This document shows, piece by piece, positions 1-44,095 of a DNA stretch of 44,095 nt. The DNA is from a bacterium (lineage in GTDB: Bacteria; Verrucomicrobiota; Verrucomicrobiia; Opitutales; Opitutaceae). The notes under the pieces are model-generated. The model was not told where the DNA came from. It saw only the letters and a program-made list of their open reading frames with translations, and made no database searches. Made by a program: the position numbers and the translations under genes. The number at the start of each line of letters is the position of its first letter. Positions within the stretch are counted from its first letter, which is position 1. The DNA lies in assembly GCA_021782105.1 (NCBI GenBank), contig JAJXVO010000002.1, forward strand, positions 1 through 44,095. The letters run 5' to 3'.

Positions 1-311
1 TCCGTGATGACCGCGGAAGTGTCGCCGCCGAGAGCGCGGATCTGGTCGACCAGGCGACGGCCGTTGGCGTCGTCGCCTACGACGCCTGCGAACAGAACGC
101 GTGCGCCCATGGCGAGCAGGTTCAATCCGACGTTTGCGGCGCCGCCGGGCTTGGCTTCCTCCTTCGTCACTTCGACGATGGGAATCGGCGCCTCCGGAGA
201 GATGCGTGACACGCTTCCCCAGACGTACTCGTCGATCATGAGGTCGCCGACGACCAGCAGCCGCAGCGAATTGAACCGATTGATGATTTGGGTGGCCGAG
301 GTTTTATCCAT
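1..311 (-). CDS. hldE: D-beta-D-heptose 7-phosphate kinase (PfkB family), N-terminal part
   Basis: The first 103 residues are visible; the gene runs off the left edge. The protein begins MDKTSATQIINRFNSL and continues with LLVVGDLMIDEYVWG and a SRISPEAPIPIVEV segment, then GGAANVGLNLLAMGA. Together these are the substrate/nucleotide fold of the ribokinase-like (PfkB) RfaE/HldE kinase, which phosphorylates D-glycero-D-manno-heptose 7-phosphate at C1 on the way to ADP-heptose for LPS core. The start lies 16 nt after the hldD stop on the same strand, so the two heptose genes look co-transcribed. Whether the adenylyltransferase domain is fused (HldE) or separate (HldA) cannot be seen. No clear Shine-Dalgarno precedes the ATG. 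Confidence 0.9.
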   Translation of the reverse strand, partial: MDKTSATQIINRFNSLRLLVVGDLMIDEYVWGSVSRISPEAPIPIVEVTKEEAKPGGAANVGLNLLAMGARVLFAGVVGDDANGRRLVDQIRALGGDTSAVIT

Positions 312-327
312 GCGGGGAAAGGGGCTG

Positions 328-1317
328 CTAATCGCCGAGCTTGTGGCCGGTGGCGAGGAAGTTTCGAACGTAGTCGGCGACGGCGTCGCGAAGCGGAGTC
401 ATGGGCCGGGAATAGCCCGAGTCGCGCAGCTTCGAGACGTCGGCCTTGGTGAAATACTGGTATTTGGCCCGGAGCTGCTCAGGCATGTCGATGAAATCGA
501 TGTTGGGCTTGCGGCCCATCGCCGAAAAAATCGCGTCTGCCAGCGAGAGCCAGGTGTTCGCTTCGCCCGATCCGAGATTGAAGAGGCCTGCAGCAGGAAG
601 TCCGACCTCGGCGAAATGAAGTGTCATCTCCACGGCGTCCTTGACGTAGAGGAAGTCCCGCATCTGCTCGCCGTCCTTGTAGTCGGGCCTGTGACTGCGG
701 AAAAGGTTCAGGCGGCCTGTCTCCAGAATCTGAGTATGCGCCTTGCTGACGAGCGAACGCATGTCGCCCTTGTGTTCCTCGTTCGGGCCAAAGACGTTGA
801 AATATTTCACGCCGACGATCTTCGACAGCCATCCCTCGCGCTGAGCGTACAGGTCGAAGAGATGTTTAGAGTAACCATACATATTGAGGGGGCGGAGGCG
901 ATGGAGGTCCTCGTCCCTGTCGTCCATGCCCTGCAGACCGTCGCCGTACGTCGCTGCCGAGGACGCGTAAATGAAACGGGCACCGCGTGCGAGGGCCCAG
1001 GCAGCGAGCTCCTTGGTGAAGGCGGTGTTGTTGTCGGCGAGGTAGGAAGCATTGCGCTCTGTCGTCGAAGAACAGGCGCCGAGGTGGAACACGGTCGAGA
1101 TATCACCCCAGGAGTCGGGCTGGCGCGCGAGTCGCTGGCGGAAATCAGAGGCCTCGATGTAGTCGGCGAACCTGAGGGGCGTCAGATTGCGCCACTTCTC
1201 GTCGTTTCCAAGGATGTCCGTCACAAGAATATCGGAGGCGCCCCGTTGATTGAGGCGCCAGATGAGCGCACTGCCGATGAATCCGGCGCCGCCGGTAACG
1301 AGTATCTTGCCCTGCAT
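328..1317 (-). CDS. hldD: ADP-L-glycero-D-manno-heptose 6-epimerase
   Basis: A 329-residue extended SDR epimerase that makes the L,D form of ADP-heptose for LPS inner core. It opens MQGKILVTGGAGFIGS, the NAD(P)-binding GxxGxxG loop, and carries the SSAATYGDG segment and a YGYSKHLFD (YxxxK) catalytic pair; KYFNVFGPNE is also typical of HldD. I chose the ATG at 1317, directly before the Rossmann strand; the reading frame extends back to a TTG at 1350 but those 11 residues look non-coding. It sits 105 nt after the GT9 gene and 16 nt before hldE on the same strand, a heptose synthesis and transfer set. Family assignment is firm. Confidence 0.95.
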   Translation of the reverse strand: MQGKILVTGGAGFIGSALIWRLNQRGASDILVTDILGNDEKWRNLTPLRFADYIEASDFRQRLARQPDSWGDISTVFHLGACSSTTERNASYLADNNTAFTKELAAWALARGARFIYASSAATYGDGLQGMDDRDEDLHRLRPLNMYGYSKHLFDLYAQREGWLSKIVGVKYFNVFGPNEEHKGDMRSLVSKAHTQILETGRLNLFRSHRPDYKDGEQMRDFLYVKDAVEMTLHFAEVGLPAAGLFNLGSGEANTWLSLADAIFSAMGRKPNIDFIDMPEQLRAKYQYFTKADVSKLRDSGYSRPMTPLRDAVADYVRNFLATGHKLGD

Positions 1318-1422
1318 AGGTGAGATCCAGTTTACGATGCCCGCGTGCAATGCGAGCGGAAAGAGCCGCTTGAGTGGGTACCCTTGGGGAAAATCAGTTG
1401 CGGAGCGAGCCCAGCGGTCCGC

Positions 1423-2289
1423 TCATGAGGACTGGGAGTTCATTCGGTCGCGGACGGTTTGCTCCACTTCGTCGACGGGAATGTCCAGGCAGATGAGATC
1501 GTGGGGGCAGCCTGTATTGAGGCCGCAACCGGCGCATTCTGGCGAGCGGGTGAGGTTGGTGTTGAATGGATAACCGGTTTCGACGGGCCGGGAGCGGCCG
1601 CCGTAAATGATCACGGCCGGTGTCTCCACCGCGGCGGCGACATGCATGAGTCCGGATTCCAGCCCGACGAACAGCGCCGCGCCGGCGATGAGCTCTGCGG
1701 CCTGGATGATCGTTGTCTGCCCGCGCAGGTCTCGGGCGCCGGGCAGGAGCGGGTCCATGATGGTGCCGAGTTGGACGAGCGCAAAATCGGGGGCGATCCT
1801 CTGGACCAGGTCGAGCCAGCGGTCGATGGCCCACTCCTTGGTGTCGGAGGCGTAGCGCGCCCCCCGACAGGAGTTTTGGAGAACGACCAGTTTGGGGTTC
1901 TTCTTTTGGGGCTTGTGCAGGATCAGGCGCGGACGCCAGTCCGCTGGCAGGCTTAGGTCCAGGTGATCAGCCATCTGATCGGCGATGTGCCGAAGGGTGC
2001 CGTTGCGGTAAGGGAGATGAATGATCTCGGTGGAGATCCATGCCCTTTGTTTTGCGTAGTGCCAGCGATCGACGTTCGTCTGCAGAGTGGCGGGGTCGGG
2101 GTTGCCGCGCCACAGCTCCGGCAGATTCGTGAGAATGGGAAGCGGTGCATTGAGCTCACGCGCGCGGTGGGCGATCGCCGTGAGCAGCAATTCGTCGCCA
2201 ATGCCGCCGTTGGCGTAAAACAGCCGCGGGAGTTTCGGACGGCTTATCGTCCAGATTCGGTCGAGAATTCCGTTTAGCACGCGGGACAT
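1423..2289 (-). CDS. Glycosyltransferase family 9 (heptosyltransferase-like)
   Basis: A 288-residue protein with a short GT9 layout. It has LFYANGGIGDELLLTAI near the N-terminus (the GxGDxL loop), a central LVVLQNSCRGARYASDTKEW acceptor-side segment, and the donor-binding region VGLESGLMHVAAAVETPAVIIYG near residue 210. The C-terminus has CAGCGLNTGCPHDLICLDI, the CxxC...CP...Cl.I pattern common in GT9 enzymes. GT9 members transfer ADP-heptose to LPS core, which agrees with hldD and hldE just downstream. The exact acceptor cannot be told. The start at 2289 is preceded by CCTGGAACTCAAA, at best a weak ribosome site. A 266-nt gap separates it from the methyltransferase upstream, so it may have its own promoter. 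Confidence 0.85.
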   Translation of the reverse strand: MSRVLNGILDRIWTISRPKLPRLFYANGGIGDELLLTAIAHRARELNAPLPILTNLPELWRGNPDPATLQTNVDRWHYAKQRAWISTEIIHLPYRNGTLRHIADQMADHLDLSLPADWRPRLILHKPQKKNPKLVVLQNSCRGARYASDTKEWAIDRWLDLVQRIAPDFALVQLGTIMDPLLPGARDLRGQTTIIQAAELIAGAALFVGLESGLMHVAAAVETPAVIIYGGRSRPVETGYPFNTNLTRSPECAGCGLNTGCPHDLICLDIPVDEVEQTVRDRMNSQSS

Positions 2290-2413
2290 TTTGAGTTCCA
2301 GGAGTGACGCCAGACCACGATCAGGGGTAAATGCCGGATTGGAAAATGCGATCCTGGAGTGTCTGTCCGATCGCTATCGGTGAACAGGATACGCAGCGTG
2401 CCGACCATGCCCT

Positions 2414-2551
2414 TCACGGTAGACGTATCCAATCGACGCTGGACTCGCTCGCGGATCGCTCCGGAGTGTAGCGTTTTTCGAACGCCGCAAAGCCTGCTTT
2501 ATCAGTTCCGAAATCCCAGGATGGGCTGAATGGATGCGGTGGCTCCAGCAT
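2414..2551 (-). CDS. Possible 45-residue ORF or gene remnant
   Basis: An open frame starts with ATG 4 nt after the methyltransferase stop and ends at 2414. Its product contains FGTDKAGFAAFEKRYTPERS. The TDK...Y pattern faintly recalls the start of some class I methyltransferases found in surface-polysaccharide clusters, so this may be the stump of a decayed second methyltransferase. It could equally be chance reading through intergenic DNA. The remainder down to the GT9 start (2290-2413) shows nothing I can name. Confidence 0.25.
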   Translation of the reverse strand: MLEPPHPFSPSWDFGTDKAGFAAFEKRYTPERSASESSVDWIRLP

Positions 2552-2555
2552 TCTC

Positions 2556-3236
2556 TTAAGTGGGACTGGAGGGGGTGGTGAATGATTCGCCGCCACGGGG
2601 AAGCTGAAGAAGGGATAGTCCCCAATCGCTGTTGATGGTCACGATGGGATAGCCCTGGAGCCTGAGTTCTTCCATCAACACGGGCACGCGCATGTTCTTG
2701 TCGCGGTATTTTTGGTAGTAAGGAGAGTCGCTGTTGCGGTCCCACATCGTGTCGTGAAAGACAATGATCCCGAAGGGAGCCATCCGAGATGAGATGATCT
2801 CCCAGTCCGTCTTCACTCCTTCGTAGGAGTGGTCCCCGTCGATGAAGGCAAAATCGATTTTTGAGGGTAAATCCTCGGTCGCCTGGCTGGAGGTTTTGCG
2901 GACAATCTCTACTCGGGCGGACAGATCGAGTCTGGCGAGATTGGCCTTCAGGTTCTCGAAGGTATTCTCAGGATCAGTGTCGCTCCAGGAATTGGGAATG
3001 TGTGGATCCACGGCCCAGAGGCGTCCCTTGAGATTGAGCTTGAGCGCGAGGCTGATCAGGCAGGTCGAGTAACCGTGGGCGGAGCCGATCTCGACGCACG
3101 CTTCGGGTTTCATACTCCGGACCAAGCCGTGGAGGAACCAGCCCGAGTCGCCGAGTCCCGACCTGAATTTGAGCTGAGAGAGCTGGTAACGCCGCCACGC
3201 AATATGCAGTTCGTGTTTGAGCCGCCGAAGGTTCAT
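2556..3236 (-). CDS. Class I SAM-dependent methyltransferase (Methyltransf_24 type)
   Basis: A 226-residue enzyme starting MNLRRLKHELHIAWRRYQ. The SAM site is seen as ACVEIGSAHGYSTCLISLAL (motif I, E/D-x-G-x-x-x-G) near residue 50, with LWAVDPHIP as the acidic loop of motif II and DFAFIDGDHSYEGVKTDW, the hallmark of the Methyltransf_24 group, where the DGDH acid can bind a metal. Such enzymes in O-antigen or exopolysaccharide clusters methylate sugars, often as capping steps. The start at 3236 was chosen because upstream codons overlap the end of wzt (stop at 3262). With wzt 25 nt upstream it belongs to the export operon. Its substrate is unknown; a chain-terminating role read by Wzt is inference. 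Confidence 0.85.
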   Translation of the reverse strand: MNLRRLKHELHIAWRRYQLSQLKFRSGLGDSGWFLHGLVRSMKPEACVEIGSAHGYSTCLISLALKLNLKGRLWAVDPHIPNSWSDTDPENTFENLKANLARLDLSARVEIVRKTSSQATEDLPSKIDFAFIDGDHSYEGVKTDWEIISSRMAPFGIIVFHDTMWDRNSDSPYYQKYRDKNMRVPVLMEELRLQGYPIVTINSDWGLSLLQLPRGGESFTTPSSPT

Positions 3237-3261
3237 GGGGTTCGTTCTTTTTTGGGGTCTG

Positions 3262-4527
3262 TTAGGGGCAGGGGGAAGGCGATTGGTCGACGAGGGTCGC
3301 GACGGGGACGCCCTCATCCATGATGAAATGTCCGACGTTGTACTCCTTGCGCAGCTCCCACTGGCCGGGGTGGTTGACCCGCGATTCGCTGCCGAAGACC
3401 AGCGCGTCCGAGAGGTAGTGGTCCGAACCGAACCCGTGAATGGTGGTGCTCAGGTCGAAGCCGTAGTTTCCGGTCGCGAGCCTGGGCATGCGGAGCTTGA
3501 GGGAAAGTTCGTAGACGCCGGCTGCGGCCGGAAGGCGCCATTCTGCGAAGTGGCCGGGTGAATACAGGCCGAGGGTGGTGCCGGCAAGGTCAGTCAGAGT
3601 CGCCTCCACCGAGGCGAGCGGATGCCCGTCGGTTTCCACGAGCAGTTTCAGGAAGGCGAAGTCGCCGCCCGGGAAGGTCGGAGTCTCCATGCCGGACACG
3701 TCGACGAGCGCTGCGCGGAGGATGCTCGCGTGCTGGCCCGAGGTGGACGCCCTGTCCGCTCGCAGGTTCTTCGTGTACAGGTCGATCGACTCGGCGGTGG
3801 GGCCGACAAATTCCATCGTGCCCCGCTTGAGGTAGACGCAGCGGGTGGTGAGCGAGCGGATCGCGTTGATGTTGTGGCTGACGAACAGGATAGTCCGGCC
3901 GCTGTCGGCCACCTCGTTCATCTTGCCGAGGCATTTTTGCTGAAAACCCGCGTCGCCCACGGCCAACACCTCGTCGACGATCAGGATGTCGGGCTCCAGA
4001 TGTGCGGCTACGGCGAAGGCGAGGCGCACGTACATTCCGCTGCTGTAGCGCTTGACGGGAGTGTCGAGAAACTGCTCCACCTCGGCGAACGAGACGATGG
4101 CGTCGAACTTGCGCCGGATCTCCTCCCTGCGCATGCCAAGCAGCGCCCCGTTCAGGAAGATGTTGTCGCGGCCGGTGAGTTCGGGATGAAACCCGGTTCC
4201 CACTTCGAGCAGCGAAGCCACGCGGCCCCTGACTCGGATGGTTCCGTGGGTCGGTTCGGTGATTCTCGAGAGGATTTTCAGGAGGGTCGACTTGCCGGCC
4301 CCATTGCGGCCGATCACTCCGAGCACCTCGCCCTTTTCGACCGAAAAACTGACGTCCTGAAGAGCCCAGAACTCTTCGGTCGTCGACTTTGCGTGCGCGC
4401 GGCCGCGCAACGCGGCAATCAGGCTGCGTCCCTTGTGGGCAAGCTGATCGCGCAGGGTATCGTGCTGCAGATGTCCGAGCTCATAGCGCTTGGAGAGTCC
4501 TTCCACTGATATCGCGAGAGAGGCCAT
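3262..4527 (-). CDS. wzt: Polysaccharide ABC exporter ATP-binding protein (Wzt type)
   Basis: 421 residues. The first ~245 are an ABC nucleotide-binding domain: Walker A GRNGAGKST, signature YSSGMYVRLAFAVAA, Walker B ILIVDEVLAVGD, then the switch region ILFVSHN. Residues ~255-421 form an extra C-terminal domain rich in beta strands, as in Wzt proteins that recognise the non-reducing end of the finished O-polysaccharide before export. It starts 9 nt after the wzm stop, so the two halves of the exporter are co-expressed. The family also includes teichoic-acid exporters (TagH), but the Gram-negative LPS setting favours O-antigen or capsule export. Confidence 0.92.
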   Translation of the reverse strand: MASLAISVEGLSKRYELGHLQHDTLRDQLAHKGRSLIAALRGRAHAKSTTEEFWALQDVSFSVEKGEVLGVIGRNGAGKSTLLKILSRITEPTHGTIRVRGRVASLLEVGTGFHPELTGRDNIFLNGALLGMRREEIRRKFDAIVSFAEVEQFLDTPVKRYSSGMYVRLAFAVAAHLEPDILIVDEVLAVGDAGFQQKCLGKMNEVADSGRTILFVSHNINAIRSLTTRCVYLKRGTMEFVGPTAESIDLYTKNLRADRASTSGQHASILRAALVDVSGMETPTFPGGDFAFLKLLVETDGHPLASVEATLTDLAGTTLGLYSPGHFAEWRLPAAAGVYELSLKLRMPRLATGNYGFDLSTTIHGFGSDHYLSDALVFGSESRVNHPGQWELRKEYNVGHFIMDEGVPVATLVDQSPSPCP

Positions 4528-4536
4528 GGCAGCGTG

Positions 4537-5361
4537 CTAGATGATGTCGGCGAAGCGGCGCTCCGTGTGTCGGAAGTACCACAGTCCGGTTGCGACGAGG
4601 ACGATCCCGACAATGGATGATATCGCGAGCCCGATGGCACTGATCTCGGTGTTTCCTCCAAGGATACACCAGCGGAAGCCCTGGATCATGCCGGTTAGCG
4701 GGTTGAGCGACAGGATCGCGCGCCAGTGAGGAAGGTTGTCGGTTCTGTAGCCGACGGGTGTCACGAAGATTCCGATCTGGAGGATGAACGGGGAGATGAA
4801 GCGGAAGTCGCGGTATTTCACGGTCAGCGCGGTGATCCACAGCCCGGCGCCCAGTGCGATCAACAGGGCGCCAACGATGAAGACCGGCAGCACTGCAAGC
4901 CGCCACGTCGGGAATATTCCATAAAATGCCGCGCAGGGAATCGTCAGCACGAGCGGGACAGACATGTCCACCAAGGCGACGGCCAGCGCCGACAAAGGGA
5001 CTATGAGGCGCGGAAAATAGACCTTGGAGATGAGGTTCGAATTGCTCACGAGACTTCCGCCCGCCCCGCTGAAGGCGGACGAGAATAGCTGCCAGGGGAG
5101 AATGCCGGCCAGGACGAGAAGCGGGTAGGGCACCGATCCGTTGGGCATCTTGGCCAGGGTTCCGAAAACGAACGTCAGAAGGAGCGTTTGGACCAGCGGC
5201 TGGATGAGTGCCCAGGATGCGCCGAGGACGGCCTGTTTGTAGCGTACCTTGACGTCGCGCCAGGCCAGAAAGCCCAGCAGCTCGCGGTAGCGCCAAAGGT
5301 CGCGCCAGTAATGCGCTTCGCTGCGGCCCGCTGAGATGACGACTTCGGGTGCTTCGTTCAT
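4537..5361 (-). CDS. wzm: Polysaccharide ABC exporter permease (Wzm type)
   Basis: A 274-residue ABC-2 membrane protein starting MNEAPEVVISAGRSEAHYWR. The cytoplasmic N-terminus contains LLGFLAWRDVKVRYKQAVLG, the conserved amphipathic stretch of Wzm/TagG/RfbD permeases, followed by about six hydrophobic segments (for example TLLLTFVFGTLA and LVLTIPCAAFYGIFP). The ATG at 5361 overlaps the stop of the upstream glycosyltransferase by 4 nt (ATGA), suggesting [13 protein letters not shown] coupling; longer in-frame starts would run deep into that gene. With wzt it forms the inner-membrane transporter that moves undecaprenyl-linked polysaccharide to the periplasm. Confidence 0.92.
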   Translation of the reverse strand: MNEAPEVVISAGRSEAHYWRDLWRYRELLGFLAWRDVKVRYKQAVLGASWALIQPLVQTLLLTFVFGTLAKMPNGSVPYPLLVLAGILPWQLFSSAFSGAGGSLVSNSNLISKVYFPRLIVPLSALAVALVDMSVPLVLTIPCAAFYGIFPTWRLAVLPVFIVGALLIALGAGLWITALTVKYRDFRFISPFILQIGIFVTPVGYRTDNLPHWRAILSLNPLTGMIQGFRWCILGGNTEISAIGLAISSIVGIVLVATGLWYFRHTERRFADII

Positions 5362-6455
5362 GAGGATCGGGTCGGCGCGGATGACGGTGGCAGTGCGGCG
5401 CGCAGGCGCTCGCGAAATCGAGGGTAGGAAAAATCCCGCACCCGCGCGAGGATCGCATTCGGGTCCCAAGTGTGCCGGAGCCCCTCAACGCAACTCGCAG
5501 CGATGCTGGGAATATCGCCGTAGTCGCAGAGAAGTCCGGATTCTGGCGAGATCACCTCGGGAATGCCTCCGGCGCGGGCGCCGAGACAGGGCCTGCCCTG
5601 AGCCATGGCCTCAAGAAAGACGAGGCCGAAGCCCTCTTTTTTGGAGGGAAGCGCGAAAAGCGTACACTGTTTCAATTGCTGCTGCAATTCTGCGTCACTC
5701 ACGAAACCCAGCATCTGCACACCCTGCTGCAGCCCCAGGTCGTTGGCCAGCTGTCTCAACCGCAGCGCATCGTCCCCGTGGCCGATGATACGCAGGGTCG
5801 CGTCGGGAAATGCACGGCGCACGAGCGGCATTGCCTCGATGAGCGTGTCGATTCCCTTGTAGATATCGGCCTTCGTGAGGCGTGCGACGGTGGTGATCAC
5901 CGGGGACGCGACAGGAGGAGCGACGGAGTCCGCGATCGGAAAATACGCGTCGAGTCCGTTGGGAACGACGACCGCTCGGGCGTCAGGGATCTGAGAAAAC
6001 TCACGCATCTTCTGTCGCGTGTAGTCGCTGATGCAGAGCACGCGGCGTGCGAATCGTAGGGCGGCCTTTTCGGCGGGGGTGAAGGAGCGCCAGACCTCGA
6101 TGCCGTGGGCCACGACGTCGTAGGTGAGCTTCGGGTTGCGGAGCTTCAAGGCGAGGGCCACAGGAAGCTGAGCGACGTGGCCGCAGACCACGTGGTCGCA
6201 ACCCCGTCCATGTTTGAAGGAGGCTCGGATGAACCGCAGCTTGCTTCCGCTGCACACTTCCCAGGAATCGAGTGAGGAATTTGAATATCGCCGGAGGTCT
6301 GTAGAATCGACATCGGTGTCGTTCAAGGCAATCAGGCGCACCTGTCCGGCCTGTTCTTCAGCGATGTCGCAGATCGCCTTGAGGTAGAGCCGGAGGATCC
6401 GGGGGATGCCGCCATTTGTCGTGAAAATCTCGGGGGCAAGAACGAGAGTTCTCAT
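5358..6455 (-). CDS. Glycosyltransferase family 4
   Basis: A 365-residue GT-B enzyme beginning MRTLVLAPEIFTTNGGIPRIL; the NGGIPR loop is the usual acceptor-side glycine loop. The C-terminal half has VITTVARLTKADIYKGID and LRIIGHGDD for donor binding, and KEGFGLVFLEAMAQGRPCLG, the E-x7-E signature of GT4 retaining transferases. It should add a nucleotide-activated sugar to the lipid-linked glycan built by this operon; which sugar cannot be read. Its ATG overlaps the asnB-like stop by 4 nt and its stop overlaps the wzm start by 4 nt, so it is tightly coupled on both sides. An in-frame extension upstream to 6899 is only a shadow of the asnB-like gene. Confidence 0.9.
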   Translation of the reverse strand: MRTLVLAPEIFTTNGGIPRILRLYLKAICDIAEEQAGQVRLIALNDTDVDSTDLRRYSNSSLDSWEVCSGSKLRFIRASFKHGRGCDHVVCGHVAQLPVALALKLRNPKLTYDVVAHGIEVWRSFTPAEKAALRFARRVLCISDYTRQKMREFSQIPDARAVVVPNGLDAYFPIADSVAPPVASPVITTVARLTKADIYKGIDTLIEAMPLVRRAFPDATLRIIGHGDDALRLRQLANDLGLQQGVQMLGFVSDAELQQQLKQCTLFALPSKKEGFGLVFLEAMAQGRPCLGARAGGIPEVISPESGLLCDYGDIPSIAASCVEGLRHTWDPNAILARVRDFSYPRFRERLRAALPPSSAPTRSS

Positions 6456-8341
6456 GGGGAGCTCCGTCGATTGACGAATTGAATTAGGATAGCCAAGCTC
6501 CAGATGCGCGACCATTCGCGTGGATCTTCGGAATCCAGGAAATTGCGCCAGCGCGCTTGCGTGGCGGCCGCGTCGAACAAACCGCACCTGCTGAGGCTGA
6601 GGTCTGAGAAGCTGTCCTCGAGGAACGGGCGAAGCTCGTGCTTCATCCACACCGAGAACGGGAGAATGAAGCCCGATTTGCGCCGCTTGAGCAGCGCCGG
6701 GGGAATCAGGTCTGCGACGGCCTCGGCAAGTGGCAGCTTGGGCCTGCGTGCGTTGTACTTGAATTCGGTCGGCTGCCGCCACAGCCATTGGATGAAATTC
6801 CGATCGATGAACGGCACGCGCAGCTCGATCGAATGGCGCATGCTCATGATGTCGCTGTCGTGCAGAAGCACATCGGCCATGTAAGTGCGCAGTTCCCACG
6901 CACTGATCGCATGCGCGGCCGGCTGACCTGCGAGTTCGCGCGACAAAAGCGAGAGTTGGGGATGATACGGCGTGTAGTGCCCCTTGAGTTGCGCCCGCAA
7001 CTCCTCCGAAATCAATGCCGTCTGCACCGGCGTCGAAAACACGCGCCGCTGCATCGCGCCCAGTTCATGGAGGTTCCTGGCATGCTCCAGGAAGTCCGCG
7101 AGCTTGCGCCTCTGGACGTCGCCCGTGCGTAGCCGGCGCAGGATCGTCTTACGCAAGAAATCCGGAAGACTCCACCACATCGGCAACCAGCGGCTCAGCC
7201 GGGGAAGGACCCGGAACGAGGGGTAACTGCCGAACAACTCGTCGCCCCCAAGGCCGGAGAGAGCAACGGTCACGCCGCCCTCCTTCGCCGCCAAACTCGC
7301 GTAGTAGGTGTTGATCCCGTCTCCGGAGGGATGATCGAGAGAGGCAAGGATCTTGTCCATGTCCTCCGCCACGCGCCTTCCAGTCAACAGGAAGGGGTGA
7401 TGCTCGGCTCCGATGTACCGGGCTGTCTCTGCGGCTTCGGTGGCCTCGGAAAAATTGCTCTCTTCGAATTCGATCGAGAAGGTCTTGAGTTTGGAGCCGC
7501 TGATCCGGGTCATCAGGCTCGTGATGACCGCGGAGTCGAGACCGCCGGAGAGGAAGGCACCGACAGGAACGTCCGCGACCACATGAGCCCGGATCGTCTC
7601 CTCGAGGCGGTTGCGCAGCTCCTCGCGAAATTGGTCCCGTGACGTGCAGACGGGGTCATCGAACGTACGATTGAACGTCCACGACGAGGCGATGGTCAGC
7701 ACCTCATCCCTGAAAATGGCGTACTCCCCTGGGCGCAGACTTTTGAGGCCCTGGTAGATGGTCTTGGGCGCTGGAACGGCGAACCATGCGAGGTAGTCGA
7801 GCGCCGCCGCCTGATCGATTTGGAAGTCGACCATTCCCGACGCCAAGATCGCATTTAGCTCGGACGCGAATACCAGACGGCCACCCTCGCGAACATAATA
7901 CAGGGGCTTGATGCCGAAAGGATCCCGAGCGACGAACAGCTCCCGGTCCCGGGCGTCCCAGACCGCAAAGGCATACATCCCTCGAAGGCGGTCCAGTGCG
8001 CAGACTCCCCATCGGACGTAAGCAGCCAGCAGCACCTCGGTATCGCATTGGGTTCGAAACGCGAAACCCAGCGCCTCCAACTCGATCCGCAGGACCGTGA
8101 AGTTGTAGATCGCCCCATTGAAGACGATGGAATATCTCCCGTCCGCGCTGTGCATGGGCTGGTGCCCGTTCGCGGGGTCGAAGATCGCCAAACGCCGCAT
8201 CCCCATAGTGAGCGGCCCGCTGCTCATCGAACCCTCATCGGTCGGTCCGCGATGTAACATGGCCTGGCACATCCGGCCCACCGCGCGCTCACGCCCGTCG
8301 ACAGAGACGGTCGAATCAATCAATCCGGCTATGCCGCACAT
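6452..8341 (-). CDS. asnB: Asparagine synthase-like amidotransferase in polysaccharide operon
   Basis: 629 residues, the usual length of class II glutamine-hydrolysing asparagine synthases. Residue Cys2 (MCGIAGLIDS) is the Ntn-type nucleophile of the glutaminase half, with MLHRGPTDEGS and MRRLAIFD typical of that domain. The synthetase half shows FLSGGLDSAVITSL, the PP-loop that binds ATP, near residue 265, and ALSGLGGDELFGSYP. Both active sites look intact. As the first gene of a surface-glycan operon it may amidate a sugar carboxylate rather than aspartate, which is known for AsnB paralogues in O-antigen clusters; real asparagine synthesis is also possible. It is the promoter-proximal gene, downstream of the palindrome at 8453. 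Confidence 0.88.
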   Translation of the reverse strand: MCGIAGLIDSTVSVDGRERAVGRMCQAMLHRGPTDEGSMSSGPLTMGMRRLAIFDPANGHQPMHSADGRYSIVFNGAIYNFTVLRIELEALGFAFRTQCDTEVLLAAYVRWGVCALDRLRGMYAFAVWDARDRELFVARDPFGIKPLYYVREGGRLVFASELNAILASGMVDFQIDQAAALDYLAWFAVPAPKTIYQGLKSLRPGEYAIFRDEVLTIASSWTFNRTFDDPVCTSRDQFREELRNRLEETIRAHVVADVPVGAFLSGGLDSAVITSLMTRISGSKLKTFSIEFEESNFSEATEAAETARYIGAEHHPFLLTGRRVAEDMDKILASLDHPSGDGINTYYASLAAKEGGVTVALSGLGGDELFGSYPSFRVLPRLSRWLPMWWSLPDFLRKTILRRLRTGDVQRRKLADFLEHARNLHELGAMQRRVFSTPVQTALISEELRAQLKGHYTPYHPQLSLLSRELAGQPAAHAISAWELRTYMADVLLHDSDIMSMRHSIELRVPFIDRNFIQWLWRQPTEFKYNARRPKLPLAEAVADLIPPALLKRRKSGFILPFSVWMKHELRPFLEDSFSDLSLSRCGLFDAAATQARWRNFLDSEDPREWSRIWSLAILIQFVNRRSSP

Positions 8342-8452
8342 CGAGAGGAGTGGATAAGCCCATGCACGGCTTTGCCCCGTCGCGTCCGACTGAGCGGAGA
8401 CAACCTAGGGGCGTCGGTAGGGTTGGTTGGGGGATCAAACGGGAAGCCGATC

Positions 8453-8468
8453 TAGGGTAATTACCCTA
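8453..8468. promoter_or_regulatory. Perfect 16-bp palindrome, candidate operator of the polysaccharide operon
   Basis: The sequence TAGGGTAATTACCCTA is its own reverse complement. It lies about 112 nt before the asnB-like start, next to an alternating TATATATA run. Read on the minus strand, TATATA comes just before the palindrome, so a factor bound here would cover the probable transcription start. Size and symmetry fit a dimeric HTH regulator, for example of the LuxR/NarL class; which factor is unknown. I do not see a good -35 hexamer. Confidence 0.55.
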
Positions 8469-8495
8469 TATATACACGCAAAAAGGCAAGCCTTC

Positions 8496-8523
8496 GACTT
8501 TTAGGCACTTCGGCCAAAAAGTC
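8496..8523. other. 28-nt imperfect stem-loop upstream of the polysaccharide operon
   Basis: Arms GACTTTT and AAAAGTC enclose inner arms GGC and GCC with one A/A mismatch between them and a six-base loop ACTTCG. It lies ~100 nt past the stop of the DJ-1-like gene and ~30 nt upstream (minus strand) of the palindrome. It could end transcripts from the DJ-1-like gene or be a binding site; no clear U-tract follows on the minus strand. Confidence 0.45.
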
Positions 8524-8620
8524 TCCGAGCTGAAGCAACAACTGCCTAGTCAAGTGATAACTTATTGCGAGGCAGAAAAATAGGGTCATCGCGGGTCGGG
8601 GAGGGTGGCAGCGTGGCGGG

Positions 8621-9160
8621 TCAGAACGCGATCGACGATGCGATTTCGTTGGATTTTTCGGGTGAGAAGAGGCGTTTGACGATTTCGAGTCCGAAGTCGA
8701 TCGATGTGGCGGCGCCTCGGGAGGTGATCAGGTGCCCGTCAGTGACGACTCGCTCGTTGCCGAGAATGGCGGTGAGTTCTTGTGCGACGGAAGGGTGGGC
8801 GGTGTAACGTTTCCCCCGAAGGAGGCCGGCGTCGTGGAGCACGGTGGGAGCTGCGCAGATGGCGGCGATCCAGGATTTCGCGGCGGCGTGGCGGAGTAGG
8901 AGCTCGCGGATTCGAGGGTCGGCACGGAGATGGCGAACGCCGGGACCGCCGGGCAGGAAGATGCAATCGAAGGACGCGGTCAGGCAGTTTTCGAGAGGCG
9001 TGTCCGCGCGAACGATGATGCCGCTGCGACTTTTGACGAGGAGGTCGGGGCCGAGTGAAGCGAGGATGACATCGGCCCCGGCGCGTCGGAGGAGGTCGAC
9101 GGGGGCGATGGCCTCGGTTTCCTCAAAGCCTGTGGCGAGAATTGCGAGTACGGACGGCAT
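8621..9160 (-). CDS. DJ-1/PfpI family protein
   Basis: 179 residues, the normal size for a DJ-1 domain. It begins MPSVLAILATGFEETEA; the FEETE acid corresponds to the glutamate that lowers the pKa of the active cysteine. The nucleophile elbow is IAAICAAPTVLHDAG with Cys102, followed by RYTAHPS (His122). Close relatives include YajL/ThiJ-type proteins, with reported covalent-chaperone, glyoxalase III or deglycase activities; which applies here cannot be decided. The ATG at 9160 sits at the family's usual start; the frame stays open upstream, but that would run into the divergent SDR gene. Start codons of the two divergent genes are only 17 nt apart. Confidence 0.88.
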   Translation of the reverse strand: MPSVLAILATGFEETEAIAPVDLLRRAGADVILASLGPDLLVKSRSGIIVRADTPLENCLTASFDCIFLPGGPGVRHLRADPRIRELLLRHAAAKSWIAAICAAPTVLHDAGLLRGKRYTAHPSVAQELTAILGNERVVTDGHLITSRGAATSIDFGLEIVKRLFSPEKSNEIASSIAF

Positions 9161-9177
9161 GTGCTCACACTGTTCCC

Positions 9178-10101
9178 ATGGCAAACGCCCTGCACCACAA
9201 TTTTTCAGGTTGGAGGGTGGTGGTGTTCGGCGCGGGTTATGTCGGCTCGGAGGTGGTCCGTGCGGCCGCGGCGGGCGGCGCAAGCGTGTGTGCCCTGACG
9301 CGCAATCCCGCGGTGGCCGGGCAGCTCGCGTCGCAGGGAGTGCAGGTGCATGTCGGAAACCTGGCCGGGGACGACTGGCACGGCGCATTCGATGGGGACT
9401 TCGACCTGGTGGTTGATTGCGTGGGGGCAGGAGGGTCCGGAATCGAAGGCTATCGCGAGAGCTACCTTCTCGGCATGCATTCGATCCTGAGATGGTGCGC
9501 GGGGCGAGGGGTGGGGACCTTGGTTTACACCAGCAGCACGTCGGTCTATGCGCAGGGAGACGGGGCCCGGATCGACGAGCATGCGGAAGCTTCAGGACGG
9601 AGTCCCCAGTCGCAGGTGCTGGTGGCGACGGAGGAGGCGCTCCTGAGCACGGAGGTCGCGCGGCGGCGGGTGGTGCTGCGACTGGCGGGGATTTATGGGC
9701 CCGCCAGGCATCATCTGCTCGACTTGGTGCGAAGTGGAGCGACGGAGGTGGCGGGCGTGCCGGGACAACACCTTAACGTGATTCACAGGGACGATGTAGT
9801 CGGGGCGATCATGGCCGTGGCGCGGGCGGGAGAACTGCCGGCGACCGCGGTCTTCAATGTCTGCGACGACGGCGAGGCGACGAGGGGCGAGATTCTCGGC
9901 TGGCTATGCGGCGAACTCGGGCGTCCGGCGTTGAGATTCGCCGGGGTGGCGCCGGAGGGAGGACGCGCGCCCGTGCCGGACCGCATCATCTCAAACGCGT
10001 GGATCAAACAAAGCCTCGGATGGAGGCCCGGGTATCGCAGTTTCCGCGACGGTTATGCGGGCCTTCTCGGCTCCCCGGAGGACCGGGGAGCGCGGAAGTA
10101 G
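9178..10101 (+). CDS. Atypical NAD-dependent epimerase/dehydratase-like SDR
   Basis: A 307-residue Rossmann protein starting MANALHHNFSGWRVVVFGAGYVGSE; the GxGxxG loop binds NAD(P). The active-site strand reads YTSSTSVYAQGDGARIDEHAE, as in extended SDRs, but the usual YxxxK is not present about 25 residues on, where VLVATEEALL occurs. That matches the YeeZ-like atypical SDR group, whose reactions are mostly unknown. LRLAGIYGPARH and VIHRDDVVGAI are the usual family features. The ATG at 9178 is at the edge of the fold; 12 extra upstream residues are possible. A GC-rich hairpin lies across its 3' end and the gene converges on typA 15 nt away. Confidence 0.85.
   Translation: MANALHHNFSGWRVVVFGAGYVGSEVVRAAAAGGASVCALTRNPAVAGQLASQGVQVHVGNLAGDDWHGAFDGDFDLVVDCVGAGGSGIEGYRESYLLGMHSILRWCAGRGVGTLVYTSSTSVYAQGDGARIDEHAEASGRSPQSQVLVATEEALLSTEVARRRVVLRLAGIYGPARHHLLDLVRSGATEVAGVPGQHLNVIHRDDVVGAIMAVARAGELPATAVFNVCDDGEATRGEILGWLCGELGRPALRFAGVAPEGGRAPVPDRIISNAWIKQSLGWRPGYRSFRDGYAGLLGSPEDRGARK
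10070..10091. other. GC-rich hairpin at the 3' end of the SDR gene
   Basis: Perfect 9-bp arms GCTCCCCGG and CCGGGGAGC with loop AGGA lie inside the last codons of the SDR gene, between two convergent genes. There is no T-tract on either side, so it is a weak candidate for a transcript end or stabiliser. Confidence 0.4.
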
Positions 10102-10116
10102 GGGCGGGGAGCGGGC

Positions 10117-11943
10117 TCAGTCGGAGTTGCGTTCGGCGCGCTCGACCTTGCGGCGTTCGACCTGGCTGAGAATCTTCTTGCGAAGACGCAGGGATTTCGG
10201 GGTGGCCTCGACGTATTCGTCGGGGGCGATGTATTCGATGGAACGCTCGAGCGAGAATTTGACGGGCGGCGACAGCTGGATGCCCTTGCCTTCTCCCTGG
10301 GAGCGGAAGTTGGTGAGTTGCTTGGCGCGGACTGCGTTGACGGGGATATCCTCGTTGCGCGGGTTTTCGCCGACGATCATGCCCTCGTAGACATCCTCGC
10401 CGGGGCCGACCAGGAGCTTGCCGCGTTCCTGAATGCCAGCGAGCGCGTAGGCGGTGGTGGTGCCGCTCTCGGTCGCGAGGAGGGTGCCGGTGAGGCGGGT
10501 GATGAGTTCTCCGGCCCAGGGGCCGTATTCCTTGAAAAGATGCGACATGACGCCGCGACCGCTCGAGGCATTGACGAGATCGATCTCGAAGCCGATGAGG
10601 CCGCGGGTGGTGATGGCGGCCTCGATCGTGGTCCCGTGCGGGTGCTTCTCCATGTTCGTGAGCTGCCCCTTGCGGTTGGCGAGGTTTTGCATCACCGAGC
10701 CGACACATTCCTCGGGCACCTCGACCCAGAGGGTTTCGTAGGGCTCGAGCACATGGCCTTCGGCATCCTTTTGGGTGATGACCTGCGGGCGGGAGACGAG
10801 AATCTCGAACCCTTCGCGGCGCATCGTTTCGACGAGAACGGCGATCTGCATGGCGCCGCGGGCCTTGAGATTGAAGACGCCGGCCTTGTCGGTGTCTTCG
10901 ACCGAGATGGAGACGTTGGTCTTGATCTCGCGGTAGAGCCGTTCGCGCAGCTGGCGGGAGGTGACGAACTTGCCTTCGCGTCCGGCGAGCGGGCCATCGT
11001 TGACGCAAAACTGCATCTCCAGGGTGGGCGGATCGATCTGCGTGAAGGGCAGGGGGTGATCGCTCTCGTTGGTCGTAATGGTGTCGCCAATGTCGACGTC
11101 GTCGAAACCGGAGATGCCGACGATGTTGCCGGCGATGCCGGTCGCTGACTCGCTGGTGCCGAGACCGGAGTACTCGAAGACCTTGGTGATCTTGCAGCGG
11201 GCCTTGGAGCCGCCCGTGTGACGGAGGACCCAGACGGTGTCGCCGACCTTGACTTCGCCGCCGAGGATCTTGCCGACAGCGATACGGCCCACGTAGTCGT
11301 TCCAGTCGATATTGGACACGAGCATGTGGAAGTGGGAGTCGGGCCTGGCAAAGGGAGGCGGGACGTGGTCGAGGATCTCCTCGAAAAGGGGCGCCATGTT
11401 CTTCCTCTCGTCGCCGAGATTGCGCATCATATAGCCGTCTCTGCCGGACCCGAAGACGACCGGGGCGTCGAACTGCTCCTCGGTGGCGTTCAACTCAAGC
11501 AGCAACTCGAGCACCTTTTCGTGGGCGCGGTGGGGATCGGCGTTTTCGCGATCGATCTTGTTGATGACGATCACGACCTTGAGGCCGTGTTGGAGCGCCT
11601 TGCGGAGCACGAAACGGGTCTGGGCCTGGGGGCCGTCGTAGGCATCGACCACGAGCAGAACGCCGTCGACCATGCGCAGCGCGCGTTCGACCTCGCCGCC
11701 GAAGTCGGCGTGTCCGGGGGTGTCGACGATGTTGATCGTCTTGTCCAGCCAGTGGACGGCCGTGTTCTTGGCCTTGATCGTGATGCCCTTCTCTCGCTCG
11801 AGGTCCATGGAATCCATGGCCCGCTCCTCGACGTGCTGGTTGGCGCGGAAGATACCGCCCTCCTTGAGAAGTTGGTCGACCAGCGTCGTCTTTCCATGGT
11901 CGACGTGGGCAATAATGGCGATGTTTCGGATGTTCTGGTTCAT
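10117..11943 (-). CDS. typA: [13 protein letters not shown] GTPase TypA/BipA
   Basis: 608 residues, the standard TypA length. It starts [26 protein letters not shown]. The G1 loop AHVDHGKTT, the switch I region ending in GITIKAKN, the G3 motif [14 protein letters not shown] and the G4 motif [10 protein letters not shown] are intact. After the EF-G-like domains comes the TypA-specific C-terminal part with [18 protein letters not shown] and [19 protein letters not shown]. TypA binds the 70S ribosome and acts in 50S assembly, cold and stress adaptation. The ATG at 11943 was chosen because the conserved N-terminus begins there; nine upstream residues in frame are not conserved-looking. It is divergent from the symporter gene with 242 nt between. 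Confidence 0.97.
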
Positions 11944-12185
11944 GGCACTTGCGCGTAATGTGTCGGACAAAGCCTACCAACGTGCGGAGCGCCTCCGTCA
12001 AATGCAAGGAGGAAGGAAGCGGCGTAATCCAAACGTTGCGAAGGCGCATAAGGGGATCTCATCCCGTGGCTAATGGGGCCGATTTTGCGTCCCGCCTTCA
12101 AAAAAGTCTTCTCGACGGATGGACTACGGCTTACAAGCGGCTCCGCCATTTCCCCCCTGTTAACCTGCTAACCCCTCGTTTCTGT

Positions 12186-14126
12186 ATGGAAAGCATCCAA
12201 CTCGGATGGATCGACTATGCGATCCTCCTCTCGTACACCGCCTTCGTGATCGGCATCGGCTTTGCGCTGAAACGATACATGAAAAGTTCGTCCGACTACC
12301 TGATGTCGGGCCGTTCGATTCCCGCCTGGGTTACCGGACTCGCTTTCATCTCCGCGAATCTCGGAGCGCTCGAATTGGTGGGCATGACCGCCAGCGGCGC
12401 CAAATACGGCATTGCGACCTGCCATTTTTACTGGGTGGGCGCCATCCCCGCGATGATCTTCCTCGCGGTGTTCATGATGCCGTTTTACTACGGCTCGCGC
12501 GCCCGGTCGGTGCCGGAATACCTGAAGCTCCGCTTCGACGAACGCACCAGGTGCTTCAATTCGCTGACGTTCGCGGTGATGACGGTCTTCGCGTCCGGCA
12601 TCTCGATGAACGCCCTGGCAAAACTGCTGCATCTGCTGCTTGGCTGGGACTATAACCTCAGCCTTTGGATCTGCTCTGTGGTGGTGCTTCTGTATGTGCT
12701 CAAGGGAGGACTCACCTCCGCCATTTACACGGAGGTGCTTCAATTCTTCATGATCGTTCTGGGTTTTGCCCCGGTGGTGTACCTGGGCCTGAAGGACGTG
12801 GGCGGCTGGGAGGCCCTGAAGGTCAAGCTCGCGATCGTGGCCGCGCATCCGGCCTCGCTCGGGCTGGTGACCGACGTTCACAAGACCTTTGCGAGCAACG
12901 CGTGGACGAGCGCTTGGAAGCCGCTTTTGGGCGGTGCCTCCGCCAATCCGATGGGCGTTGACTGGTTCGCGATGATCTTTGGCTTGGGCTTCGTGCTCTC
13001 CTTCGGTTACTGGTGCACCAACTTCCTGGTGGTTCAGCGCGCCATGGCCGCCAAGAACATGAGCGCGGCCCGCCGAACGCCGATCATTGCGGCGATTCCG
13101 AAGATGATCTTCCCGATCCTCGTCATTCTGCCCGGTATGATCGCGATCGGTCTGGCTGTGACTCCCAGCGAGCACTACCGCCTCCCTCCCGCCCGCGTCG
13201 CAGACAGCTTGCTCGCCAAAGCCGTGCAGGTGGTGCGCCATGCCCCGGCCAACGACCCTGCACTGGTGCAGGAAGTCGCAGCAGCCACGGGCAAACGGAT
13301 GATTCCCGCGAGCGTCGAGGCCCTCGGCGGCGGTGCCGCCGCTTCGCTCACCGACACGCAGCTGTCGTCCCGCATCCAGGATGCCGTGGCCGAGAATGAC
13401 TACGACGGCGTCATCCTTTCGCTCGTAAAGAAATACTGCCCGACGGGCCTGCTCGGGCTTGCCCTGACGGCTCTGCTCGCCTCCTTCATGTCGGGCATGG
13501 CGGGCAACGTGACGGCGTTCAACACCGTCTGGACCTACGATCTTTACCAAGCCTATCTGGCACCCAACAAGAGCGACGAACACTACATGTGGATGGCTCG
13601 CTCGGTGACGGTCGTCGGTATCCTGCTGAGCATCGCCGCGGCGTATTTTGCTAGCCGCTACAACAATGCCATGGACGTGATCCAGCTGGTGTTTGGCTTC
13701 GTGAACGCCCCGTTGTTCGCGACGTTCCTGCTGGGCATGTTCTGGAAGCGCGCCACCTCGCACGGCGCCTTCTTTGGCCTTATCGCGGGCACGGGCACGT
13801 CGGCCCTGTTCCACGCTCTCACGATCTCGGCGGGCAATGCTCCCGGAATCAAGGGCGGCTACCTCCACATCCTCTACACATTCCCCAGCGAGATGGCCCA
13901 GAACTTCTGGCTGGCGACGTTCGCGTTTGGTGTGTGCTTCGTGCTGACGCTGGGCATTTCGCTTTCGACGTCGAGGACCAAGACCGACGACGAGCTCAAG
14001 GGGCTTGTCTACTCCCTCACTCCGAAAATCAAGGAGGACGAGTCGACGGCCTGGTACATGCGTCCCGCGATCGCCGGGTCCCTGCTGCTGGTGTGCTGCG
14101 TGATCATCAACCTCATCTTCTGGTAA
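12186..14126 (+). CDS. Sodium:solute symporter (SSS family)
   Basis: 646 residues with 13 or more hydrophobic segments. The N-terminal MESIQLGWIDYAILLSYTAF and LMSGRSIPAWVTGLAFIS, and SANLGALELVGMTASGAKYG, are typical of SGLT/SSS sodium-coupled transporters; LLASFMSGMAGNVTAFNTVW carries the conserved helix near the Na2 site. Between about residues 326 and 417 is a ~90-residue hydrophilic insertion with little resemblance to standard SSS loops. The substrate could be a sugar, sialic acid, amino acid or similar; the sequence does not decide. Start ATG at 12186 is the last Met before the first membrane segment. A small membrane protein follows after 21 nt, and a terminator after that. Confidence 0.9.
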   Translation: MESIQLGWIDYAILLSYTAFVIGIGFALKRYMKSSSDYLMSGRSIPAWVTGLAFISANLGALELVGMTASGAKYGIATCHFYWVGAIPAMIFLAVFMMPFYYGSRARSVPEYLKLRFDERTRCFNSLTFAVMTVFASGISMNALAKLLHLLLGWDYNLSLWICSVVVLLYVLKGGLTSAIYTEVLQFFMIVLGFAPVVYLGLKDVGGWEALKVKLAIVAAHPASLGLVTDVHKTFASNAWTSAWKPLLGGASANPMGVDWFAMIFGLGFVLSFGYWCTNFLVVQRAMAAKNMSAARRTPIIAAIPKMIFPILVILPGMIAIGLAVTPSEHYRLPPARVADSLLAKAVQVVRHAPANDPALVQEVAAATGKRMIPASVEALGGGAAASLTDTQLSSRIQDAVAENDYDGVILSLVKKYCPTGLLGLALTALLASFMSGMAGNVTAFNTVWTYDLYQAYLAPNKSDEHYMWMARSVTVVGILLSIAAAYFASRYNNAMDVIQLVFGFVNAPLFATFLLGMFWKRATSHGAFFGLIAGTGTSALFHALTISAGNAPGIKGGYLHILYTFPSEMAQNFWLATFAFGVCFVLTLGISLSTSRTKTDDELKGLVYSLTPKIKEDESTAWYMRPAIAGSLLLVCCVIINLIFW

Positions 14127-14147
14127 CCCTCCAACTCTTCTCATTCC

Positions 14148-14363
14148 ATGGGTCTCGATATTCGTTATCCGATCGGTTACATGTTCTCCCTCGTCGGAGT
14201 CCTGCTGGTGATTGCCAGTTTCACCGACGATCCCGCCCAGCTTCATCGCTCCTTGGGCATCAACATCAACCTCATCTGGGGCGTGTTTCTCGTCCTGTTT
14301 GGGCTCTGCATGCTGCTCATGGCCTGGCGCGCCAAGAAGGCGGAAAAGGCTGCGCGCAAGTAA
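14148..14363 (+). CDS. Small two-helix membrane protein downstream of symporter
   Basis: 71 residues beginning MGLDIRYPIGYMFSLVGVLL. There are two hydrophobic helices (about residues 10-25 and 42-60) joined by a short hydrophilic link with TDDPAQLHRSLGININ, and a lysine/arginine-rich tail (RAKKAEKAARK), which by the positive-inside rule should be cytoplasmic. The gene starts 21 nt after the symporter stop and is followed by a strong terminator, so both are probably on one transcript. Small partner proteins of SSS transporters are known (YhdT beside PanF, DUF4212 proteins), so an accessory subunit is plausible. I do not recognise this family by name. Confidence 0.75.
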   Translation: MGLDIRYPIGYMFSLVGVLLVIASFTDDPAQLHRSLGININLIWGVFLVLFGLCMLLMAWRAKKAEKAARK

Positions 14364-14386
14364 GCGCGGCCGAACGTTTGTTTCTC

Positions 14387-14418
14387 AGACCCGCCGGCAT
14401 TGTCCGGCGGGTCTTTTT
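14387..14418 (+). terminator. Rho-independent terminator after the symporter pair
   Basis: Perfect 11-bp stem, AGACCCGCCGG pairing with CCGGCGGGTCT, six-base loop CATTGT, and a run of T at 14414-14418. It ends the symporter/small-protein transcript 24 nt after the last stop. Confidence 0.9.
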
Positions 14419-14460
14419 GTAGCGATCGACCGGGCGCTCCGAAGTGCTGCGGACCGCGGG

Positions 14461-15741
14461 CTAGACTTCCTTGGGAATCCCGGCGGTCAGCACTTCTGGG
14501 TCTCCTGCGGTGACGAGCACGTCATCCTCGATGCGGACGCCGCCGACGTGTTTGAACTGATCGACACGAGCCCAGTCGACGCAGTCGGCGAAGCGGGTCC
14601 TGCGACGGGGATCGTCGAGGAGAGGGGGGATGAAATAGAGGCCCGGCTCCACGGTGACGACATAGTGTTGTTCCAGCGGTAGGTCCATGCGCAGGGTGCG
14701 CAGGCTCGGGCGCGGGTCGGGTTTGCGTCCGGGCTGCAGCCCGCTGGCGTCTCGGACGCCGAGACCGACCATGTGGCCGAGACCGTGGGGAAAGAACAGG
14801 GCGTGCGCCTCCTGCTCGACTAGGGACTGAGCCTTCCCCCGGAGAATACCCATCGAGATAAGGCCCTCGGTCAGATCGACGGCGCAAGCCAGATGAATGT
14901 CCTTCCATTCGCGACCGGATCTGCAGCGTGCGATCGCCTGGCGTTGGGCGCTCAGAACGGCACCATGAAGGTCGCGCTGAAAGGGGGAGGGGGCGCCTCC
15001 GGCGACATAGGTGCGGGTGACGTCGGCTGTGTAGCGTCCCACCTGGGCTCCGGCATCGATCAGCACGAAATCGCCCTGAGCGATGATCCTGCTTGTGGGG
15101 GAAAAGTGTAGCACGGAGGAATGGGGGCCCGCGCCGACGATCGTGGAGAACCCGGTCCGGTCCGCACCGCCGCGAAAGAAACCCGTCTCGAGTTCGATTT
15201 GGACCTGGCGCTCGGTCGCTCCCGGCCGGATGGCTTCGGCGGCTGCGGCAAAGCCGGTGGCGGTGGCGGCAGACGCGCGACCGAGAAGGGCGAGTTCGTG
15301 ACCGTCCTTCCCCCTGCGGGCATGGGTCAGCGCGTTGCGCACGCGAGCGCGCAGCCCTTCGTCGAAGGAAATCCCCGGCTCGGGGCATCCCAACATCGCG
15401 ACAGGCCGGCCGCGGCGAAGGGCCAACCAGTTGGGAAACTCCGAGCGAAACCTGCCCTCGGTCGGTTGGCGCCCCTCCCAGATTCGCTCGTCCTCTGTGA
15501 CTTCCGGCACAAAATTGACCCAACGCCCGTCGACAGGCGCCTTGGGATCGAACGCGACGATGCCTCCGATGCATTCGTTTCCGGCGAGGTAGGCGTACTC
15601 CGCGTGTGCAAAGAATGGGTAAGTCTGATCGCTGTTTTCCGGCAGGGGAAGGGGGCTGCCTGCACCCACCAACAGCAATTCGTCGCGTAGCTTGAGGGCG
15701 CCGGCGATGCGTTCCCGGCGCGCGCGGAGGAAATCATCCAT
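14461..15741 (-). CDS. pepP: Xaa-Pro aminopeptidase (M24B, PepP-like)
   Basis: 426 residues, matching aminopeptidase P. The N-terminal domain (AMP_N) includes FFAHAEYAYLAGNE. The pita-bread catalytic domain shows the dimetal ligands in order: LIDAGAQVGRYTADVTRTY with two Asp, FFPHGLGHMVGLGVRD with His, VTVEPGLYFIPP with Glu and GGVRIEDDVLVT with Glu. It should remove N-terminal residues that precede proline, in the cytosol. It starts at 15741, MDDFLRARRERIAGALK. It faces the symporter terminator at its 3' end; upstream lies uspA in the same direction, separated by a terminator, so it probably has its own promoter in 15742-15781. Confidence 0.92.
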   Translation of the reverse strand: MDDFLRARRERIAGALKLRDELLLVGAGSPLPLPENSDQTYPFFAHAEYAYLAGNECIGGIVAFDPKAPVDGRWVNFVPEVTEDERIWEGRQPTEGRFRSEFPNWLALRRGRPVAMLGCPEPGISFDEGLRARVRNALTHARRGKDGHELALLGRASAATATGFAAAAEAIRPGATERQVQIELETGFFRGGADRTGFSTIVGAGPHSSVLHFSPTSRIIAQGDFVLIDAGAQVGRYTADVTRTYVAGGAPSPFQRDLHGAVLSAQRQAIARCRSGREWKDIHLACAVDLTEGLISMGILRGKAQSLVEQEAHALFFPHGLGHMVGLGVRDASGLQPGRKPDPRPSLRTLRMDLPLEQHYVVTVEPGLYFIPPLLDDPRRRTRFADCVDWARVDQFKHVGGVRIEDDVLVTAGDPEVLTAGIPKEV

Positions 15742-15781
15742 GCCGCTTGAATGTCGGAGCGCGCGGTCCCTTGAAAGCGAA

Positions 15782-15807
15782 AAGGCGCGGCGTTTCCGCC
15801 GCGCCTT
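15782..15807 (-). terminator. Rho-independent terminator of the universal stress gene
   Basis: An 11-bp perfect stem (plus-strand arms AAGGCGCGGCG and CGCCGCGCCTT, loop TTTC). Read on the minus strand it ends in TTTTC and stands 44 nt after the usp stop. Confidence 0.85.
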
Positions 15808-15851
15808 CCGTCTGCTCTATCCCCAGAGCAGACGTCCCACTCACTTTTTCG

Positions 15852-16307
15852 CTATTTTCTTTGCGGTTTCTTTTCCTCGGCGGGCACGATAACGACTGGA
15901 CACTTCGCCTTTTTAAGGACGCCGTGCGTCGTTGTGCCGACGAGTAAATCATAAAGCGGAGTATGGCCATGGGAGCCCATCACGATGTAGTCCACGTTCA
16001 GATGCTGGGCTTGGTCGAGGATGAGCGGCGCGGGGGCGCCGGTGAGCTGGACGGTTTCGATGACGACACCGTCGGTGCGATATTTCTCGCGGAAGTTCGC
16101 GAGTTGCGTGCTTGCGGTCTTTTCGCTCACGGCCACCAATTCCTCCAGGTTTTCTATCGCTATGCCGTAGTCGCTTGTAATGACGGGCGGCTGGACGACA
16201 TGGAGAAAAACAAGCTTACCACTCAGGCCCTTGGCCAGCGCGGCCGCCGCTTCGCAAACGGAGGCCGTCGTCGCCGACAGATCTATGGGGACTAAGATCG
16301 TCTTCAT
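15852..16307 (-). CDS. Universal stress protein, UspA family
   Basis: A single Usp domain of 151 residues. It begins MKTILVPIDLSATTASVCEAA (the VPiDlS strand) and ends with VDYIVMGSHGHTPLYDLLVGTTTHGVLKKAKCPVVIVP, where the G-x2-G-x9-G-type loop (GSHGHTPLYDLLVGTTT) marks the ATP-binding subgroup. It carries a lysine-rich tail EEKKPQRK. The role is stress endurance; nothing here tells the signal. It is a monocistronic gene with a terminator behind it and 345 nt of intergenic DNA in front, shared with the divergent porin gene. Confidence 0.93.
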   Translation of the reverse strand: MKTILVPIDLSATTASVCEAAAALAKGLSGKLVFLHVVQPPVITSDYGIAIENLEELVAVSEKTASTQLANFREKYRTDGVVIETVQLTGAPAPLILDQAQHLNVDYIVMGSHGHTPLYDLLVGTTTHGVLKKAKCPVVIVPAEEKKPQRK

Positions 16308-16652
16308 GGTTTTTTGAGGATAGCCCAGTTAGGCCGGGCTCGCTAGGCAAATCTTGGCAAGCCTTAGTCTCATTTTGGCGGTAATTGGATACGTTGTTCG
16401 GGCGAGCCAAATGGCTCGGGATCACGAGGGAGAAAGACGCCTGCGGCCCTCATCTTTGCCGTCACGTAACAGACGCGCCACGGGATTGTAACAATTGGCT
16501 GGCAGTCTCCCGCCGCACTTCAGGGGACCTGTTCCGTGAAGTGCGAATCACCAACCTAACACCCGGGGCCTCGCGGCTGTTCCCAAAGGCAATTCGTGCC
16601 CGAGGACGCTGCTGTGGCATCGGTAGGCTGACCAAAACAACGACGAAAAACC
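16308..16652. promoter_or_regulatory. Divergent intergenic region between usp and porin genes
   Basis: 345 nt with no credible gene. It must hold both divergent promoters, but I cannot place good -35/-10 pairs. Two GTAACA motifs at 16466-16471 and 16488-16493 are spaced exactly 22 bp (two helical turns), which could be a regulator site upstream of the porin. The 60 nt before the porin ATG lack a Shine-Dalgarno sequence. Confidence 0.4.
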
Positions 16653-17786
16653 ATGCTCTCCCATCAAAAAAAGTGGCTCGCCCTGTTCGGCACGCTCGCT
16701 CTCGCCGCATCGGCTGCGTTCGCGCAACAGACGGACAGCCAGCTGATCGATATCCTGATCAAGAAAGGTGTCATCTCCGCGGATGACGTGAAGCAGGCGC
16801 AGGCCAGCGAGGCCAAGGCCTCGGCCAACGAGCCCACGACCACCATCAGTGGCAAAATTTTCTTCGACTTCACCAACATTGAGGCGAAGACCGCGGACGG
16901 CACGAAGGTGAATCCCAGCGGATTCGGCACCGACGTGAAGCGGTTCTATTTGGGCGCGACTCATACCTTCAACAAGGTGTGGTCGATGAACATTAACACG
17001 GACTCGGGGTACTCGAGCGGGACCGGCGCGGTCTCGACCTTCATCAAGACGGCCTACATCCAGGCCAAGCTCGACCCGATGGCGATCGTGCAGATCGGCT
17101 CGGCAAACATGCCTTGGATCCCGTTCGTTGAGGACAACTACGGCTTCCGCTACGTCGAGAACACGCTGACCGACCGCCTCCACATGGCCAACTCGGCCGA
17201 CTGGGGCGTCCATCTGCTCGGCAGCAACGGCATGGTCAGCTACAATGTCGCGGCGGTGAACGGCGGCGGTTACAAGAATCCGGGCCGCAGCAAGTCGGCC
17301 GATTTCGAAGGTCGCGTCTCGATTGAGCCGGTCAAGGGTCTGACCCTCGCGGTAGGTGGCTACTCGGGCAAGCAGGGCAAGGACAGCAACACGGCGCCAG
17401 TGTCCACGCACACGGCCAGCCGTTACAGCTTGCTCGCGGTTTACACGACCAAGGCTTACCGCCTGGGCGCCGAGTATTTCAGTGAGGACAACTGGGGCTA
17501 CACGGCCGCGTCCGCGACCGACAAGGCCGACGGCTATTCGGTGTTCGGCAACGTAACCCTCAGCGGCCCGTTCGCCGCGTTTGCCCGCTACGACGAGGCG
17601 AAGCCCAGCAAGACACTCTTCTCCTCGGAGAAGGACAAGTACTTCAACGTCGGCGTGCAGTACCACGCCTACAAGGGCGTCGACCTCGCTCTCGTCTACA
17701 AGAACGAGCGCATCGACAATCCTGCCAGCGCCAGCCAGGTGGCGAAGTACGACGAGATCGGCCTCTTCGGCCAGATCGCGTTCTGA
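16653..17786 (+). CDS. Outer-membrane porin (OprO/OprP-like beta-barrel)
   Basis: 377 residues. A signal peptide MLSHQKKWLALFGTLALAAS with likely cleavage after AFA precedes a short helical segment (DSQLIDILIKKGVISADDVK) and then a barrel of alternating polar/hydrophobic strands ending in phenylalanine (IGLFGQIAF), the outer-membrane insertion signal. FYLGATHTFNKVWSMNINTD and IQAKLDPMAIVQIGSANMPW resemble phosphate-selective porin O/P proteins. phoU lies 202 nt downstream in the same direction, so a phosphate connection is tempting, but a strong terminator lies between and the substrate is not readable from sequence. Confidence 0.88.
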   Translation: MLSHQKKWLALFGTLALAASAAFAQQTDSQLIDILIKKGVISADDVKQAQASEAKASANEPTTTISGKIFFDFTNIEAKTADGTKVNPSGFGTDVKRFYLGATHTFNKVWSMNINTDSGYSSGTGAVSTFIKTAYIQAKLDPMAIVQIGSANMPWIPFVEDNYGFRYVENTLTDRLHMANSADWGVHLLGSNGMVSYNVAAVNGGGYKNPGRSKSADFEGRVSIEPVKGLTLAVGGYSGKQGKDSNTAPVSTHTASRYSLLAVYTTKAYRLGAEYFSEDNWGYTAASATDKADGYSVFGNVTLSGPFAAFARYDEAKPSKTLFSSEKDKYFNVGVQYHAYKGVDLALVYKNERIDNPASASQVAKYDEIGLFGQIAF

Positions 17787-17815
17787 TCCCCGTTTTTGGT
17801 TCTAGCTTGTTTGTC

Positions 17816-17848
17816 GGGGCGGCCTTGGGGGCCGCCCCTTCTTTTTTT
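17816..17848 (+). terminator. Rho-independent terminator of the porin gene
   Basis: GGGGCGGCC pairs with GGCCGCCCC around loop TTGGG, followed by TTC and seven T. It stands 29 nt after the porin stop. Confidence 0.92.
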
Positions 17849-17988
17849 GAAAGGTCGACTTGTCGAATCAGGAGAGACGGGCACGCTCTACGCAGTACCA
17901 ACACATTCCCAGATTCGATCCCTCAGCTCGTTCCAAAGCTGAATCCTCGATTTCTCCGAGCCGAAAATCCACTCATTCCTGCTTTCCC

Positions 17989-18705
17989 ATGCTTTCTTCC
18001 TCCAATCCCGACCTTCCGATTCTCAAGCGCTTTTTCGACGCCGAACTCGAGACATTCCGTTCGCACCTCATTTTGATGGGCGAGACGGCCGTCGCCCAGG
18101 TCAAGGATGCCACGAAGGCCCTGATCGAGGGGGACCTCACGCTCGCGGAGAGGGTGATCGCAAGGGATGACGAGCTCGATCAGCTCGAGGTGAAAATCGA
18201 CGACGAGGGCATACGTTTCATCAACCTGCGCTCTCCGATCGCCTCCGACCTCCGGCTTGTGATTGTGGGAATGAAGGCCGGACATGACCTCGAACGAGTG
18301 GGTGACGAAGCGACGGGAATCGCCAAGCGGGCGATCAAACTCGCCGGCGAACCCCAGCTCAAACCGTACATCGATCTGCCTCGGATGTCGGAGCTCGCCG
18401 TGGAAATGCTTCGCGACGCGCTCCAGTGCTTCCTGAACGGCGACGAGGAAAAGGCGCTTGCGGTCTGCCGCCGGGATGCGGATGTCGACCGGCTGAACAA
18501 GCAGCTGTACCGTGAACTTTCCAGCTACATCATCGAGGATCCGAAGACGACGACGCGCGCGATCGAGCTGATGTTCATCTCGAAGTCCATTGAACGCATC
18601 GCCGACCATGCCACGAACATTGCCGAGGAGACCATCTACCTCTCGAAGGGCAAGGACGTGCGCCACACCGAGCAGGTGAAGAAGAACGCAGGGGCGAACA
18701 CCTGA
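17989..18705 (+). CDS. phoU: Phosphate transport/signalling regulator PhoU
   Basis: 238 residues with two PhoU three-helix repeats. Each has the metal-binding signature: HDLERVGDEATGIAKRA near residue 97 and KSIERIADHATNIAEE near residue 204. PhoU represses the PhoR/PhoB system and limits Pst phosphate uptake. I chose the ATG at 17989 (MLSSSNPDLPILKRFFDAE), just ahead of the first helix; the frame is open back to 17860 but the extra 43 residues are low in hydrophobics and unlike PhoU. There is no pst operon or PhoR/PhoB in the window. It ends 6 nt from a convergent response-regulator gene. Confidence 0.93.
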   Translation: MLSSSNPDLPILKRFFDAELETFRSHLILMGETAVAQVKDATKALIEGDLTLAERVIARDDELDQLEVKIDDEGIRFINLRSPIASDLRLVIVGMKAGHDLERVGDEATGIAKRAIKLAGEPQLKPYIDLPRMSELAVEMLRDALQCFLNGDEEKALAVCRRDADVDRLNKQLYRELSSYIIEDPKTTTRAIELMFISKSIERIADHATNIAEETIYLSKGKDVRHTEQVKKNAGANT

Positions 18706-18711
18706 CGCCGC

Positions 18712-19107
18712 TCAACTGGCGCGTTTTGGCTGGGGAGGGCGCAGATCGAGCAACCGCTGCACGCGAGCGACAAGGAGTTTCGGACTGAACGGTTTGGTGA
18801 CGTAATCCAGCGCGCCGAGTTCCAGCCCGAGGCTCCGGGTGTCCGGCGCGGCCCATGCGCTGACGATCACGATCGGAATCGCCGCGGTCGAGGGGTGGCG
18901 TCTCAGTATTTCGCATACGCCGAAGCCGTCGATGTCGGGCAGCATCAGGTCGAGCAGCACGAGATCGGGGGGGCGAGAGCGTATGACGTCGAGTGCTTCG
19001 CGCCCGCTGGTCGCCTGGATCACGCCGTATCCGGCCTTGGTCAGGTGAAATCGGATCAGTTCCAGCACGTCGCGTTCGTCGTCTACAGTTAAAATGGTTG
19101 CCTGCAT
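18712..19107 (-). CDS. Receiver-only response regulator
   Basis: 131 residues, a single REC domain without output domain. It has the acidic pair in LTVDDERDV (Asp9, Asp10), the phosphoacceptor Asp53 in DLVLLDLMLPDIDG, the switch serine in PIVIVSAWAAP and the lysine in DYVTKPFSPKLL. These are all intact, so phosphorylation is expected. The sequence type is closest to PhoB/OmpR-class receivers. A short basic tail (RPPQPKRAS) follows. No kinase sits beside it; it is tail-to-tail with phoU, 6 nt apart, and divergent from the P-type ATPase gene. It may act through a protein partner or as a phosphate shuttle. Confidence 0.9.
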   Translation of the reverse strand: MQATILTVDDERDVLELIRFHLTKAGYGVIQATSGREALDVIRSRPPDLVLLDLMLPDIDGFGVCEILRRHPSTAAIPIVIVSAWAAPDTRSLGLELGALDYVTKPFSPKLLVARVQRLLDLRPPQPKRAS

Positions 19108-19262
19108 CAGAGGGCGTTATGGTACCGGAAAGCCGGTGACGGCGTCGTGGCTGGGGTGCGACAAATGTGTGAAATCGGGCTCCCCTGGCTGGCCCGCGGC
19201 GTTTGCGAATGGACTAAAGAGACTGGCCTTTTGGACGATCCGAAATTTCGATAGCGTCCACC

Positions 19263-21503
19263 ATGAATAACAACTGGGCCGCGACTTTGGCGGAGTTCCT
19301 CAAACGTCAGCCTGGCGTGGAGGCTGTCCGCATCGACACGGCCACCCACAAGGTGTCGGTGGCTACGCTGGGGAATATAGAACTCGAGGAGTTCAGGGAG
19401 AGCCTGGCGGAAACGATCCGTGCGATCGAGAACGAGCTGTCCAAACCGGGCGCGGTGCCGAAGGGGTACCGCCTTCGCCAGGAGGGGCCGGTCATGGAGA
19501 TTTCCGGAGAAAGCTGTTCGACTGCGACCCGATTTTGGCAATGGAAGGAATTCACCTGGGCTCCGCTTGCAGGTCCGTCGGCTGCGGAACTGGCGGCTGC
19601 GGAGGAGCACGATCAGGCGGAGTGGAAGGAGCTCACGATGTTCGCGGCCGTGTGCGGCGTGTTCGGGCTCTCCGGATTCATCGTGCATCGGCTGGGCGTT
19701 GGGCCCGGCTGGCTTCCCCATGCGCTGTATGTGGTCGGTCTGGCGGCGGGCGCCTGGGACGCGGCAATCGATTCCTGGGGGAACCTGAAGAAGTTCCGGC
19801 TGGATATTCATTTTCTCATGCTCGCGGTCGCAATCGGCGCCGTGGCGATCGGAGCCTGGAGTGAGGCGGTGCTGCTGTTGTTCCTGTTTTCGGCGTCGGG
19901 CGCGATGGAGGAGTATGCGCTGGATCGCACCCATCGCGAAGTAAGCGCGCTGCTCAAGTCGGCGCCGAAGGTGGCGACGCTGGTGGAGGACGACGGTACC
20001 GAGCGCGAAGTTCCGGTCGAGCAGCTCCGCGTGGGCCAGCTGGTGCGGGCGAAACCGGGCGACGCGTTCGCCGCGGACGGGACCGTGGTCCAGGGGCGGA
20101 GCGCGAGCGACGAGTCCGCATTGACCGGGGAGGCGGTGCCGGTGGAGAAGGACACTGGCGACGAGGTGTTCAGCGGAACGTTGAACTTGTGGGGTGTCGT
20201 CGAATACCGGGTTTCCCGGCTGCCCTCTGAGAGCACCCTGCAGAAGATCATCCGTCTGATCCAGACTGCCCAGAAACTGCGCGCGCCGAGCGAACGTTTC
20301 ACGGACCGTTTTGGTGCGGGCTACAGCGTCCTCGTGCTCGGATTGTGCGCGGTGATGTTCTTCGTGTGGTGGCTGGGCTTCCATCTTCCCCCGTTCGACA
20401 ACGTGGACGGAGTTCGGTCGGCGTTCTACCGCGCCATGACGCTTCTGGTCGTGATGAGTCCCTGCGCGCTGGTGCTTTCGATTCCGTCCGCGATCCTGGC
20501 GGCGATCGCCTGGGGCGCGCGGCATGGTGTGTTGTTCCGCGGCGGGGCGGCGATTGAAAAGCTGGCCGAGGTCAAGGTTGTCGCCCTCGACAAGACAGGC
20601 ACGCTCACCACGGGGGAGCTCAGCGTGGTTCGCTGCGAGAGTTTCCCCGAGGGACGAGAGCGTCAGGTGATGGAGCTTGCGTATGCGTTGGAGTCGAAAT
20701 CGCAGCACCCGCTCGCCCGCGCGATCGTGCGCCATGCGCGAGCAGAGGGGCTGAAGGCAGTCGACATCGACGATTTTCAGTCGCTGACCGGCAAGGGACT
20801 GCTGGGACGGCACGACGGGGCGACCGTGCTCCTTGGGCGGCGGGAATTGCTCGAGTCGGGCCCCCTGTCCAAATGGGCCAGGGAGCTTCCGCCCGCCGCG
20901 CCCGAACTCAGCGAAGTCTGGGTGATCGGAAAGGATCTCGTCGGCCGCGTCCTGCTTCAGGATCAGATTCGCGAGGAGTCGAAGAGCGTGCTTGCTGAAC
21001 TTCACCGCCTCGGGGTGCGAACTGTGATGCTGACGGGTGACCGCCGTCACGCCGCCGAGGCTGTCGCGGTGCAACTCGGTCTCGACGAAGTGCGGGCGGG
21101 GCTCTCGCCCGAGGAGAAGGTTGGGGCGATCCAGGAGCTGCGCGGAACGGGGCTGCGGGTTGCGATGGTGGGCGACGGCGTCAACGATGCCCCCTGCCTT
21201 GCGGCGGCGGACGTGAGCGTCGCGATGGGAGCGCGCGGCAGCGACGCGGCGCTCGAGCAGGCCGAGGTGATTTTGATGCACGACCGGATCGAGAATTTTC
21301 TCGCGGCGCATCGGCTGAGCCGACGGGCGAAGGTGGTGATCCGCCAAAATCTGACGATCTCGCTGGGCGTGGTGCTGATCATGGCCTTCGCGTCGATCAC
21401 CGGAATCGTGTCGCTGGCCGTGGGTGTGACAGCACACGAGGGCAGCACGGTCGTCGTGTGTCTGAATTCGCTGCGCCTGCTATTTGGGCGAAACAAGGCC
21501 TGA
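19263..21503 (+). CDS. P1B-4-type heavy-metal P-type ATPase
   Basis: 746 residues. The N-terminal ~60 residues (MNNNWAATLAEFLKRQPGVE, then VSVATLGNIELEEF) look like a heavy-metal-associated fold without its CxxC. The membrane metal site is MSPCALVLSIP (Ser399-Pro-Cys401) rather than CPC. The phosphorylation loop is LDKTGTLTTGE (Asp443), the nucleotide domain has SKSQHPLARAI, the hinge MVGDGVNDAP, and the last helices TAHEGSTVVVCLNSLRLL (His725). SPC together with HEGxT defines subgroup P1B-4, which exports Co2+, Zn2+ or Fe2+ in characterised members. Its stop overlaps the convergent gene by 24 nt. Which metal is exported cannot be told. Confidence 0.92.
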   Translation: MNNNWAATLAEFLKRQPGVEAVRIDTATHKVSVATLGNIELEEFRESLAETIRAIENELSKPGAVPKGYRLRQEGPVMEISGESCSTATRFWQWKEFTWAPLAGPSAAELAAAEEHDQAEWKELTMFAAVCGVFGLSGFIVHRLGVGPGWLPHALYVVGLAAGAWDAAIDSWGNLKKFRLDIHFLMLAVAIGAVAIGAWSEAVLLLFLFSASGAMEEYALDRTHREVSALLKSAPKVATLVEDDGTEREVPVEQLRVGQLVRAKPGDAFAADGTVVQGRSASDESALTGEAVPVEKDTGDEVFSGTLNLWGVVEYRVSRLPSESTLQKIIRLIQTAQKLRAPSERFTDRFGAGYSVLVLGLCAVMFFVWWLGFHLPPFDNVDGVRSAFYRAMTLLVVMSPCALVLSIPSAILAAIAWGARHGVLFRGGAAIEKLAEVKVVALDKTGTLTTGELSVVRCESFPEGRERQVMELAYALESKSQHPLARAIVRHARAEGLKAVDIDDFQSLTGKGLLGRHDGATVLLGRRELLESGPLSKWARELPPAAPELSEVWVIGKDLVGRVLLQDQIREESKSVLAELHRLGVRTVMLTGDRRHAAEAVAVQLGLDEVRAGLSPEEKVGAIQELRGTGLRVAMVGDGVNDAPCLAAADVSVAMGARGSDAALEQAEVILMHDRIENFLAAHRLSRRAKVVIRQNLTISLGVVLIMAFASITGIVSLAVGVTAHEGSTVVVCLNSLRLLFGRNKA

Positions 21504-22421
21504 GCGATTCGATGGTGGCTCAGAGGTGGCGTGCAGGCGCTTGTATTCGGCGCTCCGCATCAGGTGTTCCCTGAGTTGATGCAGCGTCCACCCGTCCAGC
21601 AGACGCGATTCGTAACGAGCGAGGCCGGCGGGGTCGGGCTCGCGCTCGAGCACGGCCCTATAGGCATTCCGAACCTCCTCGCGGGCGCGGGAAAGCCTGG
21701 CCTCTTTGCTGCTCCGGAGTTCCCGGCGCAGTTCACTCGCCGTCCAGTCGTGCGTAGTGATGAGCTGGATGCAGGTTTTTCGCGCGGCGGGATCGGGCAA
21801 GTGTCCCGTCTCCGACCGGTAGGCGCGGTCGACAAGGGCGGTGACGTCCCGCTGGCGATACTCGGAACTCCCTCGAAGCACCTCCCGCAGTCGATCGGAA
21901 GACCATCCGTCATCGATGAGGCGCGAGCGGTAGTATTGCAGGCTTGCGTAGTCTGGATCGCGCCCGAGGAGGTCCCTGTAGGCTGCGATGATGGCCTGTG
22001 TGGCCTCAGGGGGCGTGTACACTGCCGCGGCGCTCCGCGATGGATTTTCTGCAAGGACGCGAAGGGAGGACGCTTGGCGAAGCCATGTTCCGTTTTGCCC
22101 ACGGGGCAGTTCACCAAGATTCCGTACGGTCGTGCGCAGCTCGAGTTGAGAGCCCAGGAATCGAGGTTTCGAGAAGAGCACAAGGATCGCATTTCCCTCG
22201 ATGCGCACGGAGGCGACGCGATCTTCCCAGTGATTTCCTTCCGCGTCGTTCAGTCCAGCCAAGTCACGCAGGGCCGACCCCGCTGAAACGATGAGGCATT
22301 GTCCGCGAAAATCGGGCCTCGAGAACAGCAGGACCCGGCCTGAGTAATCCAGGGGTTCCGAGGTGCTGACCGAGATCGTCGCGGCTAATCCGGCGAACAG
22401 GTATCGAAATGGGAAGCGCAT
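21480..22421 (-). CDS. Exported beta/gamma-crystallin domain protein with three DUF4214-like repeats
   Basis: 313 residues from the ATG at 22421 (MRFPFRYLFAGLAATISVST), whose first ~20 residues look like a signal peptide; the frame is open to 22625 but with no protein character. Residues ~24-122 hold two Greek-key-like units: GRVLLFSRPDFRG ending WEDRVASVRI, and ILVLFSKPRFLG ending LRQASSLRVL. The calcium-binding NDxxSS boxes appear degenerate. Residues ~142-297 are three helical repeats of about 50: AYRDLLGRDPDYASLQYYRS, then AYRSETGHLPDPAARK, then AYRAVLEREPDPAGLARYES, each closed by an L.e.LR.S.E-like end. DUF4214 repeats are known in secreted and S-layer-linked proteins. Function unknown. 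Confidence 0.78.
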   Translation of the reverse strand: MRFPFRYLFAGLAATISVSTSEPLDYSGRVLLFSRPDFRGQCLIVSAGSALRDLAGLNDAEGNHWEDRVASVRIEGNAILVLFSKPRFLGSQLELRTTVRNLGELPRGQNGTWLRQASSLRVLAENPSRSAAAVYTPPEATQAIIAAYRDLLGRDPDYASLQYYRSRLIDDGWSSDRLREVLRGSSEYRQRDVTALVDRAYRSETGHLPDPAARKTCIQLITTHDWTASELRRELRSSKEARLSRAREEVRNAYRAVLEREPDPAGLARYESRLLDGWTLHQLREHLMRSAEYKRLHATSEPPSNRSGLVSPK

Positions 22422-22590
22422 GATGCGGGCGATCGGGTCCGGTCGCGGAGGAAGTGGGGAATCGGTACACAACACCGGCGCGTGCGGCAATGCGAAGCTG
22501 CGGGAGCAAAGGGGGGCGGTCCGTGGGGGAGGCTCTTGTGCACGATCTCTTCCATTGCCTACGGAGGGCGCGCCGGTAAACACGGTGCGC

Positions 22591-23811
22591 ATGTCCGAAC
22601 TTCCGCAGACCTCCGACCGCTCCACATGGGAGCGCCCCTGGGCTCAGTTGAAATTCTATACCTTTCAGCCGGCGGTCTTTCCGCGCATGCTCGGCGAGGT
22701 GTCGCAGGGGGCCAGGCCTGGCGACTGGGTGTCCGTTTATGACAAGGCGGGCAAACGGGTCGGAGCGGGTCTCTACAATCCGCGGGCCAAGATCCCGTTG
22801 CGTGTGGTGTGTCACTCGGCCGAGCCTGTGGGCGAGGACTATTTCGAGAAGGCCATCCGAAGGGCCGTGGCGTTGAGGCGGGAGGTGCTTGCGCTGGATC
22901 GTTTCACCGATGCGTACCGGCTGGTGAATTCGGATGGTGATGGGCTCAGCGGGCTGACGATTGACCGCTACGGGGAAGTGCTCTTCTGCGAAGTCTACAG
23001 CTTGGGAATATTCCAGCGACTCCCCGCATGGCTCCCGCTGCTTCATGAGCTGGCGGGCACGAAGACGGCGCACATCCATGTCGACCACGATCTGGGCAGC
23101 CTGGAGGGGATGAAGCCGTCGCTCGTGAAGGAGATCGTGGCTGCGGCGCCCCCGAAGATTCGGGTGAGGGAGCACGATGTGCGTTACGAGGTCGATTTCG
23201 TGGCGGGGCACAAAACCGGCTTTTTCTGCGATCAGCGCGACAATCGCCATCGTTTCGCCGAGTTCGTGAAGGGGCAGCGCGTGCTAGACCTGTGCTGCTA
23301 CACGGGCGGATTCGCGATCGCGGCCGCCCAGCGCGGCGCGGCGGAGGAGGTGACCGGTGTCGATCTCGACGAGAAGGCCATCGCGCAGGCTCGCAGGAAT
23401 GCGAACCTCAACCAGATTTCCCCGGCTCGGCTGCGCTGGGTGCACGCGGACGCATTCGCCTATGCGCGCCAGATGCAGAAAAACGGAGAGCAGTGGGATG
23501 CGGTGCTGCTCGATCCCCCAAAGTTCGTGCTCACCCGCGAGCCGGAGGGGGCGGCCGAGGGGCGCCGCAAATACGAGGATCTCAACCAGCTTGCAATCAG
23601 CCTGGTGAAGCCAGGCGGCCTGTTCGTCACCTGTTCGTGCTCGGGACTGGTGTCGCTTGAGGACTTCGAGCAGCACGTCATCAAGGCGGCGCATCGCCTG
23701 AACCGGCGCCTGCAGATCATCGACCGCACGGGCGCAGGGGGAGACCATCCGGTGTATTCGAACTGTCTCGACAGCCGGTACCTCAAGGTGATCTGGACCC
23801 GGGTCGTCTGA
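22591..23811 (+). CDS. rlmI: Class I SAM-dependent rRNA methyltransferase (RlmI-like)
   Basis: 406 residues. The N-terminal PUA-like domain (LKFYTFQPAVFPRMLGEV, GLYNPRAKIPLRV) is followed by a central EEHEI-type domain (RLVNSDGDGLSGLTIDRYGE) and a C-terminal methyltransferase domain with motif I DLCCYTGGFAIAAA, VTGVDLDEKAIAQAR and the DPPKFVLT catalytic segment. RlmI makes 5-methylcytosine at C1962 of 23S rRNA in E. coli, so a similar rRNA target is likely here. The ATG at 22591 gives the usual N-terminus; 76 upstream in-frame residues look non-coding. It is divergent from the crystallin gene and convergent, 15 nt apart, with the ArsR-type gene. Confidence 0.88.
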   Translation: MSELPQTSDRSTWERPWAQLKFYTFQPAVFPRMLGEVSQGARPGDWVSVYDKAGKRVGAGLYNPRAKIPLRVVCHSAEPVGEDYFEKAIRRAVALRREVLALDRFTDAYRLVNSDGDGLSGLTIDRYGEVLFCEVYSLGIFQRLPAWLPLLHELAGTKTAHIHVDHDLGSLEGMKPSLVKEIVAAAPPKIRVREHDVRYEVDFVAGHKTGFFCDQRDNRHRFAEFVKGQRVLDLCCYTGGFAIAAAQRGAAEEVTGVDLDEKAIAQARRNANLNQISPARLRWVHADAFAYARQMQKNGEQWDAVLLDPPKFVLTREPEGAAEGRRKYEDLNQLAISLVKPGGLFVTCSCSGLVSLEDFEQHVIKAAHRLNRRLQIIDRTGAGGDHPVYSNCLDSRYLKVIWTRVV

Positions 23812-23826
23812 CCCGGCCCGGGGGGC

Positions 23827-24756
23827 CTATTTCACACCCGAGGCGAGCAGGGTCTCGAAAAACGGTTCGGTGGGCTCCCGGGCGACGATGGTGACGTCGA
23901 CCTTCTGGAAGCCGGCTTTCTTGAGGAAACCGTGGAGCACGCTTTCCCTGAAGCCGAGCCAGACGTCGGCATAGAGCTCACGGGCGCGTTCGAAATCGTG
24001 CTCCTTGAGGTCGAGGACGAGCAGCTCCCCGCCGGGCTTAAGGATGCGGTGGGCTTCCTGGACGGCTCGCTGGGGGTGCTGGGCGTGATGCAGGGCCTGG
24101 CTGAGAATGGCGAGGTCGACGGAACGGTCGGGCAGGGGCACGGCCTCGATGTCGCCGAGCTTGTAGGTCAGGTTCGCGAGGCCGTTTTTCCTGGCCAGCT
24201 CGGTGCCGACCTCGACCATGCGCGGGGAGTTGTCGATGCACCAGACCTGCTGGGCCCGGCGGGCGAGGAGCTGGGAAATCATGCCTTCGCCGGCGCCGAG
24301 GTCGGCCACGGAGATCCGGGGCACGAGCCGTAGCGCGAGGTGTCCGATCGACTCCCAGGAGCGGCCCGGGCAGTAGCCCCGGCCCAGCTTCCCCGCGATC
24401 AGATTGAAATAATCCTCAGCCTGACGGCGTCGCTTCAGGAGGATGCGCGCGAGGTTTTCGGAGTCCTCGACGACGTCGGGCAGGTCGGCGACGGACTCGA
24501 CTGCGGCGCGCACGAGGGAGCGTTGCTGGACGGGCATGTCCTCGCGCATCGAATAGAAGGCCTTCTTCCCCTCGCGGCGGTCGTGTACGAGCCCGGCCTG
24601 ACGGAGCACGGCGAGCTGCGACGAGATGCGCGACTGAGCCATTGAGAGAACCTCCTGGAGCTCAGCCACCGAGAGTTCCTCCTTCGAAAGCAGAACCAGC
24701 AGCCGGAGGCGGGTCGGATCTGACAGGCTCTTGAATATGTCCCAGGATGCGTTCAC
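23827..24756 (-). CDS. ArsR-type HTH regulator fused to SAM methyltransferase
   Basis: 309 residues from a GTG at 24756 (VNASWDIFKSLSDPTRLRLL). Residues 1-75 are an ArsR/SmtB winged helix with SQLAVLRQAGLVHDRREGKK; there are no cysteines in it, so the classic metal-sensing CxC motif is absent. Residues ~130-290 are a class I methyltransferase with ISVADLGAGEGMISQLLA (motif I, Asp152-Gly157), VWCIDNSPRMVEVG and LAILSQALHHAQ. This fusion occurs in many bacteria, in some near methionine/SAH-cycle genes. Ligand sensing by the SAM fold is inference. An ATG at 24912 is in frame but would overlap the histidine kinase gene and add low-quality sequence. The gap to the kinase is 65 nt. Confidence 0.82.
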   Translation of the reverse strand: MNASWDIFKSLSDPTRLRLLVLLSKEELSVAELQEVLSMAQSRISSQLAVLRQAGLVHDRREGKKAFYSMREDMPVQQRSLVRAAVESVADLPDVVEDSENLARILLKRRRQAEDYFNLIAGKLGRGYCPGRSWESIGHLALRLVPRISVADLGAGEGMISQLLARRAQQVWCIDNSPRMVEVGTELARKNGLANLTYKLGDIEAVPLPDRSVDLAILSQALHHAQHPQRAVQEAHRILKPGGELLVLDLKEHDFERARELYADVWLGFRESVLHGFLKKAGFQKVDVTIVAREPTEPFFETLLASGVK

Positions 24757-24821
24757 GCGTATGGGCGTTGAGGAAACAGGAGGCGGGGGAGAGCACAACT
24801 CCTGAGTGGCTGGCACCGATT

Positions 24822-27380
24822 TCAGTGCGTGCCGAGGCTGATCCTCAGCTGACGCAGCAGACGCGCCATCTCGACGGGTTTTTCCAAGAAGGCGTCCCCG
24901 CGCTCCAGCCATCCTTCCTGATGCGGGGCCAGGTCGCTATAACCGGAGCAGTAGAGGACGGGAATCCCAGGACGGTCGATGCGGAGCCGCTTGACGAGTT
25001 CACGCCCGGTCATGCCGGCGGGCATCACCATGTCGGTGATCACGAGGCGAATGTCGGCCTTGTGGGATTCCCAGGCATCGAGGGCCTCGGGACCGTTGTT
25101 TGCGGAGACGACGCGATAGCCGTGGGTGCCGAGGAGACGTTCGATGAGTGTGCGCACATGGGCATCGTCTTCGACGATGAGGATCGTTTCGGTGCCCCTG
25201 AGCTCGGCAGTGCCGAGGTGGGTCTGGCTGGGGCGGGCGGGTGTGGAGGGCAGGCGGGCGTCGGTGGAGGGAATATAGAGGCGGAACGTGGTGCCCTGGC
25301 CGGGAGTGCTGTCCACCTCGATCCAGCCGCCGTGTTGTTCGATGATGCCGAAAACGGTGGCGAGGCCGAGTCCCGTGCCCTTGCCGCTCTCCTTTGTGGT
25401 GTAGAACGGCTCGAAGATGTGGGGCATGTGCTCGGGTTGAATCCCGCCGCCCGTATCGGAGACTCGGAGACAAATCATTGCGCCGGCCTTGGCGCCGGGC
25501 CTCTCCCGCACATCTTCATTGGTGAGCAGCACCTGGCTGGTCTGGACCCGGAGCCGTCCGCCGCCCGGCATGGCGTCCCTGGAATTCACGGCCAGATTCA
25601 TGACTGCCTGCTCCATCATTCCAGGGTCGGCCCGTACGTGTGCGCCGCCCGCGGCATAGAACGTTTCCAGGAAAATATGCTCACCGATCAGCCGATGGAG
25701 CATCTTGGTCATGCCGGCCACGGTCTCGTTGAGATCGATGTCGCGGATATGCACCGGTCGGCGGCGACTGAAGGTGAGGAGCTGCCGGGTGAGCTGGGCG
25801 GCGCGTTCGGCAGCCCCGGCGATTTCTCCCAGCAGAGGCTTGGGATCTTCGTGCTGGGCGAGCGAATGGGTGACAAGGGTGAGGTTTCCCGTGATCACCG
25901 TGAGCAGATTATTGAAGTCGTGGGCGACGCCCCCGGCGAGTCGGCCGAAGGCGTCCATCTTCTGCGCCTGGAGGAACCGTTCCTCGAGTTTCCGGCGCTC
26001 GGTGATGTCCTCGGCGATGCCTTCGTAGTACCGGACGGTTCCCTCGGCGTCTCGGACGAGCCGAGCGTTGAGCGAGAGCCAGAAAACGTTTCCCCCTGGG
26101 CGCACCATGCGGGTTTCGAAACGTTTCACAAAGCCATCGCGTTCGATGGAACGGGTGAATTCGTCGTAACTTGCCGGTTCGATGAAAGCCTGCATGCGGA
26201 GGCTATCTCCGGCGAGGGCGGGGGCTTGGGCAGAGGGGATCCCGAGCATCGTGGCGAAGGCGGGGTTTGCCTCGAGGATCCGTCCGTCCGGAGCGCACTG
26301 GAAGATGCCCTCGAGGGCATTTTCGACGATGGCCCTGTATTTTTCTTCGGCGGAGCGGAGCGCCTGTTCGGAGTGTTTGCGTTCGATCGCGATGCCGGCG
26401 ATGTGGGCCAGCACCTCGACCATGCCCCGTTGGCTTTCGTCCGGCACGAAGCGCAGGCGGTGGTAGAGTGCGAAGGTGCCGAGCACGCGACCGGATTGGG
26501 AGCGGATGGGGAGCGACCAGACCGATTTGAACCCATGCGATAGGAGGACCTCCCGATTTGAATTCCAGAGGGGATCGTCCGCGATGTCCGCGACGAACAC
26601 GGGCAGGTTGCGAAACGCGGCGGTGCCGCAGCATCCGGCGCCGTCCTGGATGGGCACGACGTTCATCTCGGAGACAAAATCTGGGGCGAGGCCCGAGCCC
26701 GCGCAGAACCGGAGCTGAGGAGGGGCGGATTCTGCGAGGTAAACCGCGGTGGCGATCTCCGAAAATTGAGTTTCCGGCAGGCGGGCCAGCAGATTGAGCA
26801 CCGCATCCAAATCGGCCCCTGAGGCGATCATCTCGAGGGCCTGCTTTTGACCCTGCTTGAGCTGTTCGGCCCTGAAGCGCTCGGTCATGTTTCGGATGAT
26901 GACGATGATCTGCTGCTGGGGTGCAGGCATCAGGCGCGCCTCGTAGTTTTGCATCCGGCCACCAATGCGCAGTTCGTATTCGAGGCTGACGAGCCGGCGA
27001 TCTTCGATGACCCTTTGGATAGCCGTGTCGAAGCGGTCGCCCATAGCGCCGGAGGCAAAATCCTGGATGTGGTGTCCGAGCAGGTGATCGGTGGTATTCG
27101 CCGGGTCCTCGCTGGCGCCGGTCTTCAGCGAGAGGATCAGGCCCGAGTGGTCGATGCGGAACAGCAAATCGGGAATGGCCTGGAAGACGGCCCGCATCTC
27201 GGAGTTGGCCCTCATCAGCTCCTGCGAACTGAGCTCAAGCGAGCGTTCGATCATCACCCTGTCCGTGTCAAAGGCCTGATAAGCCTCGTCCACCATGGCC
27301 ACGAAAGACTGCCATTCGGGTGGAATCTCGAGGGAATCTCCGAATGTGCGGCGAAGCTGCCTTTTGAGAAGACTGTGCAT
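24822..27380 (-). CDS. Hybrid sensor histidine kinase (PAS-GAF-PAS-HisKA-HATPase-REC)
   Basis: 852 residues with no membrane helix evident. The order is an N-terminal region beginning MHSLLKRQLRRTFG with a helical linker, PAS (~60-170, FQAIPDLLFRIDHSG), GAF (~185-335, including GAGCCGTAAF), PAS/PAC (~345-470, YRAIVENALEGIFQCAPDG), HisKA with GGVAHDFNNLLTVITG (phospho-His), an ATPase domain with NLAVNSRDAMPGGG and GKGTGLGLATVFGI, and a C-terminal receiver with VEDD and LVITDMVMPAG. It should sense an internal signal and phosphorylate its own receiver. The FIST gene upstream ends 7 nt before this start, so the two are probably one signalling unit. No separate DNA-binding partner is adjacent apart from the ArsR-type gene downstream. 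Confidence 0.9.
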   Translation of the reverse strand: MHSLLKRQLRRTFGDSLEIPPEWQSFVAMVDEAYQAFDTDRVMIERSLELSSQELMRANSEMRAVFQAIPDLLFRIDHSGLILSLKTGASEDPANTTDHLLGHHIQDFASGAMGDRFDTAIQRVIEDRRLVSLEYELRIGGRMQNYEARLMPAPQQQIIVIIRNMTERFRAEQLKQGQKQALEMIASGADLDAVLNLLARLPETQFSEIATAVYLAESAPPQLRFCAGSGLAPDFVSEMNVVPIQDGAGCCGTAAFRNLPVFVADIADDPLWNSNREVLLSHGFKSVWSLPIRSQSGRVLGTFALYHRLRFVPDESQRGMVEVLAHIAGIAIERKHSEQALRSAEEKYRAIVENALEGIFQCAPDGRILEANPAFATMLGIPSAQAPALAGDSLRMQAFIEPASYDEFTRSIERDGFVKRFETRMVRPGGNVFWLSLNARLVRDAEGTVRYYEGIAEDITERRKLEERFLQAQKMDAFGRLAGGVAHDFNNLLTVITGNLTLVTHSLAQHEDPKPLLGEIAGAAERAAQLTRQLLTFSRRRPVHIRDIDLNETVAGMTKMLHRLIGEHIFLETFYAAGGAHVRADPGMMEQAVMNLAVNSRDAMPGGGRLRVQTSQVLLTNEDVRERPGAKAGAMICLRVSDTGGGIQPEHMPHIFEPFYTTKESGKGTGLGLATVFGIIEQHGGWIEVDSTPGQGTTFRLYIPSTDARLPSTPARPSQTHLGTAELRGTETILIVEDDAHVRTLIERLLGTHGYRVVSANNGPEALDAWESHKADIRLVITDMVMPAGMTGRELVKRLRIDRPGIPVLYCSGYSDLAPHQEGWLERGDAFLEKPVEMARLLRQLRISLGTH

Positions 27381-27387
27381 GGACGAG

Positions 27388-28551
27388 TCAGATTTCCTGG
27401 AAGGTCGTGATGGTCATGGTCTGGTTGTGCAACTCGCAGCGAGCGCCGGGAGCGAACGGGGAGATCTCACCGTAGGAGTAGAAGCCCGCGAGCGGACAGC
27501 GGCTGCCGAAGATATCCCGGACACCCTCGACTTCATCCTCGACGCGCTGCCGCAGCACGAGTCTTCGCCCCACGCAACTGATGAGCAGCGCGAATTCGGG
27601 GGATGCTGCACCGATGGCAGCCTGACTCGTACGAGCGGCCCCGACGGCTCCATCGATAAGACGCTCGAAATTGGCCTTCATGAGGCGGGCGTAGCTGCCC
27701 TCAGGAACGTCGCCTGCAAAGGTCATGCTCTGGTCGTTCTCGTCGATCGCGAGGATGGTCCGGACCACCGGAGCGGCATCGCTATCGGGCTCGCGGATGC
27801 TCAGCGGGAACAAAAGACCGGTGGAGGGAAGCGCTTTGGAGTGTTCGCCCAGGTACTGCTTGTAGAGGGCCAGCGCGGACATTCCGTCGAGCTCGCGCAA
27901 GACGTTGCCCGCAGAGCGCGTGATCAGACGTTCGGGCCCGAAGGGGTCCCAACCTCCCTGCGAAGCAAAACCCACGCGCAATCGATTGCCATAAAATCCC
28001 ACGGCGGCGACGACGCCGGATTGGGCGTGCGCGCCGCAGAGCACGACCGTCGTCCGAAAGGCATCGCCGTCGCCGGCGAGACCGCCTGTGAGCGTCACGC
28101 CCTTGGGAAGCGCCTGGGTGATGCCGTTCACGAGTTCGCTCCCATTGACCTGGAGCCCGTCCGAGAGCACGAGCACATGGGTGAGGGGCGCGGGACTCCC
28201 CGGGAGTTCCCAGGAGGGGGGGAGCTGGCGAGCGAGAGACTCGCCCGCCTGGCGGCTGTTCGGGCATTCCGACAAGGGCACGAGGGCCGAGCGCACGGCG
28301 GTGTGGGAGAATGAGAGGGCGGTTGCGATCAGGGAATGGTCGAGAACGCGGGTGCCGGCGATCTCTCCGGCGGTCGAAGAGCCGAAAAAGAGGGCCTGCG
28401 GATAATCGACGGTGAGCGAAGCGATGAGCTCCGGGGACTGCAGGGCCGCAGTCGAGCCGAACAGCAGGACCATCGAGGCATCGCGCGAGAGTGGCGTGGC
28501 GGGGGTGCTCCAGCCAGAGGCTTGCGTCCAGACTCTCTGATCGACAGTCAT
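27388..28551 (-). CDS. FIST-domain signal transduction protein
   Basis: 387 residues. The N-terminal FIST_N part has LFGSTAALQSPELIASLTVD and LFFGSSTAGEIAG, the LxxCSTaGE-like turn in which Ser replaces the frequent Cys. The middle has ILVLSDGL-type strand THVLVLSDGLQVNGSELVNG and GLAGDG. The C-terminal FIST_C part ends with ALLISCVGRRLVLRQRVEDE and GFYSYGEISPFA. FIST proteins are thought to bind small ligands, possibly amino acids, and often neighbour sensor kinases or are fused to them, as here. It is first in the unit FIST > kinase. No signal peptide is visible, so it is probably cytoplasmic. Confidence 0.88.
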   Translation of the reverse strand: MTVDQRVWTQASGWSTPATPLSRDASMVLLFGSTAALQSPELIASLTVDYPQALFFGSSTAGEIAGTRVLDHSLIATALSFSHTAVRSALVPLSECPNSRQAGESLARQLPPSWELPGSPAPLTHVLVLSDGLQVNGSELVNGITQALPKGVTLTGGLAGDGDAFRTTVVLCGAHAQSGVVAAVGFYGNRLRVGFASQGGWDPFGPERLITRSAGNVLRELDGMSALALYKQYLGEHSKALPSTGLLFPLSIREPDSDAAPVVRTILAIDENDQSMTFAGDVPEGSYARLMKANFERLIDGAVGAARTSQAAIGAASPEFALLISCVGRRLVLRQRVEDEVEGVRDIFGSRCPLAGFYSYGEISPFAPGARCELHNQTMTITTFQEI

Positions 28552-28794
28552 GGAGGCAAAATTCCGCGGTGGGGGGCGTGCGAGGTGAGCAGATACGCCG
28601 GGTTCGGACGTGAATCGGCCGGCAGTGACGGAGCTTCGGAGAAGAGGGGCTGCCTGCGCATGGTGGGGGACATGACCGTGCTTTCCGGGGGGGGCGGCGA
28701 CGGCGCGCGTCAGGGGAGGACTGCGCTCACGTCGGGGGGCCTGACGATCGCGACTATCGGATCCGGCCCGGTCGGGTGCAACCGGGGGTTCTAC

Positions 28795-29424
28795 CTAGCC
28801 GCCGATGCGGACGATACCGGAGCCCAATTGGTAAATACCGAACAACAGCAGGAGCACGCCCGTGGCGATATTGATTGTCCGCAGCAGCTTTGAATTGAGC
28901 TTTCTGCCGAACCAATCGGCGAAGAAACTCAGCACGAGCCACCAGGCGGTGGAGCCGAGGAATACGCCAGCGACGAGCCAGCTGGGCTCGACCCAGCCCT
29001 CTGTTCGCAGGGACACGCCGAAGGCGGTGAAGATGCCGAGCAGGGAAAAGATCGTGACGGGATTCGCGAACGTGAGCGCGATTGTCGAGAAAAAGGCCCG
29101 GGTGAAGTTCGGTGCGTGGATTGGGCCGGCGGCCTTGGCCGGAGGGCGGACGCGCATGGCCGCGATGCCCATGAAGACCAGGATGACGCCTCCTGCAAAT
29201 TCGAAGATCGTTCGATGACCGAGCAGGAAATCGATGATGGATTTGACTCCGAAAGCCGCGATCACGGCCATTGTGGCGTCGGCGACTGCGGCGCCGAGGC
29301 CGGTGATGAAGCCCACCAGCCGTCCGTCTGCGATGGAGCGGCGGATACAGAGCAGGCCGACTGGGCCGATGGGCGCAGCGACGGCGAATCCGATCACGAA
29401 GCCTTTGAGCAGAAGCAGAATCAT
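28795..29424 (-). CDS. LysE/RhtB-type amino-acid exporter
   Basis: 209 residues, the normal family length, starting MILLLLKGFVIGFAVAAPIG. The segment AAPIGPVGLLCIRRSIADGR with GFITGLGAAVADATMAVIA is the conserved first part of LysE translocators, and FANPVTIFSLLGIF is the family's FxNPk-like motif in the middle. About six membrane helices are present. It should export an amino acid or small metabolite; specificity is unknown. The ATG at 29424 places the first helix at the N-terminus; 32 upstream in-frame residues were left out. A terminator for greA lies just upstream. Downstream, 243 nt before the FIST start hold no gene I can support. Confidence 0.88.
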   Translation of the reverse strand: MILLLLKGFVIGFAVAAPIGPVGLLCIRRSIADGRLVGFITGLGAAVADATMAVIAAFGVKSIIDFLLGHRTIFEFAGGVILVFMGIAAMRVRPPAKAAGPIHAPNFTRAFFSTIALTFANPVTIFSLLGIFTAFGVSLRTEGWVEPSWLVAGVFLGSTAWWLVLSFFADWFGRKLNSKLLRTINIATGVLLLLFGIYQLGSGIVRIGG

Positions 29425-29518
29425 CCTGGGCTGAGCGCGAGGGGGATTCGGAGATACGCGGTGAGAAGAGGAGCGGGAGGGGGGAAACGACAACGCAGGT
29501 TTCGCCGCCCCCGAACAC

Positions 29519-29545
29519 AAAAAGGCGCGGCTCGAAGGCCGCGCC
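29519..29545 (-). terminator. Rho-independent terminator of the greA gene
   Basis: Plus-strand arms GGCGCGGC and GCCGCGCC with loop TCGAAG; on the minus strand the stem is followed by five T. It stands 6 nt after the greA stop. Confidence 0.88.
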
Positions 29546-29551
29546 GGTGAC

Positions 29552-31402
29552 TTATCCCTGGAGGTCGATGTATCGGGAAATGGAGTCGACCTGAAAACTC
29601 TCCTCGGTGTTAGCGGTGCGCACGTTCACGCGATCGCCCTTCTTTTTACCCAGGAGGTTTTGGCCGAGCGGGGTCTTGTAGGAGATGATGTGCTTGGCGG
29701 GATCGCTGTCCCAGGCGCCGAGGATGGTGTAGGTGGCGGAGGTGCCGGCGTCGTTGCTGACGACGACCACGCTGCCGATACCGACTTGGTCGAGCGCGCT
29801 GTCCTTGAAATCGGTGATCCGGGCGTGCGAGAGCTCCTTCTCGAGATTCGATTTCTGGGCCATGAGGACCTGCTGGTCCTGCTTGGCCATCTTGTACTCG
29901 GAGTTCTCGCGCAGGTCACCATGCTCGCGGGCGGCGGCGATCGCCTTGGAGTTCTCGGGGATCTTCTTAGTGATGATCAGATCGTACTCGGTGCGTTTCC
30001 GATCGTAACTGGCGCGGGAGACCACGAGCTGCTCTTCGCGGGTCTCGGCCTCGCCGGCGACGAGCGACTGGATGGAGGGGAAGATCTTGATGAAGCGGGC
30101 AAGCAGGGACTTCTTGGTGAGTTCCTCGAAGCCCTGGTTGAGCATAAGGGCGTTGGCGAGATCGCGCGCGGTTTCGGCGTCGGCCGTGGCCAGGAGGTCG
30201 GGGATGAGATCGTGATCGTCGCTGAGCACATCGGCGAGCGGGATGCGCCGGGCGCTGGCGGCCTGGAGGGCCTCGTAATCGATCGCAAAGAAGATGGCGC
30301 TCAACAGGCGGGGGGAGATGAGTTCCTGGACGAGTTTCGCGAACTTCTTTGAGGAGCGGTTCTTGACGATCCAGAGCAGCACTGGGGCGCGGAGATTCTG
30401 TTCAGTCTGCCAGCGCTGGAGGGTGGCGGCGAGCTCGGTAGAGCAGCCGTCTTCGACGAGGAAATTGATCACTTCGGTCGTGAACTTGCCCTGGGAAGTC
30501 TTGAGCAGCGAGAAGAGCAGATCGCGGTACTCGATGGGGTGTGCCAGGCGGACGAGGTCGAGGAAACGGCGTTGGAACTGTACGGGGATCTTCTCGGAGA
30601 TCGCGGGAAGGTCGCGGGCGTCGGCGACGAGGGTAGTCTGAGAGGGCTCGAGCGTGGACGGATCGGTGTCGAGGGCCTTGGCGAGCTGGTCGCGGATGTA
30701 GGCGCCATAGACGCGCTCGGAGGCGTCGATCTGATTGCTATCCTTGACCGCGTCGGCGACGCCCTTGAGGACGCCGCTGTAGTCGGGGGCCAGGATCTCC
30801 TTCTTCACGATGGAGGGAAGCAGCTGGTCGGCGATGAGGATGCGCCTGCGGGCGGAGCGGGTGGAGTTGAACTGCTCGAGCAACTCGCTCTCGGCGGAGA
30901 CGGGCTCGTCGCGGAGGATATAGCACTCTGTCTTCTTTTCTGGGACGGCGATGCGGGGGTCCTTGGCGATGATCTTCTTGGCGGAGGACCACCATTTCTT
31001 GAATTTGTCCTCGCCGATGACCTGGGCGAGGGTGATCTCGAGGTCGATGGCGGTGGTGGCGTTATTCGGATAGGCTCCGAGGGCGTCGACGACGAGTTGG
31101 GCGGGGTCTTCGGCGATCAGCTTGTTGATTCGCTCGGTGTGGGTCTCCTTGAGGACGAGCAGATGCTTGTCGGGGAGGATTTCCATGGTGGTCGCGCAGA
31201 AGGCGGGATCCATGGGGTGATCTTTCTTGCCTTCGAAATCGATGATCAGACGCTGCGCGCCCTCGTTGAAGGCCTTGATGCGGCCGAACCCCCAGCTCTT
31301 GTGCATCACATAAGCGCCGGGGACCATGGCCTCGAGTTTGGCTTTGGATGTCTTGAGCGACGGGTTTTTGGCGATGAGCGCGGAGACGGCTTCGGAATTC
31401 AT
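29552..31402 (-). CDS. greA: GreA-type transcription elongation factor with long N-terminal extension
   Basis: 616 residues, whereas ordinary GreA has about 158. The last ~155 residues are a full GreA: the coiled coil with AAREHGDLRENSEYKMAKQD keeps the acidic tip (Asp and Glu of GDLxEN) that stimulates RNA polymerase to cleave backtracked RNA, and the C-terminal FKBP-like part has VGIGSVVVVSND and SPLGQ-like KTPLGQNLLGKKKGD. The first ~455 residues are mostly helical, after a small beta module GAYVMHKSWGFGRIKAFNEG that resembles Tudor/CarD-like folds binding polymerase. Chlamydial GreA also has a long extension. The ATG at 31402 (MNSEAVSALIAKNPSLK) is the best start. It is divergent from rsmB by 80 nt. 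Confidence 0.92.
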   Translation of the reverse strand: MNSEAVSALIAKNPSLKTSKAKLEAMVPGAYVMHKSWGFGRIKAFNEGAQRLIIDFEGKKDHPMDPAFCATTMEILPDKHLLVLKETHTERINKLIAEDPAQLVVDALGAYPNNATTAIDLEITLAQVIGEDKFKKWWSSAKKIIAKDPRIAVPEKKTECYILRDEPVSAESELLEQFNSTRSARRRILIADQLLPSIVKKEILAPDYSGVLKGVADAVKDSNQIDASERVYGAYIRDQLAKALDTDPSTLEPSQTTLVADARDLPAISEKIPVQFQRRFLDLVRLAHPIEYRDLLFSLLKTSQGKFTTEVINFLVEDGCSTELAATLQRWQTEQNLRAPVLLWIVKNRSSKKFAKLVQELISPRLLSAIFFAIDYEALQAASARRIPLADVLSDDHDLIPDLLATADAETARDLANALMLNQGFEELTKKSLLARFIKIFPSIQSLVAGEAETREEQLVVSRASYDRKRTEYDLIITKKIPENSKAIAAAREHGDLRENSEYKMAKQDQQVLMAQKSNLEKELSHARITDFKDSALDQVGIGSVVVVSNDAGTSATYTILGAWDSDPAKHIISYKTPLGQNLLGKKKGDRVNVRTANTEESFQVDSISRYIDLQG

Positions 31403-31482
31403 GGTTGCGATATGATTGGCCAGAAACGACAAGTTGAGCGGATAATGCCGAAGCTTGTCAAACTGAGTATGAGTCCCATCGC

Positions 31483-32805
31483 ATGACCTCGACTGCAAAA
31501 AACCCGCCAACGCGGACATTAACACCATGGACTTTGTCGGCGGACCGCATTCGGCGGTGGCTTGAGGCGCAGACGCGGATCGACGAATTGATGGATCACC
31601 TGCCTCCGGGGGTGGGCGGTGCGGAACGCGCCCGGGTGCAACACCTTGTTTATGGCGTGGTCCGCCACCACCTGAGACTTGAGAGGCTGTTGGGCAGGCG
31701 TGTGTCGAAACGCCCGCGGGAGTTGGTGGTGGCGGTATTGCTGGTTGCGGGATTTGAATTGATTGAAGGGCTGGCGGTGCAGCCGGTGGAGGAAGGCCTG
31801 GCGGCGAAAATCGTGCACCACGCGGTGGATCAATCGAAGCGGCTCATAGCGCCGGCCGAGTCGGGCATGGTGAATGCGGTGTTGAGAAGGCTGTCCGAAG
31901 ACATCCTTGCCGAGCCGCTGCCGCCGATGCTGGCGCCCTCGCACCGGTTGGCCGAATATTTTTCGCATCCCGAATGGCTCGTGCGCCGCTGGCAGGCGAG
32001 TTTTGGGGCGGCGGCGACGCGGCAGCTCCTGGAATGGAACCAGACTCCGGGGCTGGTATCGGTGCGCTGGCGCGGACCGGAGGGAGATCCGGCGCCTGGC
32101 TGGCTGAAGCCGACGGCGTGGTCGGGCTTTTACACTCCGGAGCCGGGGCATTGGAGCGAGATCGAGACCCTGATCGCGGAAGGGCGGCTCTACATCCAGG
32201 ATCCGTCGACCCGCTTGGCCGTGGGATTGCTCGATGCGAAAGCCGGAGAAACCGTGCTCGACCTGTGCGCAGCGCCGGGAGGCAAGAGCGTGATGATGGC
32301 CGATCGAATGGGCAGCGGGCGGATCGTGGCGGTGGATCTTCCCGGGGAACGCCAGGACCGTTTGATCGAAAATCTGAGCCGAGTGCGTGGCGTCGAGTGC
32401 ACAATCCTTTCAGCGGACCTGGGCAATGGCCTGGATGCGGCGCTGGTGGAGCGTGGCCTGCCCCAGCGTTATGACGCGGTGTTGATCGACGTGCCGTGTT
32501 CCAATACGGGCGTCATGCGGCACCGGGTGGACGTGAAGGAGCGCCTTGAGGAGACGGATATTTCCAAGCATGCGAAGAATCAGCTTCGCCTTCTCGAGGC
32601 CGCCGCCTGCCGCGTGGAACGGGGCGGAAGGCTGGTGTATTCGACCTGCAGCGTCGACCGGGACGAAAACGAGGGAGTCGTCGATGCCTTTCTCAAACGA
32701 CATGGTGCGGAATTTACCCGTGAAGACGCCGTGGTCAGCCATCCCTGGGAGGCGGGGCACGATGGCGCGGCGGCGTTCCGCATGCGTCGGCTTTCAACCG
32801 CCTGA
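31483..32805 (+). CDS. rsmB: 16S rRNA (cytosine-967-C5) methyltransferase RsmB
   Basis: 440 residues. The N-terminal third is a NusB-like RNA-binding domain (IDELMDHLPPGVGGAERARV, VQHLVYGVVRHHLRLERLL). The catalytic domain has motif I VLDLCAAPGGKSVMMADRM, motif IV DVPCSNTGVMRHRVD with one cysteine and motif VI YSTCSVDRDENEGVV with the second, the two-cysteine arrangement of RNA m5C methyltransferases. It should modify C967 of 16S rRNA. Start at 31483 (MTSTAKNPPTRTLTPW). A possible promoter is TTGGCC at 31416 and GATAAT at 31441, with a long 19-bp spacer. It converges on the cysK terminator. Confidence 0.9.
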   Translation: MTSTAKNPPTRTLTPWTLSADRIRRWLEAQTRIDELMDHLPPGVGGAERARVQHLVYGVVRHHLRLERLLGRRVSKRPRELVVAVLLVAGFELIEGLAVQPVEEGLAAKIVHHAVDQSKRLIAPAESGMVNAVLRRLSEDILAEPLPPMLAPSHRLAEYFSHPEWLVRRWQASFGAAATRQLLEWNQTPGLVSVRWRGPEGDPAPGWLKPTAWSGFYTPEPGHWSEIETLIAEGRLYIQDPSTRLAVGLLDAKAGETVLDLCAAPGGKSVMMADRMGSGRIVAVDLPGERQDRLIENLSRVRGVECTILSADLGNGLDAALVERGLPQRYDAVLIDVPCSNTGVMRHRVDVKERLEETDISKHAKNQLRLLEAAACRVERGGRLVYSTCSVDRDENEGVVDAFLKRHGAEFTREDAVVSHPWEAGHDGAAAFRMRRLSTA

Positions 32806-32917
32806 TGTCGGCAGTTGAATAGGGCGGAAACCTGGCCTCCGGAATGACCGGGTAATGTCGGGTGCGAAGCACAGCGACATTTTCCCGAGTGAACCGATCG
32901 CCCGGATTGGGCCTTTG

Positions 32918-32950
32918 AAAAACAGACGCCCGGCCGAGAGCGCCGGGCGT
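32918..32950 (-). terminator. Rho-independent terminator of the sulfur operon
   Basis: Plus-strand arms ACGCCCGGC and GCCGGGCGT around a seven-base loop; on the minus strand CTGTTTTT follows the stem. It lies about 41 nt after the cysK stop and ends the rrf2-to-cysK transcript. Confidence 0.85.
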
Positions 32951-32991
32951 TGGATGTCACGGCGCCGACGCAAAGTCGGCAGTGACCGGGC

Positions 32992-33969
32992 TTATTTGGC
33001 AGCCGGGATGAGGTCGTCCACGGAATCGCTTTCCGTGTTGATGTCGGCGAAGAGCCAGGTGGACAGGTAGCGCTCGGCGCTCGAGGGGATGATGGCGACG
33101 ATCAGCTTGCCGGCGTTTTCGGGACGTTTTGCGAGTTGCAGGGCGGCCCAGATGGCGGCGCCGGAGGAGATGCCGACGGGGATGCCATCCTGGAGGGTGA
33201 CCTGCTTGGAGATGGGGGCGGAATCGGCCTCCTTAACGCGGATGACCTCGTCGTAGATCTTGGTGTTGAGCACGGGCGGCACGAAGCCGGCGCCGAGACC
33301 CTGGAGCTTGTGGGGGCCGGGCTGGCCGCCGGAGAGCACGGGTGAGCCATCGGGCTCGACGGCGATGATCTTCACGTCGGGTTTGCGGGCCTTGAGCACC
33401 TCGCCGACGCCAGTGATGGTACCGCCGGTGCCGATGCCCGAGACGACGAAGTCGACCTTGCCGTCGGTGTCGCGCCAGATCTCCTCGGCAGTCGTGCGGC
33501 GGTGGATCTCGGGGTTGGACGGATTCGCGAACTGCTGAAGAATGGCGCTGTTGGGAATCTTCGCGGAGAGTTCCTCGGCCTTGGCGATTGCCCCCTTCAT
33601 GCCCTTGGGCCCCTCGGTCAGGATGAGGCGGGCGCCGAGGACCTTGAGGAGCTTGCGGCGCTCCATGCTCATGGTCTCGGGCATGGTCAGGATGAGCTTC
33701 AGGCCCTTGGCCGCCGCGACGAACGCGAGGGCGATGCCGGTGTTGCCGGAGGTCGGTTCGATCAGCACTGTATCCTGATTGATGCGACCCGAGCGGAGGG
33801 CGTCGTCGATCATGGCGAAGCCGATGCGGTCCTTCACGCTCGAGAGGGGATTGAAGAACTCGAGTTTGAGGACGACGTCGGCGAGGGCGCCGTGTTCCTT
33901 AGCCGTGCGGTTCAGGCGTACGAGGGGGGTATTGCCGATGGTTTCAGTGATGTCGTTATGGATCTTCAT
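32992..33969 (-). CDS. cysK: Cysteine synthase A
   Basis: 325 residues, a fold type II PLP enzyme. It begins [20 protein letters not shown]; the PLP lysine is Lys46 in [11 protein letters not shown], the substrate loop is [13 protein letters not shown] and the phosphate-binding glycine loop is [14 protein letters not shown]. The enzyme replaces the acetyl group of O-acetylserine with sulfide to make cysteine. The ATG at 33969 is the conserved start; the same frame stays open far upstream to 34515 but that part is a shadow of the permease gene. It is last in the operon, 86 nt after the permease, so sulfide released from imported sulfonate could feed it directly. Confidence 0.95.
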
Positions 33970-34055
33970 GGGATTTGGAGTGGGAACTGTATTGTTTTCG
34001 ATGGTTGGATTACTGTGTGATGTTTCAGGGAAAGGCTGCGTGTGATGACTCGTGT

Positions 34056-34823
34056 TCAGGCTTTTTCGGTGCCCCAGCGACGGTGAAGGAAACGTTCCCA
34101 TGGGGAGAACAGGATCTTGTCCGCAAGCAGGCCGATGACGATGATCACGAACATGATGCCGATGACCTGCTCCATGGCGTTCAACTCGCGTCCGTAGTGC
34201 AGGAGGTGGCCGAGACCGAAACCGCTTAGGATGGTCACATAGATTTCGGCGGCCATGAGCGACCGCCAGGCGAAGGCCCAGCCCTGTTTCATTCCGGAGA
34301 CGACGAAGGGCAACGAAGCAGGGAGCATGACATGGGTCCAAATGTGGAGGCCGTTGGAACCCATGGTTCGAGCGGCGCGTGCGAAGATGGGTGGGACGTT
34401 GCGGACGCCATTTTCCGTGGCGATGATGACCGACCAGAGGGTTCCCATGATGACGACGAAGAACATTGCGGTCTCGGTCTGACCGAACCAGAGCAGGGAA
34501 AGGGGCACCCAGCACACGCTCGGGAGGGTTTGGAGGCCCAGGGCGATGAGGCCGAGCGTGTCGCCGACGACCTTGAAGCGGGCGGTGAGCAGGCCGAGTG
34601 GCAGGCCCAGGAGGATGCCGAAGATGTAGCCGACGGTCAGACGCTTCATCGTGACCATCGTGGCGCTGAGCAGGGTGCCGTCGATGATCGCCCCTTCGAG
34701 ATAGCGCGCGACGCTAGCGGGGGAGGGAACGAGGACGGGCGACCAGAACCGGGCCACGAAGACGAGCTGCCAGGCCCCCACGAGCAGAGCGAAGAAGGCG
34801 AATGCGCGGGTGAAGCGTTTCAT
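34056..34823 (-). CDS. ssuC: ABC transporter permease, sulfonate/taurine type
   Basis: 255 residues of the SsuC/TauC/NrtB permease group with about six helices. [20 protein letters not shown] is the start of the membrane domain, and the EAA-like cytoplasmic loop is EYYRA-like [26 protein letters not shown], where it contacts the ATPase. [18 protein letters not shown] is typical of the group. The start codon overlaps the ATPase stop by 4 nt. Substrate choice among sulfonates, taurine, nitrate or aromatic sulfur compounds is not decided by sequence; the cysK and Rrf2 context favours sulfur. The gene symbol is a best-guess family name. Confidence 0.88.
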
Positions 34824-35632
34824 TCGGAAGCCTCCCCGTTGGCGTCGCGGACGTGGCTCTTGAGGGCGACCATGATCTCGGACGCGTGCGCCGCAAGACT
34901 GACGCTATTGATGTCCCTGGGGCGTGGGAGATCGATCCGGTATTGCTCGCGGATGCGACCCGGGTGCGGCGAAAAGAGGACGACCCGGTCTCCCAGGCAG
35001 ACGGCTTCGCGGACGTTGTGGGTGACGAAGACGATGGTTTTGCGCCGATCGGCCCAGATGCGCTGGAGGTCACCGTACAGCTGCTCGCGAGTCAGGGCGT
35101 CGAGCGCCGCGAAGGGTTCGTCCATGAGGAGAACGCGCGGATTGGGTGCGAGGGCGCGGGCGAGGGCGACACGCTGCTTCATGCCCCCGGAGAGCTCATG
35201 TACGTAGGAGTGGCTGAATCGTTCCAGGCCCACCAACTGCAGATAGAACCGCGCGACGTCGAGGCGCTCGGCCGTGGTGAGGCCGGGCTTGAGGCGCAGT
35301 CCGAAGAGCACGTTCCCGAGGACGTCGAGCCAGGGGAAAAGCGCGGACTCCTGGAACATGACCATGCGGTCGCGCCCAGGGGCGTTCACGCGATGACCGT
35401 CGGACAGCACCTCGCCCTCGTCGGGGAGTTCGAGGCCGGCGATCATGTTGAGCAGCGTGGATTTTCCGCATCCGGACGGGCCGACAAGGCAGACAAACTC
35501 GCCCTCGTTCACGTCGAGCGACACGTCGTCGAGCGCATGCACCGCACCGCCTCTCGAGGCGAAGCGCTTGGAGATGCGCCTGACCGAGAGCTTCGAGGGT
35601 GCCTCGTTTGTCAGCTCCGATTCGAGTGTCAT
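34820..35632 (-). CDS. ssuB: ABC transporter ATP-binding protein, sulfonate/taurine type
   Basis: 270 residues from the ATG at 35632 (MTLESELTNEAPSKLSVRRI). It has Walker A GPSGCGKST, Q-loop MVMFQESALFPWLDVLGN, signature LSGGMKQRVALARALAP, Walker B RVLLMDEPFAALD and the H-loop FVTHNVREAVCLGDRVV, all intact. Q-loop and signature wording match SsuB/TauB/NrtD-type ATPases. Both ends overlap neighbours by 4 nt (ATGA): its start with the stop of the binding-protein gene, its stop with the start of the permease gene. Longer in-frame starts upstream fall inside the binding-protein gene and were rejected. Confidence 0.92.
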   Translation of the reverse strand: MTLESELTNEAPSKLSVRRISKRFASRGGAVHALDDVSLDVNEGEFVCLVGPSGCGKSTLLNMIAGLELPDEGEVLSDGHRVNAPGRDRMVMFQESALFPWLDVLGNVLFGLRLKPGLTTAERLDVARFYLQLVGLERFSHSYVHELSGGMKQRVALARALAPNPRVLLMDEPFAALDALTREQLYGDLQRIWADRRKTIVFVTHNVREAVCLGDRVVLFSPHPGRIREQYRIDLPRPRDINSVSLAAHASEIMVALKSHVRDANGEASE

Positions 35633-36627
35633 TGCATTTGGCTGAAGAGGCGATCGAGGGGGATCGCGTTGCGGAGGAAACCGACGGATTGTGCGTCGCG
35701 GACGAGCGCCTCGAAGCGTCCGGCCGAAACGGAATCGGTGAAGGTGAGTCTCGTCCACGCCGAAGCGACGAGTGAGGCGGAGATCTCCCGTTTGGTTTCG
35801 GCCGAGAGTCCGGCCCTGACCAGTTCGCGCGCCTCGGAGGGATGGGCGTTGATCCACGCGGTGAGTTCGCGGTGGGCTGCGACGAATTTTGCGACAAGCT
35901 CAGGTTTCTGTCTAAGGGCTTTGACGCCTGAGACGAGCACCGTGGTGACGGCGTCCTTTTGTTCCAAATACACGACGCCTCCCGCTTCGAGCTGGAGGCG
36001 GGAGACCCAGGGCTCGACCGTCCAGACGCCGTCGAGCCTGCCCTGGGTGAAGAGGGAAAGCTGATCGGGGTTTGCGGTGGGGATGACCTGCAGGTCGCCG
36101 CCAGTGAGCGTGACCCGGAATCCGTGGGCCTTGAACCAGGCGCGTGCGGCGACGTCCTGAGTGTTGCCGAGCTGAGGCGTTGCGATGCGCCGGCCTCGGA
36201 ATCCGGCCGGTGAATCGATGCCCGCGTCTTTGCGGAGGACGAGGGCGGCGCCGCCTTCGGCAGCTCCGGCCATCACACGGATCTCGTCGCCCGCGGAGCG
36301 GATGTACACGTTCAGGGCCGGATTGGGCCCGACATAGGTCATGTCGATGGAGCCGGCGAGCAGGGCCTCCATCGCACTGGGACCGGCATTGAAGGGGAAC
36401 CATTGAACGGCGACATCCTGGCCGAGACGCTGTTCGAACCAGCCGTGGCCCAGGCGGGAAGTCTGTGCGCCGATCAGACCTTGGGCGTGGGTGACGTTGG
36501 GGAAATAGCCGATGCGAAGAACCTGGTTGGCAGCCCTGAGGGGGCGCGCAGAAAAAAGCGTGCCGACGAAGGCGAGGAGGCAGGCCGCTGTCAGGGCGTG
36601 CCGCTGGAGTCCGATCAAGGAAGTCAT
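35629..36627 (-). CDS. ssuA: ABC transporter substrate-binding protein, sulfonate/nitrate/taurine family
   Basis: 332 residues. A signal peptide (MTSLIGLQRHALTAACLLAF) ends around ARPLRAA. The mature part begins QVLRIGYFPNVTHAQGLIGA, then VQWFPFNAGPSAMEALLAGS and IDMTYVGPNPALNVYIRSAG, the fold of NMT1/SsuA-like periplasmic binding proteins. The GPNPALN and PFNAGPSAMEALL wording is shared with the aliphatic-sulfonate group. No lipobox is seen at the cleavage site, so it is probably a free periplasmic protein. The start codon overlaps the Rrf2 stop by 4 nt. Sulfur compounds are the favoured ligand because of cysK; direct proof is absent. Confidence 0.87.
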   Translation of the reverse strand: MTSLIGLQRHALTAACLLAFVGTLFSARPLRAANQVLRIGYFPNVTHAQGLIGAQTSRLGHGWFEQRLGQDVAVQWFPFNAGPSAMEALLAGSIDMTYVGPNPALNVYIRSAGDEIRVMAGAAEGGAALVLRKDAGIDSPAGFRGRRIATPQLGNTQDVAARAWFKAHGFRVTLTGGDLQVIPTANPDQLSLFTQGRLDGVWTVEPWVSRLQLEAGGVVYLEQKDAVTTVLVSGVKALRQKPELVAKFVAAHRELTAWINAHPSEARELVRAGLSAETKREISASLVASAWTRLTFTDSVSAGRFEALVRDAQSVGFLRNAIPLDRLFSQMQ

Positions 36628-37178
36628 ATGGAATACTCCTCTTGAAGTTCATCGAGGATTCCGTCGTGCAGCCGGCGGGATCGGGATTCCGACGAGAGCC
36701 CCCTGGGGACGGGGCGGGAAAAAGGGAGGGGCTTGCTGTCGCGGCGGAGCTTCCGAGTGGTGACCTCGACGACTTGTGCCAGTGAGTAGCGGTCGAGGAT
36801 GCCCGCGATCGCATTGCGAACGTCGAGCATCACCATGCGTAGTCCGCAGTGCGCCTCGTCCGGGCAGGAGCACGGCGCGTACGCGGTCTGGGAGACGCAC
36901 CCGATCGGAGCGAGAGGACCGTCGATCAGACGAACGATCTCCCCCATGAAGATCTGGGCGGCAGGACGGGCGAGCCGGTACCCTCCGAATTTTCCGCGCT
37001 CACTTTCGACGAAACCGGCCTCCCTGAGCTGGAGCATGACCTGCTCCAGGAACTTCACGGACATCTTCTCCTTTTCGGCGATTTCCGAGACGCGGACGAG
37101 TTCGCGTCCAACCGAGGCGGCAATTCCAAGATCGATCAAGGCGCGGAGCGCGTATTCGCCTTTCTTGGAGAGCTTCAT
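36624..37178 (-). CDS. Rrf2-family transcriptional regulator with four-cysteine cluster
   Basis: 184 residues. The N-terminal winged helix starts MKLSKKGEYALRALIDLGIA and has SVKFLEQVMLQLREAGFVES and GKFGGYRLARP, the Rrf2 signature. Where IscR holds its iron-sulfur cysteines, this protein has Cys94, Cys103, Cys105 and Cys111 (spacing 8, 1, 5) in a GCVSQTAYAPCSCPDEAHC stretch, then MLDVRNAIAGILDRYSLAQV. A ~40-residue basic tail follows. Sulfur-linked Rrf2 regulators (CymR/CysR-like) are the nearest functional match. It is first in the rrf2 > transporter > cysK operon with ATGA overlap to the next gene, so it likely controls its own operon. Cluster versus thiol sensing is open. Confidence 0.88.
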   Translation of the reverse strand: MKLSKKGEYALRALIDLGIAASVGRELVRVSEIAEKEKMSVKFLEQVMLQLREAGFVESERGKFGGYRLARPAAQIFMGEIVRLIDGPLAPIGCVSQTAYAPCSCPDEAHCGLRMVMLDVRNAIAGILDRYSLAQVVEVTTRKLRRDSKPLPFSRPVPRGLSSESRSRRLHDGILDELQEEYSI

Positions 37179-37237
37179 GGGTTTAATCTACATTGATGGA
37201 GTAGAGTATTTGCAAGCGAATTCCTTAGCTCGGCAGT

Positions 37238-37297
37238 ATTATAAAGGAAAAATCTTGGAATCGTCTTATTTAAAGAGATTAACGATTGTTCGTAATC
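37238..37297 (-). promoter_or_regulatory. Candidate promoter and dyad upstream of the sulfur operon
   Basis: A perfect -10 hexamer TATAAT lies on the minus strand (plus 37238-37243), 60 nt before the Rrf2 start; an 18-bp spacer leads to AAGACG, a poor -35, as expected of an activated promoter. At plus 37277-37297 an imperfect inverted repeat GATTAaCGA / TCGTAATC (loop TTGT) lies in activator position. The whole 37179-37330 block is about 32% GC, against a very GC-rich surround. Confidence 0.5.
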
Positions 37298-37379
37298 GGA
37301 TAAACAAATTAAAATTACCAATGAGCTAATGATAAAGCTCTGCCCTGCGGCGTGGGCCGAAGGGGGGCCGTCGGGGGGG

Positions 37380-38492
37380 CTAGCGCAAGCGCGCGAAAAA
37401 CCACAGGGCGACACCGCTCATGCCGAGGCTGGGCAGCCAGGCACCCCATTCCGGAGTGATCACTCCCTTGGCGGCCAGTGTGCCTCCCAGCTGGGCGAGG
37501 AGGTAATACAGGGCGAACAGGCCGATCGATTTCGAGATGCCGACGGCGGGGTTCACGCGCACGCCGGAGACGGCGAACGGGACGGAGAGGCCGATGACGA
37601 TCAGGGGGGCGAGGGTGTCGGCGAGCAGGCCAAAATAGCGCACTTCGTAGGGCACGGCCTTGGCGCTGTTGACTGAGCGCAGATAACCGATCAGGCGGCG
37701 GAGCTCCCAGAAGGACAGGTCGATCGGCTTGCGGTCAATCAGCAGCATGAGTGCGGGGTCGTCCGAGATCTTCGGAAAGGACTCAAGTTTGAAGGGCGAA
37801 TTTGCGACGATCTCGCCGGAGTCGAGATCGAAGCGGTAATCGCGTCCGTCCTTGAAGGTCCAGCCCTTGCCGCTGGCATTGCGCCAGGCCTGGCTTGCGA
37901 CGATCCGGCGCGTCTCATGGCGCTGGGCGTCGAGGAAGGAGAGACTGATTCCGTAGGCCTTGTGGGTATAGAGGCTGTACCGGTTCATGAACCACAGTCG
38001 GCCGGCCTGTCGGTTGTCGAAGGCCACGCTGGTGCGCGCGCCGATCTCGTCGGCTGAGCGGCTGGTTGCTTCGTGCCGGAACTCAACGCGTTCCCGAATC
38101 TGTCGCGACTGCTCCACGGACCAGGGGACGATCGTGCTATTGAGCCAAAGCGTGAGCCCGCAGCTGATCAGGCCGACGTACCAGACGGGGATCGATATCC
38201 GGGCCAGGCTGACTCCGGAGGCTCGCATGGCAGTGAACTCGTGATTACGATGCAGCTGTCCGAACACGTAGAGCAGCGAGACCAGCAAGGTCAGCGGCAT
38301 GAGGAGCGCGAGGAAGCTGGGCACGGCGACCGCGAGGTAGAGCACCACGTCGGCGAGGTTGGCACCCGCCGACAGGAGTGGCGCGAGGTCCGTGTACATC
38401 ACCTGTACGAGCAAAAGGCCGAGCAGCGCGGCGGTGACGACGGCGATTATTTGGAACCATTCTCTGAGCAGATATCGGTCGAAAGTCGTCAT
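37380..38492 (-). CDS. LptF/LptG family permease (YjgP/YjgQ)
   Basis: 370 residues starting MTTFDRYLLREWFQIIAVVT. The layout is three N-terminal membrane helices, a ~180-residue periplasmic jellyroll region (QAWRNASGKGWTFKDGRDYR) and three C-terminal helices (LLADTLAPLIVIGLSVPFAV, GLFALYYLLAQLGG). RNHEFTAMRASGVSLARI is the cytoplasmic coupling helix that contacts LptB. The family extracts LPS from the inner membrane. Only one of the usual two paralogues is in the window; whether this is F or G is uncertain. Residues in frame upstream of 38492 look non-coding. Confidence 0.88.
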   Translation of the reverse strand: MTTFDRYLLREWFQIIAVVTAALLGLLLVQVMYTDLAPLLSAGANLADVVLYLAVAVPSFLALLMPLTLLVSLLYVFGQLHRNHEFTAMRASGVSLARISIPVWYVGLISCGLTLWLNSTIVPWSVEQSRQIRERVEFRHEATSRSADEIGARTSVAFDNRQAGRLWFMNRYSLYTHKAYGISLSFLDAQRHETRRIVASQAWRNASGKGWTFKDGRDYRFDLDSGEIVANSPFKLESFPKISDDPALMLLIDRKPIDLSFWELRRLIGYLRSVNSAKAVPYEVRYFGLLADTLAPLIVIGLSVPFAVSGVRVNPAVGISKSIGLFALYYLLAQLGGTLAAKGVITPEWGAWLPSLGMSGVALWFFARLR

Positions 38493-38809
38493 GGTTCGTG
38501 GGAAAGCGGTAGCGTGGCCGTGAGGCGGGGAAATCACTAGAGCCTGTGCCACTTCGCCATGAAAGCCAAAAGGTGGGAGAGTTTGAACCACCCTGTGCCT
38601 CGGGTGAGCCCGCAGACGGGTCAGCGTGACGCATTCCAAACCGGGGCTAAAATCCCAAAATCCCGTTGAGTTGATTCGCAATAGCCTAAGGGAAAGGGGA
38701 TTGAGAAATGAAATTGGACCATTACTTCCCCCCAAGACAAGTGGGATGCTTTCTGCTAAGGTAATGGGGATTTCGAAGACACACTCTCATCCTCAAACTC
38801 AATTTCACC
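38493..38809. promoter_or_regulatory. Divergent intergenic region with GGGATT repeats
   Basis: 317 nt without a gene, between the LptG-type permease and the zinc peptidase. It contains an imperfect 17-bp direct repeat, CTAAGGgAAaGGGGATT at 38686-38702 and CTAAGGtAAtGGGGATT at 38756-38772 (15 of 17 identical, 70 bp apart), and AATCCC twice at 38651 and 38659 (8-bp period). A small CCCG/CGGG hairpin lies near 38610. I cannot place a convincing -35/-10 pair. Confidence 0.45.
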
Positions 38810-39520
38810 ATGATACTCGCCTGGGTTGCCCTCCTGATCGTTCCGCTTCTCTTCGGGCTTTACGCGCAATATCGCGTGTCGAGCGCCTATAACAAGAACC
38901 TGCAAATCCAATCCCGGGGTCGGATCACGGGTGCCGAGGCTGCGGAGGCCGTGATGCGCGCAGCCGGCATCGAAGGGGTGGATGTCGTCGAGGTCGACGG
39001 CATGTTGACCGATCACTACGACCCGGTGAATCGCAGGCTCGCCTTGTCGTCGCAAAACTTCCGCGGAATGAGTCTCGCGGCATTGGGTGTATCGGCCCAC
39101 GAGGCTGGGCATGCGATTCAGGACAAGCAGGGGTATGCGATGATGCGCATGCGGCAAACCCTGGTGCCTGCGGCTCAGATCGCGGCGCCGGTGGCCAGCT
39201 TTGTGATGGGCTTCGGGCTGTTCATGGCGTTTCTGATCGGCTCGCAGTTCTTCGGTATTTTGATGCTGAAGCTCGGCATCGCGGCGCTGCTGGCGGTGGC
39301 GGTCTTCCAGATCGTGACGCTGCCCGTCGAATTCGACGCGAGCCGCCGCGCGAAACTGCAACTGGTGAATCTGGGCATTCTCGACGCCGACGAGATCCAC
39401 GGAGTCAATGAGACGCTTGATGCGGCGGCGCTCACGTACGTGGCGGCGCTCGTGGCGACGATAGGCCAGTTGCTTTACCTGGTGCTTCAGTTGTCCGGCA
39501 TGAGCCGGCGCAGCGACTGA
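38810..39520 (+). CDS. Membrane zinc metallopeptidase (YugP family)
   Basis: 236 residues. An N-terminal helix (MILAWVALLIVPLLFGLYAQ) is followed by SSAYNKNLQIQSRGRITGAE and the zinc motif SAHEAGHAIQDK near residue 98, the HExxH-like HEAGH site of M48-related YugP proteins. Further helices follow (SFVMGFGLFMAFLIGS, LKLGIAALLAVAVFQIVTLP), then PVEFDASRRAKLQL with a likely third zinc ligand (Glu), and LTYVAALVATIGQLLYLVLQ. It should be an inner-membrane peptidase of unknown substrate. It is a single gene ended by a terminator. Confidence 0.88.
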   Translation: MILAWVALLIVPLLFGLYAQYRVSSAYNKNLQIQSRGRITGAEAAEAVMRAAGIEGVDVVEVDGMLTDHYDPVNRRLALSSQNFRGMSLAALGVSAHEAGHAIQDKQGYAMMRMRQTLVPAAQIAAPVASFVMGFGLFMAFLIGSQFFGILMLKLGIAALLAVAVFQIVTLPVEFDASRRAKLQLVNLGILDADEIHGVNETLDAAALTYVAALVATIGQLLYLVLQLSGMSRRSD

Positions 39521-39529
39521 AGCCAATCC

Positions 39530-39557
39530 AGCCCGGCGAATGAGGCCGGGCTTTTTT
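39530..39557 (+). terminator. Rho-independent terminator of the zinc peptidase gene
   Basis: AGCCCGGC pairs with GCCGGGCT around loop GAATGAG, followed by T through 39557; 10 nt after the stop codon. Confidence 0.9.
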
Positions 39558-39599
39558 ATGCCCTCCGGGAGGTTTGTGGACGCACGGAGGGCCGAGAGC

Positions 39600-39992
39600 T
39601 CAGGCTTTGCAGCCGCGAAGCTGGCAGTCGATTCGGAGGATGTGGGCGCGGATCCAGCCGGAAGTTTCGCGGAAGACCTCGAGCACGAGGCTGGTGTTGG
39701 TGCCCTGTTGTTTGAGGCGGGCGACCCAGCCGTCGAGCTTGACCGTGAATTCCTTGTGCGCCTTGCAGTTTTCGTGAAGCGACGGGCAATTGACGCGCGC
39801 CATGTGCGCCTCCTCGCGGCCGAAATGTTCGCGGGCGTATTGGTTGAGGAACGTGATCATTTGCGTGATCTGTTCCTTGGCGGTGCCCTTCTGAAGGGCG
39901 ATCTCGAGCTCGTTGAGCGTCGAAATCAGTTGTTTATGGTCATTGTCGACGACCGGATGTCCGGTGGCCAGAGAGTCGGTCCATTGGATCAT
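39600..39992 (-). CDS. Bacteriohemerythrin with one altered iron ligand
   Basis: 130 residues, a single hemerythrin domain with no membrane or signalling part. It starts MIQWTDSLATGHPVVDNDHK. Against the canonical set (His, His, Glu, His, His, His, Asp) I see His19, His56 and Glu60 in EHFGREEAHM, His79 in NCKAHKEF, and His117 and Asp122 in RAHILRID, but Asn75 stands where the fourth His is expected (spacing 15 from the Glu). His73 is two residues away and could not simply substitute. Four cysteines are present (69, 76, 123, 128). The family binds O2 or senses it at a di-iron site. It is a lone gene; the next upstream gene on the same strand is a NarL-type regulator, 105 nt away. Confidence 0.9.
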   Translation of the reverse strand: MIQWTDSLATGHPVVDNDHKQLISTLNELEIALQKGTAKEQITQMITFLNQYAREHFGREEAHMARVNCPSLHENCKAHKEFTVKLDGWVARLKQQGTNTSLVLEVFRETSGWIRAHILRIDCQLRGCKA

Positions 39993-40097
39993 AATTGGGT
40001 GCTCAAAAGAAGCGCGGCGACACTAGGAGCAGCCCCTTGACAGGCGAACAAATATAGGGCGGATCCCTCAAAAGAGGGGGGCGGATTTTACGTATCT

Positions 40098-40748
40098 CTA
40101 AAGCTGCACGATGCCCTCGCGAATGGCGTATTTCGTAAGCTCCGCAATGCTATTGATTTTGAGCTTTGCCATGATGTTGAGCCGATGAGCCTCGATGGTC
40201 TTGGTGCTGACGTTGAGCGTGAGGGCGGTCTCTTTCGTGGTGCGGCCGTCGGCGATACATTTGAGGATTTCCCGTTCGCGATCGGACAGTGGGCCGGACG
40301 GTGAGCCGGAGGCGGGGATCGGCATTTGGCGCTGGTATTCGCGCACGACGACGGTGGAGACTTCGGGGCAGAGGTAGGTTTGTCCGCTCATGATCGTGCG
40401 GATCGCCTGGACGAAATCGCGGCTCGCATTGAGCTTCAGGAGAAATCCGGCGACGCCGGCATTGAGGGCATCGCGCACGTAGTGCGCATCCGAATGCGCG
40501 CTAAGGATGAGGACCTTCACATGCGGCGTCCTGGCCCTGATCTGGCGGGCGAGTGCGATGCCGTCGATGCCGGGCATCTCGATGTCGGAGGAGACCAGGT
40601 CGGGGTGGGCCGCCTCGATCTGATCGAGGGCTCCCTGCCCGTTGGCTGCCTCGCCGACGACTTCAAAATCGGCCTCGCTGCGGAGGATGAGCTTGAGACC
40701 GTCGCGCACGATCTGGTGATCGTCGACGATGAAGATTCTGAGGGCCAT
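40098..40748 (-). CDS. NarL/FixJ-family response regulator
   Basis: 216 residues, the usual length. The receiver has VDDHQIVRDGLKLIL (Asp9, Asp10), phosphoacceptor Asp55 in DLVSSDIEMPGIDG, ILSAHSDAHYV and switch lysine in GFLLKLNAS. A linker of ~25 residues leads to the GerE/LuxR-type HTH: LSDREREILKCIADGRTTKE and STKTIEAHRLNIMAKL. All key residues are present, so it should be a phosphorylation-controlled DNA-binding protein. No histidine kinase is beside it, so it is an orphan. Target genes are unknown; a 16-bp palindrome of the kind this class binds exists elsewhere in the window (8453), but no link can be drawn. Confidence 0.93.
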   Translation of the reverse strand: MALRIFIVDDHQIVRDGLKLILRSEADFEVVGEAANGQGALDQIEAAHPDLVSSDIEMPGIDGIALARQIRARTPHVKVLILSAHSDAHYVRDALNAGVAGFLLKLNASRDFVQAIRTIMSGQTYLCPEVSTVVVREYQRQMPIPASGSPSGPLSDREREILKCIADGRTTKETALTLNVSTKTIEAHRLNIMAKLKINSIAELTKYAIREGIVQL

Positions 40749-40841
40749 GGGGGGACTGAGCGGAGAGGATTGGGCAGGCTGGCGAGGGACGGCAAGCTCC
40801 GCGAACCTCTGGAGTTCGGATATGCGGTGGTGATCGAAGGA

Positions 40842-42812
40842 CTACAGACGGACCTTGCGGAGTCGGAGGGCGTTGCCCACGACGGTCAGTGAGCTCAGGC
40901 TCATGGCCAGTCCTGCGAGCATCGGATTGAGCTGCCAGCCGAACAGAGGGTAGAACACGCCTGCGGCGACTGGGATGCCGAGTCCGTTGTAGAAAAAGGC
41001 CCAGAAAAGATTCTGTCGGACGACGCCCATGGTGGCGCGGCTGAGGTGCACGGCGCGGACAAGGGCGCGCAGGTCTCCGTTGATGAGAACGATGCCGGCG
41101 CTCTCGATGGCGATGCCCGAGCCGGTGCCGAGGGCGATGCCGACGTCGGCGGCGGCGAGGGATGGGGCGTCGTTGATACCGTCGCCGGCGAACGCGATGT
41201 GGTCTCCGCGTCGGCGGTGCTCTTGGAGAACCTCCTGCTTGCCGGCGGGCGTCATGGCGGCGTGCCACTCGGTGAGCCCGAGCTGTTCGGCGACGGCCTT
41301 GACGGCGGACGGGCGGTCGCCGGAGACGACGACGAGGCGCAGACCGAGTCGGCGCAGCTCGGCGACCGCGACCGGAGTCTCGGGTCTGAGGCGATCCGCG
41401 AGCTCGATGGAGCCGAGGAGGCGGCCGTCGCGTTGGACGTCGACCCAGGTGCCTGGGGTTGTGAGGGTGGCGTCGTCGGCGGCGCGGGAAACCACCACGA
41501 GCGCGGCGTTCACGCGGGCCGAGACGCCGACGCCGGGCGTGGATGCGAAGTCGGTTGCGGGGGCGATCGCGAGTGAGCGGGAGCGGGCCTCCTCGACGAG
41601 CGCGCGTCCGATCGGATGTTCGCTGGGAGCCTCGGCTGCGGCTGCGGCGGACAGGAGTTCATCGTCGCTGCAGCCGGGGGCGGGGTGGAGGCTCGCGACT
41701 CGCGGTTTGCCCTCGGTGAGGGTGCCTGTCTTGTCGATCAGCACGGTATCGACGGAGGCGAGACGTTCGAGCATGGCGGCGTGTTTGACGAGGACGCCTG
41801 CCTGGGCGCCGCGTCCAATGCCCGTGACGAGGGCGACGGGTGTGGCGAGGCCGAGGGTGCAGGGGCAGGAGATGACGAGCACGGCGACGGCGCTCACGAG
41901 TGCGTGGACCCAGCGAGGGTCGGGGCCGGCGACCATCCAGGCTGCGAACGAGAGCGCCGCGATGGAGGCGACGACGGGGACGAACCAGACGGCGACGCGA
42001 TCGGCGAGGCGTTGCACCGGGGCCTCGCTTTCCTGGGCTTCCTGGACGAGGCGGACGATCTGTGCGAGCAGCGTATCGGCGCCGACGCGGGTGGCGGTGA
42101 AGACGAAGGAGCCGGTGGTATTCAAAGTGCCGGCACGCACTTCCTGGCCGGCGTTCTTGAGCACGGGAATCGGCTCGCCGGTGAGCATTGCCTCGTCGAC
42201 CTCGCTTGCGCCCGCGGTGACCAGGCCGTCGACAGGCACTTTTTCGCCAGGGCGCACGCGGAGGCGGTCACCGGCGCGGACCTGGGCCACGGGCACATCG
42301 TCCTCCCGGTCATCGTGGATCCGGTGTGCGACGGACGGGGCGAGCTGCATGAGGGCGTGGAGAGCGGCTTCGGTGCGGGCGTGGGCGCGCTGTTCGAGGA
42401 TTTGCCCGAGGAGGACGATTGTGGTGGTGACGGCGACCGCCTCGAAGTACAGGGGCGCGCCGTGGGGGCCGCGCAGGGAGGCGGGGAGGGAGCGTCCCCA
42501 AATCAGCACGGCCGTGCTGAAAAGGTAGGCGGCGCCGGTTCCGGTGACGATCAGGGTGAACATGTTGGTGTCGCACTCGACGATCGAGCGCCACCAACGG
42601 CGGATGAAGGGGGCTCCGGACCAGAAGAAGACGGGCGTGCTGAGGGCGAACTGGATCCAGCCTGACACGGGGGAGGAGCCCCCGGGCATCATGTGTGCCA
42701 TCGACAGCGCGAACACGGGAAGGCTGAGGACCAGCGCGAGCCAGAAGCGCGGGAGGAGGTACCGGGCGTCGGGCAGTCCCATGTAGACGGGCTCGTCGGG
42801 TGAGGGATGCAT
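40842..42812 (-). CDS. copA: Copper-translocating P1B-1-type ATPase lacking an N-terminal HMA domain
   Basis: 656 residues from the ATG at 42812 ([20 protein letters not shown]). The CPC metal site is [13 protein letters not shown] (Cys316, Cys318), phosphorylation site [12 protein letters not shown] (Asp360), [10 protein letters not shown] with the HP dipeptide, [10 protein letters not shown] and the last helices [20 protein letters not shown] and [22 protein letters not shown] plus YNxxxIP and MSxSSxxVVxNALRL mark the Cu+ subgroup P1B-1. No CxxC metal-binding domain precedes the first membrane helix, so the protein is short at its start. The open frame continues upstream but as a shadow of the divergent gene. 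It should export Cu+ from the cytosol. Confidence 0.93.
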
Positions 42813-42935
42813 GCGCACGAGTGAATCGTATCCTGAGCCGACGGAAAGGTGAAAGCGCCCGGTGCCGCAGCCTTTCTCCTTGTTAATTGGAGGAGCGGCC
42901 GGCAACAATCGTTTCGCGTCCTGCGCGCCCCTTCC

Positions 42936-44095
42936 ATGAGCTCGTCGCCCTCCGATCTCGCCAAGCTGCCCAAGTGGCCTTTTTTGCTCTCCGACGCGGT
43001 ATTGCTCGCGGTCGCGTTCAGGATCGCCTGGCACCGCACGGGATCGCTGTCCGGCGTGCCGTTGGTCTCGGTAGTGGTTTGCGTCGTATTTGCCGCGATC
43101 CTTTGTGTGATTCCCTTCCTGATCGACTATGCCAGCAGCGAACACGAAGCGCTCGATGAGAGGCAGCGTGCGCTGGAGGCGCTGGCGCGCACGACAGGGG
43201 CGACGGCGGAGCAGGTGGGGATCGCGGCGCAGGCATTGAGCGGGATGGCCGAGCAGGCCAAGTCGATCCTGACCCTCACGGAGCGCGCCTCCGAAGAGCT
43301 CAAGGACCGTGTATCCGACCTTCAACAACAGCTTGCCGACGAGCGCGACGAGGAATCGGAGACGCTTGAGCGGGAGCTTGCCGCGCTCCGCGCGTCCGAG
43401 GTGGGGCGGCTGGAGGGGGCATCGGAGAAGATTCACAAGGTGGCGAGCGAATTGGCGCGAGTGGAGGCAAGCGCCGCGAAGCATGTGGCGTCCGCGCACG
43501 AGACCGTGGCGAAACTCGCGTCCCTCGGATCCTCGGGAGCCCAGCAGATTTCCCAGCAGGCGGAGACGTCTTCCGCGGCGGTGATCCGTGCGATTGCCCA
43601 GGCGCAGGCCGAGGCTTCCGCCGCGCTGGAGTTGGAGCACCGCAGGCTGGCGGTGGCGCTGAAGACATCGGCCGAGAAGGAGGTGGCCGTACTGGAGCGC
43701 CGGATCGAGGCACTCGCGCTGGTCTTGCAGGAAAATGTGGGCGCGCTTGCGCAGGCGGCTGAACGGGTGTCGACGGCGGTTGCCGTGGTGGAATCGTCCA
43801 AGGCGGAACCGCAGCCCGAGACTCGAGGCGCGCGGCGCAGCCGGTCTTCGCGCAATGAAGGGGTGGCGCGGGTTGAGGGTGCGCCGGTGACCCCGGTCGC
43901 CGTGGAAGCGCCATCAGAGCAACTTGTCGCCGCACAGGGCGCCGCGCAGCACTCCGGACCCGGACTGGAGGCAGTGCCTCTCGCGGAATCTGTGCCGCAG
44001 TCCTCGGAGCATCCCGTGGATAACGAATCCAGTTCCGAGATTGATGCGGCCCGTGCACACACCGCCGGGACTCCGTCGGAACCCGCGCTTCAGCC
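42936..44095 (+). CDS. Membrane-anchored coiled-coil protein of unknown function, incomplete
   Basis: The window ends inside this gene; at least 386 residues are read. It begins [20 protein letters not shown] with two hydrophobic helices in the first ~65 residues ([12 protein letters not shown] and [20 protein letters not shown]), then a long charged, alanine-rich helical stretch (~70-300) with heptad-like spacing ([20 protein letters not shown]), and a low-complexity Pro/Ala/Ser/Glu tail from about residue 310. I do not recognise the family. It is divergent from copA with 123 nt between starts. Helix count puts the coiled coil on one side of the membrane, likely the cytoplasm, but that is inference. 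Codon use looks like its neighbours. Confidence 0.75.

Follow-up and report, generated by a model that had tools for sequence, protein, structure and literature searches.

The asnB-like gene at the head of a surface-glycan operon in the window, the whole 44,095-nt stretch of DNA that was analyzed, is preceded by a palindrome (P1), a stem-loop (P2) and a short core ending in GGGCRAAGC. On balance, we favor the reading that P1, P2 and the core make up a family-specific leader of surface-glycan operons, which would act by antitermination like ops/JUMPstart and RfaH but with a different recruitment sequence. The three elements are conserved and hold their positions among relatives, the leader recurs before other glycan genes, and it co-occurs with type A, a second NusG-type protein found in many genomes of the family. 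The stronger signal is not the palindrome but the gene-proximal stem-loop with the near-invariant GGGCRAAGC.

Seven minus-strand ORFs between positions 328 and 8341 were scanned for domains with Pfam and NCBIfam, and the results are given in Table 1. The initial annotation had placed the palindrome before a surface-glycan operon, and the gene content of these ORFs bore this out. The surface-glycan reading is a fair one because of the amidotransferase, the GT4 glycosyltransferase, the exporter ATPase, the methyltransferase, the GT9 glycosyltransferase and the heptose epimerase. Since the GT4 ORF as listed overlaps asnB, its start is probably near 6450.

Table 1. Positions of the leader elements, the glycan genes and the integron-associated leader copies. 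Positions are those of the window unless a locus is named.
Feature	Position	Strand	Remarks
P1, perfect palindrome TAGGGTAATTACCCTA	8453..8468	.	18-bp form 8452-8469; family consensus CTRGGG-N6-CCCYAG
TATATATA, overlapping the end of P1	8467..8474	.	possible -10 region
P2 stem-loop GTTGTCTCCG...CGGACGCGAC, directly before the core	8379..8404	-	covariation in 78 distinct sequences of other loci; weak in asnB leaders
Core GGACGCGACGGGGCAAAGC (family GGAAGYGACGGGGCRAAGC)	8369..8387	-	≤4 substitutions in 56/70 leaders
Covariance model R1 match (P2, core and flanks)	8361..8412	-	34.0 bits, E 4.3e-9; sequence among the 56 used for R1
asnB-like amidotransferase, first gene after the leader	6452..8341	-	629 aa; PF00733, PF13537; TIGR01536 above cut-off, TIGR03108 below
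GT4-type glycosyltransferase ORF, overlapping asnB as listed	5358..6899	-	PF00534, PF13692
335-aa ORF of the glycan operon, kind not recognized	4481..5488	-	no Pfam or NCBIfam match
ABC transporter ATPase resembling polysaccharide exporters	3262..4527	-	Wzt/TagH type, below NCBIfam cut-offs
Methyltransferase	2556..3317	-	PF13578
GT9 (heptosyltransferase-type) glycosyltransferase	1423..2289	-	PF01075
ADP-glyceromanno-heptose 6-epimerase	328..1350	-	TIGR02197 above cut-off
Leader copies in genome G043	L185:297-347, 4730-4780; L186:769-819; L187:3491-3541, 5532-5582, 6931-6981; L183:2980-3030
Leader-like site, source genome contig C304 (L182)	2385-2439	-	similar in L188, L194, L247
Integron integrase, same contig	513-2069	+

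Relatives of the asnB-like protein were found in 92 of 150 family genomes, and the upstream DNA of 70 asnB-like loci (30 from the search, including the window, and 40 more) was compared. In 56 of these 70 leaders a core was present that differed from GGAAGYGACGGGGCGAAGC by no more than 4 substitutions; it was absent in 14, among them that of the same-genus genome G003. Between the end of the core and the ATG lay 3-40 nt in 53 leaders and 55-110 nt in the remaining 3. In the alignment of the 56 leaders (A1), the G, C, A, A and G of GCRAAG were invariant. The window (8369-8375) and two other leaders have GCAAAGC at this place, the counterpart of the GCGAAGC found in all the rest.

P2 lies directly upstream of the core; its stem has about 8-10 pairs and its loop varies in length. 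Among asnB leaders the sequence of P2 is largely conserved, with weak covariation (83.0% of cells paired vs 81.3% in shuffles). RNAalifold on the 56 leaders gave just 3 weak pairs, all within the core, and the leader RNA of the window folded no better than shuffles (z -0.78). A covariance model of 51 positions, R1, was built from the 56 leaders. In 80 of its matches from other loci (78 distinct sequences), which had not been used in building the model but were aligned by fitting to it, 30 cells of P2 had changed on both sides vs 10.5 in shuffles (0/500). All seven GCGAAGC bases were invariant in the 80 matches, which had been picked by a model favoring these bases. Counts of G-U vs A-C mismatches in P2 (60 vs 36 and 60 vs 41) did not discriminate. 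As DNA, GCGAAGC is reported to form an extra-stable mini-hairpin melting at 78 C (PMC4686876). The folding program found the same mini-hairpin unexceptional (z -0.57 and -0.74) and assigned equal energy to a version with an altered loop. An ops-like pause register, Y(-1)G(+1), appeared in 6 of 47 and 17 of 70 rows, which was not above adjacent offsets; 9/56 and 10/80 rows had been left out because the search string was unmatched. Rfam gave no match at gathering thresholds for the window and 17 loci, nor for 16 leader loci at E≤1, and nothing on such a leader was found in the literature, judged from search listings.

The leader is not limited to asnB. At E≤0.01, R1 matched 110 of the 150 family genomes, with up to 18 sites per genome among the matches listed. 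Of 80 loci taken around further R1 matches, 4 are of asnB type and 76 are non-asnB, the latter counted as one site each. At 28 of the 76, Pfam assigned a glycan type to the longest of the ORFs that begin within 300 nt. These first genes include ABC-2 permeases (7), flippase-type proteins (4), nucleotide-sugar dehydratases, dehydrogenases, epimerases, glycosyl and sugar transferases and EpsI-like DUF3485 proteins, together with the less specific GFO/IDH/MocA (3) and cytidylyltransferase-like (1) proteins. The other 48 sites had no glycan gene assigned as first gene, and some of them lie at integrons. A scan of the first ORF at L237 gave no match, and ten further non-asnB sites had no glycan gene. 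Four more sites had a related gene further downstream, namely dTDP-glucose-dehydratase-like, FkbM methyltransferase, GlmS-like and AsnB-like. Since P2 and the core recur before other polysaccharide operons, a switch at elongation is more likely than one at initiation only.

The leader appears to be a property of the family. Of 387 genomes sampled across the phylum, 48 had an R1 match at E≤0.001. The family accounted for 27 of these and other lineages for 21, with no match outside the family reaching 1e-6 (best 6.0e-6). A related-locus search with asnB yielded just 4 distant homologues. At L223:1765-2460 (-) in genome G030, the leader and a 5' asnB fragment are joined to other coding sequence, the ORF being a glutaminase domain fused to a bacterial sugar transferase. 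By eye, L199, L200 and L201 also have the leader and a 5' asnB fragment joined to other sequence. Such joins may be junctions of glycan-operon exchange or assembly faults.

The main support for pairing the leader with type A is their co-occurrence. Using a query from L116, type A was found at E<1e-30 in 106 of the 150 family genomes, and the leader at E≤1e-5 was present in 84 of these 106 vs 2 of the 44 genomes without type A. By genus, the leader was found in 34 of 36 with type A vs 0 of 13 without, and among 67 genomes with a close asnB relative, in 55 of 58 with type A vs 2 of 9 without. At the 70 asnB loci, 54 of the 56 genomes with the core encoded type A, as did 7 of the 14 lacking it. 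These counts treat related genomes as independent, and R1 may favor type A genomes because 54 of the 56 training leaders come from them. The two exceptions, with a core and no detectable type A, were the source genome (two leaders) and G070, both about 91-92% complete and in hundreds of pieces. The one NGN protein found in the source genome was nusG itself, located by eye between secE and rplK. Conversely, 22 of the 106 type A genomes had no leader at E≤1e-5; the same-genus genome G002, which is 68% complete, has type A and lacks an R1 match.

Type A belongs to the NusG family. The NGN domain PF02357 scored above cut-off at the type A loci of G116, G133, G054, G121 and others. The best NCBIfam match was the UpxY model NF033644 (70.7 and 66.5 bits, cut-off 100), followed by the RfaH model TIGR01955 (48.5 bits for L116 and 36.9 for L145, cut-off 144.5), the LoaP model NF033641 (34.9 and 36.2 bits, cut-off 125) and the NusG model (20.4 bits, cut-off 135.7). 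In a structure predicted from 27 sequences (mean pLDDT 80.9, pTM 0.54; one state), the N-domain is of NusG type and the C-domain is beta, made of strands only. With this model, Foldseek placed NusG and RfaH at the top, at low full-length TM-scores of 0.33-0.49 in most top-listed matches. The RfaH residues reported to contact ops are K10, H20, R23 and R73 (PMC5995543). The counterpart of K10 was K or R in 27 of 27 type A sequences, that of H20 was Leu in all 27, that of R23 was not basic, and R73 could not be placed. In the 387-genome sample, close relatives of type A are confined to the family, the best protein outside it being 38% identical. The type A gene was not seen beside asnB leaders; in G054, G135, G072 and G017, for example, the two share a contig but are separated by 35 to 60 kb. 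L118, L120 and L121 hold another NusG paralogue, which is nearer to RfaH (TIGR01955 88.9 bits for L118, below cut-off) and just 23-25% identical to type A.

From these comparisons we infer recruitment, pausing and antitermination, as well as any role of P1. P2 and the core ending in GGGCRAAGC would be the working part of the leader, and P1 an upstream element. As the core is transcribed, the P2 RNA hairpin, the exposed non-template GCGAAGC DNA or both would recruit type A. Type A would then stay on RNA polymerase in place of NusG, and the polymerase would read the long operon to its end, as it does with RfaH after ops. P1 would most likely serve as a DNA site near the promoter, perhaps bound by a dimeric regulator of the asnB-type operons.

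P1 was the starting point of the study. The initial annotation had reported a perfect 16-bp palindrome adjoining TATATATA, and both were confirmed and found to overlap. The near edge of P1 is 112 bp upstream of position 8341, the first base of the minus-strand asnB-like gene. The palindrome had also been taken, by eye, to be present once, and mismatch searches agreed: no second copy of TAGGGTAATTACCCTA was found at ≤3 mismatches in the window or at ≤2 mismatches in the 4.04-Mb assembly (431 contigs, about 91-92% complete). At ≤1 mismatch it was detected in 8 of 150 family genomes, the source genome counted, vs 1 of 150 for the reversed control. The initial annotation had also put P1 at the probable transcription start; a sigma-70 promoter scan of positions 8200-8750 gave no match, and in the relatives' leaders no fixed distance between P1 and a -10-like hexamer was prominent in a survey made without a control comparison. 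No paper containing the palindrome sequence was found. A second inverted repeat (8496-8523, 11-nt arms, 91%, 6-nt loop) lies between P1 and a DJ-1/PfpI gene and is perhaps the end of that gene's transcript. P1 as a statistical oddity was dropped, since the bare count of perfect palindromes of at least 16 bp in the window was near shuffle expectation (3 vs 1.54, sd 1.22, in 100 dinucleotide shuffles). Within the 279-bp intergenic stretch holding P1, which was picked post hoc, 0.39% of 20,000 shuffles contained such a palindrome.

P1 matters because it is conserved among the relatives' leaders. The pattern CTRGGG-N6-CCCYAG was found at 9 or more of its 12 positions in 37 of the 56 core-bearing orthologous leaders vs 6.0% of shuffles, and perfectly in 12 of 56 vs 0 of 5,600 shuffles, a test that is partly circular because the consensus was drawn from the same leaders. 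In a different test, the best hairpin in the P1 zone had p <0.05 against shuffles in 23 of 56 leaders. Conservation in orthologous leaders, whose absence the initial annotation would have taken as a refutation, was thus observed; the enrichment it had proposed testing for in the source genome and related Opitutaceae was not. Over 150 family genomes, CTRGGGN6CCCYAG gave 129 matches vs 165 for the reversed control; in the source genome it gave 3 vs 2, and TAGGGN6CCCTA gave 3 vs 4. P1 as one site of a regulon was dropped on these counts.

The leading alternative is that P1 is the operator through which a dimeric transcription factor controls initiation at the asnB operon, with P2 and the core independent of it. 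This is quite possible, if not favored, and it can coexist with the antitermination account. With perfect 6+6 arms, even spacers of 4, 6 and 8 were found in 10, 13 and 7 leaders against a shuffle expectation of about 0.6 for each, and odd spacers in 3, 3 and 1 leaders. Among the mismatches of P1 in 37 leaders, A-C (19) was no rarer than G-U (10), and pairing outward of the arms was just slightly over expectation, which together lean toward a DNA site. P1-like sites matching at least 10 of 12 positions also occur in 7 of the 76 non-asnB leader sites, where 1.3 are expected. On the other hand, the pattern is not enriched genome-wide, no regulator was found, and 19 of the 56 leaders have a weak P1 or none. 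The both-sided changes seen at all 7 P1 pairs in the leader alignment would fit an RNA hairpin as well.

Those same changes are one argument for the next alternative, in which P1 is a hairpin at the 5' end of the transcript, serving stability or attenuation, and no protein site. In L048, L063 and L065 (genus g41), P1 is stretched into a stem of 13-14 bp with TTTTT after it, resembling an intrinsic terminator or attenuator, and L017 and L008 likewise have a long stem and then a T run. We consider this reading unlikely, with A-C mismatches as common as G-U, little pairing past the arms in most leaders and no T run after P1 in the window. On this modest evidence P1 resembles a DNA palindrome somewhat more than it does an RNA stem, which would fit a dimeric operator, and P1 is probably a promoter-proximal DNA site. 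Of the dimeric-regulator switch first proposed for it, the recurrence and the place before a glycan operon are supported; a regulon is not, and the switch is likelier at elongation than at initiation only.

A further alternative concerns P2 and the core, which might be a cis-acting RNA (a riboswitch, a protein-binding site or an mRNA-stabilizing element) read by a factor outside the NusG family, with an indirect tie to type A. Such an RNA would account for a covarying stem with a variable loop and for the nearness of P2 and the core to the start codon in asnB leaders. We regard it as slightly less probable still than the 5' hairpin, since the best-conserved part is a short unpaired core with no large aptamer or Rfam match, the targets are many different glycan first genes, and the co-occurrence with type A is strong. 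Finally, that P1 is a chance feature is highly improbable: about 1.5 palindromes of at least its length are expected per window, but the orthologous leaders conserve the motif at a corresponding place, which largely refutes this reading.

Leader copies were also seen at integrons. Genome G043 has seven in ORF-less units of about 200 bp with attC-like flanks (by eye), resembling integron cassettes and lying before different small ORFs; a small ORF follows within 200 nt at 6 of the 7. Four genomes, the source genome among them, carry a leader-like site downstream of an integron integrase gene scoring above cut-off for TIGR02249. The site is on the strand opposite to the gene and 75-316 bp beyond its 3' end. 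Long mobile transcription units would be plausible targets of antitermination, but the integrase-side sites point back toward the integrase. A more far-reaching version of the antitermination account, which we put forward tentatively, is a mechanism essentially confined to the family in which a non-template GCGAAGC mini-hairpin would recruit the NusG paralogue at glycan operons and integrons alike. In at least one genome the cassette-like units would then allow the leader to be dealt out before other gene cassettes.

The antitermination account pairs a NusG paralogue with a candidate signal, by co-occurrence over 49 genera and with a near-invariant 7-mer. If true, it would suggest a way in which long glycan operons, and perhaps integron arrays, are expressed in the family. 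If the non-template mini-hairpin is the ligand, hairpin read-out among NusG relatives would extend beyond ops and be a principle of wider reach. Functional data are reported for few NusG paralogues (PMC7819879), and in one survey about 95% of RfaH proteins came from Proteobacteria (PMC7593976); "Verrucomicrob" is absent from the main texts of both papers.

The closest likeness is to ops/JUMPstart and RfaH. In both systems a short leader element with a stem-loop and a conserved sequence lies close before polysaccharide operons, a genome has several such sites, the NusG paralogue is encoded elsewhere, and the non-template strand allows a GC-closed mini-hairpin to be drawn. They differ in that the family leader has GGGCGAAGC instead of the ops sequence, is without an Rfam match at E≤1, showed no ops-like pause register and has a second, upstream palindrome, P1. 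In free, autoinhibited RfaH the C-terminal domain is an alpha-helical hairpin, whereas that of type A, which scores below the RfaH cut-offs, is modeled as beta in the one predicted state. RfaH is reported to be recruited at ops by a small non-template DNA hairpin (PMC5995543), and JUMPstart (Rfam RF01707) is given for gamma-Proteobacteria (PMC2864571). LoaP and the EAR-type leader RNAs, which are described as promoting readthrough in long operons (PMC7819879, PMC2864571), share with the present system a NusG paralogue or a leader RNA. They differ from it in that type A is far from the LoaP cut-off (34.9 bits vs 125) and the family leader is without an Rfam match. UpxY of the Bacteroides capsule operons, which is reported to act within 5' leaders (PMC7819879) and to reside in its own operon (PMC7593976), is the best NCBIfam match of type A and likewise has surface polysaccharide targets. 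Unlike UpxY, type A falls below the 100-bit cut-off and is encoded away from the asnB leaders.
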